Under the pieces are notes generated by a model that searched no databases, was not told the DNA's origin, and saw only the letters and a list, made by a program, of their open reading frames with translations. A program made the position numbers and the translations under genes. Below are positions 1-64,000 of a DNA stretch of 64,000 nucleotides, piece after piece (the first letter of the stretch is position 1; each line of letters starts with the position of its first letter). Origin of the DNA: Aquisphaera giovannonii (GTDB lineage Bacteria; Planctomycetota; Planctomycetia; Isosphaerales; Isosphaeraceae); NCBI RefSeq assembly GCF_008087625.1, contig NZ_CP042997.1:10044001-10108000 (forward strand), written 5' to 3'.

Positions 1-192
1 GGGGCCGGGCTCCATTCGCGGATCATCGAGGCGATGTCCGGGGACGGGTCGGTCGACGGCACGAACATGCACATCATCGACCCCGCCGGCGGCCGGCAAT
101 ACCAGGAGAACTTCCGCGTCTTCCTCGCGAAGTACGAGGGCGCGTTCGGCCAGGTGACCGGCGATTACTTCCAGATCCGCCACTTCCGCTGA
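1..192 (+). CDS. Papain-like cysteine protease, C-terminal fragment
   Basis: The window opens inside this reading frame, so only the last 63 residues are seen. They contain a conserved-looking L-H-S-R-I-I stretch, then G-D-G-S, a T-N-M-H-I-I-D-P-A-G-G segment and a C-terminal F-L-A-K-Y-E helix. This is the pattern of the C-terminal half of AvrRpt2/C39-like papain-fold proteases, in which the His and Asp of the catalytic triad lie here and the Cys lies upstream, outside the window. The His at residue 5 and the Asp before P-A-G-G are the likely catalytic pair. The family call is from remembered motif resemblance. Substrate and localisation cannot be judged. Confidence 0.6.
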   Translation, partial: GAGLHSRIIEAMSGDGSVDGTNMHIIDPAGGRQYQENFRVFLAKYEGAFGQVTGDYFQIRHFR

Positions 193-323
193 GCCCCCGC
201 GCGGCGGCCGGGCCATCCGGGCCCGCACCGCCCTCCTCGCCCCGACGCCGGCCGCCGCGGCCCGCATCCCCGGGTCCCGGGCGTTCGGGCCCGGGATTTG
301 CAATCGGGGAGGTATCCGCAACG

Positions 324-1463
324 ATGCCGCGCCCAGGTCTCGAGGACCGAATCACCATGGCAGCGAACGACTTCACGATCGGGGTCGAGGAGGAGTACCA
401 GATCATCAACCCGGAGACGCGGGAGCTGCGGCCCCGGGTGTCGCGGGTCCTGCCGAAGGCGCAGGAGAACCTGGGTGACAAGGTCAGCAACGAGTTCTTC
501 CAGTCCCAGATCGAGATCGGCACGCCCGTCTGCCGCACCCTGGCGGAGGTCCGCGCCGAGCTCGCCCGGCTGAGGCGCGGGGTCGTGGACGCGGCGGAGA
601 AGGTCGGCAGCCGGATCGCGGCGGCGGGGACGCACCCGTTCTCGACGTGGGAGGGGCAGCCGATCACCCCCAAGCCGCGATACTTCGAGCTGCACACCGA
701 CTTCCAGCAGCTCGCCCGCGAGCAGATCATCTTCGGCTGCCACGTCCACGTCGGGATCGCCGACCGCGAGGAGGCCCTCCAGGCGATGAATCGCAGCCGG
801 CCCTGGCTGGCGCCCCTCATCGCGCTGTCGGCGAGCTCGCCGTTCTGGCTGGGGGCGGAGACCGGCTACGCGTCGTACCGGACGCAGCTCTTCGCGCGAT
901 GGCCGATGACCGGGACGCCGCACCCGTTCGCCTCCCGGGCCGAGTACGACGAATGCGTCGCCGATCTGGTGGCCGCCGGCATGATCCCGGACGCGTCCAA
1001 GATCTACTGGGACGCCCGGCTCTCCTCGCACTTCGACACGCTGGAGTTCCGGATCGCCGACGTCTGCCCGACGATCGACGAGGCGGTGATGATCGCCGGC
1101 CTCTGCCGCGCCCTGGCCCGCACCGGCGTGGAGCAGCACCGCCGCGGCGACCCCCTGGACGCCCCCCGGCCCGAGCTCCTGAACGCCGCCAAGTGGCGGG
1201 CCTCGCGATACGGGCTCGACGGCGAGCTGATCGACGTCCACGCGAGGAAGTCCGTCCCGGCCCGCGCCATGATCGACACCTTGCTGACTTACCTCCGCCC
1301 CGCGCTGGAGGACTCCGGCGACTGGGACGAGGTCTCGACGCTCGTCCGGGAGACGCTCGAGCGGGGCAACAGCGCCAAGCGCCAGCGCTGGGCCTTCGCC
1401 CAGGGGGGCCGGTTCGAGGACGTCCTCGACCTGATCCTGGCGGAGACCGTCCGGGGACTCTGA
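324..1463 (+). CDS. ybdK: Carboxylate-amine ligase, YbdK / GCS2 family
   Basis: This is a 379-residue protein of the glutamate-cysteine ligase type 2 superfamily, whose members join a carboxylate to an amine using ATP (weak gamma-glutamylcysteine ligase activity is known for YbdK). The diagnostic start is F-T-I-G-V-E-E-E-Y-Q near residue 16. Further family features are G-C-H-V-H-V-G-I near residue 138 and a C-terminal R-Q-R-W motif. Length fits the family. Two starts are plausible: ATG 324, preceded by GGGAGG about 11 nt upstream, and ATG 357, which would begin just before the conserved block. No operon partner is evident. The true substrate is unknown. Confidence 0.85.
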   Translation: MPRPGLEDRITMAANDFTIGVEEEYQIINPETRELRPRVSRVLPKAQENLGDKVSNEFFQSQIEIGTPVCRTLAEVRAELARLRRGVVDAAEKVGSRIAAAGTHPFSTWEGQPITPKPRYFELHTDFQQLAREQIIFGCHVHVGIADREEALQAMNRSRPWLAPLIALSASSPFWLGAETGYASYRTQLFARWPMTGTPHPFASRAEYDECVADLVAAGMIPDASKIYWDARLSSHFDTLEFRIADVCPTIDEAVMIAGLCRALARTGVEQHRRGDPLDAPRPELLNAAKWRASRYGLDGELIDVHARKSVPARAMIDTLLTYLRPALEDSGDWDEVSTLVRETLERGNSAKRQRWAFAQGGRFEDVLDLILAETVRGL

Positions 1464-1732
1464 CGCGGCGTGCGGCCGGGCTTCCCTTCCGTGCGAGCCG
1501 CCCGAATCCTACGATGGAGGGCCCGGGGCGGGCGGGCCACGAATGTGGGAGACGGACGCGTTCGGGAGCCGGCTCTCCACGGCCACCGGGCAAGTCCCGG
1601 ACGGCGAGCATCCCCCGTAGGAGCCGGCTCCGTGCGGCGACCGAGCGAGCCTCGGCCGGCGCGATCGCCGGGCGGGGCCGGCTCCCACGGGACCCGGTCC
1701 CCGCATCCGCCCGCCCCCATCAAGGAGCCCCC
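1464..1732. repeat. Intergenic stretch with degenerate family A repeats
   Basis: This 270-bp gap has no convincing gene. It holds several copies of the GGAGCCGGCTC-type palindromic core (about 1565-1575 and 1619-1631), with accompanying G-C-G-A-C-C-G / C-G-G-C-G-A-C-C segments. These are degenerate members of the repeat family that is clearest at 29981-30268 and 31225-31375. Confidence 0.55.
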
Positions 1733-2119
1733 GTGAAGATCCTCCGGACCCACCACGTCGCCGTGATCGCCTCCGACTACGAGCGCTCGAAGGCCTTCTA
1801 CACGAAGGCGCTCGGGCTCGAGATCATCCGCGAGGTGCATCGCGCCGAGAGGCGGTCGTACAAGCTCGACCTGCAGCTACCCGACGGGACGCAGATCGAG
1901 CTCTTCTCCTTCCCCGACCCGCCGAAGCGGCCGAGCTACCCGGAGGCCTGCGGCCTGCGCCACCTGGCTTTCGAGGTCGAGGACATCGACGAGGCCGTCC
2001 GCGACCTCCAGGCGAAGGGCGTCGCCGTCGAGCCGATCCGCGTCGATGAGCACACCGGCAAGCGATTCACGTTCTTCCCCGACCCGGACGGGCTGCCGCT
2101 GGAGATCTACGAGAGGTGA
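1733..2119 (+). CDS. VOC-family (glyoxalase-like) protein, YaeR type
   Basis: A 128-residue single-domain vicinal-oxygen-chelate protein. Start is GTG 1733, with AAGGAG 6 nt upstream; the frame is open further upstream but that sequence is repeat-derived. Metal-ligand candidates are the His in T-H-H-V-A-V-I (residues 6-8), the Glu in Q-I-E-L-F-S-F, the His in L-R-H-L-A-F-E-V and the Glu in P-L-E-I-Y-E at the C-terminus. This matches the E. coli YaeR/GloA2-type subgroup in length and motif spacing. The fold would dimerise and bind a divalent metal. Lactoylglutathione-lyase activity is not established for this subgroup, so substrate is left open. Confidence 0.85.
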   Translation: MKILRTHHVAVIASDYERSKAFYTKALGLEIIREVHRAERRSYKLDLQLPDGTQIELFSFPDPPKRPSYPEACGLRHLAFEVEDIDEAVRDLQAKGVAVEPIRVDEHTGKRFTFFPDPDGLPLEIYER

Positions 2120-2147
2120 GGGGGCGGGATCGAGCCGAGGCGAGGCG

Positions 2148-2780
2148 TCAGCTGGAGCGCGGGTGTGTGGACCGGGCGTCATCCAGCGCCTCCCATCCCT
2201 CGCCCTTCCGGCGGATGGCGACGAACTGGGGCTTGCCTTCCCGCTGGATGACCTTCGCATCGACCGCGCAATGCGGGCATCGCATTGGAATGGCTGTTGT
2301 CCCCTGGTAGCCATCGATCTCGTCGTGAAGGACGCTCGCCCAATCCCTGTACCCCCCCCGGCAGAGAGGGCATGCCAGGTGCGGCATGATGTCATCCCAG
2401 CGTTCCGATTCCCTCTTCCGCTCGTAGAGGTCGAAGAAGAAGCCCTTTTCGAAGGTGGCGTTTCCCGCCTCATCAAATCGGTTGCAGAGGCGGCAGTGGG
2501 GGCAGCAAATCACGTCCCCTTCGATAGGCTGCGTGGCTGAACGACCGGCGACGGAAAGCGTTAGAGATGTGGACTGCCAGAGTACGTCCGGTCCGAAGGG
2601 CCGGCCGCAATCTGGGCAATGCCACAAGCTATACCGCTCCCGTTTGCTCGCCTTGAGGCGTTCACGCCGTCGTTCAATCGCCCGGTCCCAGGCAATCCAT
2701 CCCCATACCACCGCCAAGAGTCCAAGGACGCTGGCCGAGGAGATGAGGATCATCACTTCAATCGCAGGTATCAAGCCCAT
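2148..2780 (-). CDS. Single-pass membrane protein with zinc-ribbon cysteine pairs
   Basis: A 210-residue protein of unknown function. Residues 1-30 form a hydrophobic helix (I-S-S-A-S-V-L-G-L-L-A-V-V-W-G-W), followed by a basic stretch. The remainder has four CxxC knuckles, C-P-D-C, C-P-H-C-R-L-C, C-P-L-C and C-P-H-C, which suggests two zinc ribbons on the cytoplasmic side. Start taken at ATG 2780; a TTG at 2810 would add ten residues. It is convergent with the VOC gene, ending 28 bp after it. I recognise no named family. Confidence 0.7.
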   Translation of the reverse strand: MGLIPAIEVMILISSASVLGLLAVVWGWIAWDRAIERRRERLKASKRERYSLWHCPDCGRPFGPDVLWQSTSLTLSVAGRSATQPIEGDVICCPHCRLCNRFDEAGNATFEKGFFFDLYERKRESERWDDIMPHLACPLCRGGYRDWASVLHDEIDGYQGTTAIPMRCPHCAVDAKVIQREGKPQFVAIRRKGEGWEALDDARSTHPRSS

Positions 2781-2947
2781 CGCCGAGCCCCCGCCGGGAG
2801 GTTGCGGCAATGGAGCGGCCTCGTTCGTGACCCTCGAAGTCCCGCCCGATGACAGCCTACACGAAGCGCGACCTCGCTGGATATGTAGCGAATCGCAACG
2901 GAGGGGCGAATCGGCCTGAACGATGGACCGCCGGTCTGGAGGCCGCT

Positions 2948-3754
2948 CTACCTGTCTCCGGCTCGCGGCCCATCCCGCCCCTCCGCCATCGCCCCGGCTC
3001 CGCGTGCGGGGCGGAGGTCGGTGAGGACTAGGATCCGGGCCTCGGGGACGCCGGGGCCTGGGCGCGGCCGGTCATGGCCGGTGGCGAGGACCGGCCGGCC
3101 GATGAGCCGCTCGGCGATGGGCTTCAGGTCGGGCCGGCGCTGGAAGTCGAGCGTCCAGGTCCAGCCGGAGACGTCCAGGACCTGATAGCTCTGCGGCGGC
3201 CTGGAACCGGCGGCCGGCTTCGCGCCCGCCGGCGACTTGCGGAGCACGCCGAGGACCGTGGTCGGCGCCGGCTGCGGCCACGGCCCGGGCTGCGGCCAGG
3301 GGACCGGCGGGGCCGGCACGGCGGGGACGAGGCGGACGCTCACCGGAGTGGAGAAGCCCGTCCGGACGTCGATGATGGTGAGCTCCAGCAGCGAATCCGA
3401 CGCGGCGAGGGCCCGCCGGAGGTCGTCCGGCGTGCGGGTCCTCCGGCCGTCGGCGGCGAGGATGACGTCCCCGGCCTCGATCCCCGCGACGGCCGCCGGG
3501 CTCCCCGGCCAGACGCCGAGGACCTCCACCGCCGGCATCGACCAGGGCCCCGCCGGGCGGAGCTCGACCGTCCGCGAGTCCACCAGCCCCAGCCAGTGCG
3601 TCGTCCCCGGCGGCACCAGCCCGGGCCGTACCGACGGCGCCAGGCTGGGCCCGGCTGGGGTGTCCGCGAGCGTCTGGGCGTGCACCCGCTCGCCCGCGAA
3701 GCTGCAGCCGATCGTCACCAGCCCGCACGCCATCAGCACGCGACGGACGCTCAT
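2948..3754 (-). CDS. Secreted PDZ-domain protein
   Basis: A 268-residue protein starting at ATG 3754, supported by GGAGG 5-6 nt upstream. Residues 1-26 look like a signal peptide ending R-V-H-A; the C at position 17 is not in a strong lipobox. Residues about 55-130 form a PDZ domain: V-L-G-V-W-P-G-S-P-A-A, then G-I-E-A-G-D-V-I-L-A-A-D-G and a final beta strand. A Pro/Trp-rich linker follows (P-W-P-Q-P-G-P-W-P-Q-P), then about 85 residues of unknown fold. No protease domain is present, so it is probably a binding or scaffolding protein in the periplasm-like space. Confidence 0.75.
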   Translation of the reverse strand: MSVRRVLMACGLVTIGCSFAGERVHAQTLADTPAGPSLAPSVRPGLVPPGTTHWLGLVDSRTVELRPAGPWSMPAVEVLGVWPGSPAAVAGIEAGDVILAADGRRTRTPDDLRRALAASDSLLELTIIDVRTGFSTPVSVRLVPAVPAPPVPWPQPGPWPQPAPTTVLGVLRKSPAGAKPAAGSRPPQSYQVLDVSGWTWTLDFQRRPDLKPIAERLIGRPVLATGHDRPRPGPGVPEARILVLTDLRPARGAGAMAEGRDGPRAGDR

Positions 3755-4115
3755 GATGACCTCCGCGATCGGGGCCGATCTCGACGACGAAACGCCCGGT
3801 TCTCCGCGCCGCCGGAGCCATGGTCCCCAACAGGATCCTACGTCCCATCCTCCCGAAAGTTGGGAAGAATCCGGGAACGGCCGGGCTGGCCTCCGCCCGG
3901 TGCGGCCTCCGCCGCGGAGGCCAGCCTCGGCCTGCTCGGTTGCCAGGCGGGGCGGGCTCCCACGCGACGGACCGCGAGTCGAGGCTCGCCCGGTCGCCGC
4001 ACGGAGGCGGCTCCCACGGGACGTCCGCGGGCCGGGGCTCACCCGGTCGCCGGTCGGAGGCGGCTACCACTTGGCAAGGGGAGCCGGCTCCGACCGGGAG
4101 ATGCGGCGGCCTCGC
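3755..4115. repeat. Intergenic family A repeats
   Basis: This 361-bp gap lies between two minus-strand genes. From about 3935 to 4105 it is a run of diverged copies of C-T-C-A-C-C-C-G-G-T-C-G-C-C plus G-G-A-G-G-C-G-G-C-T-C-C-C-A-C-G-G-G, ending with a GGAGCCGGCTCC palindrome at about 4080-4091. The 3755-3930 part contains the promoter side of the PDZ gene. No gene is supported. Confidence 0.55.
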
Positions 4116-5813
4116 CTACTTGCGCAAGGGGGCGATGATCACCACCTCGTCGCGGGCCTCCAGGCGGAGGCCCAGCGGCCCGAGGATGCGGTCGAGGGCC
4201 GCGCCGAGGGGCTCATCCCTGGCCTCGCCGCGGACGGTCGTCTTGGGATCAATCGCGCCCGACATCCGGCCGGCCGGATCGAGGACGAAGTTCTCCATCG
4301 TCTCCTGCTCGAAGCGCTCGGCGAGAGCCTGCAGGGTGACGCCTTCGAGCTTGAAGGACGCCTTCTGCTTCAGCCGCTCGGCGATCCGCTTCGCGCAGGC
4401 TTCCTGGGGCTTGGAGAGGGCCGTCCCGGCGGCGACCCTCGGCTTCTGGATGACGAGCAGCCCTTCATCCGTCGGCTTGAAGGACAGGCCCAGGGGGTCG
4501 AGGGCCAGCTCCAGGGCGCTGCGGGTGGAGATCATGCCGGCGACCTGGAGCGGGATCTTCGTCTCAAGCGTCGCGCCGGCGGCCTTGAGCGCCTCGGGGT
4601 CGGCCTTGACCGGGACCTTGGCGGCCTTCGCGACGATGTCCATCGCCTGGGCCAAAGTCGGGTCCTGGAAGTAGACCGTGACGTTGCGGTCGAGCGACCG
4701 CGGGACCCGGACGGAGGCCGGGATCGGCGGGAGCTTCTTCTCCAGGTACTCCTCGGTGGCCTCGCCGACGAGCTTGCCGTCGGGGTCGATGAGGAGCATC
4801 GTCGGGAAGGCGCGGATGCCGTACTTCTCGACGGTCTCGCCCGTGCTGTCCATGAGGATGGGGAACGGCAGCGGGCGCCCGCCCCAGGGCCCTTTGATGT
4901 GGGGCTCCATCTTGGGGTCGAGCTCGGCGAAGGTCTTGGCGGTGGCATCGTGGAAGGCCAGGATCTCGAACTTGTCGCGATCGGCCGCGTGGTCCTCGTA
5001 GAAATCGATCAGGTGCGGCAAACTGCCGCTCGTGCAGGGCCCTCACCAGAAGCCCCAGAACTCCATCAACACCCACTTGCCCTTGTAGTCGGACAGCTTC
5101 ACGTCCTTCTTCGCGCCCCGGGCGTCCGTGACGTGCAGGGCCGGCGGCTCCTTGCCCTTGTGGCGGGCGATGATCGTGGCCTCGAAGTCCAGCGACTTCA
5201 GGTCCAGGTCCTTCGCGCCGGGCTCGACCTTGACGTCCTTGCGGAGGTCGGCCACGTCGGTGCCGTAGGCCCAGAGCTTGTAATCGCCCCGCGGCAGGGG
5301 GAAGTCGAACTCCGCCTTCTCGGAGTCGTCCTGGAGGACGCGGGCCCCGGATGCGGTCGAGACGTAGACGATCGACCACTGCGGCGGCCTGCCCAACTCC
5401 TTGCAGGTGAACGAGCCGTGGACGCGCGTCAGCGGCCCGAGCGTGATCGCCAGCGGGCCGTCCGGGCCCTTGCCCTTCACGGCGGCGAGCGCGCCGGCCT
5501 TCCGGTCGCCGTCCATGACGACGAGGGCCGCGTCCCGGCCGTAGGTGCGGACCTCGATCGAGAACGAGCCGTCGGCCGCGGTCTTCACGCCGTCGATCGG
5601 CATGGCCTGGGCCCTGGAGTCGCCCCGCGGCATGACCCAGAACGAGGCCACGTCCGCCCCCCGGGCGGGCTTGCCCGCCGCGTCCACCACCCTGCCCGCC
5701 ACCTTCACCGGCGGCGGGGCCTGCGCCCGGGCCGCCGCGGGCAGCAGCGCCGCCAGCAGCCCCAGCGCCGCCAGGCGGGCGGACGTCCGCACACTCGCAT
5801 GCACATCCATCAT
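4116..5813 (-). CDS. Putative selenoprotein: TlpA/thioredoxin-like disulfide reductase with UGPC active site
   Basis: Read through one in-frame TGA (5043-5045), this is a 565-residue protein. Start is ATG 5813, with GAGGAG 9 nt upstream. Residues 1-31 are a signal peptide (A-A-L-L-P-A-A-A-R-A); about 35-225 are Ig-like/carboxypeptidase-regulatory domains (V-A-G-R-V-V-D-A-A-G-K-P-A-R-G-A). A thioredoxin domain follows: W-V-L-M-E-F-W-G-F-W, then TGA as residue 257, then G-P-C (Cys260), S-L-P-H-L-I-D-F-Y, and the cis-Pro in A-F-P-T-M-L-L-I-D-P. Two secretin/STN-like modules form the C-terminus, each ending in a L-x-P-L-G-L strand pattern. Cysteine homologues would carry C-G-P-C here, so the TGA falls exactly on the nucleophilic cysteine. 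The family would act outside the cytoplasm. Alternatives are a nonsense mutation or a sequencing error (TGC to TGA). The FG-GAP gene lies 33 bp upstream, probably co-transcribed. Confidence 0.72.
5015..5029 (-). promoter_or_regulatory. Candidate bacterial SECIS hairpin
   Basis: On the minus strand the sequence is GCGGCAGTTTGCCGC: a perfect 6-bp stem with a three-base GTT loop. It begins 13 nt after the in-frame TGA at 5043-5045, and the loop G is nucleotide 20 after the TGA. Bacterial SECIS elements lie just 3' of the UGA, with a small apical loop carrying G in its first two positions at about this distance. The loop is built by the codons AGT and TTG, both unusual in this GC-rich genome, where AGC and CTG would be expected. 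Confidence 0.6.
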
Positions 5814-5846
5814 CAATAAGGTCTCCTCAAGGTCAATCGACCGGCC

Positions 5847-8459
5847 TCAAAATACGTTCCGCTCGAACGTGTTCACGTTGGAGATCGTCACCGCCGACGT
5901 GGAGTTCGCCGAGGCGCTGGTGAGGATGAAGGTGAGCGTGTGACGCTCGAGGAGCCCGGCGCTCAGGCTGATGGTCGCGTGCTGCGTGCCCGTGCCGGAG
6001 ACGGTCGGGTCCATGACGAATGCCTCCTTGCCGTCGGCCAGGATCGTCAGCAGGTCGCCGGGCTGGTACGACGGGAAGGCGTAGTCGAACGAGATCCCCG
6101 CGTAGCCGTCGAGCGGCGCCCGGAAGCTCACGGCCTGCGACTGGATCACGGAGGACGACTGCTGCAGGCTCACGGTGCCGACGCCGGCGGAGGTGAACGT
6201 GAAGTTCTGGGACGGCGGGGAGCCTTCCGAATCCAGGACGAATTGCCGGTCGGCCGGGTGCGAGAGGATGTCCCAGTCCTGCTCGTAGTAGGGGGACAGT
6301 CCGGGAACCGGGTTCGAGGATCCGGCGTTGGCCGGCAGCAGCGGCGACCAGTACTGGCCGACGCCCGATGCATTGCCGTTGTTCAGCGACGGCTCGCCGG
6401 AGCCGGTGTACCACCAGGCGGCGTAGCTGTGCCGGTCCGGGATGTTGGTCTCGCTCAGGCTGTCCGGGTACAGGCTCACGTCCACGACCTGGTTCAGGGA
6501 GTTCGAGAGCGTGACCGTCCCGTTGCTCGTCGTCCCGCCGTACGCGTAGCCGAAGTACGAGGCGTACGCGTCCACGAACGGCGCGGAGGCGCTCTGGCGG
6601 TTCAGGCCGAGATCCTGGAGGAAGTACCAGTTGAAGTTCGCCGCGCCCAGGGTCACGACGGCCTGCCCCTGCGCGGTGTCGGAATCCTCCGGGGAGTCGA
6701 GGAGCGTCAGCTGCTTGAGCGGATAGCCGTCCTGCTGGAGCCGGACGGCCGCGACCGTGGCCACCTTGGATCCGTGGCTGTGGCCGACGAGCTGGATGTT
6801 CGCGGCCGAGGCCGCCGACGCCGAGCCGAGCGCCAACTCCAGGCCGGCGGCCAGGCGTTCGCCGTTGAGCGTGGTGCGGGACTCGGAGATGTCGGCGTCC
6901 TCCGGGACCTTCACGCCCAGGAAGTCCCAGGCGGGCGTCGCGGAGTCGTCGATCCACGAATAGGCGAGCACCACGGCGTTCGGGTCCGCCGGGCCGCCGG
7001 AGCCCGAGGTCCGGTCTTGGCCGATCGACTGGGCCATGCCGGTGGCCGCCGCGGCCGTCGCGTTGGGCGGGCCGCCCTGGAGGAGCCAGTCCGACGCCGG
7101 GCCGGGGTTCTTCGCCGGCGGGTTGTAGCCGTCCTGCTTCTGGAAGGTCTGCCACCACTCCAGCGTGGTGCCCTGCTGGGCCGCGTACTGCACCCAGTCG
7201 CTGTACCCGGGCGCCCAGCCGTGGACGAGCACCGTGATGTCCTTGCCCACCAGCCGCGAGTCGTTCTGCTGGACCGGCAGGAACTTCCCCGAGCCCGGGT
7301 CGTAGATCGCCAGCCGCTGGAGGGGCGTGAGCGAGGCCGGCGTCGCGGACGCGAGGCCGTTCGCCACCGCCGCCGCGGGCGTCGAGTTGGCCACGGTGCC
7401 GGAGCCCGCCACGAACGCCCCGCCGCGGGCCGCGGGGACGCGATACGCCACGCTCGGCGAGGGGAGCAGGGATGCCAGCGACGGGAAGACCGCGCCGAGG
7501 CGGAGCGACTGCGTGCTGACGACGACCGCGGACGGGGCCCTCGCGCCCGATCGGGCCGAGGACAGGGCGATCTCGTCCCCGGTCCGGCTCTGCACGCCGA
7601 GCGCCGCGACCTGCACGCCCGAGCCGGCCGCGAACGGGCCGGCCACTTTGAAGTCGGCGGCCACCGTCGACGTCGTCCCCTGGAAGACGCGGACCCGGGC
7701 GGACCTGCCGGCGGCCGCGGCGACCACCACGTCCATCCGCTGGGCGCTCGCGACGTTGCCCACCGCGACCGAGAGCCCCCCGGCCGCGGCCCTCGGCAGG
7801 GCCTTGTACGAGGAGACGACCGCCCCGCCCGGGCCGAAGACCCGGACGAGCGGCCGGCCGGCCCCCGGCGTGGCGACGATGTTGGCGAGGCCGTCCCGGT
7901 CCAGGTCGCCCACCGCGACCTTCGCCCCCTTCCACGCCCTCGCCGGGAGCCCGGCGCCCGCCTGGAAGCTCTGGACGAGCTGGCCGCCCGCCCCGCGGAA
8001 GACCTGGATCAAGGGCGTGCCCAGCCCCGGCGCCACGACGATGTCCGCCGCGCCGGTCCCCTCCACGTCCCCCGCCGCGACCCAGTAGCCGCCGCGACGC
8101 CCGCCCGAGACCGCGAACGAGCCCTCGAGCATCCCGTCGGTGGACCGGAACACCCGGACGAGCCCCGGCCCCCCCGGCCCCGTCGCCGTGACGATGTCCT
8201 GGACGCCGTCGCCGTCCGCGTCCCCGACCGCCACCCGGACGCCCGCCCGCATGCCCCGGCCGTACGCGAGGAACGAGAAGCTCGGCTCGCCCGTCGCCGC
8301 GTCGAGCACCCGGACCACCGGCGCCTGCCCCCGCCCCGCCCCCTCCACGAGGATCGTCGAGAGCAGCCGGCGATCCTCCAGGGGCTCGATCGCCAGGGCC
8401 CGGCCCCCCCTCCGCCGCGCAGCCCGCAGGCGTCGCCGACTCGTCGCATCAGAGTTCAT
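5847..8459 (-). CDS. Secreted FG-GAP repeat protein with alpha/beta-hydrolase (lipase-like) domain
   Basis: An 870-residue exported protein. Residues about 22-34 read A-I-E-P-L-E-D-R-R-L-L-S, the LEPRxLLS-type motif common at the N-terminus of large planctomycete surface proteins. Residues about 35-330 contain repeated V-A-V-G-D-x-D-x-D-G blade units (FG-GAP/VCBS, calcium-binding beta-propeller type). Residues about 370-700 form an alpha/beta-hydrolase domain: V-L-V-H-G-W-A-P-G as an oxyanion strand and L-V-G-H-S-H-G-S-K as the nucleophile elbow (Ser near residue 560). The last 110 residues are a beta-rich domain, probably carbohydrate-binding or adhesive. Substrate is unknown. It is followed 33 bp downstream by the selenoprotein gene. 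Confidence 0.8.
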   Translation of the reverse strand: MNSDATSRRRLRAARRRGGRALAIEPLEDRRLLSTILVEGAGRGQAPVVRVLDAATGEPSFSFLAYGRGMRAGVRVAVGDADGDGVQDIVTATGPGGPGLVRVFRSTDGMLEGSFAVSGGRRGGYWVAAGDVEGTGAADIVVAPGLGTPLIQVFRGAGGQLVQSFQAGAGLPARAWKGAKVAVGDLDRDGLANIVATPGAGRPLVRVFGPGGAVVSSYKALPRAAAGGLSVAVGNVASAQRMDVVVAAAAGRSARVRVFQGTTSTVAADFKVAGPFAAGSGVQVAALGVQSRTGDEIALSSARSGARAPSAVVVSTQSLRLGAVFPSLASLLPSPSVAYRVPAARGGAFVAGSGTVANSTPAAAVANGLASATPASLTPLQRLAIYDPGSGKFLPVQQNDSRLVGKDITVLVHGWAPGYSDWVQYAAQQGTTLEWWQTFQKQDGYNPPAKNPGPASDWLLQGGPPNATAAAATGMAQSIGQDRTSGSGGPADPNAVVLAYSWIDDSATPAWDFLGVKVPEDADISESRTTLNGERLAAGLELALGSASAASAANIQLVGHSHGSKVATVAAVRLQQDGYPLKQLTLLDSPEDSDTAQGQAVVTLGAANFNWYFLQDLGLNRQSASAPFVDAYASYFGYAYGGTTSNGTVTLSNSLNQVVDVSLYPDSLSETNIPDRHSYAAWWYTGSGEPSLNNGNASGVGQYWSPLLPANAGSSNPVPGLSPYYEQDWDILSHPADRQFVLDSEGSPPSQNFTFTSAGVGTVSLQQSSSVIQSQAVSFRAPLDGYAGISFDYAFPSYQPGDLLTILADGKEAFVMDPTVSGTGTQHATISLSAGLLERHTLTFILTSASANSTSAVTISNVNTFERNVF

Positions 8460-8865
8460 GAGCAGTCACCTCATCCGTTGCGGGGTCTGGGCCGGGCCCG
8501 CCAGCTTTGACGGCGGTCCGGCCTATCAGCGTCGGCGGAATCCCGCACGATTGCAAGGCCGGATGCGTACCGAATAGGCCGCATGCGCGGGCCGGGGCGA
8601 TCCCGCGGCATCGCCTCCGGCCCTGCCACGGCCACCCTTCCGCTTCACCCTCTCGATCCTCGAGCCGCACGCAGACCGTCGCAATAGCGTCGGCATGATG
8701 AGCAGGACGTGCGGGCGGAGCGGAGAATTCCCCATGGGTTTTATCAATCTATTAGCATGTTATCGCGATCCGGCCCCCGGCACCTCGGGCGGACCGCCGT
8801 CAAGGCCTGGCCTCTCGGGCCGTGTCTCCCATACTGTAGAGCGAGACCCGCAAACGGAGCATCCG
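8460..8865. other. Intergenic region between divergent genes
   Basis: This 406-bp region separates the minus-strand FG-GAP gene from the plus-strand DUF6599-like gene. It holds a family B repeat copy at 8599-8637 and an unusually AT-rich patch around 8735-8765 (T-T-T-T-A-T-C-A-A-T-C-T-A-T-T-A-G), a plausible promoter area. No gene is supported. Confidence 0.5.
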
Positions 8866-9822
8866 ATGAACCGATGGCTGGCCGCGATCCCGTTCCTGTT
8901 CCCCGTCCTCGTCGCCGCCCAGGAGCCCGCCGGCCCCGCCAAGGCCGCGCCGCAGCGGCTCACGCCCGAGATGAAGGCGAAGACGGAAGCCATCGCCCGG
9001 GCGTTGGATGGCCTCGCGCCCGAGGGCTTCGCGAGGAAGGGCGTCGTGGAGCGCTACACCGAGGCCAACCTGTACGAGAAGATCGACGGCCGTTCCGAGC
9101 TGTTCCAGGCCTACGACGTAGCCGGCCTGGCCTTCGTCACCTTCTCCCGGCCCGACGCCCCATCCAGGTTCATCGACATCTTCCTCTACGACATGGCCAC
9201 GCCCCTGGGCGCCTTCGGCGTCTACTCGGTCGAGCGACCGCCCGGCAGCAAGCCCGTCGCGATCGGCGACGCCGCCCACCGCGGCGGGGCCGACCTGTTC
9301 TTCCGGAAGGGCCGGTATTACGCGTCGATCCTGACGTCGGGCCCGGACGAGGCGGTCCAGAAGGCGGCGACCGCGCTGGCCGGGACGCTGGCGGATCGCC
9401 TCGAAGGCAAGGCGGCAGACCTCTGGGGCCTCGCCATGCTCCCGGCGCAGGGCCGGATCGAGGACTCGGTCCAGTACCTCATGGTCGATGCCCTGGGGCT
9501 CGACTTCCTGACCAACGCGTTCACGGCCCGATACCGCGACGGCGAGTCCACGTTCACCGCCTTCGTCGCTCGCTGCAAGTCGGAGGCGAACGCCGCGGAC
9601 GTCCTGGCCAGGTACAGGGCCCACCTCGAGGAGTTCGGCAGCCTGTCCGAGCCGGCCAGAATCGAAGGGGCGTCGGTCCTCCTCGCCGACATGGGCGGCG
9701 GCGACTTCGACGGCGCCTGCCGGGTCGGCAACGTCCTCGTCGGCGTCACGGCGGTCAAGGGCCGCGACGCGGCCGTCAAGGCCATGACCTTCCTGCTCAA
9801 GGGCCTGAAGGTCCCGAAGTGA
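8866..9822 (+). CDS. Exported DUF6599-like protein
   Basis: A 318-residue protein starting at ATG 8866 (GGAG 8 nt upstream). Residues 1-19 form a signal peptide (L-A-A-I-P-F-L-F-P-V-L-V-A-A-Q). The mature part has the signature N-L-Y-E-K-I-D-G-R-S-E-L-F-Q-A-Y-D-V near residue 70, then V-T-F-S-R, D-I-F-L-Y-D-M and P-L-G-A-F-G-V-Y-S. This pattern resembles DUF6599 proteins, for which no function is known to me. It stands alone between a divergent and a convergent neighbour. Confidence 0.7.
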   Translation: MNRWLAAIPFLFPVLVAAQEPAGPAKAAPQRLTPEMKAKTEAIARALDGLAPEGFARKGVVERYTEANLYEKIDGRSELFQAYDVAGLAFVTFSRPDAPSRFIDIFLYDMATPLGAFGVYSVERPPGSKPVAIGDAAHRGGADLFFRKGRYYASILTSGPDEAVQKAATALAGTLADRLEGKAADLWGLAMLPAQGRIEDSVQYLMVDALGLDFLTNAFTARYRDGESTFTAFVARCKSEANAADVLARYRAHLEEFGSLSEPARIEGASVLLADMGGGDFDGACRVGNVLVGVTAVKGRDAAVKAMTFLLKGLKVPK

Positions 9823-10172
9823 CCCGGCTCGCGCCCGCGGTCAGTCGGAGGCGGCTCCCGCCGCCGAACGCCATGCCCCGTCCCGGCCCGCCGTCTCGCG
9901 CCGCCGGGCCCGGCTCGCGGGCCGAGGCGATCCCGCGGCATCGCCTGCGGCTCTGCCGCAGCCACCCGGACAGGGTGTCCCGCCCCGCTCGCGCCTCGGA
10001 AGGCTTGTCCCTATCCGCAAGTGAGGCGCAATTCCGGTCCCCTCCCCCCACCGTGGGCGCGGGATAGGGAGAGGGGGCGACCGCCTCGGCCATGCGGATA
10101 TCCCTCGGTCGGATCGGTCCGGCCTCGATTCCCAATCCTCCTCGCCGCAGGATTCCCCCAGCCGTCCGTCCA
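9823..10172. repeat. Intergenic repeats (families B and C)
   Basis: The gap has no gene. A family B copy lies at 9929-9970, GATCCCGCGGCATCGCC followed by a CTGCGGCTCTGCCGCAG palindrome. A 50-bp family C element lies at about 10038-10087, running from TCCCCTCCCCCCACCGTGGG to GAGGGGGCGACCGCC. A near-identical copy, about 47 of 50 bases, is embedded inside rsmA at 50144-50193. Confidence 0.7.
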
Positions 10173-11225
10173 TCAGGCCGTGGCGAACAGCTCCGCCGAG
10201 CGCTGGACGGCCGCGAGGTTCTCCTTGAAGTGGGCGAAGTTCTGCATGTCCGAATTGACCACGTCGACGCCGTGGGCGAGGACGAACGCGTAGGAACGCT
10301 GCCAGGCCGAGAGCCCCGACTGCATCAGCTTCTCGCTGTAATGCCCGTCGAAGGCCTTCTCCAATTCCTTGCCGCCGCGGGACGACAGGTAGCGGGCCGC
10401 CTTCATGCCGACGAGGCCGATGCCGGCGTCCCGGGCTCGCTTCAGCGTGGGCTGGAGGTCGACCATCGCCGGCGTGCCTGGGAGGAGGCTCTTGGAATCC
10501 CAGTCGTACCACCCGGCGGGGGTGATGGCGATCATGGCGAGGTCGTACCAGCCGGTCTCGATCATGGCCTCGAGCACCTGCTGCGCCCGCTTGTGGGTGC
10601 TCACGCCCCAGTGGCCCACCTTCCCGGCCTGCTTCGCCTTGAGGAACGCCTCGTGCAGCTCCTCGCAGCGGATCACCTCCGGCTCGCCGACGCCCATCAG
10701 GTAGTAGGCGTCCACGTAGTCGGTGCCCAGGTCGGCGAGGCTCGCGTTCAGCAGCCCCGTCCAGTAATCGGCCAGGAACTTGCCCTGCTCCTTGGTCAGG
10801 GCCTTGCCCGGCTGGTAGCCGTCGACGGGCCGCAGCGGCGCCTTGGACGTGACCCAGATCTTGCCGCGGTTCGCCGCCAGGAAGGGGGCGAAGGCCCGCT
10901 CGCTCCCCTTGTAATAGGCGTTGGAGCCGAGGTCGTAGAAGTTCACGCCCGCGTCGAACGCCGCGTTCAGCAGCCGCACGGCCTTCCCGCCGATCAGCGC
11001 CGCGCCGCCGCCGAAGACGAGGCGGCTGCACACGAAGTTGGTCCGCCCGAGCTTGCGGTACGGCATGCCGGCCCGCTCGTTGCGGTGGATCAGCCCGTCC
11101 CCCGGCGCGTCCTCGGCCCTCGCCGACGTCGCGACGGCCGCCGTGGCCGTGGCCGTGGCGGCCGCCGTGGTGACAGCCGTGGTCTTGATGAATTCCCGAC
11201 GGTTCATCTCATCCGGCGCGGTCAT
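10173..11225 (-). CDS. Tat-exported aldo/keto reductase-like protein
   Basis: A 350-residue protein with a twin-arginine signal (N-R-R-E-F-I-K-T-T-A at residues 8-17, followed by a long Ala/Thr helix). ATG 11225 and ATG 11207 are both possible starts; the second begins right at the Tat motif. The TIM-barrel aldo/keto reductase signature follows: Y-R-K-L-G-R-T, F-D-A-G-V-N-F-Y-D-L, I-W-V-T-S-K-A-P (catalytic Lys). The expected D-x-x-x-L-H-G strand reads V-D-A-Y-Y-L-M-G, so the catalytic His appears replaced by Met. The Asp and a Tyr of the tetrad are present. Such Tat reductases are abundant in planctomycetes; substrates are mostly unknown. Confidence 0.82.
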   Translation of the reverse strand: MTAPDEMNRREFIKTTAVTTAAATATATAAVATSARAEDAPGDGLIHRNERAGMPYRKLGRTNFVCSRLVFGGGAALIGGKAVRLLNAAFDAGVNFYDLGSNAYYKGSERAFAPFLAANRGKIWVTSKAPLRPVDGYQPGKALTKEQGKFLADYWTGLLNASLADLGTDYVDAYYLMGVGEPEVIRCEELHEAFLKAKQAGKVGHWGVSTHKRAQQVLEAMIETGWYDLAMIAITPAGWYDWDSKSLLPGTPAMVDLQPTLKRARDAGIGLVGMKAARYLSSRGGKELEKAFDGHYSEKLMQSGLSAWQRSYAFVLAHGVDVVNSDMQNFAHFKENLAAVQRSAELFATA

Positions 11226-11443
11226 GTTGCGACCCCTGGAGGTGGACGATTCCTGCCCTGCTTCCGCCTCCGACCACGCTAGCCGGATGGGCGCATCGCG
11301 TCAATCTTCGCCGTCGTTCGCCGGGGAGGCCAGCGATCAGGGGGGCGTGCGATCGTGCCCATTCCGGGCCCCCGGCGTCGAAAACGACCTGCGTCCCGAT
11401 TTCCGCCCCCGCAGCCGCCCTTTCCCGGACCCTGGGGCGATTC

Positions 11444-11449
11444 TACAAT
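11444..11449 (+). promoter_or_regulatory. Candidate -10 box (TACAAT) for the inositol operon
   Basis: TACAAT lies 83 bp before the chosen start of the inositol oxygenase gene. A TTTCCC at 11421-11426, 17 bp upstream, could be a weak -35. Several genes here have TA(T/G/C)AAT boxes in otherwise GC-rich leaders, which is the main support. Confidence 0.35.
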
Positions 11450-11531
11450 GGGCCGATCCGGGTCGCGCGAAGCCCGCATGTCCGATCGTCCGTCCGTCGA
11501 TGAACGTCCGGCCTTCAGGAGTCCCCCCAAC

Positions 11532-12416
11532 ATGTCCAGGTCGACCGCAGACGCGCAGAAGCAGAGTCCCCTGGCCGACCTGGACGACTGGGAATCGGCG
11601 CACGTCGCCGACGAGTCCGGGGCGCCGGTCGCCCGCGAGGGCAAGAAGGAGTCGGAGTTCCGCGACTACCGCAAGAACGTCCGGGCCGGCGTCCGGGAGT
11701 TCTACAGGCTCCAGCACACGAACCAGACGCTCGACTTCGTGCTGGCCAAGAAGCGCGAGTACCTGCCGCGACAGCGGAAGGTGATGGGCGTCTGGGAGGC
11801 GATGGAGTTCCTCAATACCCTGGTCGACGACAGCGACCCGGACACGGACCTCTCGCAGATCGAGCACCTGATGCAGACGGCCGAGGCCATCCGCGCCGAC
11901 GGCCATCCCCGATGGTTCATCCTCACCGGGCTGGTCCACGACCTGGGGAAGATCCTCTGCCTCTTCGGCGAGCCCCAGTGGGCGGTCGTCGGCGACACGT
12001 TCCCCGTCGGCTGCGCCTACTCCGAGGAGATCGTCTTCCCCGAGTTCTTCGCCGACAACCCGGACTCCAAGGTCGCCGAGTATCAGACGCCTTGCGGCAT
12101 CTATCGGGAAGGCTGCGGGCTGGACGAGGTCCATCTCTGCTGGGGCCACGACGAGTACCTGTACCACGTCGTCAAGGACTACCTCCCCGAGGAGGGCCTG
12201 GCCATGATCCGCTACCACTCGTTCTACGCCTGGCACCGAGCCGGGGCGTACACGCACCTGACGAACGAGAAGGACCGTCGGCTGCTGGAGTGGGTCCGCA
12301 AGTTCAACCCCTACGACCTGTACTCCAAGGGCCACACCAAGCCCGACGTGAAGGCGCTGACGCCGTTCTACCGGGACCTGATCGCCGAATACTTCCCGCC
12401 CCAGCTCGCCTGGTGA
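11532..12416 (+). CDS. myo-Inositol oxygenase (MIOX) family protein
   Basis: A 294-residue protein from ATG 11532 (AGGAG about 9 nt upstream); an in-frame ATG at 11478 would add 18 residues. MIOX is a di-iron HD-fold enzyme opening myo-inositol to D-glucuronate. Diagnostic residues: H-T-N-Q-T-L-D-F-V, L-T-G-L-V-H-D-L-G-K (HD pair), D-E-V-H-L-C-W-G-H-D-E-Y-L-Y, M-I-R-Y-H-S-F-Y-A-W-H and D-L-Y-S-K. All expected iron-ligand histidines are visible. The enzyme is mainly known from eukaryotes but occurs in some bacteria. It begins a run with a tiny membrane peptide and a sugar transporter, pointing to inositol or glucuronate use. Confidence 0.9.
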   Translation: MSRSTADAQKQSPLADLDDWESAHVADESGAPVAREGKKESEFRDYRKNVRAGVREFYRLQHTNQTLDFVLAKKREYLPRQRKVMGVWEAMEFLNTLVDDSDPDTDLSQIEHLMQTAEAIRADGHPRWFILTGLVHDLGKILCLFGEPQWAVVGDTFPVGCAYSEEIVFPEFFADNPDSKVAEYQTPCGIYREGCGLDEVHLCWGHDEYLYHVVKDYLPEEGLAMIRYHSFYAWHRAGAYTHLTNEKDRRLLEWVRKFNPYDLYSKGHTKPDVKALTPFYRDLIAEYFPPQLAW

Positions 12417-12443
12417 GGCCCGCGGGCCCGGAGGTCGTGTCGT

Positions 12444-12578
12444 ATGAGCATGAGCGAGGTCGATCCCACGCGGCCGGCGACCGGGTTGTCGCCGGCGGCG
12501 ATCCTCGGCGACGTGCAATTCTGGATCCCGGTCGTCGTGCTGGCCGGCGGGCTGGCGCTCCTCTCCATCCTGAAGTGA
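12444..12578 (+). CDS. Small 44-residue membrane peptide
   Basis: ATG 12444 has a GGAGG about 9 nt upstream and the frame ends at TGA 12576-12578, 4 bp before the next ATG. The peptide has a polar N-terminus (M-S-M-S-E-V-D-P-T-R-P) and one hydrophobic helix, F-W-I-P-V-V-V-L-A-G-G-L-A-L-L-S-I-L, with a final Lys. Good ribosome site, tight packing between oxygenase and transporter genes, and a clean transmembrane segment argue for a real gene. It may be an accessory subunit of the transporter. No family recognised. Confidence 0.65.
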   Translation: MSMSEVDPTRPATGLSPAAILGDVQFWIPVVVLAGGLALLSILK

Positions 12579-12582
12579 CACC

Positions 12583-13893
12583 ATGACAATCCCGTCTCCG
12601 GAGGCCGAAGCCGCGGTGCGCGCCCCGCGGTCGTTGCACGGCGTGGGCGTGATCAGCGGCCTGGCCGCGGGGGCCTGGCTGGGGGCGGCCGAGGCGCCGA
12701 CGAAGCTCGTCGCCGCGGGGCTGTCGCCGTTCCTCGTCTCGCTGGGGATGGTCGCCGGCGTGTTCGTCGCCCGCTGGACGGTCCCCGTCGCGCTGCGGGG
12801 GACGCACTCGCTGGCGAGGGACCTGAAGGCCAGGCCGCACCTCATCGCCTGGGCGATCCTGGCGGGGATGCTCTGGGCGGTGGCCAACACGCTGACGGTC
12901 TTCGCGATCCGCGACGTCGGGCTCTCCATCGCCTTCCCGCTCTGGAACACCAACAGCCTGATCGGCCTCTTCTGGGGCTGGCTGCTGTTCAACGAGCTGC
13001 GGGGCTCGGCGCCGAGGGACTGGGCGAAGGTCCTCGGCGGGGCCGCCGCGATCGTCGTGGGCGCCTGCCTGCTGGCCTACGCCACGCAGCACTCCGGCGA
13101 CGCCGGCGCCGTCGGCGAGGGCGGCCGGACGCGCGGGATCCTCGCGGCACTGGGGGCGGGGGTGATGTGGGGGACCATGTACATCCCCTACCGCAAGGCG
13201 TACATCAGCGGCATGAACCCGCTCTCGTTCGTCACCGTGTTCACCGTCGGCGAGCTGGGCACGACCCTGGCGCTGGCCCTGATCTACCGGGGGGGACCGG
13301 GCGGCCTCCGGGCCGAGCTGGCCGGGGCCCTGCCCTCGCTCTTCTGGCTGTTCCTGGGCGGCTTCTGCTGGGTGCTGGGGGACCTCTTCCAGCAATACGC
13401 GGCCAAGTACATCGGCATCGGCCGGGGCATCCCGCTCTCCAACACGAACCAGCTCTGGGGCCTGGCCTGGGGGGCCCTCGTCTTCGGCGAGCTGGCCGGG
13501 CTGAGCACCGACGCCCGCCTGCTCGTCGTCGGCGGCTCGCTGGTCATGATCGCCGGGGCCGTCGCCATCGGCCTGGCCGAGGCGCCGGCCTCCGAGCGGG
13601 CCTCGTGGCGGCTGGCGATGGAGCGCGAGTGCCGCCGCTACAACCTGGATCCCGACGAGGTCGCCGCCGCGGTGGCCGGCGAGGAGACGCCCGGTGCCGG
13701 CCCGGGCCGTCGCCCCTGGTGGGAGTTCCTGATCGTGGCCGGGGCGATTGGCATCTTCGCCTGGCTCGGGCTGCACGCCTCGGCGCCGGCGATCGCCATG
13801 GACCTCCGCTGGATGGCCGTCCTCGCGGCGCTCTCCCTGGTCTTCCTCGCCGTCGGCGGGACGGTCCTCTGGAGACGCACCCGCTTCTCGTGA
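12583..13893 (+). CDS. Sugar transporter, GRP/RhaT-like drug/metabolite superfamily
   Basis: A 436-residue polytopic membrane protein with about ten helices in two EamA-like halves: residues 20-165 with L-W-N-T-N-S-L-I-G-L-F-W-G-W, and residues 185-335 with P-L-S-N-T-N-Q-L-W-G-L-A-W-G. The repeated N-T-N motif is typical of the glucose/ribose porter and rhamnose-proton symporter group. Two extra C-terminal helices follow a soluble linker. It lies 4 bp after the small peptide gene and probably shares the MIOX transcript, so inositol, glucuronate or a related sugar is the likely cargo (inference from context). Confidence 0.82.
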   Translation: MTIPSPEAEAAVRAPRSLHGVGVISGLAAGAWLGAAEAPTKLVAAGLSPFLVSLGMVAGVFVARWTVPVALRGTHSLARDLKARPHLIAWAILAGMLWAVANTLTVFAIRDVGLSIAFPLWNTNSLIGLFWGWLLFNELRGSAPRDWAKVLGGAAAIVVGACLLAYATQHSGDAGAVGEGGRTRGILAALGAGVMWGTMYIPYRKAYISGMNPLSFVTVFTVGELGTTLALALIYRGGPGGLRAELAGALPSLFWLFLGGFCWVLGDLFQQYAAKYIGIGRGIPLSNTNQLWGLAWGALVFGELAGLSTDARLLVVGGSLVMIAGAVAIGLAEAPASERASWRLAMERECRRYNLDPDEVAAAVAGEETPGAGPGRRPWWEFLIVAGAIGIFAWLGLHASAPAIAMDLRWMAVLAALSLVFLAVGGTVLWRRTRFS

Positions 13894-14451
13894 ACGCGAG
13901 GCCTTGCGATCTGGACGGATCGACGGATCAAGCGTCCTTGAACCAGGCTGCCCCTCTGGATTCCCGGTGAGCCCCGCGACTTCTCGGCGTCGAAAACGAG
14001 CTGCGTCCTCGTTCTCGCCCGCGTCCCCCGTCCCCGGTTCCGCGCGTCCCCGTTCCCGCGACGCAAGCGTGCCGTGGGCGAGGGCGAAGTGGCCCAGCCA
14101 TCGGCTTAGCGCCTGGGCCTGCGGGATATACCTCGGGGACATTCTGCATACCACGGGGCATTCTGATTCTCCCCGGTAGGTTGGGCCCTTTGGATGATTC
14201 AGCTCGAGATACATCGTCTTGCCCACGGCGATGTCGGTTGTGCCCGGCTGCATCTTCGGGCGCGCTGATCCGACCCGAGAGGTCCGCTGTGTCGGGCTGT
14301 CCACGGCGAGACCATCCCGGCGGTCTTGCGGACGTAGGACGCATCACCGTGGTTGAACTCGGACGCCACACCAGAAAGGAGGTGCTCGTCGGCGGGACAT
14401 CCAGGGTAAGAGGCTCAGGCCGTCCGGGGCTCCTCTGCCGAGGGCCGAGCT
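13894..14451. other. Intergenic region without a supported gene
   Basis: 558 bp between convergent genes. At about 13990-14012 it carries C-G-G-C-G-T-C-G-A-A-A-A-C-G-A, a sequence also seen at 11375-11395 in the MIOX leader. The rest has no reading frame with protein-like composition on either strand. Confidence 0.4.
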
Positions 14452-14910
14452 TCACCACCCCTCGGGCCAGCCGCCGGGCGGCGGTTCCAACTGCGATTTG
14501 ACGAACGCCAGGTATTTCGGGTCGTCCTCGGCGAAGAGCTTCGTGCCTTCCGTCAAGAACGCCCCGGCGAGCCAGTTCGCCGCCTCCTGCATCTCGCCCG
14601 ACTCGTAGAGGCATTGCCCGAGCCGCAGCCGCAAGAAGGGATTGCCGAGCGGCTCGCCGTGGGCGCACCGCATGGCAGTCATGAAGACCCCTCGTCCCGC
14701 GGTGAACTCGCTCCGATGGAAGCGGACATCCCCGATCGCCGCCAGCACGTGCAGGGCGCCGGGCTGCTCCGTCCGGGGTTCGGGCAGGAGTTGCCAGGCG
14801 GATTCGTACGTGGCGATGGCCTCGTCGGAGCGGCCTTCACCCAGAAGCTCGTCGCCTTCGTCCAGGAGACGCAGGACCTGCCTTTCGAGATCGTCGTCAT
14901 CCTCGGCCAT
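14452..14910 (-). CDS. Small TPR-like protein
   Basis: A 152-residue acidic cytoplasmic protein beginning M-A-E-D-D-D-D. Residues 10-45 (L-D-E-G-D-E-L-L-G-E-G-R-S-D-E-A-I-A-T-Y) and 95-135 (L-R-L-G-Q-C-L-Y-E-S-G-E-M-Q-E-A-A-N-W-L) fit tetratricopeptide helices. It ends in a Pro/Gly-rich tail. Presumably a protein-binding module; no partner is identifiable. It lies 111 bp downstream of another minus-strand hypothetical gene. Confidence 0.72.
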   Translation of the reverse strand: MAEDDDDLERQVLRLLDEGDELLGEGRSDEAIATYESAWQLLPEPRTEQPGALHVLAAIGDVRFHRSEFTAGRGVFMTAMRCAHGEPLGNPFLRLRLGQCLYESGEMQEAANWLAGAFLTEGTKLFAEDDPKYLAFVKSQLEPPPGGWPEGW

Positions 14911-15021
14911 CGCCTCGTCCTCGTCGTCTTCACGGTGAGACGACCGTGAGCGTCGTCGGCTCCCGTCATCCCTGGCGCTCGGGGGACTCAGCGTCCCGGA
15001 CCGACCCCATTTCCTTGTTGC

Positions 15022-15699
15022 TCAGCCCCCCAGGAAGGGCCACCACCAACGCCTGCTCTTCACCGGCTCGAACGACTCCATCGGCAACTCGATCGGGTCG
15101 ATCTTCTCGCTCGTCCGATCCGGTCGGCACCCCAGGAATCGCCCCATTATCTCGAAGGTCAATTCTTCCCCGAACGACGAGGCGTCGAAGTCCTCCATCT
15201 GCCCGTTGATGTCCGCGAGGAAGAACCGCCGTCCGTCACGCACGACCGACCTCTCGAAGTACGGCCTCTCCTCGTCCAGGAGGTCTCCCTCATCCAGCAC
15301 CACCCCGTCGTCGGCACTGCCCCCGAAGGCTCGGGTCAGCCTCCCCCGCTCGAAGTAGGCGTAGCCCCAGAGGTTGACGACGCTGTGCAGACCGACCCGC
15401 AAAACCGCCGCCTCCGGGAATGCCGTCAAGATCCGCGCCGTCATCGGGTCAGCCCGGGGTTCCAGGCAGGCGTTCACGATGTCGGGATGGCCGATGATCG
15501 CCGCACCTTCGTAGGCCCCGATGACCAGGGTGTCGGGGCAGATCCCCACATCGAAGGTCGTCATTCCCTGGCTTCGGCATGGCCCCAGTCCCAGGTCGGA
15601 GATCAGCCGCCGTGCCCGCTCCGGGTCGTGCGTCGGCATGGTGACGAGATGGTAAGGGTTTCGCTCACCGATCAGGACGCACGACGCCTTCCAGCCCAT
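15022..15699 (-). CDS. Conserved hypothetical protein (possibly DUF6928-like)
   Basis: A 225-residue cytoplasmic protein started at ATG 15699 (M-G-W-K-A-S-C-V-L-I-G). The frame is open upstream, but composition changes there. Residues 45-110 include T-F-D-V-G-I-C-P and V-I-G-A-Y-E-G-A-A-I-I-G-H-P; near 115-140 is R-V-G-L-H-S-V-V-N-L-W-G-Y-A-Y-F. The mid-part contains an acidic patch, and the C-terminus is R-R-W-W-W-P-F-L. The pattern resembles a family known from actinobacteria (DUF6928), but I hold this loosely. Confidence 0.55.
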   Translation of the reverse strand: MGWKASCVLIGERNPYHLVTMPTHDPERARRLISDLGLGPCRSQGMTTFDVGICPDTLVIGAYEGAAIIGHPDIVNACLEPRADPMTARILTAFPEAAVLRVGLHSVVNLWGYAYFERGRLTRAFGGSADDGVVLDEGDLLDEERPYFERSVVRDGRRFFLADINGQMEDFDASSFGEELTFEIMGRFLGCRPDRTSEKIDPIELPMESFEPVKSRRWWWPFLGG

Positions 15700-16016
15700 A
15701 CGACGACCCCTCACTTTCCCGCTGTCATCCGAGTCTGTGAGCCAGCTGAGCAGCTTGATGATCCCTCGTGACCCCGAATCCGGGCCGGGTGGGATCACCT
15801 CGCCCGAGCAAGCCACACCGTGTGTCTTCCGCACATCGGGCCTGCGACGACGTATGATACGAGCCTGCGGAGGTCCAAACGCGGGGGTCCAAAAGGAACA
15901 TAGCGATCGCCCCCAGTCGTCAGGTTAAATTAGGCGACACCTCGATCCAGCCAGTCGGCGGTCGTGAGAATGCGCCGTCCACCGTCTGCGGGAGCGGGGA
16001 CCCCGGGGACGTCCCT
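15700..16016. other. Intergenic region left of the insertion sequence
   Basis: About 317 bp between the hypothetical gene and the insertion element. I see no supported gene; a locally AT-richer patch (A-A-A-A-G-G-A-A-C-A-T-A-G) lies at about 15890-15903. Confidence 0.35.
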
Positions 16017-16018
16017 CA

Positions 16019-16871
16019 GAAAGCGTGTGAGAAGGTAGTCACGTTGGTTTCGAACGCTTGAGCATGAGATGGATCGCCGCCACCTTGACCATGGCCTCGT
16101 TGGACTCGGTCAGCCGCTCGTAGTCCCGCGCGAGCCGCCGGCTCCTCATCATCCAGGCGAACGTCCGCTCCACGCCCCAGCGCCTCTTCAGGACCTCGAA
16201 GCTTACCTGGCCCGGCGCCTTGCGGACCAGCTCCAGTATCCAGCCGCCGAGCCGCTTCGCCCAGCCGACCGCCGCCTCGTGCGCGGCGTCCGCCCAGATC
16301 AGCCTCAGCCGGGGGAAGCGGCCCTTGATCCGCTCGCCCATGAGCTTCACGCCGTCGCGCTCCTGGACCGTGGCCGAGAGGACCACCACCGCCAGGAGCA
16401 GCCCCATCGTGTCCACGATGATGTGGCGCTTCCGCCCCGGCGTCCGCTTGCCCGCGTCATAGCCCCTCTCCCCTCCGCTGGCGGTGCGGACGGTCTGGGA
16501 GTCGACGACCGCAGCCGAGGGGCTCTTCCGGCGGCCGTCGGCGTGCCGCAGGCGGGTCCGCAGCACCTCCAGGACCTCGTCCCAGGTGCCGTCTAGCCGC
16601 CAGCGCCGGTAGTAGAAGTGGACCCTGGCCCAGGGGGGCAGGTCGTGCGGCAGCATCCGCCAGGGGACGCCGCCGCGGACGACGTAGACGACCCCATTGA
16701 ATACCCCGCGGAGGTCGGCGCTGCGGGGCCTCCCGCCCGGCCTCGGCTTGGGCAGGAGCGGGGCGATGAGCTTCCACTGTTCGTCCGTCACGTCGGCCGG
16801 GTGGTTCTTGGTCCTCGTGACCCGAGCAGCCGCATAAAACAGGCCAAATCGCCGGCTTCTCACGCAGGTTC
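16019..16871. mobile_element. IS5-family insertion sequence with imperfect terminal inverted repeats
   Basis: The left end GAAAGCGTGTGAGAAG (16019-16034) and the right end CTTCTCACGCAGGTTC (16856-16871) are inverted repeats matching at 12 of 16 positions. They enclose one transposase gene and give an element of about 850 bp, a normal size for this family. Exact ends and target duplication cannot be fixed from the single copy. Confidence 0.6.
16039..16863 (-). CDS. IS5-family DDE transposase
   Basis: About 274 residues if started at GTG 16863 inside the right inverted repeat; the frame stays open to GTG 16929, but that lies beyond the element. The N-terminal DUF4096-type domain reads V-T-D-E-Q-W-K-L-I-A-P-L-L-P, with G-V-P-W-R-M-L-P later. 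Catalytic residues: D in A-V-V-D-S-Q-T-V-R-T, D in L-I-W-A-D-A-A-H, and E in W-G-V-E-R-T-F-A-W-M followed by R-R-L-A-R-D-Y-E. No frameshift or stop, so probably functional. Confidence 0.85.
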   Translation of the reverse strand: MRSRRFGLFYAAARVTRTKNHPADVTDEQWKLIAPLLPKPRPGGRPRSADLRGVFNGVVYVVRGGVPWRMLPHDLPPWARVHFYYRRWRLDGTWDEVLEVLRTRLRHADGRRKSPSAAVVDSQTVRTASGGERGYDAGKRTPGRKRHIIVDTMGLLLAVVVLSATVQERDGVKLMGERIKGRFPRLRLIWADAAHEAAVGWAKRLGGWILELVRKAPGQVSFEVLKRRWGVERTFAWMMRSRRLARDYERLTESNEAMVKVAAIHLMLKRSKPT

Positions 16872-17538
16872 TTACAACGTCTCGTCGGCCTCGAGGAGTG
16901 ACCGCGTGATCGTCGACGCAGACCTCCACAAGCCGGGAGAGAAGATGTCCTACCTACACCCGTCGGCAAGGGAGACGTCACGGTCGACAGGGCTGCAGAC
17001 GGCACGACCTTCGTCCGCCTCGACCTGGATGGGCACGAGTTCGCCATCCTTCGATGAGCACGGTCGGCGGAGCCTCGACGTAGTGAGGAGGTCGAACCGC
17101 ACCCCGGATGCCTCAGCAACCCAGGTCGGTTCTCCTCTCCCCGTGCCGGGAGCCCGACATCCTCGGCGGAGGAGCCAAGGTCGCCGGGACCGCGGAGGCG
17201 AACGGCCTCGAGGTCGCGACCCGCAGCCTCGCGGGCTCCCCGCGTTCGGCGCGACGGCCCTCGGCCCGTCTGAATGTGGCCCGAGGTCCTGAAGGAGGGT
17301 GAGGGGTCCGCGAAGGTGCTCCCTGGCGAGCCTCCGCGGATCCCGTCGTGGGACGACCGGGTTTCGGGAAATCGCGAAGGCGGTCACACTGGAGGGGGCC
17401 TCGCGTGGAGGCCGACCCGGGGCCCGGCGACTGGTCCGGACCTCCCGGTCGTTTCGCGGGGCGGGCTGGAGCGAAGCCCGCCCCGTGCGAGAGAATCTCG
17501 ATGGGGCCCCTGTCCACCTGCCCGGGAGATTGCGGCCG
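16872..17538. other. Right flank of the insertion sequence, with a possible gene remnant
   Basis: 667 bp without an intact gene. A plus-strand frame ending at TGA 17055-17057 reads protein-like for its last 30 codons (V-T-V-D-R-A-A-D-G-T-T-F-V-R-L-D-L-D-G-H), which may be the C-terminal scrap of a gene lost near the insertion. From 17270 to 17538 the DNA is the helicase leader; an in-frame extension there lacks helicase-like sequence. Confidence 0.35.
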
Positions 17539-19839
17539 ATGTCGTTGGAGATCCCGTCGCGGGACGAGCTGTACGTGCGGTATGTGGACCAGTTGCCCTA
17601 CGAGCCCTATCCCGTCCAGGACGCGGCGCTGGCGGCCTGGTTCGAGTCCGAGCAGGGGGTCCTCGTCTGCGCGCCGACGGGCACGGGGAAGACGCTGATC
17701 GCCGAGGCGGCGCTCTTCGAGGCGCTCCACACCGGGAAATCCGCCTACTACACGACGCCCCTGATCGCGCTGACGGAGCAGAAGTTCCAGGAGATGCAGG
17801 ACCGCGCGGAGGAGTGGGGGTTCCGCCGCGAGGACGTGGGGCTGGTCACCGGCAGCCGCAAGGTCAACCCCGACGCCCCGGTGCTCATCGTCGTGGCGGA
17901 GATCCTCCTGAACCGGCTGCTCAACCGGTTCGACTTCTCCGGCGTGACGGCCTGCGTCATGGACGAGTTCCACAACTTCGCCGAGATCGACCGCGGGATC
18001 GTCTGGGAGCTGTCGCTCGGCATGCTGCCGAAGCACGTCCGCCTGCTCCTGCTCTCGGCGACGGTCGGGAACGCGGGCGAGTTCGTCGGCTGGCTGGCGA
18101 GGCACCACGACCGCAGGATCGTCGTCGTCGAGGGCAACGAGCGCCGGGTGCCGCTGACCTACGAATGGGTGCCCGACAAGTTCCTCAACGAGCAGCTCGT
18201 CGTGATGGCGGCCGGCGACGAGGAGGGGCCCCGGACGCCCGCCCTGGTCTTCTGCTTCGACCGCGAGGAGTGCTGGAGCGTCGCCGAGAACGTCATGGGC
18301 AAGGACCTCAACCTGTCCGACGAGCGGAAGAAGGAGCTCCACGACCGGGTCAACGCGATGGACTTCAGCCAGGGCGCCGGGCCCAAGCTCAAGCGGCTGC
18401 TCCACCGGGGGGTCGGCGTCCACCACGCGGGGCTGCTGCCGAAGTACCGCCTCGCCGTCGAGGACCTCTTCCAGCGCAAGCTCCTCCCCGTCGTCGTCTG
18501 CACGGAGACCCTGGCGGCCGGCATCAACCTGCCGGCTCGCTCGGTGGTGCTCTCGTCGCTGGTGAAGGGGCCCTTCGGCGCGAAGAAGCTGATCGGCTCC
18601 AGCATCGCCCACCAGATCTTCGGCCGGGCCGGCCGCCCGCAGTTCGACGACCGGGGCTACGTCTACGCCCTGGCGCACCCGGACGACGTCGACATCCTGC
18701 GGTGGAAGGCGAAGTACGACGCCATCCCCGAGGACACCCGCGACCCGGGCCTGATGAAGGCGAAGAAGGCCCTCAAGAAGAAGAGGCCGAAGCGCCGGGA
18801 GACCGAGCAGTACTGGGTCGAGGGGCACTTCAACCAGCTCAAGGCCGCCCCGCCCGGCAAGCTCTACAGCAAGGGGCCGCTCCCCTGGCGGCTGCTGGCC
18901 TACCTGCTCGAGGTATCCCCGGAGGTCGAGGGCATCCGCGCCGCGATCCGCAAGCGCCTGATGGACGACCCTCGGATCGCCGCGGGCGAGAAGGCGCTCG
19001 ACCGGATGCTGCTGGCGCTGCGGGCCGGCGGGTTCGTGACCCTGACCCCCGAGCCTCCGGCGCCGCCGACCACGCCGCCGGACGCCGCCCAGCCGCCGAC
19101 GCCCTGGACGCCCATCCTGGCCCAGCCGACGCCGGCGCTCGGGAAGCTGCTGGCCTTCCGGAGCATCCACCCCCTCTACGGCGCCTTCCTGACCGAGATG
19201 CTGGCCGGGGCCGACGCCGACGAGCGCATGCAGGCGATGGAGAGCACCCTGGAGATGCCCGGCCCGGTCCGCAAGCGCCTCCGGGTCCCCCTCAGGCTGC
19301 TGGAGGCGGGCGCCCTCGCCACCTCGAGGCTCGACGCCGAGCTCATCCAGCGCGGGCTCATGGCCGCGAAGGTCGAGGAGGATGAAGAGGAGGAGGACGA
19401 GGACGATTGGCGGAACAGGCCGCCGGCCTTCGCGGAGAAGCTCCGGTCCTACTTCGACCACTGCTACCCCGACGTCACCGACGTCCAGTCGCACCCGATC
19501 TGGTGCGTCGGCGAGCTGATCGAGTACGGCGGCAACTTCAACAAGTTCGTGACGACCCACGACCTGACCAAGCAGGAGGGGATCGTCTTCCGCCACGTCC
19601 AGCGGATGATCATGCTCTGCGGCGAGTTCGAGCGGGCCATCGCCCTCGACGTGCACACCGACCCCGACGCCGGCTCCTCCGCCCTCGCCTGGCGGGCCGA
19701 GCTGCACGAGCTGGCCGCCAAGCTGACCGAGAGCTGCCGGGTCGTCGACCCGACCAGCACCGATCAACTGATCGCCAGGATCGCCGAGCCCGACGTGATC
19801 GACGCCGAGGCGGCGAAGCTCGCCGGCGGGGCGACCTGA
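17539..19839 (+). CDS. Ski2-like DExH-box RNA helicase
   Basis: A 766-residue superfamily 2 helicase from ATG 17539. Motifs in order: Q-like Y-P-V-Q-D-A-A, Walker A A-P-T-G-T-G-K-T (near residue 50), T-T-P-L-I-A-L, Walker B variant D-E-F-H, S-A-T, G-V-G-V-H-H-A-G, T-E-T-L-A-A-G-I-N-L-P-A-R and motif VI Q-I-F-G-R-A-G-R-P. This order and the D-E-F-H box place it with Ski2/Mtr4-like and bacterial relatives. The C-terminal 300 residues are helical, interrupted by a Pro-rich loop and an acidic run (E-E-D-E-E-E-E-D-E-D-D). It probably remodels RNA, perhaps in turnover, but no exonuclease gene is nearby. Confidence 0.88.
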   Translation: MSLEIPSRDELYVRYVDQLPYEPYPVQDAALAAWFESEQGVLVCAPTGTGKTLIAEAALFEALHTGKSAYYTTPLIALTEQKFQEMQDRAEEWGFRREDVGLVTGSRKVNPDAPVLIVVAEILLNRLLNRFDFSGVTACVMDEFHNFAEIDRGIVWELSLGMLPKHVRLLLLSATVGNAGEFVGWLARHHDRRIVVVEGNERRVPLTYEWVPDKFLNEQLVVMAAGDEEGPRTPALVFCFDREECWSVAENVMGKDLNLSDERKKELHDRVNAMDFSQGAGPKLKRLLHRGVGVHHAGLLPKYRLAVEDLFQRKLLPVVVCTETLAAGINLPARSVVLSSLVKGPFGAKKLIGSSIAHQIFGRAGRPQFDDRGYVYALAHPDDVDILRWKAKYDAIPEDTRDPGLMKAKKALKKKRPKRRETEQYWVEGHFNQLKAAPPGKLYSKGPLPWRLLAYLLEVSPEVEGIRAAIRKRLMDDPRIAAGEKALDRMLLALRAGGFVTLTPEPPAPPTTPPDAAQPPTPWTPILAQPTPALGKLLAFRSIHPLYGAFLTEMLAGADADERMQAMESTLEMPGPVRKRLRVPLRLLEAGALATSRLDAELIQRGLMAAKVEEDEEEEDEDDWRNRPPAFAEKLRSYFDHCYPDVTDVQSHPIWCVGELIEYGGNFNKFVTTHDLTKQEGIVFRHVQRMIMLCGEFERAIALDVHTDPDAGSSALAWRAELHELAAKLTESCRVVDPTSTDQLIARIAEPDVIDAEAAKLAGGAT

Positions 19840-19934
19840 GGGCGGTCGGGCCTCATCGCCTTCCGCCCTGCCCCTGGGCTCGATCCCGGGACCCGCTTTC
19901 TCCGGCCAGCTGGGGATCCGCGACGAGCGTCGGT

Positions 19935-19940
19935 TAGAAT
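19935..19940 (+). promoter_or_regulatory. Candidate -10 box (TAGAAT)
   Basis: TAGAAT sits 145 bp upstream of the next gene start in a GC-rich leader; the same hexamer precedes genes at 39924 and 51493. No clear -35 element. Confidence 0.3.
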
Positions 19941-20084
19941 GGCCGCGGGCCCGCCCCCAGCCGGTGAGATCGGGAAGGTCGCCTCACGCTCCCGCCTACC
20001 TCCCGAGACGGGCCCAGGATCGCGCACGCCGAGCCAGGCCCGCGAGGGAGCATCCTCCGATTGCCCACAGGGAGCCGTCCCCAG

Positions 20085-20711
20085 ATGCTCTACTACGAGG
20101 TCGGCGATCGAACCGGCGAGCTCCGGAATCGCAGGTTCGACGAGATCGTCACGCCCGGCACGCGCGATACGCCCTATTTCGCCCACAGGACGACTCCGAT
20201 GCCGCGCGAGAGGCTGGTGCTGGATCGATACAGGATGGAGGATTTGAAGGCATCCGCAACATCCACGGACGCAGCAAGGCTCGTCGATGTTTACGTCGAG
20301 GGGACCTCCCTCGATTCCCGGGAATCGTTCATCAGCGTGAGCGGATTGAGCGGCTGCGTCGGCCTGCTGGTGCTCCAGAGGAAAGGGGACTCATTCGTGC
20401 GCGGGATAACGGCCCACTTCAACGGCGGATACGAGAGGATGAGCTCCTGGCGCAAGGTCTTCAACGCCCTTTACAAGCACGGATACGAACAGACACCCGT
20501 TCAACCGATGTGGCACGCCGTCGTCGTGACGTCGCTCGTCACCCTGCGGGGCGAGCAGGACCGAGTCCTGAAGTCCTTCGGCGCGTTGCTGCAAGCCAAT
20601 CACATCTTTGATTTCAACACTTTGTTTTATTTCCGAAGCCGGGGGGCCTTCCTGGTGCGGGGCGACGGCCTGATCGGCGAGCCATCCGGCCGTTACGATT
20701 TCATCACCTAG
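20085..20711 (+). CDS. Hypothetical protein with LSGC motif, possible CheD/CNF/BLF1-fold glutamine deamidase
   Basis: A 208-residue cytoplasmic protein of no obvious named family. Start at ATG 20085; a TTG at 20061 is possible. Residues about 75-115 read S-V-S-G-L-S-G-C-V-G-L-L-V-L and then R-G-I-T-A-H-F-N-G-G. An L-S-G-C motif with a His about 20 residues later in a beta strand is the Cys-His arrangement of the CheD / CNF1-C / BLF1 glutamine deamidase fold. A later A-V-V-V-T-S-L-V-T-L strand would complete the sandwich. No signal peptide and no chemotaxis genes nearby. The deamidase idea is inference from one motif pair. Confidence 0.5.
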   Translation: MLYYEVGDRTGELRNRRFDEIVTPGTRDTPYFAHRTTPMPRERLVLDRYRMEDLKASATSTDAARLVDVYVEGTSLDSRESFISVSGLSGCVGLLVLQRKGDSFVRGITAHFNGGYERMSSWRKVFNALYKHGYEQTPVQPMWHAVVVTSLVTLRGEQDRVLKSFGALLQANHIFDFNTLFYFRSRGAFLVRGDGLIGEPSGRYDFIT

Positions 20712-20894
20712 CCCGCCCTGGCGCGCGAGCCGATCGGGCCGCCCGGCCTCCGCGACGCGGGCGATGCGGATGACCCGCTCAGCACGGACGTGTCGATGCC
20801 CCCCTCAGCGCCTGCGAGAATGACTCCGTCGGCCCCCTCGCCCCCGAAGAATCGGCCCCGGCGCCACGCTCGCCGCCCATCGCAGAGGTGACTC

Positions 20895-21938
20895 ATGGAG
20901 CCGCCCGTTTCTCGACGACCGTGGTGGCAGAGGCTGCGTCTCAGCGTCCGGGCCCTGATGGTGCTCACCCTGGTCATCGGCGGCCTGATCGGTTGGTTCA
21001 TCCGATGCGCGACGATCCAGCGTGAGGCGGTCGAGGCCATCACGGCGGCCGGTGGCAGCGTCCGATACGATTTCCAGGATGACGCAAGGCCCCGGCTCCG
21101 CAACCCGAGCGGCACGCCCTCCGTCCCGCGGTGGCTGGTCGATCTCCTCGGCATCGATTTCTTCGCCGACGTGACCACCGTATCGATACAGGGACCGCAG
21201 GGGGACGCGATTCTCGGCCACATCGGGCGGCTGCATCGGCTGCGGTGGCTGACCGCACGGTCGACGCCCCTCACCGACGCCGGGCTCGCGCACCTCGCCG
21301 GGCTGTCGGAACTTCGGGGGCTGTCCTGCTCGGGGTCCCCGGCGTTGACGGACGCGGGCCTGGCTCGCCTGTCCGGCTTGCGACGACTCGAAGCGCTCGA
21401 CGTCGAGGGCATCTCGGGCATCAAGGGGCCCGGCCTGTCCCACCTCGCCGGCCTCGATCGACTCAGGTACCTCGTCTTCTACACCGAGACCGACGCCGGC
21501 CTGCCCAGCCTCTCGCAGCTCGCGGGGCTGCGGAAGCTTTACATCGGCATGCCGGACGTGAGCGACGAGGCCCTCGACCAGCTCTCGCGCCTGACTCGGC
21601 TCGATGAGCTCGGATTCGGCGGCGAGGCAGGGAGCAATGCCGGGCTGGCCCGTCTCGGGTCGCTCACGAACCTCCAGGTGCTCCAGGTATGGGGACCGTG
21701 GCTCACCGACGCCGGGCTGGCCCGGATGCCGGAGATGGACCGCCTCCGGTTCTTCATGGTGTCCGCCTCGACGAGCGTGACGGCGGGGGCATTGAATGAC
21801 CTCCAGCGGCGGATGCCTTCGCTCAGGATCGGCGTGAATGGACCCGGGCGGCTCCGCCAGGCCTGGGACGACTTCCAAAAGGGCGCGGTCGTGCCCGAGT
21901 CGATTCCCCCCGGGAAGGCAGAGAAGGAGGGCGTATGA
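20895..21938 (+). CDS. Membrane-anchored leucine-rich-repeat protein
   Basis: A 347-residue protein. Residues 8-36 carry the W-W-Q-R-L-R-L-S-V-R-A-L-M prelude and one transmembrane helix (V-L-T-L-V-I-G-G-L-I-G-W-F-I) recurrent in planctomycete membrane proteins. Residues about 110-310 contain seven or eight cysteine-containing/RNI-type leucine-rich repeats with the recurring core L-T-D-A-G-L-A-x-L. The domain would face outside the cytoplasm as a binding surface. The 180 bp upstream contain no gene. Confidence 0.82.
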   Translation: MEPPVSRRPWWQRLRLSVRALMVLTLVIGGLIGWFIRCATIQREAVEAITAAGGSVRYDFQDDARPRLRNPSGTPSVPRWLVDLLGIDFFADVTTVSIQGPQGDAILGHIGRLHRLRWLTARSTPLTDAGLAHLAGLSELRGLSCSGSPALTDAGLARLSGLRRLEALDVEGISGIKGPGLSHLAGLDRLRYLVFYTETDAGLPSLSQLAGLRKLYIGMPDVSDEALDQLSRLTRLDELGFGGEAGSNAGLARLGSLTNLQVLQVWGPWLTDAGLARMPEMDRLRFFMVSASTSVTAGALNDLQRRMPSLRIGVNGPGRLRQAWDDFQKGAVVPESIPPGKAEKEGV

Positions 21939-22140
21939 GGCGCCGCTGCGGGGCGCGAATGCCCGGAGATCTGCACACCGAAGCCGGCCGGGATCGAATC
22001 CGTGCCGGGCCGGATCAGGGCGGTTGGGGCCATCCGTAGCCCGGAGCACAGGAGGTGGACGCCGCGGAAGGGGCACCTCCGGATCGGGCTGCGCGAACGG
22101 GCGACGAGGCCGGGCCGGGCGTGCTCGTCGCCCGGGGCGC

Positions 22141-22977
22141 TCACCAGTCGCGCCAGCGGCCGGCCAGGTCGTGGACGCCTCGGAAGCCGGCGACGTGGGC
22201 GATCTCGTCGATCTCCTCGCCAAGCTCCTCCCGCGCGGCCGTCTCGATGAAGTGGCCGTGCGCGTCGTCGATCCGGTTCAGCGACTCGACGCAGCGTTTG
22301 AGGACGCGCAGCCGCGCCGGGCGGCTGGCGGCCGGGCCGAGCGCGTCGAGGGCGTCGATCGCCTCGGCGAAGGCGGCGCGGCAGGCGCGGATCGCGGCGG
22401 CGGGGGCACCGTCGCGCCATCCCACCAGCCGACGCTTCTTGCGGAGGCCCGCCAGGGTCAGGCCGTCGAGATAGGCCATGCGACGGGCCGGGGCGTCCTT
22501 ATTCGCGGCCGCGACCGCCGCCTTCTTCGCGTCGTCCTCGCGGGCGACGGCCTCGCGGTCGTGGTCCCATCGCCATTGCAAGAGCCGCTGGAGGGGGAAC
22601 GAGCCCCAGCCGCCGTGGACGTTGCAGGGCATCCGCCGCTCGTCGTCGTCGGGCTCGATCGTGCCGAGCGGCCGGAACGACTCGGGGACCCGCTCGGAGA
22701 CCCACTGGATCTCCGGCCGGCCGGCGAAGGCGTGGTGCGACAGGATCAGGACCGCGCGGAGCCGGGGGTCGTCGATCGCCGGGGGCTCGTCGCCGATCCA
22801 CGACGAGGCGGCCGCGAGGACGGTCGGCGCGCCGTGCCGCGCCTCCTCCTCGGCGTCCGGGCGGCGGAGGACCCGGCAGACGCCGAACCGACCGTCGTCG
22901 AGGGGCATGAGGAACGCCGCGCCGGCATCGGGGAGGTCTTCGCGTCGTAGCCTCGGGCGTCGGGTGCTCCTGGCCAT
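22141..22977 (-). CDS. Hypothetical protein with Imm26-like N-terminus
   Basis: A 278-residue cytoplasmic protein; start ATG 22977. Residues 18-40, A-F-L-M-P-L-D-D-G-R-F-G-V-C-R-V-L, resemble the N-terminal strand pair of immunity-protein-26-type domains. The centre has N-V-H-G-G-W-G-S-F-P-L-Q-R-L and W-R-W-D-H-D-R-E. The C-terminal third is helical (I-E-T-A-A-R-E-E-L-G-E-E-I-D-E-I). No toxin gene is adjacent, so an immunity role is speculative. Confidence 0.62.
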   Translation of the reverse strand: MARSTRRPRLRREDLPDAGAAFLMPLDDGRFGVCRVLRRPDAEEEARHGAPTVLAAASSWIGDEPPAIDDPRLRAVLILSHHAFAGRPEIQWVSERVPESFRPLGTIEPDDDERRMPCNVHGGWGSFPLQRLLQWRWDHDREAVAREDDAKKAAVAAANKDAPARRMAYLDGLTLAGLRKKRRLVGWRDGAPAAAIRACRAAFAEAIDALDALGPAASRPARLRVLKRCVESLNRIDDAHGHFIETAAREELGEEIDEIAHVAGFRGVHDLAGRWRDW

Positions 22978-23696
22978 CTCTTCGGTCCTCGCGGCGGGTG
23001 CCCACGCCGGGATCGGGCCGGGGAAGCCGCCCCTCGGTCCCCGGCACGCGATGCCCCCATGCGGCGGCCGGGCCCTGTCCTTCACCCCGAAAACGACGAT
23101 CGGCCCCACCCGGCGGACGAAGCCGAGCAGGCCGTCGCCCGGGGGCTTCGCCCTGAAAGGAGGCAGCAAAGGGGCCGTCGCGACATCATAGCGGACGATC
23201 GCGAAGCGCGAACGGGACCACCCGCATTTTCCGAGACGGCCGGTGATGGGCCGGAGGCGGAGCGGACAGGGCCACACGTCGCATGGAGCTCCAATTGCTG
23301 AGCCCATCTCGCGGGCCGCGGCGGTCCCGCGGCATCGCCTCCGGCTCTGCCGCAGCCACCCGGGGCGACGTCCTGCGCCACACCCGCGCGCGGCCATCCG
23401 TCCGGGTGGCTGCGGCGGAGCGCAGCGACGCCACGGGATCGCGCCGGCGAGTGGGCGAGGCTCCCGCCCGCCGGCCGCGGCGGCGCCGCGGCATCGCCTC
23501 CGGCTCTGCCGCAGCCACCCGGAGGGCCGGCGATCTCGGTCCCGGAACCCTCACCACACAGGCCGCACGCCTCGGCCGGATTTGCCTGCAATCCGGGCGT
23601 GCGGAAGACATCCCGTCGGCCGGCGTTGCAATCTTCGCCCCTCACCCCCGAATCCCCTCCGTCACGAGGATTTCGCCGTTCCTGCGGAGCCGTTTG
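22978..23696. repeat. Intergenic region with a cluster of family B repeats
   Basis: About 720 bp. Two direct copies of family B (23326-23363 and 23486-23522; C-G-C-G-G-C-A-T-C-G-C-C-T-C-C-G-G then C-T-C-T-G-C-C-G-C-A-G) flank an inverted copy at 23402-23440. The two direct copies are identical over about 37 bp. The remainder, including 22978-23280, shows no supported gene. Confidence 0.6.
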
Positions 23697-24005
23697 ATGA
23701 GCACGGGTGCCGTGGCAGGGGCCGCCTCCAGGCGGGCGGAACGCCGGTTGGTCGAGCATTTGCGGGGAGCCGGGGCGGTGGGCCCTCCCTCGGCCGGCCC
23801 GATCCCCGGCCAGAGCTGGATGGGCGCCCGGGTGCTTCGACGCCTGCTCAGGGCCGGGGCAATCCGCGAGGCCGGGGCCGGGTACTTCCTCGACGAGGCC
23901 GCCTACGCCGCCTATCGCTCGCGACGGTCGCGGAACACCGCCCTCATCATGGCCCCCGTGGTGGCCGTCGCCATCGTCGTCATCTGGTGGGCGAGCACGA
24001 GGTGA
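23697..24005 (+). CDS. Small protein with C-terminal membrane anchor
   Basis: A 102-residue protein from ATG 23697 with GGAG 9 nt upstream. The basic N-terminal 75 residues resemble a small winged-helix or helical domain (A-R-V-L-R-R-L-L-R-A-G-A-I-R-E and G-Y-F-L-D-E-A-A-Y-A-A-Y). Residues 80-98 form one helix, A-L-I-M-A-P-V-V-A-V-A-I-V-V-I-W-W, ending in A-S-T-R. No family recognised. Confidence 0.6.
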   Translation: MSTGAVAGAASRRAERRLVEHLRGAGAVGPPSAGPIPGQSWMGARVLRRLLRAGAIREAGAGYFLDEAAYAAYRSRRSRNTALIMAPVVAVAIVVIWWASTR

Positions 24006-24048
24006 TTGGGGGAGCCGGGATCCTTCTGATTCCGTTCGGGACGGGCTC

Positions 24049-24429
24049 CTACCCTGTCGCGTCCCGCGGCTTCGTGTAGGCGTAGGCCCACCCGATCAGC
24101 AGCGCCTGGAGGGGCAACCTGGCGAGCAGCGCCCAGGCCGGAACCGAGAACCGGTCGGCGTGCCGGTACATCTCGACGTTCGCCGGGAAGACGGCGACCA
24201 GGAGGGCGATCAAGCCCCAGGCGGCGAGCCGGCTCGTCCTCGGCACGAGCAGCATCACGCCCAGGGCGACCTCGAAGGCGCCGCTCAGCAGCACCAGCTC
24301 GCGGTGGTACGGCAGGTAGTCGGGCATGATCCGCATGTATGGCCCGGTCGCGACGAAATGGCCGATGCCGCCGAGGACGAAGATCCCGGCGAAGGCGGCC
24401 TTCCCGATCCGGTAGGCTTTGGCTGACAT
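24049..24429 (-). CDS. DoxX-like membrane protein
   Basis: A 126-residue protein with four hydrophobic helices: residues 10-28 (A-A-F-A-G-I-F-V-L-G-G-I-G-H-F), 44-62 (E-L-V-L-L-S-G-A-F-E-V-A-L-G), 68-85 and 100-118. The G-H-F after helix 1 and S-G-A-F-E-V in helix 2 are typical of the DoxX family. Some members partner with redox enzymes; no such partner is adjacent. It lies just 48 bp downstream of rsmH on the same strand and may share its transcript. Confidence 0.78.
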   Translation of the reverse strand: MSAKAYRIGKAAFAGIFVLGGIGHFVATGPYMRIMPDYLPYHRELVLLSGAFEVALGVMLLVPRTSRLAAWGLIALLVAVFPANVEMYRHADRFSVPAWALLARLPLQALLIGWAYAYTKPRDATG

Positions 24430-24477
24430 GTCGCTTCGGCTCCGCGCGGGACGGGGCGATCCCGGGATGAATGCCGC

Positions 24478-25521
24478 CTACGCCCGGACGGCGTACCTCA
24501 GCCTGGCCGAGCTCGACCGGGGGTTGGCCCGGCGCTCCTCGGCCGAGGGGCGGATGACCTCCGGCGCGATCGAGGCGAAGACGCCGCGGCGGAGGCCTTC
24601 CTTGAATGCCGACTTCACCCTCTTGTCCTCGCCGGAGTGGAACGACAGGACGGCGACCCGGCCCCCCGGCTTCAGGCAGCCCGGGAGCGCCCGCAGCAGC
24701 GAGGCCAGGGCCCCGAGCTCGTCGTTCACCTCGATCCGCAGGGCCTGGAAGACGCGCCGGACCGAGGCGTCCGCCGAGTCTTCGGGGAGCCGGAGTCGCT
24801 CGCAGGCCTCGCGGACGATCGCGGCCAGGGCGTGGGTGGTTTTTGGAGGTTTCGCGGCGCGTTGGATCGCGGCGGCGAATTCGCGGGCGTGGGGCTCGTC
24901 GGCGTGCTCGGCGAAGATCCGGGCCAGCCCGGCCTCGCCCAGCTCGGACGGGAGGGAGGAGGCCGGCCGCCCCTTCGCCGGGTTCATCCTCATGTCGAGG
25001 GGGCCGTCCGACTTGAAGCTGAAGCCGCGGGCGGGGTCATCGATCTGCATCGACGAGAGGCCGAGGTCCGCCAGCACGACGTCCGCCCCCTCCGGCGCCT
25101 CGTCGGCCAGGAACCCCGGCAGGGCGGCGAAGTTCGTGCGGCGCAGGACGACCGCCCCCGGCGGCAGGCCGAGGGCGTGCAGCCTGGCCTCGGTTTTGGG
25201 GAATTCGAGCGGGTCGGCGTCGATGCCGAGGAGCCGCCCCCCGGGCTGGATGGCCGCGAGGAGGGCCGTGGCGTGCCCCCCGTACCCCAGCGTGCAGTCG
25301 ACGGCGACGTCGCCGGGCCGGGGCGCGAGCACGGCCAGGATCTCGGCCGTCATGATCGGCCGATGCATCCCCGCCGGGGTCCTGCCCCCGGAGATCACCT
25401 TCGCCACGTCGTCGGGATAGCGGTCGGGCCGATGTTCCTTGTACTTCTCGTGGAACTGGCGCGGATTCTTGCCGCGATAGCGCACCCGACGCTTCGGCCT
25501 CTGCGGCTCGGGGACGGTCAT
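24478..25521 (-). CDS. rsmH: 16S rRNA (cytosine(1402)-N(4))-methyltransferase RsmH
   Basis: A 347-residue cytoplasmic methyltransferase modifying C1402 of 16S rRNA. Start ATG 25521. After a basic N-terminal extension (R-R-V-R-Y-R-G-K-N-P-R), the core begins M-H-R-P-I-M. The SAM-binding site is D-C-T-L-G-Y-G-G-H-A-T-A, then G-I-D-A-D-P, A-D-L-G-L-S-S-M-Q-I-D, G-P-L-D-M-R-M, R-R-V-F-Q-A-L-R-I-E-V-N-D-E-L and V-L-S-F-H-S-G-E-D. Usually it sits in the division/cell-wall cluster (mraZ-mraW-ftsL); here no such genes flank it, which suits planctomycetes lacking FtsZ-based division. Confidence 0.95.
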   Translation of the reverse strand: MTVPEPQRPKRRVRYRGKNPRQFHEKYKEHRPDRYPDDVAKVISGGRTPAGMHRPIMTAEILAVLAPRPGDVAVDCTLGYGGHATALLAAIQPGGRLLGIDADPLEFPKTEARLHALGLPPGAVVLRRTNFAALPGFLADEAPEGADVVLADLGLSSMQIDDPARGFSFKSDGPLDMRMNPAKGRPASSLPSELGEAGLARIFAEHADEPHAREFAAAIQRAAKPPKTTHALAAIVREACERLRLPEDSADASVRRVFQALRIEVNDELGALASLLRALPGCLKPGGRVAVLSFHSGEDKRVKSAFKEGLRRGVFASIAPEVIRPSAEERRANPRSSSARLRYAVRA

Positions 25522-25776
25522 GTGCGGGCTTCCGAAGGGCGAGGCGGGGCAGGAGCCGGCTCCAGGATACGGCCACCTCGGCCGCGCGTCCACTCGCCGG
25601 CCCGGCCCGACGGACGATCCGGAGGATCAGGGGCCGCGCGGTCCGACTTCGAGACCTGCGCGGCCCATCCTTGGCCCCGATGCGTCGCGGCCGGGGCGCG
25701 AGGACCGGAACCGACGCGGGTCGCCCCGGCCCGGACTGCCCGACGGGGCGGACATCCCCGGCATCGCGAAGGAGAC

Positions 25777-26178
25777 TCACTCCGCGGGTTCGCCGTTTCC
25801 GTCCGCCGACATCATCTCCCCTTCCTCGATCGGTCGGGAATAGACCGGCGACTGCACGATGTCGTGCTCGAAGGTGCCCCGCATCGGCCCGTAGCCGAAG
25901 GTCTGGACATCCTGCCCTTCGCCGATCAACTGGAGCAGCTCGACGTCGAGCGTCCCCAGGTCCTCCTCGGACAGCCCTTCCTTCGCCATCAGGAAGTATT
26001 CGGTCTGCAACTCGTCGTGGATCAGGATGGCGTGGCCCACCTCGTGGAAACGCTCCTCGCGACGCCCCCACCTCAGCGCGGGCCCGAAGCGCTCTTCGGC
26101 ATCCGGGAGCCCCTCTTCGTGGATCAGAATGTCGAAGATTTCGACGGGCTGTCGGCGCGACCTGTGGAAAATGAACAT
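25777..26178 (-). CDS. Hypothetical protein, 133 residues
   Basis: Starts at ATG 26178, with AGGAG 5-6 nt upstream. An acidic soluble protein: M-F-I-F-H-R-S-R-R-Q-P, then E-I-F-D-I-L-I-H-E-E-G-L-P-D-A-E and F-H-E-V-G-H-A-I-L-I-H-D-E-L. The H-E-V-G-H string resembles an HExxH metalloprotease motif only superficially, since the Glu is offset. No family recognised. It lies 255 bp upstream of rsmH in the same direction. Confidence 0.6.
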   Translation of the reverse strand: MFIFHRSRRQPVEIFDILIHEEGLPDAEERFGPALRWGRREERFHEVGHAILIHDELQTEYFLMAKEGLSEEDLGTLDVELLQLIGEGQDVQTFGYGPMRGTFEHDIVQSPVYSRPIEEGEMMSADGNGEPAE

Positions 26179-27660
26179 GCGAGCTCCTGGGGACGATCGG
26201 ATCAAGCGAGAGCCGCATGATACCGATGCCGGGCCGCATTGTGCGAGGGCCGGGTGCCGCCGCCGACGCCGGCCGGAAGAGTCCCGCCCCAATGCCCTGG
26301 GGATCTGGGCAAGCCGGGGGGATTCACTCCGCACGCCTCAACGGGCCGAGTCGGGATCGTAGAAGCCCCGAGCGAGCGGGCCCACGCCGCCGGACGCGAG
26401 CCGCACCGCGGACGCCGCGAGCCGATCCGGGGTCGACCGCCCCCATGGCCGAGGTTCGCGGCCGGGAGGATCGCCTGCGTGGGCCGGCCGGCGGGAGTGT
26501 AACTCCAGGTGGCTGCACGATTCCCGGGAAATCATCCCCCCTCGGGAACCGAAGGGCAGCTACGGCACCTCCCCGCGTCGACTTGATGCCTCAACATCCA
26601 TGACACATAACGAGCCGACCAGTTCAGGAACACGCCGCGCGGCCGGAAGCCGGCGGCGACGGCCCCGGCTGCCCGCCCGTTCGGGCATCGATCGATCGTC
26701 CGACCCGGCGACGCGGACGGGCCGCGCGGCGGCGTGCGACGGATGATGCGAGATCGCGCGAGCCGACGGAGTTGCCCGTCGCCCTCGCCTTGGGGAGGGA
26801 GCCGATGCCGACGACGTTCCCGACGTTCGCCCCCGAGGGCACCGCCCTGGGGAGGTCGTCAGGTGGGGCGAGGTTTCATCCCTTCTGTGAAACCGGGGGA
26901 GTGCTCGCGCGGATCATTGCTGAGGGACTCGTCCGCGTGAGCGGCGGGCGGGTCACTCGGATGATCCTTGTCAATCCGGCGGTCGGTATCCACGGATGGT
27001 CGGTGCCGGCCCGCGCGGGGGACGCGGGCCGGCCGGGATGGCGAAGGATCGCGGATGGCGACGCGGGGTCGTCTCGAGCCCTGGAGGCACGACTCGACCG
27101 TTCGCGGCGGAGGAGCCCGGACGGGCGGCCACGCGCGTGAGCGCGCGGCCGGACCGGGCGAAGGCCCCTGCCTCCGGCGTCGGCCGGACACGCTCGGGGC
27201 AGAGCCCGGCGAATCCGGGGGGCATCGACTCGTCGGCCGGCTCGTCACGCCGACCGTGAGAATCTCCCGGAGCCCCTCCCCACCATCCCGGGCGATGCCG
27301 GCGAGACCATTCGAAAACCGAGGACAAGGTGTTCCGGAGCAAGGACTTGCAGACAACCCTTTCGAAGCAGGCCGGTCGACGACCGAACCCACGGCGCCCC
27401 CGGGGCGGCTGGCAGGCGCGGGGATCACCCTCCATAGCCGGGGAATGTCTCGCATAAGGCGCGTCCTGGCCGCACATGCAATCACCTCGCCGGCACGGGG
27501 AGGCACCGGACCGATCGATGGCGTCGGGTGACGACTTTCTTGTTGCTCGTTCCCGGCGTATCCTGGAGGGCGCAATGATGATGGGCCGGGGCGGCCGGCG
27601 GCGGATGCCGGCCGGGTGATCGGTGCCCCGTCGACGAGCCCCGCAGGGTAGAGACGAATC
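26179..27660. other. Long intergenic region without a supported gene
   Basis: About 1.48 kb, the largest gap in the window. No frame on either strand shows protein-like composition, a credible ribosome site and a conserved motif together; the long frames present are Arg/Gly/Pro-rich antisense artefacts of high GC. Diverged gene remnants cannot be excluded between 26770 and 27010. The last 130 bp are the leader of the next gene, with a T-T-T-C-T-T-G-T-T-G-C patch at 27536-27546. Confidence 0.45.
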
Positions 27661-28509
27661 ATGACCAGGGCGATCGAGACGATCCTGTGGCCGCTCCCCG
27701 CGGCCGTGATGATGATGTGCCTGAGCGTCGTCGCGACGGCGGCCGACCCTCCCGCGTCGCCCTTCCCGGACAAGAAGCTGGAGGCCGCCGTGCGGGAGGT
27801 CCTCCGGCACGAGCCCAACGTGGCGCTCACCGACGACAAGCTCCAGAACGTCTACATCCTGGAGGCCCCGGAGAAGGGCATCAAGGACCTGACCGGCCTG
27901 GAGAAGTGCCGGAACCTGGCGCAACTGAAGCTCACGAAGAACGAGGTCGCCGACCTGAAGCCGCTGAAGGACCTGGCCAACCTCCAGTGGCTGGACCTGG
28001 CCGGCAACAAGGTCGTCGACCTGGCGCCCCTGGCGAATCTGAAGGGCCTCCAGTACCTGGAGCTGTCGAACAACAAGGTGGAGGACCTCAAGCCGCTCGC
28101 CGGCCTGACGAGCCTGACGTCGCTCTACCTGGACAACAACGCCGTCAAGGACCTGGGCCCGGCCTCCGGGCTGACCAAGTTGTGGACGCTCTCCGCCGCC
28201 GGGAACAGGGTCCGGGAGCTGAAGCCCCTGGAGGCGGTGACGAAGCTCTCGGTGCTGAACCTCCAGGGCAACGAGGTCGAGGACCTCGGCCCGCTCGCGA
28301 AGCAGACCGAGCTGAAATACCTCATGATCGGGCGGAACAAGGTCAAGGACCTGAAGCCGCTGGTCGATGCAGCCAAGGCGGACGCCGATGGCCCGAAGCG
28401 TTTCGCCCCCTACCTGCGGCTCTACCTCGACGGCAACCCCCTGGCCCAGCCGGCCGGGGCGAAGCAGGTCGAGGCCCTCAAGGCCGCGGGAGTCCGGATC
28501 GAGGGCTGA
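27661..28509 (+). CDS. Secreted internalin-type leucine-rich-repeat protein
   Basis: A 282-residue protein. Residues 1-28 are a signal peptide (A-A-V-M-M-M-C-L-S-V-V-A-T-A-A-D). The N-cap reads F-P-D-K-K-L-E-A-A-V-R-E-V-L, as in internalin-like proteins. Residues about 75-260 hold about eight 22-residue repeats of the form L-x-x-L-x-L-x-x-N-K-V-x-D-L-x-P-L. The product is an extracytoplasmic binding solenoid with no enzyme domain. The Pit gene follows after 42 bp; a link is not evident. Confidence 0.82.
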   Translation: MTRAIETILWPLPAAVMMMCLSVVATAADPPASPFPDKKLEAAVREVLRHEPNVALTDDKLQNVYILEAPEKGIKDLTGLEKCRNLAQLKLTKNEVADLKPLKDLANLQWLDLAGNKVVDLAPLANLKGLQYLELSNNKVEDLKPLAGLTSLTSLYLDNNAVKDLGPASGLTKLWTLSAAGNRVRELKPLEAVTKLSVLNLQGNEVEDLGPLAKQTELKYLMIGRNKVKDLKPLVDAAKADADGPKRFAPYLRLYLDGNPLAQPAGAKQVEALKAAGVRIEG

Positions 28510-28551
28510 GCCGCGGGGGCTCAGCCGGCCGGTCCCTCTTACGGTAGCTAT

Positions 28552-29952
28552 ATGGTCGACTTCCTCGACGCGATCCGCCACCTCGACCCCAGCCTCCTCG
28601 TCATCCTCGCCTTTGCACTCCTGATCGCCTTCGGGTTCGAGGTCGTCAACGGGTTCCACGACACGGCCAACGCCGTGACGACCGTGATCTACACGCGGAC
28701 GCTGCGGCCGATGCCCGCGGTGTTCTTCTCCGGCCTCTGCAACTTCCTGGGCGTGCTCCTCGGGGGCACGGCCATCGCCTACAGCATCGTCCACCTGCTG
28801 CCGGTGGAGCTGCTCGTCAACGCGACGTCGCGGTCGGCCGTCGTGATGGTCCTCTCGCTGCTCTCCGCGGGGCTGGCGTGGAACCTCTCGACGTGGTACC
28901 TCGGCCTGCCGGTCTCGAGCTCGCACACGCTGATCGGCTCGATCCTCGGCGTGGGCATGGCCAACTCGCTGCTCAACGGCCAGGGCCCCTTCGGCGGCGT
29001 GAACTGGACGAAGGCGGGCGAGGTCGGGCTGTCGCTCCTGATCTCGCCCCTGATCGGCTTCGCCTCGGCCGCGATCCTCCTTCACGTCGCGCGGCGGGCC
29101 GCGCCCGACCCCGAGCTCTACGAGCCCCCGCCCGAGGACCCCGAGGCCCGGCCCCCCTGGTGGATCCGCGCCGTGCTCGTGAGCACCTGCGGCGGCGTCA
29201 GCCTGGCGCACGGCTCGAACGACGGCCAGAAGGGCATGGGCCTGATCATGCTCGTCCTGATGGGCCTCCTGCCGACGGCCTTCGCCCTGAACCTGAAGGA
29301 CGCCGACGGCGCCCGCGGCACCCGGCAGGCGGCCGAGAGGCTGAAGGTGATGCTGATGGCCTACCGGCCCGAGGACCGCGACCGGACGATCCAGGACCTG
29401 GACGCCCTGATCCGCGACCTGGACGGCAAGGTCTCGCTCCGCGAGGTGCCGACGGACCAGCGCTGGCGGGTCCACTCGACGATCTTCCGGCTGGATCGCC
29501 AGCTCGAGGGGGTGGGCCGCTCGGAGTCGACTGGCAGCCCGGCGACGATCGACCGGCCGCGCAAGGAGCTGCGCGAGGCGATCGAGTACGTCCCCATGTG
29601 GGTCGTCGTGGGCGTGGCCCTGTGCCTGGGCGTGGGCACGACGATCGGCTACAAGCGGATCGTGGTCACCGTGGCCGAGAAGATCGGCAAGTCCCACCTG
29701 ACGTACGCCCAGGGCGCCAGCGCCGAGGTCGTGGCGATGGCCACGATCGGCATGGCCGACCTCGGCGGCATGCCGGTGAGCACCACGCAGGTGCTCTCCT
29801 CGGGCGTCGCCGGCACGATGTGGGCCAACCGCTCCGGCGTCCAGGGCGGCACCGTCCGTAGCATCCTCCTGGCCTGGCTGCTGACCCTGCCGGCCTCCAT
29901 GCTCCTCGCCGCCGGGCTGTACCTCTTCGGCCACCTGTTCGTGGGGGCCTGA
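28552..29952 (+). CDS. pit: Inorganic phosphate transporter, Pit family
   Basis: A 466-residue inner-membrane symporter for phosphate (usually as a metal-phosphate complex with H+). Signature repeats: G-F-H-D-T-A-N-A-V-T-T near residue 36, and S-L-A-H-G-S-N-D-G-Q-K-G-M-G near residue 220, the second GANDVANA-like block. L-P-V-S-S-S-H-T-L-I-G-S and M-P-V-S-T-T-Q-V-L-S-S are the paired conserved segments. About ten helices surround a soluble loop (residues 250-345). No pho-regulatory or DUF47 partner gene is adjacent. Confidence 0.92.
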   Translation: MVDFLDAIRHLDPSLLVILAFALLIAFGFEVVNGFHDTANAVTTVIYTRTLRPMPAVFFSGLCNFLGVLLGGTAIAYSIVHLLPVELLVNATSRSAVVMVLSLLSAGLAWNLSTWYLGLPVSSSHTLIGSILGVGMANSLLNGQGPFGGVNWTKAGEVGLSLLISPLIGFASAAILLHVARRAAPDPELYEPPPEDPEARPPWWIRAVLVSTCGGVSLAHGSNDGQKGMGLIMLVLMGLLPTAFALNLKDADGARGTRQAAERLKVMLMAYRPEDRDRTIQDLDALIRDLDGKVSLREVPTDQRWRVHSTIFRLDRQLEGVGRSESTGSPATIDRPRKELREAIEYVPMWVVVGVALCLGVGTTIGYKRIVVTVAEKIGKSHLTYAQGASAEVVAMATIGMADLGGMPVSTTQVLSSGVAGTMWANRSGVQGGTVRSILLAWLLTLPASMLLAAGLYLFGHLFVGA

Positions 29953-29980
29953 GGCGGGGAGGAGAGGATCAACGCCTGGG

Positions 29981-30268
29981 GAGCCGGGGCGAGCCAATGA
30001 CGGAGGAGGCATCCCGCGGGAGCCGGCTCCGCCCGGCGACCGGGTGAGCCGGGGCGAGCCAATGGCGGAGGAGGCATCCCGTGGGAGCCGGCTCCGCCCG
30101 GCCGGGTGAGCCGGGGCGAGTCAATGACGGAGGAGGCATCCCGTGGGAGCCGGCTCCGCCCGGCGACCGGGTGAGCCGCGACTCCCCTCCGAGGAAGCCG
30201 GCTCCGCCCGGCGACCGGGTGAGCCGCGACTCCCCTCCGAGGAAGCCGGCTCCGCCCGGCGACCGGAG
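29981..30268 (+). repeat. Tandem family A array (five units)
   Basis: Three units of about 65, 62 and 65 bp (29981, 30046, 30108) and two of 48 bp (30173, 30221) follow each other without spacers. Each contains GCCGGCTCCGCCCGG followed by CGACCGGG (shortened in unit 2). Units 4 and 5 replace the G-A-C-G-G-A-G-G-A-G-G-C segment by A-C-T-C-C-C-C-T-C-C-G-A-G-G. The core GGAGCCGGCTCC is self-complementary. Confidence 0.85.
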
Positions 30269-30326
30269 TAGGCCTGGTCAAGTAAGGCATCGCTCATCGC
30301 GACGGCACGCCCGCGAGGGAAAGCAT

Positions 30327-30367
30327 CTCTCCCTCTCCCGCTCGGCGGGAGAGGGGTGGGGTGAGGG
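30327..30367 (+). repeat. Family C hairpin, left copy
   Basis: A 41-bp element with inner palindrome CTCTCCCGCTCGGCGGGAGAG. An exact inverted copy occurs at 31110-31150, on the other side of the small gene 30496-30864. It could act as a bidirectional terminator, but no T-tract follows. Confidence 0.75.
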
Positions 30368-30495
30368 TTGATTGAGCCCTCGCCCGCGGGCCGTATGACC
30401 TCGCGTGTTAAGTTGTCCGGCCTTAGCACGGCTTCTTCGACGAGGAATGGCACGGGTCCCAGAGCGCGCGGACTTCGGCAGAGGAGACGCCCGCC

Positions 30496-30864
30496 ATGCC
30501 ACCGCCTCGCGTGCGGTTTACGATGCGGCAGATGATGGTCATCGTAGCGATCTTGGCCGCGGTCATAGGGACCGTCGAGGGGCTGCGACGACGGCGCGAG
30601 TCGTTCAACCGCCGTGCCGAGCTATTCGCACAAAAAGGAAGTGCGGCAATCATGGACGAGCAAAATTACCGGATGAGTCACCGGACGAACCGGCGTGATT
30701 CACCGTTCTACTACGACAACCGGACCTCCGCGGCGTATGACCGGTTGGTCGAGCACTACGACGAGATGCGGACGAAGTACGAGCGAGCCGCCGCTCGCCC
30801 TTGGTGGTTCGTCGAGCCTGACCGGCCAGAGCCCGATTGGCCGAAGGGTGTCCCGAAACGGTAA
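30496..30864 (+). CDS. Small membrane-anchored protein inside a symmetric repeat frame
   Basis: A 122-residue protein starting M-P-P-P-R-V-R-F-T-M-R-Q-M-M-V-I-V-A-I. This R-F-T-M-R-x-M-M prelude and a single helix (residues 10-27) are typical of small planctomycete membrane proteins. The rest is polar, rich in Arg, Tyr and Glu (Y-D-R-L-V-E-H-Y-D-E-M-R-T-K-Y-E). No family function known. Its codon use is less GC-biased than its neighbours (A-A-A, A-A-T, T-A-T codons), and repeats flank it symmetrically on both sides. Confidence 0.65.
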   Translation: MPPPRVRFTMRQMMVIVAILAAVIGTVEGLRRRRESFNRRAELFAQKGSAAIMDEQNYRMSHRTNRRDSPFYYDNRTSAAYDRLVEHYDEMRTKYERAAARPWWFVEPDRPEPDWPKGVPKR

Positions 30865-31109
30865 GGTTAATTGGTGCAAGTACGTATTCCTGAAGCACAC
30901 TTCACGTTTGTCGGGCCAATACGGCGATATCCGATAATCGATACTGCCTCATGCAGACGCGCATTAATCATCATACGTCGCATATTGGGCCGGGTTCGGT
31001 GACAGGTAGCTCGCGAGAGACCGTAACAGATCACGGACAATTCAACGCCCTCGCGGATGCGGCAAGCTCGCAGTCGGGCGCCCTCCTCAGGGGCCGAGGC
31101 GATCGAGGA

Positions 31110-31150
31110 CCCTCACCCCACCCCTCTCCCGCCGAGCGGGAGAGGGAGAG
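31110..31150 (-). repeat. Family C hairpin, right inverted copy
   Basis: Exact reverse complement of 30327-30367 over all 41 bases. Confidence 0.8.
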
Positions 31151-31224
31151 GAATTGTGTCGCGGCCGCGTCACGGGAGCCACCGGACGATCCGCTCCAAC
31201 GTTCACCCCGGCTCCGTCAGCGCA

Positions 31225-31375
31225 GGCAGAGGCTCACCCGGTCGCCGGGCGGAGCCGGCTCCCACGAGGATTTCGCGGCAGAGGCTCACCCGGTCGCCGG
31301 GCGGAGCCGGCTCCCGCGAGGATTTCGCGGCAGAGGCTCACCCGGTCGCCGGGCGGAGCCGGCTCCTACGAGGGG
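31225..31375 (-). repeat. Tandem family A array, inverted orientation (three units of 52 bp)
   Basis: Unit starts at 31225, 31277 and 31329 give a period of 52 bp. Each unit has GGCAGAGGCTCACCCGGTCG followed by CCGGGCGGAGCCGGCTCC. This is the reverse complement of the core of the array at 29981-30268, with a different linker (A-C-G-A-G-G-A-T-T-T-C-G-C). The third unit is cut short. Confidence 0.85.
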
Positions 31376-31403
31376 GACTCGCACGGCGGAGGTTCGACTC
31401 CCG

Positions 31404-32954
31404 CTACAGCGGCCTCCGTAGCCGGGCCTCCTCGACGAGCGCCAGGATGCCGCCGAGGTGGACCAGCCAGTCGCGGCCGCGCTGGGCGTGGAGGGCGCCC
31501 CGGACGAGCCGGGCGTAGTCGCGCGGGCGATGGAGGCGGAGGTCGACCGCCGCGCCGAGGGCCTCGGCGAACGAGCCCACCATGCCGCGGAAGGTGGCGT
31601 TGTCCTCGCCGACCTCGCCGGTCAGGATCGCGGTCAGGTCGGCGACCTCGGTCGGGGAGGCGGGCTCGCGGAAGCCGAGGCCCGAGGGCAGGTCCCAGGG
31701 GTCGTGCCAGGCCGCAGCGAGCTGCGCAGCGCGGCCGGCCGCCTCGAACGGGTTGACCTGGAAGGCCAGGCCGTCGATCATCCGGACGATCGGGACGACG
31801 GCCCCCTCGAAGGCCCCGCCGTGCGGCTCGTACAGGCTGGTCATGGCGTTGTAGTCGGCTGCACGGAGGAGGGTGTCGTAGTAGTCGAGCCGGCCGTCGG
31901 TGGCGAGCACGTGGCCCGGGAAGTCGGCGGCGAGTTCCTCCAGCCGGCCCAGCCGCGCCCGGTCGGCGGCCTCCCCGGCGACCGTGGCGAGGACCACGAA
32001 GACGGGCAGCCCGGGCCGCTCGCGGAGGAGCCGGCGCACGCCCTCGGCGACGACCTCGTGGAGCTTCTGGGCGACCCGGCGGCCCATGGCGACCACCAGG
32101 ACCTTGTCGCCGACCCACGACCGCAGCGGCTCCGGCAGCATCCCGCGGGCCTCCAGGCGGGAGAGCTCCAGCGCCCGGAGCCCGGCCTCGGGGTCCTTCG
32201 CGATCAGCCGCTCCAGCTCGACGAGCGCCGCCCTCGTCGCGTGGAAGTTGGCGTTCTCCACCGGGACGATCCGCCAGGCGAGGTCCTGGAGGTGCCGGGC
32301 CATGACCTGGGTGTGGATCGTCTCGGTGCGCAGCCCCCGGGCGTACCCGCGGTTCACCGTGGTGGCCACGTCCGCCAGCTTCAGCCCGACCCGGAGCGCC
32401 GTCTCGCGGCCGCGGAACGCGGCGAACAGGCCGCCGCCGTGCTCGGCGGCCTCGGCGGCGAGCCAGGCGTCGAACTCGTTGTGCAGCGTCAGGACGGCGT
32501 GATGCCGGCCCCGCAGCAGGGCGAGCGCCGGGACCGTCTGCCAGTCGGCCCCCCAGGCGAACTGCCGGGCCGAGGCCCCCGCCCGCTCCAGGAGCTCCGC
32601 GACCGCCGCGGCGAAGACCAGGGTGTCGCGCGGCAGGTCGGGCGTGTCGTACGGGTTGAGCTCGCCCCGGAAGGCCCCCTCCACGTCCAGGTAGACGACA
32701 GGCATCATCGCCGCGTCCTCGCGCGTCGCCAGGACGCGGACCCTCGCGCCGCGGGCGCACGGCCCGGCGATGGCGAACTCGGGGCCGGCCTCGCCGACGG
32801 CCCCCCGTTCGACGGCGGCCCGGGCCGCGGCCATCCGGGGCTGCCAGGGGGCGATCATCACGCCCCGGTTGCCGAAGACCCGCCGCTCCTGCCGCGTGAC
32901 CGCCGTGATCCCCGTGCAGGGCGTGTGCTCGGTCTCCCAGCGGAACAGGAGCAT
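31404..32954 (-). CDS. Glycogen/starch synthase-like glycosyltransferase (GT5-like)
   Basis: A 516-residue protein from ATG 32954 (M-L-L-F-R-W-E-T-E-H-T-P-C-T-G-I-T-A-V); an in-frame ATG at 33035 is an alternative. The N-terminal Rossmann half has V-V-Y-L-D-V-E-G-A-F-R-G and a conserved L-T-L-H-N-E-F, as in the T-I-H-N segment of glycogen synthases. The C-terminal half has D-K-V-L-V-V-A-M-G-R-R and the nucleotide-sugar site A-D-Y-N-A-M-T-S-L-Y-E-P-H-G-G-A-F-E-G, matching the S-x-x-E-P-C-G-L-x-Q region with G-G-A in place. It would transfer glucose from a nucleotide sugar. No glg genes flank it; the exact acceptor is uncertain. Confidence 0.72.
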   Translation of the reverse strand: MLLFRWETEHTPCTGITAVTRQERRVFGNRGVMIAPWQPRMAAARAAVERGAVGEAGPEFAIAGPCARGARVRVLATREDAAMMPVVYLDVEGAFRGELNPYDTPDLPRDTLVFAAAVAELLERAGASARQFAWGADWQTVPALALLRGRHHAVLTLHNEFDAWLAAEAAEHGGGLFAAFRGRETALRVGLKLADVATTVNRGYARGLRTETIHTQVMARHLQDLAWRIVPVENANFHATRAALVELERLIAKDPEAGLRALELSRLEARGMLPEPLRSWVGDKVLVVAMGRRVAQKLHEVVAEGVRRLLRERPGLPVFVVLATVAGEAADRARLGRLEELAADFPGHVLATDGRLDYYDTLLRAADYNAMTSLYEPHGGAFEGAVVPIVRMIDGLAFQVNPFEAAGRAAQLAAAWHDPWDLPSGLGFREPASPTEVADLTAILTGEVGEDNATFRGMVGSFAEALGAAVDLRLHRPRDYARLVRGALHAQRGRDWLVHLGGILALVEEARLRRPL

Positions 32955-33177
32955 CCGGCCTCGCCGGATGGCCTCCGGCGCATCGCGCGGCGATCCGCCC
33001 TCCGCCCTCGTCGTCGACGCTGTCGGCCCTGGCATCGGCACTGGCCCCCCGCGGCTCGAGATCGTCCTCGATCCGGGCACGATTCTACACGCGGCGCGTG
33101 CCCCGGGGATACACTGGGGAGGGGCCGGCCCGAGGGCCGGCCCGTCACGATCCAGGCCCGCGGACGGCACGGGGAAC

Positions 33178-34032
33178 ATGGCGAGCACACCCGACGGGCG
33201 GAGGAACGGGCCGCCCATGCGTCGACTCCGGTTCGACGACCTGACGACGAAGGCGATGCAGGCGAGCGGCGGCGCCCCGGGGGAGGCCCCCCTGCACTCG
33301 TGCCGTCGCCTCGTGGTCGGCGGCGGCGTCCTGCTGCTGGTGCTCTGGATGATCGTCTTCCTGGCCTTCCGCGAGTGGCGGACTCGCTACCGCGAGCGGG
33401 CGCGGTTCGGGGCCGTCGAGGTCGCGCCGGCGGTCGACCGATTCGCCGAGATCGGCCCGCCGGGCATCGACCCGATCGCCTGGCGCGAGGCCGTCCGCGA
33501 CACCCGCGACATGATCCGCGCCGTGACCGGCTCCAACCTCCTGGACCTCGGCCAGATGAAGGCCCTGCGCGACGAGCTGAACGCCGCCGCGTCCCGCTCC
33601 CGCGCTCATCCCGAGGCCGCCGCCGCCGAGCTCGCGGGCATCTGGGACGCCATGGCCGACCGCGCCGAGTTCCTCCTGAACCCGGCCCCCTCCGGCCGCC
33701 GCCCGCCCCACCCGCGGCCCACGATCCTCCCCCCACGCCCGCCACCCAGCAGCGAGCAGCCCCGCCCGGGGCGATATCCGCAGGCGAGCATCCGGCGCGG
33801 CGGACTCGGCACGGATGCGGGCATGGCCGCTTCTGGAGTATCAAGCCTCGCCGTCCTGCCCAGGGGCGCCTTCTCCTCCCCGACCGACCTTGCGCTGCTC
33901 ATCGAGCCGCAGAACGGCCTGGATGAGCTCCTCTCGGACAATGAGGAGCCAATGACCGCCGGTTCTCTGACATGGAGCCACTCCGGAGGCGACGCTGCCC
34001 ACGTGCGTACAGCCTCCGGGGTCCCGGGATGA
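33178..34032 (+). CDS. Hypothetical membrane protein; C-terminal part doubtful
   Basis: 284 codons from ATG 33178; ATG 33217 is an alternative. Residues 40-63 form a transmembrane helix (R-L-V-V-G-G-G-V-L-L-L-V-L-W-M-I-V-F-L). A helical soluble domain follows to about residue 165 (R-E-A-V-R-D-T-R-D-M-I-R and A-L-R-D-E-L-N-A-A-A), then a Pro-rich tail. Beyond about 33770 the frame overlaps the decayed PIN-toxin remnant on the other strand, so the last 85 residues are probably acquired by a deletion or rearrangement that removed the original stop. Function unknown. Confidence 0.6.
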   Translation: MASTPDGRRNGPPMRRLRFDDLTTKAMQASGGAPGEAPLHSCRRLVVGGGVLLLVLWMIVFLAFREWRTRYRERARFGAVEVAPAVDRFAEIGPPGIDPIAWREAVRDTRDMIRAVTGSNLLDLGQMKALRDELNAAASRSRAHPEAAAAELAGIWDAMADRAEFLLNPAPSGRRPPHPRPTILPPRPPPSSEQPRPGRYPQASIRRGGLGTDAGMAASGVSSLAVLPRGAFSSPTDLALLIEPQNGLDELLSDNEEPMTAGSLTWSHSGGDAAHVRTASGVPG

Positions 34033-34151
34033 CTGAGCTCAAGGACAACCGAAGGGGGAGCGTAGACTTCGCCAAACACCTGGGGCAGCACGTCAATCGT
34101 CCCGGTCAAGATCAGGTAGTTCAGCGGCGAGGTATCCGAGACGACAATCAT
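33606..34151 (-). pseudogene. PIN-domain (VapC/DUF3368-like) toxin, C-terminally degraded
   Basis: The gene starts at ATG 34151, 2 bp after the antitoxin stop. Residues 1-66 are a good PIN N-terminus: V-V-S-D-T-S-P-L-N-Y-L with the first metal-binding Asp, and P-P-S-V-V-L-E-L-S-H with the conserved Glu. After W-L-H-V-R-E-P-A-V the frame turns into Ser/Pro/Arg-rich sequence without the later A-D-x-L-L-x-D acidic pair and the G-T-L-G-V-L end. The frame stays open to 33606 but the catalytic centre is incomplete, so the ribonuclease is probably dead. A piece like L-D-E-Q-R-K-V-G-R survives in another frame near 33895, consistent with frameshift plus loss. Confidence 0.6.
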
Positions 34152-34153
34152 CC

Positions 34154-34411
34154 TCAGCGCAGCCCCCGGAGGCAGAGTGCCTCGGCACGAAGCTCGTCGA
34201 GTGTAAGGTCAAGTGGCACGTCGTACCGCTTCAACAGGCCGTCCACTTCATAGCGGCTCAGTCCAAGGGCCTGCGCGACCCGATGATGAGTGATCCGCCG
34301 CTGGCGATACAGTTCAATCAGGAGCAGTTCCTTGGCGGTCTGATTCGGGTCGGCCCCGGAGGACCAAAGCTGCTCTTCGATGTCTCCGGGTATCTCGAAG
34401 GTGATGGTCAT
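34154..34411 (-). CDS. UPF0175-type antitoxin
   Basis: An 85-residue protein starting at ATG 34411. N-terminal strand M-T-I-T-F-E-I-P-G-D-I-E-E-Q-L; then T-A-K-E-L-L-L-I-E-L-Y-R-Q-R-R-I-T, and a helix-turn-helix H-H-R-V-A-Q-A-L-G-L-S-R-Y-E-V-D-G-L-L-K-R. This is the UPF0175 layout, usually the DNA-binding antitoxin upstream of a DUF3368 PIN toxin, exactly the arrangement here. It should repress its own promoter between 34411 and about 34500. With the toxin degraded, it is an apparent orphan remnant. Confidence 0.8.
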   Translation of the reverse strand: MTITFEIPGDIEEQLWSSGADPNQTAKELLLIELYRQRRITHHRVAQALGLSRYEVDGLLKRYDVPLDLTLDELRAEALCLRGLR

Positions 34412-34931
34412 CTCGTCCCCTCCACCAAGCCCCACAAAGCCACATCATGCGCCCAAGAGCCTGGGTTTCCAACCGACCCTCCGCCGGCCTGCGGTCACTC
34501 GTGGCCCGGCGTGGCAGGTTGAGGTTCCGCATGCCATGACACGCGTCATGGCGGGATCTCAGGCGGGCGGCCGGGGTTCAACCTGGCCGGGATCCATGTA
34601 TTACGCGATGCCTGGCCCGACCACTCGCAATCGCACCCGTGTGATCGAAATACAATGACTTGAGCGAGCCCCCGACGCGACACATAATAGGGACAGCGGA
34701 CCGCCCGGGCCGGCCAGGTCACCGGGGTCATGATGCCTCGGATTCGCGGGCCTCGCACGGCCGGCCTTGCTCGGGTGTTCCACTCGTCCGTCGATCGGAC
34801 TCGTCGCCTGCGGTGATGGCCGCCGCATCGGCGCCCATGCGGTCACGAAGGCCCCGGCATGTCCCATCCGTAGCCAACATGGTGGAGGGGGAGCCTGACG
34901 GCGGGCTTCGAAGCCCGCGGGAGTGTGCCGG
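34412..34931. other. Intergenic region without a supported gene
   Basis: 520 bp between the divergent antitoxin and UspA genes. An AT-rich patch (A-A-A-T-A-C-A-A-T-G-A-C-T-T) at 34648-34661 could contain a promoter for either side. No gene seen. Confidence 0.4.
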
Positions 34932-35765
34932 ATGTTGCGGACTCTACTCGCCGGACTGGACGGCACGCGAGCCAGCCAGGGCGTCCTGAAGCTGGGCATC
35001 CGCTGGGCCCGTCGGCACGAAGCCTTGCTCGTCGGCGCCGTCGTGATCGACGAGCCGGGCGTCCACGGGCCGCAGGAATGGGTGATCGGCGAGACGGGCT
35101 TCATGCACCGCGTCAACCGGAAGTTCCTTCATGACATGACCCGCAGGAGCGAGCAAATCCTGGGGGCCGCCGCGCTGCGGTGCGCCGAGGAAGGGGTGGC
35201 TTTCAAGCCCCTGCAGGACGTCGGCGACCCCTGCGACCAGATCACCAGGGAGGCCCATCGCTTCGACCTCGTCCTCCTGGGCCGGGAGACCCACTTCCAG
35301 TTCGGCTTCGGGAAGATCCCGGACGACACGCTGGCGAGCATCCTGCGCTGCAGCCCCCGGCCGGTCGTGGTTGTGCCCGCGACGTTCGGCGGGGGCAAGG
35401 CCGCGGTCATCGCCTTCGACGGCAGCCTGCAGGCGTCTCGCGCGCTCCACGCCTTCGAAGCCTCGGGGCTCGCGCGCTCGCATGAGGTGCACGTGGTCAG
35501 CGTCGCCCCGGATCACGGGGTCGCGGCCGATCACGCCGACCGGGCGGTCGAATTCCTGGCCTATCACCGGATCAGGGCCGTGCCGGCCGTCGTCGCCTCG
35601 ACAGACTCGCCGGCGGCCATCCTCCTGGATCGCGCGAAGGCGCTCGACGCGGGCCTGATCGTGATGGGCGTGCACGGCCAGTCGGCCCTCCGCGAGTTCT
35701 TCGTGGGATCCGCCACGCAGACAATGCTGCGGGAACTGCCCGTGCCGCTGTTCGTCTCGCATTGA
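34932..35765 (+). CDS. Tandem universal stress protein (UspA family)
   Basis: A 277-residue protein of two UspA-like halves. Start ATG 34932; a GTG at 34923 is also in frame. The first half (residues 1-145) begins L-R-T-L-L-A-G-L-D-G-T, but its nucleotide-binding loop is degenerate (G-R-E-T-H-F-Q-F-G-F-G). The second half (150-277) begins A-A-V-I-A-F-D-G-S and keeps the full G-V-H-G-Q-S-A-L-R-E-F-F-V-G-S loop (G-2x-G-9x-G-S), so it can bind ATP. Cytoplasmic. It opens the stress gene cluster. Confidence 0.85.
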   Translation: MLRTLLAGLDGTRASQGVLKLGIRWARRHEALLVGAVVIDEPGVHGPQEWVIGETGFMHRVNRKFLHDMTRRSEQILGAAALRCAEEGVAFKPLQDVGDPCDQITREAHRFDLVLLGRETHFQFGFGKIPDDTLASILRCSPRPVVVVPATFGGGKAAVIAFDGSLQASRALHAFEASGLARSHEVHVVSVAPDHGVAADHADRAVEFLAYHRIRAVPAVVASTDSPAAILLDRAKALDAGLIVMGVHGQSALREFFVGSATQTMLRELPVPLFVSH

Positions 35766-35899
35766 GGGCCCGGCCGGGACGCGAGGACGCGGGCGGTGCC
35801 GGAGGCCCGGCGCGTGCCGCCGGGCCGGCGGGCTCCCGACGGCGACAGGAAAGCGTCCAGGAATATCTGGATTTTCAAACACGAGACGTCCGGCGTGCG

Positions 35900-35905
35900 T
35901 ATAAT
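35900..35905 (+). promoter_or_regulatory. Candidate -10 box (TATAAT) for the P-type ATPase
   Basis: A perfect TATAAT followed by GAATGG, 247 bp upstream of the ATPase start. TAGAATGAATGG at 39924 upstream of hsp20 matches 11 of 12 bases, suggesting shared control. The AT-rich A-T-T-T-T-C-A-A-A at 35871-35879 may be part of the -35 side, though spacing is long. Confidence 0.45.
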
Positions 35906-36151
35906 GAATGGCGATGAAGGGGAGTAGCACCTGCCGTCGAGCAGGAGTGGCCATCGTCAGGACGCCCGCTCACCGCGGGCCGGTGTCCACGCCGACCGGT
36001 TCGGCAACGCGAGACCTTCACCTCGGGCGCAACGCGTCCTGGGTGGAGGTCTTTCGCATTCGGGACCCGCGACGGCCATCGGGCCGGGGAGCCGGCCCGG
36101 CGCGGGGCGTCGCGGGGGCGAGGCGTCCGCCCCGGCTCGTGGAGGGTCATC

Positions 36152-38857
36152 ATGAGTCTCCTCGCGGACGACCTCCAGGCCGGGACCCCCTGGCACGCCT
36201 TGCCGGTCGACGAGTGCCTCGATCGGCTACGCTCGGCCCGGGGCGGCCTGACCCGCGTCGAGGCCGGGCGGCGGCTGGCGGAGCACGGGCCGAACGAACT
36301 CCGGGGCGCCCGGCGGGCGTCCCCCTGGGCGCTGCTGCTCGGCCAGTTCCGCAACGTGCTCGTCGTCATCCTGCTGATCGCGGCGGCGCTCTCCGTGGCG
36401 CTCGGCCACGGGGTGGAGGCGATCGCCATCGCCGTGATCGTGCTGTTCGCGGCCCTGCTCGGCTTCGCGCAGGAGTACCGCGCGGAGAGGGGCATGGAGG
36501 CCCTCCGCGAGATGGCCGCGCCGACCGCCACGGTCGTCCGCGACGGCGAGGAGCTGGAGGTCCCCGCGCGGGACGTCGTGCCCGGCGACGTGATCCTGCT
36601 CTACGCGGGCGACCGGATCCCGGCCGACGCCCGGCTGATCGAGGCCGTGAACCTCCGCGCGGAGGAGGCGCCGCTCACCGGCGAGTCGACCCCCGTGGAG
36701 AAGGGCGACGAGCCGACGCCCGACGGCCGGGCATCGACGTCGATCGGCGACCGCGCGGGCATGGTCCACGCCGGCACGGCCGTGACCTACGGACGCGGCC
36801 GCGCGGTCGTCGCGGCGACCGGCATGGACACCGAGTTCGGCAAGGTCGCCCGCATGCTCCAGCGCGTCGAGCCCGGCCCGACGCCGCTGCAGGAGAACCT
36901 CGCGAGGCTGGGCCGGGCCCTGGCCCGGGCGGCGTTCGGCGTGGTGGCGGTCATCGTGGCGCTCGGCCTGCTCCGGGGGCAGCCCCTCGTGGAGATGCTC
37001 GTCTTCGGGATCGCGCTGGCGGTCGCGGTGGTCCCGGAGGCCCTGCCCGCCGTGGTCACGATCTCGCTGGCGATCGGCGTGCAGCGGATGCTGCGCCGGA
37101 ACGCCCTGATCCGCCGCCTGCCGGCGGTCGAGACGCTGGGCAGCACCTCGGTCATCGGCTCCGACAAGACGGGCACCCTGACCCGCGACGAGATGACCGC
37201 GCGGCGGATCGCCGTCGCCGGCCGCGTGATCGATGTGTCGGGCTCCGGCTACGAGCCGGTCGGGGCGTTCTCGCACCGGGGCCGGGAGGTGGCGGCGCCG
37301 GGCGCGCTCGGCCGGCTGCTCCGGGCCGCGACGCTCGCGTCCGACGCGCACGTCTCGCGCCGGGAGGGGACCGACCGCTGGGTCGTGAAGGGGGATCCGA
37401 CCGAGGGGGCGCTCGTCGTGGCCGCCGCCAAGGCGGGCCTCCACAAGGCGGACTTGGACGAGCGTTACCCGCGGGTCGGGGAGGTCCCGTTCACGTCCGA
37501 GACGCGGCGGATGATCACCCTGCACGAGACGCCGGGCGGCCTGCTCGCCTGCGCGAAGGGGGCCCCGGAGTCCCTGCTGGGCTCGTGCCGCCTCGTCGCG
37601 ACCGACGACGGCGAGGAGCCGCTGGGCCCCGAGGGCCGGGCGGCGATCCTCGAGGAGGCGAGGCGGATGGCCGCCGAGGCGCTCCGCGTCTTGGCCGTGG
37701 CCGACCGCCGCGGCGCCACGCTCGAGGACGCGGAGAGCGACATGACGTTCCTCGGGCTCGTGGGCATGATCGACCCGCCCCGGCCCGAGGCGAGGCCGGC
37801 GATCGAGCGCTGCCGCGAGGCCGGCATCAAGGTGGTGATGATCACCGGCGACCATCCCCTGACGGCGGCGGCCGTCGCGCGCGAGCTGGGCATCCTCCGC
37901 GGCGGACGGGTCATCACCGGCGCCGAGCTCGAGGCGATGGGCGACGAGGAGCTCGCCCGCCGGGTCGAGGGGATCGAGGTCTACGCCCGCGTCTCCCCGG
38001 CGGACAAGCTCCGCGTGGTCAAGGCGCTGCAGGCGAGGGGCCACGTCGTCGCGATGACGGGCGACGGCGTGAACGACGCCCCGGCGCTCAAGAGGGCGGA
38101 GATCGGGGTGGCGATGGGGGTCACCGGCACGGACGTCACCAAGGAGGCCGCGGCGATGACCCTCACGGACGACAACTTCGCCTCGATCGTGGCCGCCGTC
38201 GAGGAGGGCCGGGGCGTCTTCAACAACGTCAAGAAGTACCTCATGTATCTCCTCTCGTCGAACTTCGGCGAGATCGGCCTGATGGCGGGCGCCGCCCTGC
38301 TCGGCCTGCCGCTGCCGCTGTCGGCGGTGATGCTGCTGTACGTAAACCTGGCCTCGGACGGGCTGCCGGCCCTGGCCCTGGCCGTGGACCCGCCCGAGCC
38401 GGACCTGATGCGGCATCCGCCGCGGGATCCGCGCACGGGGCTCTTCACCCGGCCGGTGGTCGTCCTCATGGCCGTCGGCGCCGCCTGGTCGGCCTTCGTC
38501 AACCTCGGCGTCTTCGCCTGGGCGATCCGCGCCGGCCGGCCGCTCGCGGGGGGAATGACGCTGACCTTCGCCACGCTGGTGCTGACCGAGTTCTTCAAGG
38601 CGTTCAACTTCCGCTCCGACCGCCGGTCGGTGCTGGCCCAGCCGTTCGCCAACGGGTGGCTGGACCTCGCGATCGCGTGGGAGCTCGCGCTGCTCGCGTT
38701 CGTCATCGAGGCACCGTTCCTCCGCGGGCCCTTCGGCACGGCGCCCCTGGGCGCGGGCGACTGGCTCCTCGCCGTCGCCGCGGCGTCCAGCGTCACGCCC
38801 GTCCTGGAGGTCGCCAAGTGGCTGGAACGGCGCGGCTGGTTCGGGCGGCTCGACTGA
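36152..38857 (+). CDS. P-type cation-transporting ATPase (P2A, Ca2+-ATPase-like)
   Basis: A 901-residue membrane pump; start ATG 36152 with GGAGG 5-6 nt upstream. Residues 10-60 form the cation-ATPase N domain (W-H-A-L-P-V-D-E-C-L, then G-L-T-R-V-E-A). Actuator motif L-T-G-E-S near residue 176; helix 4 P-E-A-L-P (variant of P-E-G-L-P) near 296; phosphorylation site S-D-K-T-G-T-L-T near 338; K-G-A-P-E-S in the nucleotide domain; hinge T-G-D-G-V-N-D-A-P near 636. Ten helices with a C-terminal cation-ATPase domain. Such pumps move Ca2+, or sometimes Na+/K+; specificity is not fixed. Its place between two UspA genes suggests stress-linked ion homeostasis. Confidence 0.92.
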   Translation: MSLLADDLQAGTPWHALPVDECLDRLRSARGGLTRVEAGRRLAEHGPNELRGARRASPWALLLGQFRNVLVVILLIAAALSVALGHGVEAIAIAVIVLFAALLGFAQEYRAERGMEALREMAAPTATVVRDGEELEVPARDVVPGDVILLYAGDRIPADARLIEAVNLRAEEAPLTGESTPVEKGDEPTPDGRASTSIGDRAGMVHAGTAVTYGRGRAVVAATGMDTEFGKVARMLQRVEPGPTPLQENLARLGRALARAAFGVVAVIVALGLLRGQPLVEMLVFGIALAVAVVPEALPAVVTISLAIGVQRMLRRNALIRRLPAVETLGSTSVIGSDKTGTLTRDEMTARRIAVAGRVIDVSGSGYEPVGAFSHRGREVAAPGALGRLLRAATLASDAHVSRREGTDRWVVKGDPTEGALVVAAAKAGLHKADLDERYPRVGEVPFTSETRRMITLHETPGGLLACAKGAPESLLGSCRLVATDDGEEPLGPEGRAAILEEARRMAAEALRVLAVADRRGATLEDAESDMTFLGLVGMIDPPRPEARPAIERCREAGIKVVMITGDHPLTAAAVARELGILRGGRVITGAELEAMGDEELARRVEGIEVYARVSPADKLRVVKALQARGHVVAMTGDGVNDAPALKRAEIGVAMGVTGTDVTKEAAAMTLTDDNFASIVAAVEEGRGVFNNVKKYLMYLLSSNFGEIGLMAGAALLGLPLPLSAVMLLYVNLASDGLPALALAVDPPEPDLMRHPPRDPRTGLFTRPVVVLMAVGAAWSAFVNLGVFAWAIRAGRPLAGGMTLTFATLVLTEFFKAFNFRSDRRSVLAQPFANGWLDLAIAWELALLAFVIEAPFLRGPFGTAPLGAGDWLLAVAAASSVTPVLEVAKWLERRGWFGRLD

Positions 38858-38903
38858 GCGACGGCCCGGGCCCCAACTTCTCTTGCACGCAGGGGAGGCC
38901 ACC

Positions 38904-39839
38904 ATGTCACTCTTCCGCAAGATCCTCGTCGCGGCCGACTTCTCGCCCGGCTCGAGGGACGCCTTCGACACGGCCTGCTCCCTCGCCGGCGGGGACGAGG
39001 CACGCCTGACCATCCTCCATGTCCGGCCGGAGCTCGAGGGGCGCGGCCCCGAGGAGGGCCGCGAGGCGGCGATCGACCGCCTCCGCGAGGCCTACGTCCC
39101 CGATCGCCCGCTGGCCGTGGAATACCTCGTACGCGACGGCGAGCCCAGGGACGTGCTGATCGCCGGGGCCGCGGAGCGGCGGCCCGACCTGCTGGTCATG
39201 GGGACGCACGGCCGCACCGGCCTGGGCCGCCTGGTGATGGGAAGCGTGGCCGAGGAGGTGCTCCGCCGCGCGGCCTGCCCGGTGCTCATCCGCCGGTCCC
39301 GCCGCGGCGACGACGCGGGGCGTCCCGCGAGGCGGCCCGCGCGCGTCATCCTCCATCCGACGGACTTCTCGGCGTCGTCCGACGCCGCCCTCCGCGTGGC
39401 CCGCGCCCTGGCCCGCGACCAGGGGGCGAAGCTGGTCCTCCTGCACGTCCTCCAGGTCCTCGCCGCCGCCCACATCGACGTGCCGCCCACGGTGGAGGAT
39501 CCGGAGATCTGCAGGCAGACCCTGCAGTCGATGTGCGAGGCCCTGGACGACCAGGACCTCCGGCAGTCCGTGACGCCGCAACTGAAGCTCGGCCAGCCGA
39601 TCTCCGAGATCCTCAGGGCGGCGGAGGACGACCGGTGCGACCTGCTGGTCATGGGGACGCACGGCCGCACCGGCCTGGGCCGCCTGCTGATGGGCAGCAT
39701 GGCCGAGGAGGTGCTCCGCCGCACGACCTGCCCCGTCCTCCTGGTCCGCGCCGGCCTGACGACCCCGGCCGAGGCGGAGCACGCCCTGGCGGGCGGACGG
39801 GCCGGCACGCAGGGAGCGGCCGCCCCCCGCCCGGGCTGA
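38904..39839 (+). CDS. Tandem universal stress protein (two intact UspA domains)
   Basis: A 311-residue protein from ATG 38904 (GGGGAGG 5 nt upstream). Both halves begin with the Usp strand (K-I-L-V-A-A-D-F-S and R-V-I-L-H-P-T-D-F-S), and both end with an intact ATP loop, G-T-H-G-R-T-G-L-G-R-L-V-M-G-S and its near copy with L-L-M-G-S. This near-identity indicates internal duplication. It follows the ATPase after 46 bp, so they are probably one transcript, ended by the hairpin at 39864. Confidence 0.9.
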   Translation: MSLFRKILVAADFSPGSRDAFDTACSLAGGDEARLTILHVRPELEGRGPEEGREAAIDRLREAYVPDRPLAVEYLVRDGEPRDVLIAGAAERRPDLLVMGTHGRTGLGRLVMGSVAEEVLRRAACPVLIRRSRRGDDAGRPARRPARVILHPTDFSASSDAALRVARALARDQGAKLVLLHVLQVLAAAHIDVPPTVEDPEICRQTLQSMCEALDDQDLRQSVTPQLKLGQPISEILRAAEDDRCDLLVMGTHGRTGLGRLLMGSMAEEVLRRTTCPVLLVRAGLTTPAEAEHALAGGRAGTQGAAAPRPG

Positions 39840-39863
39840 GGGCGGGCCTCGTCCCCCGCGAGG

Positions 39864-39886
39864 CGACCACGGGCGGGGTCGTTTTT
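39864..39886 (+). terminator. Intrinsic terminator after the ATPase-UspA pair
   Basis: Stem CGACC / GGTCG with an 8-nt GC-rich loop, directly followed by five T residues, 25 bp after the UspA stop codon. Confidence 0.5.
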
Positions 39887-39923
39887 CTCCGGACGATCCG
39901 GAACCATGGCCGTGGCCCCGGCG

Positions 39924-39929
39924 TAGAAT
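39924..39929 (+). promoter_or_regulatory. Candidate -10 box (TAGAAT) for hsp20
   Basis: TAGAATGAATGG lies 495 bp upstream of the hsp20 start and nearly equals the box at 35900. The 39930-40423 stretch after it has no supported gene, so a long leader or a second promoter closer to hsp20 is likely. Confidence 0.35.
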
Positions 39930-40423
39930 GAATGGAGGGCGAGGAGACGAGCCCGAAACCCAGGATGCGGCATCAGCCGAAACTCGCCCCGGCCACCCCG
40001 ACGGTGGCCCGGCGGGATCCGATCGATTCAAGCGGAGGGCCCCACGGGCATCGCCCGTCATGCTCCTGCCGGAGCAAGCCTCCCCGCCCCCCGTGCCCGC
40101 CCCCGGGAAGTGGCCGCCGCGCCGGACGCGGTGCTCGGGACGCGGGCGTGGACGCCGACCATGATCGCGAGTCGGTTCATCAGCCGAGCAAGCGGCTCGG
40201 CACGCTGCAACGCTACGACGAGCGGATCGCCCGCGCCGAGGGCCGCACCGACCCCCGGGCATCCCGGTGCCCCGAGGCGCCAGGGCCGGAAAGGCGTCTG
40301 GCGTCTCGAGGGACGGGACTGATCGGCGAGGAGGCTCGGGAGTGCCGCTTCCGAGCCCTCGCCTCCTCTGGCCGCGCGCGGCGGATGCGCGTCTTCGAGC
40401 CCCAACCACGAAAGGAGAGAGCC

Positions 40424-41005
40424 ATGGCGGAGGTGAAAGAGGCACCCAGGACCAGGGCCGAGCCCCCGAAGGGCAAGTCGCCGGCGACGGAGATCGAACA
40501 CCGCCCGGCGGCCTCCCCGGGCACGTGGGCCGAGCACCCGTTCGCCTTCATGCACCGGTTCGCCGAGGAGATGGATCGGCTCTTCGACGACTTCGGCCTC
40601 CGCGTGCCGCGCCTCGTCGGCCGCGGCCGCGAGCTGCTGCGGCGCGAGGCTGGGCTGATCCCGGCCGAGTGGTCGCCCCGCATCGACGTCCAGCGGAAGG
40701 ACGGCAGCCTCGTCGTCCGGGTCGACCTGCCCGGGCTTTCAAAGGAGGACATCAAGGTCGAGGTCGCCGACGAGCAGCTCACGATCCGGGGGGAGCGGAA
40801 GCAGGAGGAGAAGGGGGAGCACGAGGGCTACAGCTACACCGAGTGCTCCTACGGCAGCTTCTACCGCGTCATCCCGCTGCCCGAGGGCGTCGATGCCGCG
40901 AAGGCCTCGGCCGAATTCCACAACGGCGTGCTCGAGGTCGCCATGCCGGCGATGCCGGCGAAGGCGCCGCAGGCCCGCCGGCTGGAGGTCCGGGACAAGT
41001 CGTAG
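40424..41005 (+). CDS. Small heat-shock protein, Hsp20 / alpha-crystallin family
   Basis: A 193-residue ATP-independent chaperone from ATG 40424 (AAAGGAGAG 5-6 nt upstream). The N-terminus (1-75) is long and charged, with F-M-H-R-F-A-E-E-M-D-R-L-F-D-D-F. The alpha-crystallin domain (80-180) has W-S-P-R-I-D-V, V-R-V-D-L-P-G-L-S-K-E-D-I-K-V-E-V, L-T-I-R-G-E-R and the G-V-L-E-V-A-M-P end. The usual C-terminal I-x-I oligomerisation motif is not evident. It heads a run of small stress genes. Confidence 0.92.
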   Translation: MAEVKEAPRTRAEPPKGKSPATEIEHRPAASPGTWAEHPFAFMHRFAEEMDRLFDDFGLRVPRLVGRGRELLRREAGLIPAEWSPRIDVQRKDGSLVVRVDLPGLSKEDIKVEVADEQLTIRGERKQEEKGEHEGYSYTECSYGSFYRVIPLPEGVDAAKASAEFHNGVLEVAMPAMPAKAPQARRLEVRDKS

Positions 41006-41079
41006 GTGGGTTGCCCGATCGAACGAAGGTCCCATCCGGGCGTCGCCTCGACGCCGGAGCCGCGATGAGAGGAGTCGCC

Positions 41080-41310
41080 ATGGATACCGAGCTCTACATC
41101 AACGAGCAGGGGCGTTTCCAGATCGCCTCCGAGGAACTCGCCGGCTTCGTCGCGTACCTGCGGGAGAACGCGGTGCCTTGCGACGTGCAGCCGGCGGAGA
41201 GGGTCCAGGCGGGGGGACGATCCTACGGGGTCATCCGCCTGCAACATCTCTACGACACCGACACCGCCCGGGGCCTGTACCGTACGTGGCGGCAGGCGGC
41301 CGCGGTGTAA
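41080..41310 (+). CDS. Small hypothetical protein, 76 residues
   Basis: From ATG 41080 with AGAGGAG 6 nt upstream; ATG 41065 is an alternative. Mostly alpha/beta: T-E-L-Y-I-N-E-Q-G-R-F-Q-I-A, then F-V-A-Y-L-R-E-N-A-V-P-C-D and Y-G-V-I-R-L-Q-H-L-Y-D-T-D. Lies 74 bp after hsp20 and before the dodecins, so it probably belongs to the same stress transcript. No family recognised. Confidence 0.65.
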   Translation: MDTELYINEQGRFQIASEELAGFVAYLRENAVPCDVQPAERVQAGGRSYGVIRLQHLYDTDTARGLYRTWRQAAAV

Positions 41311-41445
41311 GGAGGCCTCCACGCCCGGCGCCCGGTCGAGCGGCCGGCCCGCGGCGTGGCACCCCGGACGGCCGCGACGGAGGAGGCCATGCAACCCGTC
41401 GGGGAGCGGCGCGTCCCTGAGAACTCGCGGTCGGAGGAGAATGCC

Positions 41446-41805
41446 ATGAACACGAGAACCACGCTCGAGGAGCCCGCCGCGTCGCCCCGCGCCGAGCATG
41501 CCCGATCCCCGGCGGTGATCCGGGTGGTCGAGATGGTCGGGGTCTCGACGGAGGGCTGGGAAGACGCCGTCAGGCAGGCGGTGGCCCGCGCCTCGCGGAC
41601 CGTCCGGCACCTCACGGGGATCGACGTGGTCCGCCGCTCCGGCGTCGTCCGCGACGGCCGGATCGCGGAGTACCACGCCGCCGTCAAGGCGGCCTTCATC
41701 GTTGAGCCGGCGGGCGCCGCCGGGGGCGGGGCCACATCCGGGGCGGCCGCAACACCGGCCGACGACAATTTCGGCATCTGGGGCTCCGCCAGCGACATCC
41801 AGTAG
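41446..41805 (+). CDS. Dodecin-like flavin-binding protein with terminal extensions
   Basis: A 119-residue protein, ATG 41446, GGAGGAGA just upstream. The core (residues 24-85) is dodecin: V-I-R-V-V-E-M-V-G-V-S-T-E-G-W-E-D-A, then A-V-A-R-A-S-R-T-V-R and I-A-E-Y-H-A-A-V-K-A-A-F. Dodecins form 12-mers that store and protect flavin. The N-terminal 22 residues and a C-terminal Ala/Gly-rich tail of about 30 are not part of the usual 65-70 residue fold. Confidence 0.85.
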   Translation: MNTRTTLEEPAASPRAEHARSPAVIRVVEMVGVSTEGWEDAVRQAVARASRTVRHLTGIDVVRRSGVVRDGRIAEYHAAVKAAFIVEPAGAAGGGATSGAAATPADDNFGIWGSASDIQ

Positions 41806-41826
41806 CGGCCCCCGGGAAGGGGGCCG
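41806..41826 (+). terminator. GC-rich hairpin between the two dodecin genes
   Basis: Perfect 8-bp inverted repeat CGGCCCCC / GGGGGCCG around a five-base loop, starting right after the stop codon. No T-tract follows, so it may attenuate or protect RNA rather than fully terminate. Confidence 0.4.
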
Positions 41827-41896
41827 TCCTTGCGGGACGGAGCCGAGCGTTCCTTGTCCTCGAAGCGGCTCGGGCACGAGAGCCGAGGAGGTCGCC

Positions 41897-42145
41897 ATGG
41901 CGACGAAGAAGACGCACGCGGACGGCGGCGCGGTGGTCCGGGTGGCCGAGATGGTGGGCACCTCCACCGAGGGCTGGGAGGACGCGGCCCAACGCGCGGT
42001 GGCGCGAGCCTCGGAGACCATCCGCCACGTCACGGGACTGGACCTGATCCGCAGCACCGCCGTCGTGAAGGACGGGCGGATCGCGGAGTACCATGCCACC
42101 GTCAAGGTGGCCTTCGTCGTCGAGCCGGCGGCGATCGAGTCGTAA
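41897..42145 (+). CDS. Dodecin
   Basis: An 82-residue paralogue of the preceding protein, from ATG 41897 (GAGGAGG 6 nt upstream). V-V-R-V-A-E-M-V-G-T-S-T-E-G-W-E-D-A-A, A-V-A-R-A-S-E-T-I-R-H-V and I-A-E-Y-H-A-T-V-K-V-A-F-V-V are the family core; the conserved Trp that stacks on flavin is present. Length is normal for dodecin. The two genes look like a local duplication. Confidence 0.9.
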   Translation: MATKKTHADGGAVVRVAEMVGTSTEGWEDAAQRAVARASETIRHVTGLDLIRSTAVVKDGRIAEYHATVKVAFVVEPAAIES

Positions 42146-42335
42146 TCGCGGCGCGGGGAAGGCCGGCCCGGCTCGCGATCCATCGGTGCCCGCCGGCCGA
42201 TCGGGGCGACGGCCCCGCCCCGCGCCTTGAGAGCGGAGTGCCGTCGCCAGGGCCGCCTCGCCCGCTCGAGCCGGCCGCCGGCGCGGATCCGGCCGGGCCG
42301 GGGGCGAGGACCACTGATCCGAGAGGAGGACGGCG

Positions 42336-42785
42336 ATGAACGCGGCCATCCATGCTCCGTTCGAGGGCACGATCCGTACGACGAGCACCTGGCTCAGCGA
42401 GCTGACCGAGGGCCTGGAGTGGGACGACCCTCATCGGGCCTACCGCGCCCTGCGGTCGGTGCTCCACGCGCTGCGAGACCGCCTGACCGTGGCGGAGGCC
42501 GTGGACCTGGGGGCCCAGCTCCCGATGCTCATCCGCGGGCTGTACTACGAAGGCTGGACCCCGAACCACAAGCCGGTCAGGGAACGCAGGAGGGAGGACT
42601 TCCTGGCCCACATCGCGGCGGCCTTCCGGGACGACCCCGAGGTCTCCCCCGAAGGCGTCGCCTGGGCCGTCTTCGAGGTCCTGCAACGGCACGTCTCCGC
42701 CGGGGAGATCGGCGACGTCAAGGCGATCCTCCCCGCGGAGATCCGCACGCTCTGGCCGAGGACCGAGGCGCACCGAGGCTCGTGA
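42336..42785 (+). CDS. DUF2267 protein
   Basis: A 149-residue helical cytoplasmic protein; ATG 42336, GAGAGGAGG 8 nt upstream. The pattern T-W-L-S-E-L-T-E-G-L-E-W-D-D-P-H-R-A-Y, L-R-S-V-L-H-A-L-R-D-R-L, A-Q-L-P-M-L-I-R-G-L-Y-Y-E-G-W and I-G-D-V-K-A-I-L-P-A-E-I-R-T-L-W is the DUF2267 signature. Members often sit with stress proteins, as here, but their biochemical role is unknown to me. Confidence 0.88.
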   Translation: MNAAIHAPFEGTIRTTSTWLSELTEGLEWDDPHRAYRALRSVLHALRDRLTVAEAVDLGAQLPMLIRGLYYEGWTPNHKPVRERRREDFLAHIAAAFRDDPEVSPEGVAWAVFEVLQRHVSAGEIGDVKAILPAEIRTLWPRTEAHRGS

Positions 42786-42973
42786 GGAGCGGCTCGATCC
42801 CGAAATATGAGCGGCCGGCCCCGATCCGCGACCACCGGCGGAAGGGGCCGCGACCCCGGCCCCATCGCCTGGACCTCCCGGGGACTTGATCGCCCCCGCC
42901 CGATCCCGCACGATGGGCGCGGGCCGGCACGATCCCTTTCCCGTCGCCGCAACGCCCGGGAGGACGCTCCGCG

Positions 42974-44332
42974 ATGAGTACGGAACCCGCCCGCACGCGC
43001 AGCGAGGGGACCGTCCTGGAGATCCTGCTGTCCCCCCTGCGGGCGGTCGAGCGGACGCGAGGCTGGCGACGGCTCGGGCTGCTGCTCCTCTACGCGGCGG
43101 TCGCGGTGCCCATCCTGGCGATCCTCTGGCGGCGATCGCAGCTCAACGGCCTCCCGGATGTGGGGGACACGTTCGACTTGCCCGGCCCCCGCCCTGCCGC
43201 CGGCGTCCCCGACGACCGCAACGCCTTCGTCCCGTACGGGCGGGCGGCCGAGCACTTCCGCGACATGAGCCCCGCGGAGGGGCGGTCGTTCTCCCAGGCC
43301 AACCTCCGCTGGTCCAGGGCCGACGCGACGCTGCGAGGCTGGGTCGCCGAGCATCGGGAGGCGATCTCGCTCCTGCGGGCGGGCTCGGGGCGCCCGGAGG
43401 CGTACCTCGAGCGGCCGGGGCTCGCCTCGGGGCCGTCCGACCGCGCCGCCGGGCAGGAGGTCATCCGGCGGCTCTCGTGGATCGGGAACGCGGCGATCTT
43501 CGAGGCCGGCCGGCTCCGCGCCGAGGGGGACCCGGCCGGGGCCTGGGCCGTGTTGAAGGCCGTGGTCCGCGTCAGCCGGGACATGGAGCGGGCGTTGCCG
43601 ACGGCCTGGTGCCGGACCACGGCCATCATCCTCGTCCAGTTCGCCCGCGAGCCGGTCGCCGAGTGGGCCGGCGATGGATCGGTCGGCATCCCGCTCCTGC
43701 GCCAGGCCCTCGACGACCTGGCCGCGATCGAGCCGCTCACGCCCCCCCTGTCGCACTTCTACCGGGGCGAATATGAGGCCGCGGACGAGTCGATGGAAGA
43801 CCTCTCGCCGCGGATCGCCGCGCGGGCACAGCCTCGCTCCGATGCGGGGACGTTCGACCCCTCGGCCTTTGCGCCGGGCCTGGCTGCGTTCCTCCGTGGC
43901 GAGCCCGAGCGGAGTCGCCGCGTGCTCCGCCTGCTCGCGGCGAACGACCTGGCCTGGTGCGATCGCCCGATCATCGATCGGCCCGCCTGGGCGGTGCCCC
44001 GGCTGCGGATCTACGAACCCAACCCGTCCGCGCCGCCGGCCTCGCGGGCCCTCCCGCCCGGGGAGCTGGCCCGCTGGGCCGAGTCGGCCCTGATCGACCC
44101 CGCGCCGCCCTGGCGCACGGGAGACATCGAGAAAGGGGAACGGACCGATCGCTGGTCGCTGGGCCAGCTCAAGGAGGCGGTCGCCGTCCCCCTTTTCACC
44201 CGCGAGACGGGCCGTCCCCCCGCCTCGCCGGCCGAGGCCCTGCGGCATTACGATCCCATCCCCGGCGACGCGCCCGACCGCGACGAGGCCCGGCCGCTCC
44301 CCGAGGGACGCGACGAGGGACCTCTCCGGTGA
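42974..44332 (+). CDS. Hypothetical single-pass membrane protein
   Basis: A 452-residue protein. Residues 35-52 are a transmembrane helix (L-G-L-L-L-L-Y-A-A-V-A-V-P-I-L-A-I-L-W). The outer part is mainly helical, with N-A-F-V-P-Y-G-R-A-A-E-H-F, then R-L-R-A-E-G-D-P-A-G-A-W-A-V-L-K-A-V-V-R and, near the C-terminus, F-T-R-E-T-G-R-P-P-A-S-P-A-E-A-L. The last pattern resembles planctomycete TPR-like assembly proteins. No known function. Confidence 0.68.
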   Translation: MSTEPARTRSEGTVLEILLSPLRAVERTRGWRRLGLLLLYAAVAVPILAILWRRSQLNGLPDVGDTFDLPGPRPAAGVPDDRNAFVPYGRAAEHFRDMSPAEGRSFSQANLRWSRADATLRGWVAEHREAISLLRAGSGRPEAYLERPGLASGPSDRAAGQEVIRRLSWIGNAAIFEAGRLRAEGDPAGAWAVLKAVVRVSRDMERALPTAWCRTTAIILVQFAREPVAEWAGDGSVGIPLLRQALDDLAAIEPLTPPLSHFYRGEYEAADESMEDLSPRIAARAQPRSDAGTFDPSAFAPGLAAFLRGEPERSRRVLRLLAANDLAWCDRPIIDRPAWAVPRLRIYEPNPSAPPASRALPPGELARWAESALIDPAPPWRTGDIEKGERTDRWSLGQLKEAVAVPLFTRETGRPPASPAEALRHYDPIPGDAPDRDEARPLPEGRDEGPLR

Positions 44333-44399
44333 ACGCGAGCCTCGTCTTCGGCATCATCGATCGCCCGGAGCACCGCGGGCGGGGCGGTGAGGAGGTCTC

Positions 44400-45131
44400 G
44401 TGAGCGGAGCCGGGACGATCGGAGCCTGGTTCTTGCTGCTGGCGTGCGGATGGCTCGCCGGGACGATCTCCGGGGCGGCGGGGTTCGGCGGGGCGCTGAT
44501 CCTCCTGCCCGTGCTCGCGTTCGCGGTGGGCGGCAAGGCAGCGGTGCCGATGCTGACGGTCGCCCAGCTCCTGGGGAACCTCTCGCGGGCCGGCTTCGGC
44601 CGGCGGGAGATCCGCTGGCGGCCCGCCGGCCTGTTCTGCCTCGGGGCCGTCCCGGCGAGCGTCGCCGGGGCACGCCTGTTCGTGGGGCTCGAATCGGCCG
44701 TCGTCCTCAGATTCGTCGGGGGCCTGCTGCTCCTGGTCGTCGCCTTGCGGCACACGAGGCTCGGGAGACGCAAGCTGCCCGTGGGGCTCCTCGTCCCGGT
44801 CGGCGCCGTGGTGGGGCTCGTCTCGGCCGTCGCCGGGAGTGCCGGCCCACTCGGGGCCGCCGCGTTCCTCGGCCTGGGCCTGCCCCCGCAGGGCTACGTC
44901 GCCAGCGAGGCGGCGACCGCGGTGGCGATGCACGCGACCAAGTCCCTCGTCTACGGCCGATACGGGGCCCTGACCCTCGAAGACGGCCTCCGCGGCCTGC
45001 TCCTGGGCGGCTCCCTGGTCCTCGGCTCCTGGACCGGCCGGAAGGTCCTCGACCGCCTGCCGGAACGGTGGTTCGGCATTCTCGTCGAGGTGCTCCTCCT
45101 CGTCTCGGCCGTCGCCCTCCTCCGAGGATAG
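44400..45131 (+). CDS. TauE/SafE-family membrane permease
   Basis: A 243-residue protein of about eight helices, started at GTG 44400. G-A-A-G-F-G-G-A-L-I-L-L-P-V-L near residue 25 and its pseudo-repeat V-A-G-S-A-G-P-L-G-A-A-A-F-L-G-L-G near residue 140 are the paired family motifs, the second followed by V-A-S-E-A-A-T-A-V-A-M-H-A-T-K. Family members export sulfite or sulfur-containing anions; the ars operon next door may indicate an accessory role, but there is a promoter/operator between them. Confidence 0.85.
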   Translation: MSGAGTIGAWFLLLACGWLAGTISGAAGFGGALILLPVLAFAVGGKAAVPMLTVAQLLGNLSRAGFGRREIRWRPAGLFCLGAVPASVAGARLFVGLESAVVLRFVGGLLLLVVALRHTRLGRRKLPVGLLVPVGAVVGLVSAVAGSAGPLGAAAFLGLGLPPQGYVASEAATAVAMHATKSLVYGRYGALTLEDGLRGLLLGGSLVLGSWTGRKVLDRLPERWFGILVEVLLLVSAVALLRG

Positions 45132-45164
45132 AGGCGCCTGTACGGACGCCCCACTTGCCACGAA

Positions 45165-45180
45165 TACACGAGACCGTGTA
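45165..45180 (+). promoter_or_regulatory. Candidate ArsR operator and promoter
   Basis: A 6-bp inverted repeat with 4-bp spacer, TACACG-AGAC-CGTGTA, is directly followed by TAATAATAAATC, the most AT-rich spot nearby. It lies 25 bp before the arsR ATG, well placed for autorepression. Confidence 0.55.
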
Positions 45181-45205
45181 ATAATAAATCAAGAGGACTG
45201 AATCC

Positions 45206-45613
45206 ATGCCGTCGAAGCGATCCATCCAGGCCGAAGCGACGTGCTGCCCGCCCGGCGGGCCGTGCTCGGGGCGGGTGCCGCTCGGGGAGCGGCCGCTGCT
45301 GTCGTTCGTCGATGCGGTCAAGGTCATGGCGCTGTTCAAGGTGCTGGCCAACGACACCCGGATCCGGATCCTGCACCACATCATCCGGAGCGGCGAGGCG
45401 ACGGTGACGGACATCGCGAGGACCCTGGGGATGAAGCCCCAGGCGGTCTCGAACCAGCTCGTGCGGCTCTCCGACACGCGGATGCTGGCCTCCCGACGCG
45501 AGGGGAACAACGTCTACTACCGGGTCCAGAACGGGTGCGTGGCGCCCCTGCTGGACCTCGCTCTGTGCCTCATGGAGGACGAGCGAAGGCCCGAATGGTC
45601 CGACGGAGGATAG
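45206..45613 (+). CDS. arsR: ArsR-family transcriptional regulator
   Basis: A 135-residue winged-helix repressor. The DNA-binding core is [16 protein letters not shown], then [19 protein letters not shown] and the wing [13 protein letters not shown]. The classical arsenic-sensing C-V-C motif in the DNA-binding helix is absent. Cysteines instead cluster at the N-terminus ([10 protein letters not shown], residues 13, 14 and 20) and near the C-terminus (N-G-C-V and A-L-C-L), which may form the As(III) site. It is 1 bp from arsM. Confidence 0.85.
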
Positions 45614-45614
45614 C

Positions 45615-46490
45615 ATGTCGAAGGCGATCGAAGACGCGGTGCGCGAGAAGTACGGGGCCATCGGGGCGAGCTCGCTGTCCAACGAGCACGCCGGCGTGCG
45701 GGGCGTGGCGGAGGCCTTCGGCTACACGGCCGAGGAGCTCGCCAGCATCCCGGCCGAGGCCAACATGGGCCTGTCCTGCGGGAACCCGACGGCGACGGCC
45801 AACCTCCGGCCCGGCGAGGTCGTCGTGGACCTGGGCTCCGGAGGCGGCCTGGATGTCTTCCTCGCCGCGAGGAAGGTCGGCCCGACGGGCAGGGCCATCG
45901 GCATCGACATGACGCCCGAGATGCTCGCCCGTGCTCGGGCGAGCGCGGAGCGTCAGGGCCTCTCCAACGTCGAGTTCCTTGAGTCCACGATCGACAGGCT
46001 TCCGCTCCCGGATGCCTCGGTGGACTGCGTGATCTCCAACTGCGTCATCAACCTCGCCCCGGACAAGCAGGCGGTGCTCCGCGAGATCGCCCGCGTGCTG
46101 AAGCCGGGCGGCCGCGTGGCGGTGTCCGACATCGCGCTCAGGAAGCCGCTCCCGCCCGAGATCGGCAACGACCTGCTCGCCTACGTCGGCTGCATCGCCG
46201 GGGCGATCCCCATCGAGGATTACGTGGCGGGCCTGAAGGCCGCCGGGTTCACCGCGGTGGAGGTCGTCGACACGAGGCGCGACCTGAACGCCTACGCGAA
46301 GGTCGAGAATCAGGCGGGCTGCTGCTCCCCCCCGGCCGACTCGTCCGCGCCCCGGCTCCCGGTGGTGAGCGGCTCTTGCTGCTCCAACGAGTCGGGGACC
46401 GCCGTCCACGGCGGCCTGGCCGAGCTGCTCCGGAAGTACGACGTGAACGAGTTCGCTTCGAGCGTCCAGGTCTTCGCGGTCAAGCCCTGA
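45615..46490 (+). CDS. arsM: Arsenite S-adenosylmethyltransferase
   Basis: A 291-residue enzyme methylating As(III) with SAM. Residues 55-61 contain L-S-C-G-N-P-T-A, the first As-binding Cys and the N-P-T motif; SAM site [13 protein letters not shown]; then G-I-D-M-T-P-E-M-L and V-I-S-N-C-V-I-N-L with the second active Cys; [10 protein letters not shown] with the third. The C-terminal tail carries C-C-S-P-P and S-C-C-S-N pairs, extra As-binding sites seen in some ArsM. It is immediately downstream of arsR. Confidence 0.95.
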
Positions 46491-46503
46491 GCGCAGGCCT
46501 TTC

Positions 46504-47301
46504 ATGCCAGCGGAGCTCGCCGGCCTCATGACCCCCGACGTCTTCCACACGCTCTCGGGCCCCGGTGATCCGCTCGATCCGGCCGATATCGCGCGTGCGC
46601 CGGGTGCGGCCTCTCCCGAGAGTCGGGCGAGGCTCGCCCCCTCGCTCAGGAGGCACGCCGAGTACCTCACCACCACCTTCGACATGATCGACGAGCCGCA
46701 CCGCGAGGCCGGCGGGAGGCTCGCCCGCTGGCTCGCGTCGAGTTACGAACCCGGCAAGCCGCTGCATGTCGTGGTCGTCTGCACCGGCAACTCGCGCCGG
46801 AGCATCCTGGGCTCCTCGATGGGGAACCTCGCCGCGGCCTACTGCGGGATGCCGGAGATCCGCTTCCACAGCGGCGGGACGGCCCCCACGGCGTTCAACG
46901 CGCGGACGGCGTCGGCGCTGAGGGCGATCGGCTTCGCGGTCGAGCCGACCGGGGCCGAGGCGCCGCGGGGCGGGCCGGAGACCGCCAATCCGATCTACCG
47001 CGTCTCGTGGGGCGAGGGGCTCGAGGCGACCGAGTTCTCCAAGCACTACTCCGACCGGGCCAACCCGCAGGGCGGCTTCGCGGCGCTCATGGTGTGCGGC
47101 GAGGCCGACGACGGCTGCCCCTTCGTGAAGGGGGCGACGCTCCGCCTCTCGATGCCCTACCTCGACCCCAAGATCTACGACGACGGCGCCTACGAGGCGG
47201 CCAAGTACGCCGAGCGTCGCGACGACATCGGCCGGCTCATGCTCTGGGCGGTGGTGCAGGCCCGCGGCGAGCTGGCCTCGAAGGCGCCGGCCGCCGGCTG
47301 A
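46504..47301 (+). CDS. Arsenate-reductase-like low-molecular-weight phosphatase fold protein
   Basis: A 265-residue protein 13 bp after arsM. An N-terminal helical extension of about 90 residues precedes the P-loop V-V-V-C-T-G-N-S-R-R-S (C-x5-R-S), then F-H-S-G-G-T-A-P-T-A-F-N and L-R-A-I-G-F-A-V. The C-terminal part has A-L-M-V-C-G-E-A-D-D-G-C-P-F-V-K-G-A, in which Cys residues could act as the redox relay. It is longer than thioredoxin-linked ArsC (about 130 residues). By context it reduces arsenate, feeding ArsM; by fold it could also be a phosphatase. Confidence 0.75.
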   Translation: MPAELAGLMTPDVFHTLSGPGDPLDPADIARAPGAASPESRARLAPSLRRHAEYLTTTFDMIDEPHREAGGRLARWLASSYEPGKPLHVVVVCTGNSRRSILGSSMGNLAAAYCGMPEIRFHSGGTAPTAFNARTASALRAIGFAVEPTGAEAPRGGPETANPIYRVSWGEGLEATEFSKHYSDRANPQGGFAALMVCGEADDGCPFVKGATLRLSMPYLDPKIYDDGAYEAAKYAERRDDIGRLMLWAVVQARGELASKAPAAG

Positions 47302-47344
47302 CTTCGAAACGCGATCGAAGGCCCCCGGGTCGACCGGATCGGCG

Positions 47345-47570
47345 TCACTTCAGCTCGACCGCCACGCTCTCGATCTCGCCGGTGAAGGAGAACGGCAGTT
47401 CGTAGGTGACGCGGCCTACCCTCCCCGACCTTCTTGCCGTTGGCGGCCAACGTCACCTTCGCGGCCTTGCCGCGCCCGCCCGGCTCGCCCTCGCAGGCGA
47501 GGTCCATCGCCGGCGACACCTTCCCCTCCGGCGACGCCCGGGCGCGAACGCGAACCGCTCGTTCGCGAGG
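47345..47570 (-). pseudogene. C-terminal remnant of a sulfatase
   Basis: On the minus strand, A-M-D-L-A-C-E-G-E-P-G-G-R-G-K-A-A-K-V-T then L-A-A-N-G-K-K-V-G-E-G is followed, after a frame change near 47425, by V-T-Y-E-L-P-F-S-F-T-G-E-I-E-S-V and A-V-E-L-K with stop at 47345-47347. This is the end of arylsulfatases, which finish in a strand like P-F-x-F-T-G-x-I-x-x-V-x-V. The D-G-L-D-x-G region between the halves is missing and nothing upstream remains. Confidence 0.6.
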
Positions 47571-47676
47571 CTTGTCGGCCAGGCGGCCGCCCCTTTCCTC
47601 ATACGGAGAGTGACCGATGCGGCTATGATGTGTGGACTCTCGCCACGTCTGTCGCGATGACACTGGAGGCGGATCG

Positions 47677-48855
47677 ATGTTCGGAAGCATCCGGCGAAAC
47701 GGGCCTCTCCTCGCCTTCCCCCTCCTGCTCTCCTGGGGGGCGATCACCGGCTACCCTGGAAGCCTCCTCGCCGACCCGCCTCGGGGGCAAGCGGCCGGCG
47801 AACGGCCCGGGTTCGTCGTGGTGGACGAGGAGACGTCTCAGCCCATCCGGCGAGCCAGCGTCAGGATCGTCGACCCGTTCGACGACGACGACGAGACGGA
47901 GAGCTTCAGCGATGCGCGAGGCAGGGCCGTACTGCTGCGGGAATTCGCCCTGAGACGGGTCCTGAACGAGGTGACGGATGGGAAGCGATTCAAGGTGCAC
48001 GGCTGGCGGGTGAAGGTCTCCGCCGACGGCTATGAGCCGAGCACGACCCCGCTGCTCGAGCACATGGGCGAGGTCATCGACCTCGGGGCCCCCAAGGTTA
48101 CGCAACCCGTGGTCCGCCTGCGTCGTCGGCAGGCCGGGGACCAAGGCCAGGGACCTGCCGCCGGGACGTATGTCGCCCGCGAGGGCTACATCGGCCTGAC
48201 CCTTGTCCTGCACGGAGACAGGTTCGACGCCCTCCGAAGTTGCCCCAAAATCTGCTCGGAGCATACCCCCTGGTTCGAGACCAAGCACGGGGTCGTCGCG
48301 AGGAGCCGAGGGGCCCTGAAGCTCCGCGTCCAGGGGCAGGAGTTGCTTCCCGTCCGGGACGGTAAGGAGGAGACGTGGCTGCCGACCGACCTGGTATCCG
48401 TCCGATGGGGGCGGAGGGAATATCTCATCGGCGAGGGCGAGCTCCTGGCGTTCTGCAATGCCGTCAACCAGGGCGAGGAGCCGAGGGACAGCGAGTACGG
48501 CTTCTTCCTCCTGGGTGTGGGCCAGGAGGACGCGGCGGTCTCCGGGCTCCCCGACGTCCCCGCAACGTTCGGGCAGTACCTGCTCAAGGAGCCGATCAAC
48601 GGGGTCGTCACCGAGTTGCTGCCCGACCTGAGGGCGAGGGTCAATGTCGGCCGAAAGCAGGGGCTCCGGGCGGGCATGGAGCTCGTCCCGACCGAGAAGC
48701 CCGACTTCAGCGACATGGCGATCGTCCACGTCGAGGAGGGGGAGTCGGTCGTGAAGACGAAGTACCCAAACGGCACCTACAGAGAAATCCGGGTTGGTGA
48801 CCTCGTGAGCACGCGTCGACCTCCCTCAAGGACGACGACTCCGCCGGCCCCATGA
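47677..48855 (+). CDS. Secreted hypothetical protein with Ig-like domain
   Basis: A 392-residue protein from ATG 47677 (GGAGG 7 nt upstream). Residues 1-32 are a signal peptide (L-L-A-F-P-L-L-L-S-W-G-A). Residues 40-130 resemble a carboxypeptidase-regulatory/Ig-like domain (F-V-V-V-D-E-E-T-S-Q-P-I-R-R-A-S-V, then V-S-A-D-G-Y-E-P). The C-terminal 80 residues are like a ribosome-S1/FlgT-type beta domain (A-R-V-N-V-G-R-K-Q-G-L-R-A-G-M-E-L). No enzyme motif. Confidence 0.7.
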   Translation: MFGSIRRNGPLLAFPLLLSWGAITGYPGSLLADPPRGQAAGERPGFVVVDEETSQPIRRASVRIVDPFDDDDETESFSDARGRAVLLREFALRRVLNEVTDGKRFKVHGWRVKVSADGYEPSTTPLLEHMGEVIDLGAPKVTQPVVRLRRRQAGDQGQGPAAGTYVAREGYIGLTLVLHGDRFDALRSCPKICSEHTPWFETKHGVVARSRGALKLRVQGQELLPVRDGKEETWLPTDLVSVRWGRREYLIGEGELLAFCNAVNQGEEPRDSEYGFFLLGVGQEDAAVSGLPDVPATFGQYLLKEPINGVVTELLPDLRARVNVGRKQGLRAGMELVPTEKPDFSDMAIVHVEEGESVVKTKYPNGTYREIRVGDLVSTRRPPSRTTTPPAP

Positions 48856-48877
48856 GTCGCTCCGGTCCGCAAGCCGG

Positions 48878-49370
48878 ATGCCGGCCGGGGAGAAGATCGT
48901 GGCGGCGTCCGCGGAGGCGAGCCCTGCGATGCGCCCCGGCGCGTCACCGGGAGACGCCTCGGTCGCCGCGCGGAGATCCGGCGGCAAAGGCGAGCGATGG
49001 GGAGTTAGCCTGGTCCACTCGAGAACCTTCCGCATCACGAACTGGCACAGCGAGGAGTTCGGCTCCCACTACGAGGTCGAGCCCGACGAGGAGGGCGATT
49101 ACGACTTCTTCTGCACGATTTGGAGCGAGCCAAAGCGGCATTGCGAGCGGTTCGGCGTGATGCCCGAGGTTTGACCGGGCTTCGCGGCTTATGAGAACTG
49201 CATCGACGTGCCGCTCGATGGGATCGCGACCAAGCAGGACCCATTCCGGCGGGCGATCGAGGGCCTCCCGGCCGCCGTCATCGCCGGCAACTGCCACCTG
49301 GCCAGGATCGTCGGATACCTCGGGCGGGGCGAGCAGGTCTTCTTCTGCTGGCCACAAGGAAGTCCATGCC
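48878..49370 (+). pseudogene. Broken hypothetical gene with in-frame TGA
   Basis: One frame reads protein-like on both sides of TGA 49172-49174: W-H-S-E-E-F-G-S-H-Y-E-V-E-P-D-E-E-G-D-Y before, and F-A-A-Y-E-N-C-I-D-V-P-L-D-G-I-A-T and G-N-C-H-L-A-R-I-V-G-Y-L-G-R-G after. The context (E-V-TGA-P-G-F) does not suggest a cysteine position, and no stable hairpin follows. A C-to-T change of CGA (Arg) is the simplest cause. The 3' end dissolves into non-coding sequence about 49370. Family unknown. Confidence 0.4.
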
Positions 49371-49480
49371 ACCTCTCGGCCGCGGCGGCCATCCGAGCCC
49401 GAGCCGAAGAATCTCCCATTACCGGACCGCCTGCTTCCCCCCGGCGGGCTCGTCCACGCCATTCCACGCCCGGGTCCGGA

Positions 49481-50740
49481 CTACTGCCCGGCCGGGGCCT
49501 CGTCGGCAGATGGCTCGCCGTCCTCGCCCTGCCATTCCTCCTCACCCACCGCCGGCGCGGTGCTCCAGCGCCCCTTCAGGGCGGCGGCCAGGGCGAGGAA
49601 CTGAGGGACGGTGAGGGCCTCGGCGCGGAGGGAGCCCTCGATGGAGAGGGGGGCGAGGAAGGCGTCCACGTCGGGCTTGGTCCAGCGGTCGGGCCACATG
49701 CCGGCCAGGACGTGGCGGAGGTTCTTGCGGCGGTGGAGGAACGCCTTGCGGACGACGTCGTGGAACCAGGGCACGTCGATCGAGGCCCGACGCTCCGCCG
49801 ACGGCCGGATCCGCACGACGGCGGATTCCACCTTCGGGCGCGGCCAGAAGACCTGGGGCTGGAGCACCCGCACGAGTTCCACGTCAGCCAGGGCCTGGAC
49901 GAGGATCGCCAGCGACCCGTACCCCGGCGTCGAAGGCGCCGCGAGCATCCGGTCCGCCAGCTCTCGCTGGATCGTCACGACCAGGAGGAAGGGCGAGAGC
50001 CGCGGCGAGACCAGGAGGTTGGAGATCACCGGCGTGGCCACGCTGTAGGGAAGGTTCGCGACGAGCTTCAGCGGGCAGAGCGGAGCTTGCGAGGTGGGAG
50101 GCTCGCCCACGCCTTCCCCCCTGCCCTCGCTTCCGGGCTCCTGTCCCCTCCCCCCACCGTGGGGGAGGGCTAGGGAGAGGGGGCGACCGCCTCCGCCGGG
50201 ATGAGGAACCTCCGATGGACGTGCCTCTTCCGCTCCCCTTGCTCGCCCCTCATCGACGGCCCGCGCGGCCACCTCTCCCCGACCCTCCCCCACCAGGGGG
50301 GAGGGGGATGTGCCCCCTGAGGATGCCGGGGCGCGTCCCCCGTCCCCGGGGCGTGCGGCTCCCCCACGGGCCATCGCCTCCTCCACGGCCTCGATCAGCG
50401 CGGGGCTGAGCGTGTTCTTGTTCGCCAGGGCGTCCGAATGGATCACGCGGACGGCGGGCATGTCGGCGACGGCCTCCCGGGTGAGGGCGGCCATGCCGGG
50501 GTCGACCTCGACGGCCACGACGGTCGCGCCCCGCGAGCCCATGAGCGCGGTGAGGGCCCCGGCGCCGGTGCCCACCTCCAGGACCACGTCGCCCGCGGCC
50601 AGCTCGGCGGAGTCCACGATCAGCTCGTGGATGTTCAGGTCGATGAGGAAGTTCTGGCCCAGGTGGTGCCGGGGCGAGATCCCATGCCGGGCGAACAGGC
50701 CGCGGAGGTACGACTGCGTCTGGCGGGCGGGGGCGGGCAT
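49481..50740 (-). CDS. rsmA: 16S rRNA dimethyladenosine transferase RsmA with a repeat-derived insertion
   Basis: RsmA (KsgA) dimethylates two adenines near the 3' end of 16S rRNA. The 419-residue product is about 130-150 longer than usual. N-terminal Q-N-F-L-I-D, SAM site V-L-E-V-G-T-G-A-G-A-L-T and V-E-V-D are normal. The catalytic N-L-P-Y is at residues 229-232, whereas it lies near 113-116 in E. coli. Between them (about residues 125-223) is an Arg/Gly/Pro-rich insert (S-P-S-P-L-V-G-E-G-R-G-E-V, L-A-L-P-H-G-G-G-R-G) coded by dispersed palindromic repeats, frame preserved. C-terminal V-F-W-P-R-P-K-V-E-S-A-V-V and R-R-K-N-L are intact, so the enzyme is probably active with the insert as a surface loop. 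Confidence 0.92.
   Translation of the reverse strand: MPAPARQTQSYLRGLFARHGISPRHHLGQNFLIDLNIHELIVDSAELAAGDVVLEVGTGAGALTALMGSRGATVVAVEVDPGMAALTREAVADMPAVRVIHSDALANKNTLSPALIEAVEEAMARGGAARPGDGGRAPASSGGTSPSPLVGEGRGEVAARAVDEGRARGAEEARPSEVPHPGGGGRPLSLALPHGGGRGQEPGSEGRGEGVGEPPTSQAPLCPLKLVANLPYSVATPVISNLLVSPRLSPFLLVVTIQRELADRMLAAPSTPGYGSLAILVQALADVELVRVLQPQVFWPRPKVESAVVRIRPSAERRASIDVPWFHDVVRKAFLHRRKNLRHVLAGMWPDRWTKPDVDAFLAPLSIEGSLRAEALTVPQFLALAAALKGRWSTAPAVGEEEWQGEDGEPSADEAPAGQ
50072..50368. repeat. Palindromic repeat elements inserted in frame within rsmA
   Basis: Two hairpin elements: 50144-50193, about 47/50 identical to the intergenic copy at 10038-10087, and 50268-50316, with C-C-C-T-C-C-C-C-C-A-C-C-A-G-G-G-G-G-G-A-type palindrome. 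Between and around them are low-complexity links. The coding frame of rsmA runs through both. Confidence 0.8.
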
Positions 50741-50805
50741 GGAGGTTCGCTCGAGGGGGCTTCGATTCGAAGGGTGATTCTATCAGTCCGCGACCCGGCG
50801 ATGGG

Positions 50806-51402
50806 TCAGGTGCCCCGGCCGGCCAGGAGCTTCTCGACGTGCTTGGCCAGCATGTCGGCCTCGATGTTCGCGGCGTCGCCGGGGCGGAGGAGCCCCAGCG
50901 TGGTGACGGCGAGCGTGTGGGGGATCAGCATCACGGAGAAGCCGTCGGGATCCACGTCCACCAGGGTCAGGCTCACCCCGTCCACGGCGATCGAGCCCTT
51001 GGGCACCAGGAGCCGCATCCACGACGGGTCCAGGCCGAAGGCGAGGAACTCCCACTCGCCCTCGGTCCGCCGCGCCTTCAGGACGGCCGTGGCGTCCACG
51101 TGCCCCTGGACGAAGTGGCCGCCCAGCCGGTCGCCGACGCGGAGGGAGCGCTCGAGGTTGACGCGGTCCCCCGGGCGCCTCGCGCCGAGGTTCGTGCGGA
51201 GCAGGGTCTCGGGGCCGGCCTGGACGTCGAAGGCCTCGCCGTCGGCCGCGACGACGGTCAGGCAGCATCCGTTGACCGCGACGCTCTCGCCGATCGGCAA
51301 CGGCTCCCGCAGCCCCGGCCAGCTCAGCGTGAACCGCTTGCCCGCGCCCTCGTCGGCCGCCCGCTCGACCCTGCCCAGCACCTCGACCAGCCCGGTGAAC
51401 AC
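50806..51402 (-). CDS. ribE: Riboflavin synthase, alpha subunit
   Basis: A 198-residue enzyme dismutating two 6,7-dimethyl-8-ribityllumazine molecules to riboflavin. It begins with the invariant M-F-T-G-L-V-E. Two homologous barrels are visible: S-V-A-V-N-G-C-C-L-T-V-V (residues 37-48) with H-F-V-Q-G-H-V-D-A-T-A near 98, and S-I-A-V-D-G-V-S-L-T-L-V (near 133) with C-terminal N-I-E-A-D-M-L-A-K-H-V. All substrate-contact segments are present. It lies 65 bp downstream of rsmA's start, same strand orientation but transcribed toward rsmA's promoter side, so a shared transcript is possible with ribE upstream. Confidence 0.95.
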   Translation of the reverse strand: MFTGLVEVLGRVERAADEGAGKRFTLSWPGLREPLPIGESVAVNGCCLTVVAADGEAFDVQAGPETLLRTNLGARRPGDRVNLERSLRVGDRLGGHFVQGHVDATAVLKARRTEGEWEFLAFGLDPSWMRLLVPKGSIAVDGVSLTLVDVDPDGFSVMLIPHTLAVTTLGLLRPGDAANIEADMLAKHVEKLLAGRGT

Positions 51403-51492
51403 GATCGCCCCCTCGCATCCTCATCAGCCATCCATCCAGGGCCGCCGCAGTCCGGGGCCATCCCGCCTATGGTAGCATCGCGGCCGCGCGGT

Positions 51493-51498
51493 TAGAAT
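51493..51498 (+). promoter_or_regulatory. Candidate -10 box (TAGAAT)
   Basis: TAGAAT 126 bp upstream of the aldo/keto reductase start, in the same G-G-T-T-A-G-A-A-T context as the box at 19935. Confidence 0.35.
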
Positions 51499-51623
51499 CG
51501 GCTTCGGCTGCGTCGGGTGCCGGCCGCCTCTTCTCGCATCCGGCCGCGGGTTTCACGCCTTCCGTCGTGCCAGCCGGGTATTCCGTTCCCATCCAGAGAA
51601 CCCCCAGGGGGAGACCCTCGCCC

Positions 51624-52541
51624 ATGAAGCCGCCCCTCAACCGCCGCGACTTCCTCGCGCAGACCGCGGCCGGCGCCGCGATGGCCACCGCGGCCACGGC
51701 CGCGACCGGGACCGCGATGGCGGGCTCGAGCCGCCTCGCCAAGAACGCCCTGCCGGAGAACCCGACGCAGAAGGTGACCCTCGGCAAGACCGGCATCCAG
51801 GTCTCCCTGGTGGGCATGGGCACTGGCAGCGTCGGCTCCAACCAGGCGAGCAACCAGACCCGGCTGGGCGTGCAGGGCTTCACCAAGGTGGTCCGCCACT
51901 GCCTGGACAGGGGCGTCACGTTCTTCGACGTGGCCGATCAGTACGGCTCGCACACGTACCTGCGGGAGGCCCTCAAGGGCGTCCCCCGCGACCAGTACGT
52001 CATCCAGACCAAGACCCACGCGACGAACGTCGCCGACGCGAAGAGCCACCTGGAGCGCTACCGGATGGAGCTTGGCGTCGATTACATCGACATCGTGCTC
52101 CTGCACTGCATGACCAAGGACGGCTGGCCGGTGGACAACCGCGGGTCGATGGAATACCTGATGCAGGCCAAGGAGGAGAAGCTCATCCGCGCCCACGGCA
52201 CGAGCTGCCACGGCATGGCCCCGCTGCGGACCTCCGCCAAGAACCCGTTCGTCGAGGTGGACCTCGCCCGGATCAACCCCGAGGGGCTGATCATGGACGA
52301 CCGCAAGCCCGACGAGGTCGCCTCGGTCCTCGAGGAGATGCACACCGCCGGCAAGGGCGTCATCGGCATGAAGATCCTCGGCGAGGGCCGGATCCGCGAC
52401 CCCGAGAAGAAGGACGCCTCCCTCCGCTACGTCCTGGGCCTCGGCACCGTCGACGCCTTCATCATCGGCTTCGAGAACACCGACCAGGTCGACGACCTCC
52501 TCAAGCGGACGGCCGACGCCATCGCGTTCCTGAAGGGCTGA
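51624..52541 (+). CDS. Tat-exported aldo/keto reductase
   Basis: A 305-residue protein from ATG 51624. Twin-arginine signal N-R-R-D-F-L-A-Q-T-A-A at residues 6-16, then an Ala/Thr helix. TIM-barrel reductase motifs: L-G-K-T-G-I-Q-V-S, F-F-D-V-A-D-Q-Y-G (catalytic Asp and Tyr), V-I-Q-T-K-T-H (Lys), and Y-I-D-I-V-L-L-H-C (His), so the full tetrad is present, unlike the paralogue at 10173-11225. A substrate cannot be named. Confidence 0.88.
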   Translation: MKPPLNRRDFLAQTAAGAAMATAATAATGTAMAGSSRLAKNALPENPTQKVTLGKTGIQVSLVGMGTGSVGSNQASNQTRLGVQGFTKVVRHCLDRGVTFFDVADQYGSHTYLREALKGVPRDQYVIQTKTHATNVADAKSHLERYRMELGVDYIDIVLLHCMTKDGWPVDNRGSMEYLMQAKEEKLIRAHGTSCHGMAPLRTSAKNPFVEVDLARINPEGLIMDDRKPDEVASVLEEMHTAGKGVIGMKILGEGRIRDPEKKDASLRYVLGLGTVDAFIIGFENTDQVDDLLKRTADAIAFLKG

Positions 52542-52819
52542 GCGGACGCCCGATGGCACGCCCCCGCATCCCCCCGGCGAGCGGGGGCGCCTCCGGCTCT
52601 CCCCCGCACCGAAGGGGGAGTCGGAGGGGGTGGATCGACCAGGCCGAGGCGGTCGAATTCCCCCTGCATCCCCATCCCGTACTTCCCGCGACTTCCCCTG
52701 TGCCGTGCCGCCGGGCCAGGCAGGCGCTCCGCGGCGGCGAGGATCTCTCCCTCGGCCATCCCGCCGCATCAAACCGCGCGGGCCTCCTCGGCCAGCAGCG
52801 ATCACGCCCACGCCCCCTC

Positions 52820-53053
52820 ATGGCGATCCACGAGCCGCTCCGCGAGATTCGCGGGCCGGGCGAGTTCGACGTCGAGTACATCGACGGGACGCGGGAGCGC
52901 CCCCTCCGCGGCGACGGCGTCCTCATCGTGCCACCCGCCGACGACCCGAAGGGCTGCGGCGGCCCGAGCGCCCGGTTGCCGAGCGTGGAAACGCCCCCTC
53001 AGCTCGGAGGATTCCGATTATGGGCCATTCGGAGCGGGGCCCCGGCGACCTGA
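52820..53053 (+). CDS. Doubtful small ORF upstream of the AraC gene
   Basis: From ATG 52820 the first 40 codons read protein-like (I-R-G-P-G-E-F-D-V-E-Y-I-D-G-T-R-E-R and G-D-G-V-L-I-V-P-P), then composition degrades and the frame overlaps the AraC start. It may be a truncated gene remnant. A family D repeat lies before it at 52596-52666. Confidence 0.25.
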   Translation: MAIHEPLREIRGPGEFDVEYIDGTRERPLRGDGVLIVPPADDPKGCGGPSARLPSVETPPQLGGFRLWAIRSGAPAT

Positions 53054-53934
53054 TCGGGCCCTCGGAGTTGCACAAGGTCCTCCCATTCGAACCGGCCGAG
53101 ACGAGCGTCCCGTTGCGGTGGGGGGGGCTGGATGTCGTCCACTTCCGTGCGACGCCCGCCTTCGAGATCGACTACGCGGGCCAGACGCACCACGGCTTCA
53201 CCCTCTTCATCCGGCCGCCAGAGAGGTTCGCCTTGCGGTTCGACGGGGTCACGCGACACAGGCCGCCCCCGGCCGGGTCGATCATCCTCGTGCCGGCCGG
53301 CATCCCGGTCCAGGCCCGCTCGAGCGGGTTCAACGACGTCCTTCATGTCTTCCTGGAGCCGGGGGTGGTCGAGCGGGCGGCGGCGGAGGCATTCGGCCTC
53401 GACCCTGCGCGGATGCGGATCCCGCCGCTGGATGGGCTGCAAGATCCCCGATTCCGGGCCATCATGCTGGCAGTCCGCGACGAGCTGACCGCCGAGGGCG
53501 GCGGGGACCGGCTCGCCGTCGAGTCCCTGGGCAACCTCCTGGCCGTCCACCTGCTCCGCCAAGTCGTGGCACCACGGCGGCCCGAGCGAGGGCCGGACGG
53601 CGCGATGCCGCGAGGGCGGCTCCGCGCCGTCGTCGAGTACATCGAGGATCATCTCGAGGCCGGCACCAGCCTTGAGCGGATGGCGGCGGCCGCCCGCCTC
53701 AGCCCCTACCACTTCGCCCGCCAGTTCAAGGCCGCCACCGGGCTGCCTCCGCATCAGTTCGTCATCCTGCGCCGGGTCGAGCGGGCCAAACAGCTCCTGC
53801 ACGCCGGGGACCTGTCCCTATCGGAGGTCGCCGCGCAGGCCGGCTTCTCGAGCCAGAGCGCGCTCGGCCATCACTTCAAGCGCCTCGTCGGCGTCACCCC
53901 GCGCCAATTCCGATTGTCCGCAAGAATCGGATAA
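53020..53934 (+). CDS. AraC-family transcriptional regulator
   Basis: A 304-residue protein from ATG 53020 (GGAGG 9 nt upstream). The N-terminal half is a cupin-like sensor (F-T-L-F-I-R-P-P-E-R-F, S-I-I-L-V-P-A-G-I-P). The C-terminal 100 residues hold two helix-turn-helix units: L-E-R-M-A-A-A-A-R-L-S-P-Y-H-F-A-R-Q-F-K and L-S-E-V-A-A-Q-A-G-F-S-S-Q-S-A-L, with final V-T-P-R-Q-F-R. It directly precedes the flavin oxidoreductase and MBL-fold genes and is likely their activator. Confidence 0.88.
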   Translation: MGHSERGPGDLIGPSELHKVLPFEPAETSVPLRWGGLDVVHFRATPAFEIDYAGQTHHGFTLFIRPPERFALRFDGVTRHRPPPAGSIILVPAGIPVQARSSGFNDVLHVFLEPGVVERAAAEAFGLDPARMRIPPLDGLQDPRFRAIMLAVRDELTAEGGGDRLAVESLGNLLAVHLLRQVVAPRRPERGPDGAMPRGRLRAVVEYIEDHLEAGTSLERMAAAARLSPYHFARQFKAATGLPPHQFVILRRVERAKQLLHAGDLSLSEVAAQAGFSSQSALGHHFKRLVGVTPRQFRLSARIG

Positions 53935-54049
53935 GGGCCGCAACTCCCCGGGAGAAACACCGGACCGACCCTCCTACCATTCCTCGCGAGCCGGGTGCAT
54001 CAGCGACGGATCGGCGACGTCGATGCCGTTCGCGACGAGGATGGACGAC

Positions 54050-55444
54050 ATGAGCATCGAGAATTGCCAGAACCTGGTGATCGGGAGCGGCGTCGGCGGG
54101 AAGCTCCTGGCGTGGACCCTCGCCCGGCGAGGCGAACGAACGGTCGTCGTGGAACGCTCGATGGTCGGCGGCTCCTGCCCGAACGTGGCCTGCCTGCCCA
54201 GCAAGAACGTCATCTACAGCGCCAAGGCCGTTTCGCTCGTCGACCCGGACACGGGCCTGGGCGTGGTGACGGGTCCGGTGCGCGTGGACATGGCGGGCGT
54301 CGCCCGCCGCAAGCGCCGGATGGTCGATGAGCTGGTCGAGCGGCACCTCGACAACTTCAAGGCCAGCGGCGTCGAGCTGGTCATGGGCGAGGCGCGGTTC
54401 ACCGGGCCGAAGACGGTGCGGGTGGAGCAGAACGCCGGGGGCGTCAGGTCGCTGCGAGGCGAGCGCGTCTTCATCAACGTCGGCACTCGCGCCGCGATAC
54501 CCGACGTGCCCGGGCTCGCCCTCGCCGGGCCGATGACGCACGTCGAAGCCCTGGACCTGGAGCGCCTGCCCGAGCGCCTGGTTGTGCTGGGCGGCGGGTA
54601 CGTCGGCCTGGAATTCGCCCAGGCGATGCGGCGGTTCGGCAGCCGCGTCACGATCGTCCAGCGCGGCGCGCGGATCCTGGATCGGGAAGATCCGGACGTG
54701 GCCAACGCGCTGCGCGAGCTGATGGAGGATGAGGGCATCGAAGTCCTCTTGCGGTCCGAGCTCCTCGCCGTCGAGGGGGTTTCGGGCGCCGGGGTGCGAC
54801 TCCGGGTGCGTTCCGGGGCGGGGGAGAGGACGCTCGAGGCCTCCGACATCCTGGTGGCGGCGGGCCGGACGCCCAACACCGACCAGCTGGACGCCGACAG
54901 GGCGGGCGTCGAGTTGGACGCCCGCGGATACATCCGCGTCAACGACCGGCTTCAGACCAGCGCCCCGGACGTCTGGGCGACGGGCGAGTGCGCCGGCAGC
55001 CCGCAGTTCACCCATGTCGGCGAGGACGACTTCCGAGTCGTCCTGGACAACCTGGCCGGCGGAAGCCGGACGACGCGAGGCCGTCTCATCCCGTATTGCC
55101 TGTTCACCGACCCGGAGCTGGCCCACGTCGGGCTCAACGAATCCGAGGCCCTTGCCGCGGGCGTGTCCTATCGCATCGCCCGCATGCCGATGGCGAAGGT
55201 CCTGCGGACGTACACGCTGTCGCAGCCTCGCGGGTTCATGAAGGCGCTCATCGGCGCCGACGACCGCATCCTGGGCTTCACCGCGTTCGGGGCGGAGGCG
55301 AGCGAGACGATGGCGGTCGCCCAGACGGCGATGCTCGGCGGCCTGCCGTACACGGCGCTCCGCGACGCGATCTTCACCCACCCGACCGCCGCCGAAGGGT
55401 TGCTCGGCCTGTTCGCCGACCCGCCCGTGGCCCCCGCGCCGTGA
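54050..55444 (+). CDS. FAD-dependent pyridine-nucleotide disulfide oxidoreductase
   Basis: A 464-residue flavoprotein of the lipoamide dehydrogenase / mercuric reductase class. ATG 54050 has GAGG 8-9 nt upstream; ATG 54023 and 54041 are also in frame. FAD site G-S-G-V-G-G near residue 12; redox disulfide G-G-S-C-P-N-V-A-C-L-P-S-K near 41; NAD(P) site V-L-G-G-G-Y-V-G-L-E-F-A near 182; second FAD motif D-V-W-A-T-G-E-C; and the catalytic H-P-T-A-A-E at the C-terminus. No N-terminal heavy-metal domain or C-terminal Cys pair, so not a classical MerA. It lies between the AraC gene and an MBL-fold gene. Confidence 0.88.
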   Translation: MSIENCQNLVIGSGVGGKLLAWTLARRGERTVVVERSMVGGSCPNVACLPSKNVIYSAKAVSLVDPDTGLGVVTGPVRVDMAGVARRKRRMVDELVERHLDNFKASGVELVMGEARFTGPKTVRVEQNAGGVRSLRGERVFINVGTRAAIPDVPGLALAGPMTHVEALDLERLPERLVVLGGGYVGLEFAQAMRRFGSRVTIVQRGARILDREDPDVANALRELMEDEGIEVLLRSELLAVEGVSGAGVRLRVRSGAGERTLEASDILVAAGRTPNTDQLDADRAGVELDARGYIRVNDRLQTSAPDVWATGECAGSPQFTHVGEDDFRVVLDNLAGGSRTTRGRLIPYCLFTDPELAHVGLNESEALAAGVSYRIARMPMAKVLRTYTLSQPRGFMKALIGADDRILGFTAFGAEASETMAVAQTAMLGGLPYTALRDAIFTHPTAAEGLLGLFADPPVAPAP

Positions 55445-55493
55445 CGGCACCCGCACCGACGCGGACGGGAGGCCGAGTTGAAGGGGTATTGCG

Positions 55494-56435
55494 ATGACAC
55501 AGAGGAGCGACCGGGAAGCCACGCCCCCTTGGGACGCCGCGCGGGTCAACCTCACCTCCAGGGAGCTCGCCCCCGGCGTGTTCGCGGTCATGCCGGACGA
55601 CGTGCTCGCCAAGGACCATGTCGGCACCACGGGCGGCTTCGTGATCGGGGAGCGGGGCGTCCTCGTCGTCGAGTCGATGTTGAACGGCGATCTCGCCTCG
55701 CAGCTCATCGGGCTCGTGCGCCAGGCGACGACGAAACCGATCCGCTTCCTCGTCAACACGAGCTACCACGGCGACCATGCCTACGGGAACTACCTGTTCC
55801 CGGAGAGCACCGTCATCATCCAGCATCCGGCCACCAGGCGCTACATGGAGGAGAATTTCGAGGAAGATCGCCGGTTCATGATCGGGCTCATGGGCCGGGG
55901 CAAGGGCATCGAACGCGTGCAGAAGAGGACCGCCGATGTCGCCGTCCCCGGGATGCTCAGCGTCGACCTCGGCGGCCAGACCGTCGAGGTGCACCACTTC
56001 GGGTTCGCGCAGACGCCGGGCGACCTCGTCGTATGGACGCCCGACGCCAGGGTCCTCTGGGTCGGCAACATGATCCAGGCGCCGGCACCTGCACTCCCCT
56101 GGCTCCTCGAAGGCCGGCACGGGGAGACGATCGCGACCCTGGCACGAGTGCGCGACTTCCTCCCGGACGACGCCACCATCATCCCCGGCCACGGCCGGCC
56201 GATGCGCCCCGGCGACATCGAGTTCCCGCTTCGTTACCTCCGCGAGCTCGATGACGCCGTGCGCGCGGCGATCGACGAGGGCCGATCCGTCGAGGCCACG
56301 CTGGATCTCGCCGCGATGCACGGCTATGGCGACTACAGCCTGTTCCGGTGGGCCCATACCACGGTCAACGTGCCCGCCGCCTACCGCGACCTTGCGGGGC
56401 GCGGCGGCGGAGGAGCTCAGCGTGGGGAACCCTGA
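55494..56435 (+). CDS. Metallo-beta-lactamase-fold protein with altered metal site
   Basis: A 313-residue protein 49 bp after the oxidoreductase. The fold begins V-G-T-T-G-G-F-V-I-G-E-R-G-V-L-V-V-E-S. The canonical H-x-H-x-D-H reads N-T-S-Y-H-G-D-H, i.e. first His to Ser, and the G-x-x-H-T strand reads G-F-A-Q-T-P-G-D, His to Gln. The Asp-His pair and the late I-I-P-G-H-G His remain. One zinc site is therefore probably lost. No signal peptide. May hydrolyse a thioester or similar compound, or be a non-classical member; context suggests function with the redox enzyme. Confidence 0.8.
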   Translation: MTQRSDREATPPWDAARVNLTSRELAPGVFAVMPDDVLAKDHVGTTGGFVIGERGVLVVESMLNGDLASQLIGLVRQATTKPIRFLVNTSYHGDHAYGNYLFPESTVIIQHPATRRYMEENFEEDRRFMIGLMGRGKGIERVQKRTADVAVPGMLSVDLGGQTVEVHHFGFAQTPGDLVVWTPDARVLWVGNMIQAPAPALPWLLEGRHGETIATLARVRDFLPDDATIIPGHGRPMRPGDIEFPLRYLRELDDAVRAAIDEGRSVEATLDLAAMHGYGDYSLFRWAHTTVNVPAAYRDLAGRGGGGAQRGEP

Positions 56436-56509
56436 CGCCTGCTGAGGCGGTCGCGGTGCGTCCACGCTGCGCCCGAGCCCCCCCCAAAAAGGAATCGTTC
56501 CCCCATGCG

Positions 56510-57592
56510 TCAAGGCTTGCGGACCAGGTCCACGACCTGGAAGCGGCTGGGGATGTGGGTGGCGTGGGGGTCGTTGTCGAACGTGACCAGGACGCGGGCG
56601 GTCCCGGGGGCGCCGGGGGGCGTCGGGAGGATGCAGAGGCCCTCGGCCTTCTGGGCGGCCTCGAAGGTCCAGAGGCGGTCGGCGACGATCGGGGCGGGCT
56701 CGCCCCCCGCGGCGGCGATCCGCGCGTCGGGGACGAACCAGAGCGCGTTGCCGTGGAAGGCGTTGGCCGCGTCCTCGGTCGCGGTGACCACCAGGAAGCC
56801 CCTCCACGCCGGGAGGTATTCCAGCGACGTGAGCTGGCAGCGGACGCCCTCGCGGCGGCCCGGGTCGAACGCGAAGAGCCGCGTCAGCGGCAGCTCGGCG
56901 TCGGGCGAGGGGGGCGTGGTGATCTCGGCCGCGAAGACCCGGACCAGGTCGTCCGGCTGCCGCAGGCCGACCGCCAGCTCGCGGCGGGCCCGGCCGTCCG
57001 GGCCGGCCTGCTCGCGGATCGTCAGCCCCTCGATCTTCCGCTCCGCCAGCGACGCCGCCGGCAGGCCCTCGTGCTGGAGCGCCCGCAGCAACGGACCGGC
57101 GATCCGCCAGGACATCACCGAGGCGTCGTCGATCGCCACCGGCGACTCGCCGGGAGTGTCCGCCTTCAGCCGGAAGCGGACGAGCTTCTCGTGCTGCGTG
57201 CGCTCGTCGTCGGTCTTGCCCGAGTGCGAGCCGACGACGTAGAAGTTCCCGTCCGCGTCGGCCGCCATGCCCTCCCACTTGGACGACTTCGGCGTCTCGG
57301 CCGGGAACGCCGGCGAGGTGATCGGCGGTCCGACCTGCTTCCCGCTGGCGACCTCCACCACCCGCAGCGGCACCTTCTTGTCGTGCGCCACCAGCGCGAG
57401 CCGGCCGTCGCCGATCGGCTCCACGGCGGACGCCTCGATCACGTTATCGAGCGGGCCGTCGCCGGCCTTCGCCCCGGCCTCCAGGAACGGCGCCGGGAAC
57501 GTGACCGGGACCACCGTGACGGCCGCGCCGTCGTCCGCATGCGCGGGCAGGGCCAGGGCCATCGCCGCGGCCGCCGCGAGGATCTTCCGCAT
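56510..57592 (-). CDS. Secreted DUF3616-like beta-propeller protein
   Basis: A 360-residue protein from ATG 57592, with a GGGGG-type ribosome site; ATG 57598 also possible. Residues 1-20 are a signal peptide (I-L-A-A-A-A-A-M-A-L-A-L-P-A-H-A). The motif S-K-W-E-G-M-A-A-D-A-D-G-N-F-Y-V-V-G-S-H then S-G-K-T near residue 100 is the DUF3616 core; beta strands with V-L-V-T-F-D-N-D follow. Unknown substrate. Confidence 0.72.
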   Translation of the reverse strand: MRKILAAAAAMALALPAHADDGAAVTVVPVTFPAPFLEAGAKAGDGPLDNVIEASAVEPIGDGRLALVAHDKKVPLRVVEVASGKQVGPPITSPAFPAETPKSSKWEGMAADADGNFYVVGSHSGKTDDERTQHEKLVRFRLKADTPGESPVAIDDASVMSWRIAGPLLRALQHEGLPAASLAERKIEGLTIREQAGPDGRARRELAVGLRQPDDLVRVFAAEITTPPSPDAELPLTRLFAFDPGRREGVRCQLTSLEYLPAWRGFLVVTATEDAANAFHGNALWFVPDARIAAAGGEPAPIVADRLWTFEAAQKAEGLCILPTPPGAPGTARVLVTFDNDPHATHIPSRFQVVDLVRKP

Positions 57593-57685
57593 CCGCATCC
57601 CCCTTCCGCAATCCCTGTGGTGCATTCTCAATCGATGATGCTTTGCAACGGGCGCGGACCGGCGCCCTCCGGTCGGCGCCGGCCC

Positions 57686-58084
57686 CTAGGGCAGGTCCAC
57701 GCGGTACTCGGCCTTCCCCTCGGCGACCTCGACCACCACCCCGGACGAGCTGACGTTCTTGTACTTGGCGGGCACCCCGTCCTTCTTGCTCGTCCCCGAG
57801 ACGGCGACGCGGTGCGGGCCGGCGACGGCGCCGTCCCCATCCTTGTAGCTGGTCAGGGTGAAGCTGCCGTCGGGCCCGATGGCTCCGTGGGCCTCGGTGC
57901 CGGCGGCCTCGGGCTCGAAGTTGATCACCCCGGACGTCAGGGGCTTGCCCTTGTAGGTGACGACCCCCTTGACGGGGAGCGTCGCCGTGTTGACCTCGCC
58001 GGAGCTCGAGCCGCAGCCGGAGAGGGGGAAGGACGCGGCGGCCGCGAGGGCCGCCGTCGTGAGGAGCGTGCTGAACCGTCGCAT
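57686..58084 (-). CDS. Small lipoprotein with regulatory-like beta domain
   Basis: A 132-residue lipoprotein: signal ending F-P-L-S-G-C with lipid attachment at Cys24. The mature part has L-P-V-K-G-V-V-T-Y-K-G-K-P-L-T-S-G-V-I-N-F (carboxypeptidase-regulatory fold) and Y-K-D-G-D-G-A-V-A-G-P-H-R-V. Such lipoproteins commonly follow a DUF1559 gene in planctomycetes, as here (22 bp downstream). Role unknown. Confidence 0.82.
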   Translation of the reverse strand: MRRFSTLLTTAALAAAASFPLSGCGSSSGEVNTATLPVKGVVTYKGKPLTSGVINFEPEAAGTEAHGAIGPDGSFTLTSYKDGDGAVAGPHRVAVSGTSKKDGVPAKYKNVSSSGVVVEVAEGKAEYRVDLP

Positions 58085-58106
58085 CGTGGGTCCGATCTCC
58101 GGCTGA

Positions 58107-59249
58107 TCAATACTGGTCGGCCGAGACGACCTCGCCGCCGGCGATCGTGCCCAGGGCGCGCCAGGCGGCCGCGCTGACGGAGTCCTTGACGAAGCGGACC
58201 GAGCCGTCGCCGAAGAGGACGTTCACGCCGCCGGGGTGCCTGCTCGTCGCGGCCAGCGACATGTACGTGGGGCCGCCGTCATTCTCGTCGGTCGAGTCCC
58301 AGTCCATCTGCACCATCGAGCCGTAGCCGACCGTGCCCGTCGCGTTGTTCGAGGCCTTCACGGAGGGGTTCGGGGTCATGGCCGTCGTGACGCCCGAGTA
58401 GTACACGCCGCCGTTGCACCAGCGGGTGTGGCCGATCGGCCCGCCCGCCTTCACGCTGGTGGTCTTGGTGCCGCAGGAGGCGATCACCTCGGAGAGCGCC
58501 TGCACCGACGGGCCGCCCGGGGCGGGGACGCTCGTCGGGGTCCACGTGCCGGTCACCGAGTCGGAGGGGGGCGTCGGGGTCTTGATGCAGCTCCTCATCT
58601 GGTTGTGGCCGATGAGCCCCTCCGAGGCCATGATGGTGTTGCTCAGTCCGTCGGTGACCATCGAGATCCGGCGCGCGTAATTCGGCCCGAACATCGAGCG
58701 GTTCATCGGGCCGACCGAGTTCGTCGCCCCCCAGTTCACCGACCAGACGTACCAGTCGCCGTCGCAGGTGCCGTAGCTCGTCGTGCCGTAGCCGGTGTTG
58801 CCCATCGACGCGTCGTCGATGTGCGGGCCGGGGTCGCTCGGGCAGAAGAGGAACGACAGCGGCGTCATCGCGATCGTCACCTTGTTGGGCGGGTCGCTGT
58901 AGGTGAAGTTGAAGTTGATCGAGTTGTAGAAGCTGCCCTGCTCCAGGAACGGGGCCGAGCGGGCGAATGCGCTCCACGACGACTCGAAGGCCCACGTCCC
59001 GGGGGAGCCGGTCGCCGCCGGCACCAGGATGGTCGTCGGCGAGAAGCACGAGTTGGCGCTCTCGTAGTTCATGAACGCCAGGCCGATCTGCTTCAGGTTG
59101 TTCGTGCACTGGATCCGCCGCGCGGCCTCGCGGGCGGACTGGACGGCGGGGAGCAGGAGCGCGATCAGGACGGCGATGATGGCGATGACGACCAGCAGCT
59201 CGATCAGGGTGAAACCCCCGCGCCGGAGGGGAGCCGTGGACTTGTGCAT
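58107..59249 (-). CDS. DUF1559 protein with type IV prepilin-like N-terminus
   Basis: A 380-residue protein from ATG 59249. Residues 12-45 are [19 protein letters not shown] then L-I-A-L-L-L-P-A-V, a classical prepilin cleavage site and methylated Phe helix. [20 protein letters not shown] is the planctomycete-specific DUF1559 hallmark, and the C-terminus has [16 protein letters not shown]. Family copies are very numerous in these genomes; proposed as pseudopilin-like envelope proteins. Confidence 0.92.
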
Positions 59250-59513
59250 GGACTTCCTATTGCTTGTACGAGTGAAATTCGACCCACGCGGTGTTCTGCC
59301 CCGATCAGCACGACGATCGGGTGGTAGGCACGACCGCTCATATTTCACTCATTCGCAAGGAAGAACCACGCAAGGTTCGGAGGAGATTTCGTTAAGAATC
59401 CCTCCTCCCACCCATTTCCCGGTGAGACCCGGCGGATTTTCGCATTCGGGGCGCCACGACGCGGCGTGAGCCCGACGCCTGGGGTATCGATGCCCGGGAG
59501 GGGCCGGCCCGGA

Positions 59514-59726
59514 TCAGCGCGACGAGTCCGGCGCGAAGGAGAGATCGACGGCCGTGGTCGCGGCGACTTCCGCGTCGGGTTCCGCGTCCGCACCCGGGAG
59601 ATGGGCCCCGTGCGAGGCCGGGATGCTGGCCGACACGTACGCCGCCAGCCTCGGCGTGAAGACCACGACGGCCAGGAGGACCGCGATCAGGAGGGCCCAC
59701 TCCAGGAGGTCAATGAGCTGCCGCAT
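59514..59726 (-). CDS. Small membrane protein, 70 residues
   Basis: ATG 59726 has AAGGAG 11 nt and GGAG 3 nt upstream. One helix, residues 8-28 (L-E-W-A-L-L-I-A-V-L-L-A-V-V-V-F), then a polar Ala/Asp-rich tail. The M-R-Q-L-I-D-L-L-E-W start suggests a Flp-pilin-like or small-membrane-protein class. It lies 265 bp upstream of the DUF1559 gene, same strand; no named family. Confidence 0.6.
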   Translation of the reverse strand: MRQLIDLLEWALLIAVLLAVVVFTPRLAAYVSASIPASHGAHLPGADAEPDAEVAATTAVDLSFAPDSSR

Positions 59727-59852
59727 GGCTCCACTCTCCTTCCCATGCCCGGAACGCCCCGGGCCGGCCGGCGGGTACCGGCCCTCCGGAGGCCGGTGTC
59801 GTCTCGCATATCCGACGCGTCTCCTGATCCCCGAAGTGAGGACTGCCGGCAT

Positions 59853-60278
59853 CGTTCCCTCGGGCCGGCGGTCCGCCTCCCATACACTAGGATCCGTTTG
59901 ATGTGACCCGGTTTCACGCCGTCATCGCTCGGGATAGCAAATCCTGCGCCGCGGCTTTGGGGACGGGCTCATCACCAGACCCTCCACGGCTCGGAGGCGG
60001 GCTCGCCCCCTCGCCCACGCCCGGCCGCTCGGGAGATTTCAGAGTCTGTCCCATAAGCAACGCTTCCTGCAATCCCTCTCAAGAAGGCGAGCCGATCCCG
60101 GTTCTCCCCCTTACGAAGGGGGAGCCAGAGGGGGTGTATTGATCCGGGCCGAGGCGATCGAAATCGCCCCCCTGTATCCCCCCTTCGTAAGAGGGGAAGC
60201 GGATCCGGACCTTCCTCTAGCCGGAGGCTGGTCGCGACGAGACGCTGCTTGGGGGAACAGGACTTGTGGGACAGTCAC
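59853..60278. repeat. Intergenic region with family D palindromes
   Basis: Contains CCCCCTTACGAAGGGGGAG (about 60106-60124) and its near-inverse CCCCCTTCGTAAGAGGGG (about 60180-60197), with G-C-C-G-A-G-G-C-G-A-T-C-G-A-A-A between. A related element lies at 52596-52666 (same C-C-G-A-G-G-C-G-G-T-C-G-A-A motif). No gene. Confidence 0.65.
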
Positions 60279-61007
60279 TCAGTCGAAGGGCGTGAGGGTC
60301 ATGAGGGGGGGCGGATGGTGGGGGAGGTACTTGCGGACGAGCGTGGCGAGGAGGTCCCACTCGATGGGCTTGGCGAGGCAATCATTGCACCCGACCATCA
60401 AGCTGTCCTGGAGGAACTCATCGAAGGAATGGGCGGTGAGGGCCAGGATGGGGCCGGTGTGGCCCCCCTCGCGGAGCATGCGGGTCGCCTCGTAGCCGTC
60501 GACGAGGGGCATCTCCAGGTCCATGAAGATCAGGTCGAAGGGGTTCCCCGCGCGGAGGGCGGCCAGGCCGATGTCCGCGGCATGGCGACCGTTGGCCACG
60601 CCCAGGACCTCCAGGCCCATCAGGGCGAGCTGGCGGGCGAGGATCTCCCGCATGTCGCCGTTGTCCTCCGCCAGCAGCACGCGGGGGGCCGGGGGCACGG
60701 GGAGGCGCGCATCCCCGTCATCCGCCTCGGGCCGCCTCGGCGTGCACGCCCCCTCCCCGGGACGATCGGCCTTCGGGCCTGGGATGACGTGCCGATTCAG
60801 GCCTGGGGACCCGGCGTCGGAGATCACGGGCACCGCCCCCTTCACGACCGCGGAACGATCCGGCCACCGGAAGCCGTCGCATCGATCTGGGGCCGTCCAC
60901 AACGCCCCGGCAGGACGAGGCCGACCGGCCCCGGATCGGCCCCTACGCGTGAATTCGAGCCCCGCGACCGCCGATGACTCGGGCGGCCGTGCGGGGAGGC
61001 GGGCCAC
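60279..61007 (-). CDS. Response-regulator receiver-domain protein
   Basis: The last 130 residues form a receiver domain: V-L-L-A-E-D-N-G-D-M-R-E-I-L with the acidic pair, I-F-M-D-L-E-M-P with the phospho-acceptor Asp, L-T-A-H-S, and C-L-A-K-P-I with the Lys. The first 105 residues of the open frame (upstream of about 60700) are Arg/Pro-rich and carry no domain, so the true start may lie near 60700 or the gene is the 3' end of a decayed hybrid sensor kinase. Hybrid-kinase receiver features (M-D-L-E-M-P and C-N-D-C-L-A-K-P) favour the latter. Confidence 0.6.
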   Translation of the reverse strand: MARLPARPPESSAVAGLEFTRRGRSGAGRPRPAGALWTAPDRCDGFRWPDRSAVVKGAVPVISDAGSPGLNRHVIPGPKADRPGEGACTPRRPEADDGDARLPVPPAPRVLLAEDNGDMREILARQLALMGLEVLGVANGRHAADIGLAALRAGNPFDLIFMDLEMPLVDGYEATRMLREGGHTGPILALTAHSFDEFLQDSLMVGCNDCLAKPIEWDLLATLVRKYLPHHPPPLMTLTPFD

Positions 61008-61470
61008 TCATCCCCGGCGGGCCCCGGGGGCCATCATCAGCCCGGACGCGACCATGGCCCGCGCGGCCATGGGAACATCGAGGTAACAGTCATCACCCCG
61101 GATGCCCGCGGCGGCATCCGTCGGCGTTCCCCCGGCCCGCCCGGCGACGCCGGGCCTCACGCCGCCGGGGCGCCCTCGGGCGCCCCATGACGGGATGGGA
61201 GCATTATATCCCGCCGGAGAACATCTGAATACACGAACGATTTCTTATTCAAGCCCTCACGCACGGCCATTGTACGGCCGCGGGGCGCCGCGATCAAGGA
61301 GGATTTCGGGGCCGGCGAGGTCCCGCGGCCGGCCGCGCACGGCGGGGCCCGCGACGCTACCTTCGGCGCGCCCTGCGGGCTAAGATGGGGGGCCGACGCA
61401 CCTCGTCCTGCGCCCCCGGGACGTGCGTCGGGCCGCAATCCCTGCACACGAACCCATGCGAGCTTCCACG
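61008..61470. other. Intergenic region without a supported gene
   Basis: 463 bp between divergent genes. An AT-rich patch at 61226-61254 (A-A-T-A-C-A-C-G-A-A-C-G-A-T-T-T-C-T-T-A-T-T-C) is the most promoter-like spot. No gene seen. Confidence 0.4.
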
Positions 61471-63048
61471 ATGAATCGACCACGGATGTCCCGGATGCCG
61501 CTGATCGCCGCGGTTGGACTGCTCCTGCCCTTCGCCTCCCCCCTCCCCGCGGCCGCGACGGCCGCCGCCCAGCCCCCCGCCCCCGCCGCCGACGCGAAGC
61601 CCGCCGAGGGGGACCAGGAGGCGAGGATCCGGGAGTCGGTCGTGAAGATCACGGCCACGCTCCGCTATCCGGACATCCTCCGCCCCTGGACCAAGCAGAG
61701 CCCCCGCGAGGCCAGCGGCACCGGCGTGGTCATCGACGGCAAGCGGATCCTCACCAATGCCCACATGGTCCTCTACGCCAGCCAGCTCTTCGTGGAGAGC
61801 CAGCAGTCCAGCGACAAGCTCGCGGCCACCGTGGAGGCCGTCAGCCCCGGCATGGACCTCGCCGTCATCAGGCTCGACGACGAGTCGTTCTTCGAGAAGC
61901 GCCCGCCGCTCACGCGCGTCCAGGCCCTGCCCGAGGTCAAGGAGGCCGTGGTCGTCTACGGGTATCCCCAGGGGGGCTCCAGCCTCTCCGTCACCAAGGG
62001 GATCGTCTCGCGGATCGAGTTCGTCGGCTACAACGAGGGGGCCAGCGGCGTCCGCATCCAGGTGGACGCCCCCATCAACCCGGGCAACAGCGGCGGACCC
62101 GCCCTGGTGGACGGCAAGATGATCGGCCTGATCTTCAGCAAGCTGACCCAGGCGGACAACATCGGCTACATCATCCCCGGCGAGGAGATCGAGCTGTTCC
62201 TCCGGGACATCAAGGACGGCCATTACGACGGCAAGCCCGACATGCACGACTCCCTCCAGACCTTCGAGAACGCCGCCCTCCGCGGCTTCCTCCAGGTCGA
62301 CCGCAAGACGCAGGGCATGATCGTCCACCGGCCGGCCGAGGAGAAGGCGGACTACCCGCTGAAGACCTGGGACCTGATCACGAAGATCGGCGACAAGGAG
62401 ATCGACAACGTCGGCATGGTGAAGGTCAAGGAGAACCTCCGCCTCCAGTTCCGCTACCTGATCCAGTCGCTGGCGAAGGACGAGGCCGTCCCCATGACGA
62501 TCGTCCGCAAGGGCAAGCCCGAGGCGATCCGGCTCCCCGTGCCGAGGAAGTGGCCGATGCTCATCGAGCCGCTCCAGGGCAAGTACCCGCCGTACTTCAT
62601 CTACGGCCCGCTGGTCTTCTCCTCGGCCAGCCGCGACCTGGCGGCGGCCCTCGACCGCCCCGGCAGCCCCGTGGGCGCGCTGCTCGCCATGATGGGCAGC
62701 CCCCTGGCCACCCGCCGCGGCGACCGCCAGGCCTTCCCCGGCGAGGAGCTCGTCCTCGTCACCTCGCCCATGTTCCCCCACGCCATCGCCAAGGGATACG
62801 ACAACCCCTTCTCCAAGGTCGTCAAGGAGATCAACGGCACGAAGGTCAAGAACCTCCGCCACTTCGTCGAGCTGATCCGCGACAGCAAGAACAAGTACAC
62901 CACCATCTCCTTCGACGATCGCTTCTCCGAGACCATCGTCTTCGACCACCAGGAGGCCCTGAAGGCCACCGACGAGATCCTCTCGGACAACGGCATCCGC
63001 CAGCAGGCCTCCGACGACCTGCTATCGGTCTGGAAGAAGACGAACTAA
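61471..63048 (+). CDS. HtrA-like secreted serine protease with PDZ-like domain
   Basis: A 525-residue exported protease; ATG 61471 chosen, with ATG 61456 and 61486 in frame. Signal peptide R-M-P-L-I-A-A-V-G-L-L-L-P-F then A-A-A-T-A-A-A. Trypsin-like domain (residues 50-260): catalytic His in T-N-A-H-M-V, Asp in G-M-D-L-A-V-I, Ser in P-G-N-S-G-G-P-A-L. A PDZ-like part follows (D-L-I-T-K-I-G-D-K-E-I-D-N-V-G) and a second, C-terminal PDZ-like segment (V-K-E-I-N-G-T-K-V-K-N-L-R-H-F). This is the HtrA/Deg layout with both PDZ regions. Probably extracytoplasmic quality control. Confidence 0.9.
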   Translation: MNRPRMSRMPLIAAVGLLLPFASPLPAAATAAAQPPAPAADAKPAEGDQEARIRESVVKITATLRYPDILRPWTKQSPREASGTGVVIDGKRILTNAHMVLYASQLFVESQQSSDKLAATVEAVSPGMDLAVIRLDDESFFEKRPPLTRVQALPEVKEAVVVYGYPQGGSSLSVTKGIVSRIEFVGYNEGASGVRIQVDAPINPGNSGGPALVDGKMIGLIFSKLTQADNIGYIIPGEEIELFLRDIKDGHYDGKPDMHDSLQTFENAALRGFLQVDRKTQGMIVHRPAEEKADYPLKTWDLITKIGDKEIDNVGMVKVKENLRLQFRYLIQSLAKDEAVPMTIVRKGKPEAIRLPVPRKWPMLIEPLQGKYPPYFIYGPLVFSSASRDLAAALDRPGSPVGALLAMMGSPLATRRGDRQAFPGEELVLVTSPMFPHAIAKGYDNPFSKVVKEINGTKVKNLRHFVELIRDSKNKYTTISFDDRFSETIVFDHQEALKATDEILSDNGIRQQASDDLLSVWKKTN

Positions 63049-63260
63049 CCACAGAAGCATGGAGGGCACAGAGAAGACCGGAAGAGAAGACGAGGAAGCG
63101 GGATGAGGGTTGCGGATCGCCGAACCGAGCCGCGGTCCCAGGCAGACGCTCTTCCCTGTTTCTGGTCTTCGTTGTGCCCTTCATGTCCTCGTGGCGGATC
63201 CTTTCTTCCTTCGCGGTTTCACTCTTCCGGTCTTCTCCGTGCCCTCTGTGCTTCTGTGGT
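63048..63260. repeat. 213-bp element with 39-bp terminal inverted repeats
   Basis: The left arm 63048-63086 (ACCACAGAAGCATGGAGGGC at its start) and the right arm 63222-63260 are inverted repeats with 36 of 39 positions matching. The left arm begins at the last base of the protease stop codon. The interior has no gene. Resembles a miniature inverted-repeat element or long hairpin. Confidence 0.75.
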
Positions 63261-63285
63261 CAGTCCCTCTTCAAGGATTCATCCC

Positions 63286-63936
63286 ATGCTGACAGTGACC
63301 TCGGTCGCCCTCTGGATCTCGCTGGTCGTCCCCGGGCAGGCGGACTCGGCCGCCTGGAAGCCCCTGTTCAATGGCAAGGACCTCGACGGCTGGAAGCACG
63401 TCGGCCCGGGCAAGTTCGTCGTCGAGGACGGCCAGCTCCGCACCGAGGGGGGCATGGGCCTGCTCTACTATGAGAAGGAGAAGCTGGGCGATTGCGTGAT
63501 CAGGGTCGTCTACAAGACGAAGGACCGGCGGTCGAACTCCGGCCTCTACATCCGGATCGCCGAGGCGCCGGCCGAGCCCTGGTACGCCGTGCATCACGGC
63601 TTCGAGGTCCAGATCGCCGACGGCGGCAACGGCTCGCGCGGCACCGGGTCGATCTACACCTTCGCGGAGTCCGCCGCCAAGCCGGCCGAGCCGGGCGAGT
63701 GGAACACGCTGGAGGTCACCCTCAGGGGCACCCGCGTGACCACCACCCTGAACGGCCAGCCCGCCGCCGACTTCGACTCCTCCACGCTGAAGGCCGACGC
63801 GGGCGACAAGGAAGGCCCCGGCGACCCCGCCCGCACCCCCCGGGCCGAGTCCGGCTACATCGGCCTCCAGAACCACGACGAAGGCTCCGTCGTCACCTTC
63901 AAGGAGGTCTCCGTCCGCCCGCTGGGCGCGAAGTGA
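63286..63936 (+). CDS. Secreted DUF1080 (3-keto-disaccharide-hydrolase-like) protein
   Basis: A 216-residue protein from ATG 63286. Short signal peptide (V-T-S-V-A-L-W-I-S-L-V-V-P-G-Q-A). The DUF1080 core begins W-K-P-L-F-N-G-K-D-L-D-G-W and continues F-V-V-E-D-G-Q-L-R-T-E, N-S-G-L-Y-I-R, G-F-E-V-Q-I-A-D, W-N-T-L-E-V-T-L and S-G-Y-I-G-L-Q-N-H. Jelly-roll fold; members are linked to glycan degradation and are abundant in Planctomycetes. The gene follows the inverted-repeat element. Confidence 0.9.
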   Translation: MLTVTSVALWISLVVPGQADSAAWKPLFNGKDLDGWKHVGPGKFVVEDGQLRTEGGMGLLYYEKEKLGDCVIRVVYKTKDRRSNSGLYIRIAEAPAEPWYAVHHGFEVQIADGGNGSRGTGSIYTFAESAAKPAEPGEWNTLEVTLRGTRVTTTLNGQPAADFDSSTLKADAGDKEGPGDPARTPRAESGYIGLQNHDEGSVVTFKEVSVRPLGAK

Positions 63937-64000
63937 CATGCGCTACGCCCCCGCGCCGCGACGGTGATCGGAGCGGGCCGCGGGGGCGATCGGCAGCGAC

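Follow-up and report, generated by a model that had tools for sequence, protein, structure and literature searches.

A minus-strand reading frame in the 64-kb window (the whole stretch of DNA analysed, 64,000 nucleotides) is interrupted by a TGA codon, and the question was whether this codon ends the gene or encodes selenocysteine (Sec). The gene was judged to encode, with a probability of about 95%, an exported selenoprotein, a thiol-disulfide oxidoreductase of the ResA/TlpA type whose UGA is read as Sec through SelB, tRNA-Sec and a SECIS element. The sequence-only reading had proposed a selenoprotein with TGA at the active-site Cys, and the Sec machinery of the genome, seven homologues with TGA and a conserved SECIS-like hairpin supported this proposal. 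The features of the locus are listed in Table 1.

Table 1. Features of the predicted selenoprotein locus (positions in the window)
Feature	Position	Strand	Details and basis
Selenoprotein gene (predicted)	4116..5813	-	565 codons including one Sec codon; ATG 5811-5813; stop TAG 4116-4118
Alternative start (possible)	5814..5816	-	In-frame TTG
AGGAG, Shine-Dalgarno-like (putative)	5823..5827	-	9 nt 5' of the ATG; read from the sequence
Signal-peptide-like segment (putative), residues 1-30	5724..5813	-	Inspection; low-pLDDT helix 8-29
Carboxypeptidase-regulatory-like beta module, residues 38-94	5532..5702	-	Pfam PF13620, weak in this protein
ResA/TlpA-type thioredoxin-fold domain, residues 220-363	4725..5156	-	PF00578, 58.6 bits; structure matches
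Predicted Sec codon TGA (residue 257, first position of UGPC)	5043..5045	-	Frame; same TGA in seven homologues
TGC, resolving Cys260 of UGPC	5034..5036	-	Sequence; alignment with homologues
SECIS hairpin (predicted), GCGGCA-GUU-UGCCGC	5015..5029	-	Stem of 6 bp; spacing from UGA to loop 19 nt; loop begins with G-U
cis-Pro codon, AFPT, residue 337	4803..4805	-	Invariant in two alignments
First C-terminal beta-alpha module (putative STN-like), residues ~377-456	4446..4685	-	Repetition of the second module; secondary structure of the model
Second C-terminal module, residues ~484-562	4128..4364	-	Weak STN (secretin/TonB N-terminal short domain), PF07660

Reading frame and position of the TGA codon

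Translation with the TGA taken as a residue showed that it was the sole in-frame TGA of the frame, as had been claimed. Its context in the translation was GKWVLMEFWGFW-U-GPCTSGSLPHLIDFYE, and the residues right after U began with GPCTSGSLP. The GC contents at codon positions 1, 2 and 3, calculated over 100 codons on either side of the TGA, were 0.65, 0.37 and 0.99 upstream and 0.63, 0.42 and 0.95 downstream, and the codon signature on the two flanks is that of one gene. The read-through protein aligned end to end with Cys homologues whose frames are uninterrupted; the two halves around the TGA therefore belong to one gene. The TGA occupies the N-terminal position of a ResA/TlpA-type active site, where most homologues carry Cys, in agreement with its earlier assignment to the nucleophilic Cys of CGPC, and the resolving Cys and the cis-Pro were intact, as the same reading had stated.

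A mechanical search ends the open reading frame at TGA 5043, and an automatic annotation would break the gene in two or shorten it at this point, as it would for a real nonsense mutation that left a pseudogene or a truncated protein of 256 aa. Such a mutation was considered very improbable: the 308 codons that follow the TGA are strongly biased as coding sequence and show no other damage to the frame, seven homologues likewise have TGA at this catalytic codon, the hairpin downstream has been kept by covariation, and the genome has the full Sec machinery. Because automatic annotation cuts such genes at TGA, the protein is probably missing from public annotation or truncated in it.

Only two further TGAs in the window, at 5849 and 28507, were flanked on both sides by coding-like sequence. 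TGA 5849 terminates the upstream gene, at its boundary with the predicted selenoprotein gene. This upstream gene (5847-8459, minus strand) encodes a protein of 870 aa, an FG-GAP-like repeat protein by inspection; its TGA end lies about 33 nt before the start of the selenoprotein gene in the same frame, and co-transcription is possible. TGA 28507 (plus strand), with 285 coding-like codons before it and 480 after it, looks like the boundary of adjacent genes in the same frame.

Conservation of the TGA codon

Among the homologues collected by the active-site pattern, the codon at this site was TGA in eight genes (the gene of the window included), TGC or TGT in 34, and AAC in one, a degenerate copy from G063 that reads WNGPS; TAA and TAG did not occur. 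Alignment with Cys-containing homologues had been suggested earlier as a check, and these 34 genes and the full-length match are its outcome. The seven other TGA genes (L048, L118, L119, L120, L123, L204, and L205) belong to other planctomycete genomes or MAGs. Three of them (L048, L204, and L205) are full-length, with the beta module, the thioredoxin domain and the C-terminal modules, and come from a genome of another genus of the same family (G017) and two genomes of another family of the class (G181 and G154). The remaining four (L118, from groundwater, L119, L120, and L123) are from MAGs and are shorter, without the C-terminal modules.

The predominance of Cys codons at this site would fit a sequencing or assembly error in which the true codon is TGC or TGT. 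However, the same TGA was present in separately assembled genomes and MAGs (those of all seven TGA homologues), and each TGA homologue had a SECIS-like hairpin, while the Cys homologues were without it; the probability of an error was thus regarded as very low.

SECIS-like hairpin downstream of the TGA

The RNA after the TGA reads GGGCCCUGCACGA-GCGGCA-GUU-UGCCGC, with the hairpin starting 13 nt past the UGA. The published bSECIS model describes a stem of 4-16 bp, a loop of 3-9 nt with a G in the first two positions, a spacing of 16-37 nt and an MFE of -7.5 kcal/mol or lower (PMC13188914), and the predicted hairpin, with a stem of 6 bp, the loop GUU, a spacing of 19 nt and an MFE of -8.7 kcal/mol when folded alone, lies within these limits. 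The core GCAGUYUGC was found at the same place in all eight TGA genes. Over the eight sequences the six-pair stem was 93.8% paired, whereas sliding the partner by 1-3 columns gave a pairing of 31-56%. Compensatory changes were present at two pairs of the outer stem (GC, CG, and AU at columns 17/31; CG and GC at columns 18/30).

A stricter rule (perfect stem of at least 5 bp and GU in the loop), defined once the first hairpin was already known, was satisfied by 7 of the 8 TGA genes (8 of 8 with one mismatch) and by 2 of the 35 other homologues (Fisher 8.5e-6, kinship ignored). The rule was also satisfied by 6.3% of ordinary codons in genes of the same genome, and by the hairpins of two other predicted selenoprotein genes of the genome described below, SelD (loop GUC) and a second Sec thioredoxin (loop GGUC).

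In homology-supported genes of the genome, which served as the background for codon usage, AGT was used for 0.6% of the 517 Ser codons, and TTG for 2.4% of the 1093 Leu codons. The very rare AGT was invariant in all eight TGA genes, which supports a constraint at the RNA level. An Rfam scan of 4900-5100 gave no match; many bacterial SECIS elements are unlike one another (PMC13188914), and this result is therefore no evidence against a SECIS element.

Selenocysteine machinery and other predicted selenoproteins

The sequence-only reading had made its proposal depend on selB and tRNA-Sec occurring in the genome, and both were found. The genome (10.5 Mb, 3 contigs) encodes selA (475 bits, cut-off 268), selB (main segment 331 bits, 370 bits together with its neighbours, cut-off 242), selD (350 bits, cut-off 125) and tRNA-Sec (77 bits, gathering score 47), which ARAGORN identified as tRNA-SeC with anticodon TCA. 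All of these genes lie outside the window. The UGA at 5043-5045 would be decoded as Sec by SelB together with tRNA-Sec(UCA), with insertion presumably directed by the hairpin just 3' of the UGA.

In-frame TGA codons were also found in three other genes of this genome. The SelD gene (L043, C1:9201676-9202605, minus strand) has its own TGA in NCAGUAGK, followed downstream by the hairpin GCGCAG-GUC-CUGCGC. The formate dehydrogenase alpha-type gene (L236 nt 1924; C1 near 271856, plus strand) has a TGA in ARIUHSASVPGL, and this ARIUHSASV site is a classical Sec site. A second thioredoxin/TlpA-like gene (L087, C1:8827597-8827611, plus strand) reads DFWGDWUGPCRAMYPHE and has, 31 nt past the UGA, a hairpin of 7 bp, CACGAGC-GGUC-GCUCGUG; the same TGA is kept in its homologues L068 (G017) and L088 (G005), and all NCBIfam models scored below cut-off for L087. 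With these three genes, the genome has at least four predicted selenoproteins. Full sets of Sec-insertion genes have been reported for Isosphaera pallida and Gemmata obscuriglobus (PMC4807772). Little has been published on planctomycete selenoproteins, and the present set adds to the record.

Some kind of read-through of the UGA is required by the data in any case, and near-cognate suppression by Trp or Cys, or a changed code, would provide it without Sec. This explanation was considered highly unlikely, as TGA is an ordinary stop here (the upstream gene with TGA 5849 and many ORFs of the genome end with it), the site is the position of a redox Cys, a classic place for Sec, and the genome provides a dedicated tRNA-Sec and SelB, and the gene a SECIS-like hairpin.

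Domain architecture and structural model

The N-terminal segment is basic, with a hydrophobic core and the ending ...AARA|QAPPP. Because by inspection this segment resembles a cleavable signal peptide, the protein is predicted to function outside the cytoplasm, where it probably works as a thiol-disulfide oxidoreductase. PF13620 matched the beta module with an E-value of 2.8e-4, below the cut-off, and 7 of 7 family members matched it at E<=0.1 (best 6.1e-8). The Pfam matches to AhpC-TSA, Redoxin and Thioredoxin_8 (PF00578 and PF08534 among them) covered residues 220-355. PF07660 scored 16.8 bits (E 0.0062) over residues 521-561, a weak match against a gathering score of 28.4; at E<=0.1 it matched five of the seven family members, with 3.4e-6 as the best E-value.

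The AlphaFold model, built with 16 sequences, had a mean pLDDT of 91. Residues 214-363 of the model matched ResA, Etrx2 and DsbE with VIA Z-scores of about 15-16 and an rmsd of 2.0-2.6 over ~130 residues, and with Foldseek E-values of 1e-9 to 3e-10. Together with PF00578, the CxxC-equivalent site and the cis-Pro, these matches bear out the earlier assignment to the TlpA/thioredoxin family. In the model, Sec257 stands directly before helix 258-274, as in ResA, Cys260 lies within this helix, and Pro337 precedes strand 338-342. Read in the light of established thioredoxin chemistry, this arrangement would correspond to a thioredoxin-type active site in which Sec is the exposed nucleophile; Sec257 would attack the substrate and Cys260 would resolve.

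A selenoprotein acting mainly as a peroxiredoxin-like peroxidase was also considered, since the best Pfam match was AhpC-TSA and peroxiredoxins were among the structure matches (Z ~14). However, WUGPC with a cis-Pro follows the logic of thioredoxin and TlpA and differs from the TxxC/U of peroxiredoxins, and the nearest structures were ResA, Etrx2 and DsbE. A peroxidase was therefore regarded as unlikely, though less so than the other alternatives, and a thiol-disulfide oxidoreductase as the preferred function.

The catalytic domain of this predicted oxidoreductase is preceded by the beta module and followed by the two STN-like modules; these flanking modules may position the enzyme at the cell envelope. 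As STN-like modules occur in envelope proteins, the C-terminal modules could serve in placing the enzyme or in binding a partner, which is a guess.

Relationship to known selenoproteins

Thioredoxin-like selenoproteins with UxxC are well known (PMC13188914, PMC1088965), and the principle of Sec in UxxC proteins of the thioredoxin and TlpA type is not new. The inventory of 2026 contains 119 prokaryotic selenoprotein families and subfamilies, and those with UxxC include thioredoxin, PF00578, PF08534 and cd02966 (TlpA-like) (PMC13188914). The protein of the window shares with the TlpA-like or thiol-disulfide isomerase-like UxxC selenoproteins (cd02966; PMC1088965, PMC13188914) the TlpA-like thioredoxin fold, the N-terminal Sec of UxxC and the SECIS directly downstream. 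By the published listing, the cd02966 selenoproteins are set apart from it: they consist of a thioredoxin-like domain, while here a beta module, a TlpA domain and two STN-like modules are combined in a subfamily of planctomycetes that has a SECIS core of its own, GCAGUYUGC. The Prx-like thiol:disulfide oxidoreductase (PF00578) and Redoxin (PF08534) UxxC selenoproteins have the same Pfam domains and motif class but another architecture, judged from the published table (PMC13188914).

ResA, StoA and TlpA (PDB 1st9, 4nmu, and 2yp6) have the fold, the CxxC-equivalent site and the cis-Pro in common with the predicted selenoprotein; however, they are single-domain Cys proteins, while here the protein is predicted to have Sec and is multi-domain. 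The NCBIfam model of ResA (NF002854) scored 65.9 bits on this protein against a cut-off of 170, and that of StoA 42 bits against 210. The ResA-like WAxxUGC selenoprotein (NF041054) also has Sec in a ResA-like protein, with a UGC motif there and UGPC here; identity with it was rejected at 20.8 bits against the required 300. No NCBIfam model, the Sec-specific WAxxUGC model included, reached its cut-off for this protein, L118 or L119.

The planctomycete subfamily, the three-part architecture and the family-specific SECIS core are new. On balance, the genes may well represent a family of exported TlpA-like enzymes of planctomycetes that depend on Sec and have not been described so far, with its own GCAGUYUGC core and repeated Sec/Cys exchange, the largest form being fused to STN-like envelope modules. 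If this is true, a selenium-based thiol relay would operate in the periplasm of bacteria in which this compartment is unusually large. The 8 TGA homologues, the 34 Cys homologues and the conserved SECIS core are enough to build a family model.

Exchange of Sec and Cys in the family

The phylogenetic tree required about four changes between Sec and Cys; its deep branches were weak. tRNA-Sec was present in the TGA-bearing genomes G017 and G181. It was not found in the TGA-bearing G154, a fragmented genome of 280 contigs whose congener G181 has one, or in the complete genome of Singulisphaera acidiphila (G027), a member of the source family Isosphaeraceae that has two Cys copies only. The genomes G015, G028 and G035 have tRNA-Sec, yet their family member is the Cys form, and Sec is therefore not obligatory in this family. 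Pairs of Sec and Cys homologues could be used to test what is gained from selenium in an exported TlpA-like enzyme. Two congeneric genomes were searched and gave no match to the selenoprotein gene.

A DNA-pattern scan for WUGPC in 45 genomes of the family gave mostly chance matches. Matches with thioredoxin context were L068, L087 and L088, which are thioredoxins of the second family, and the genes of the window and of G017 (L083 and L048); the remaining matches that were read had no thioredoxin context. Stops in L058, L056, L226 (G063) and L208 were rejected as Sec codons, since none lay within the active site; some were close to gene ends.

L226 (G063:C53:16500-23500) is a tandem duplicate in which one copy reads WNGPS and has lost both catalytic residues, with the rest kept. 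In L123 (nt 3646), UGPC is replaced by UHSC, an unusual Sec motif for this fold, and a Cys paralogue with CNTS lies on the same contig.
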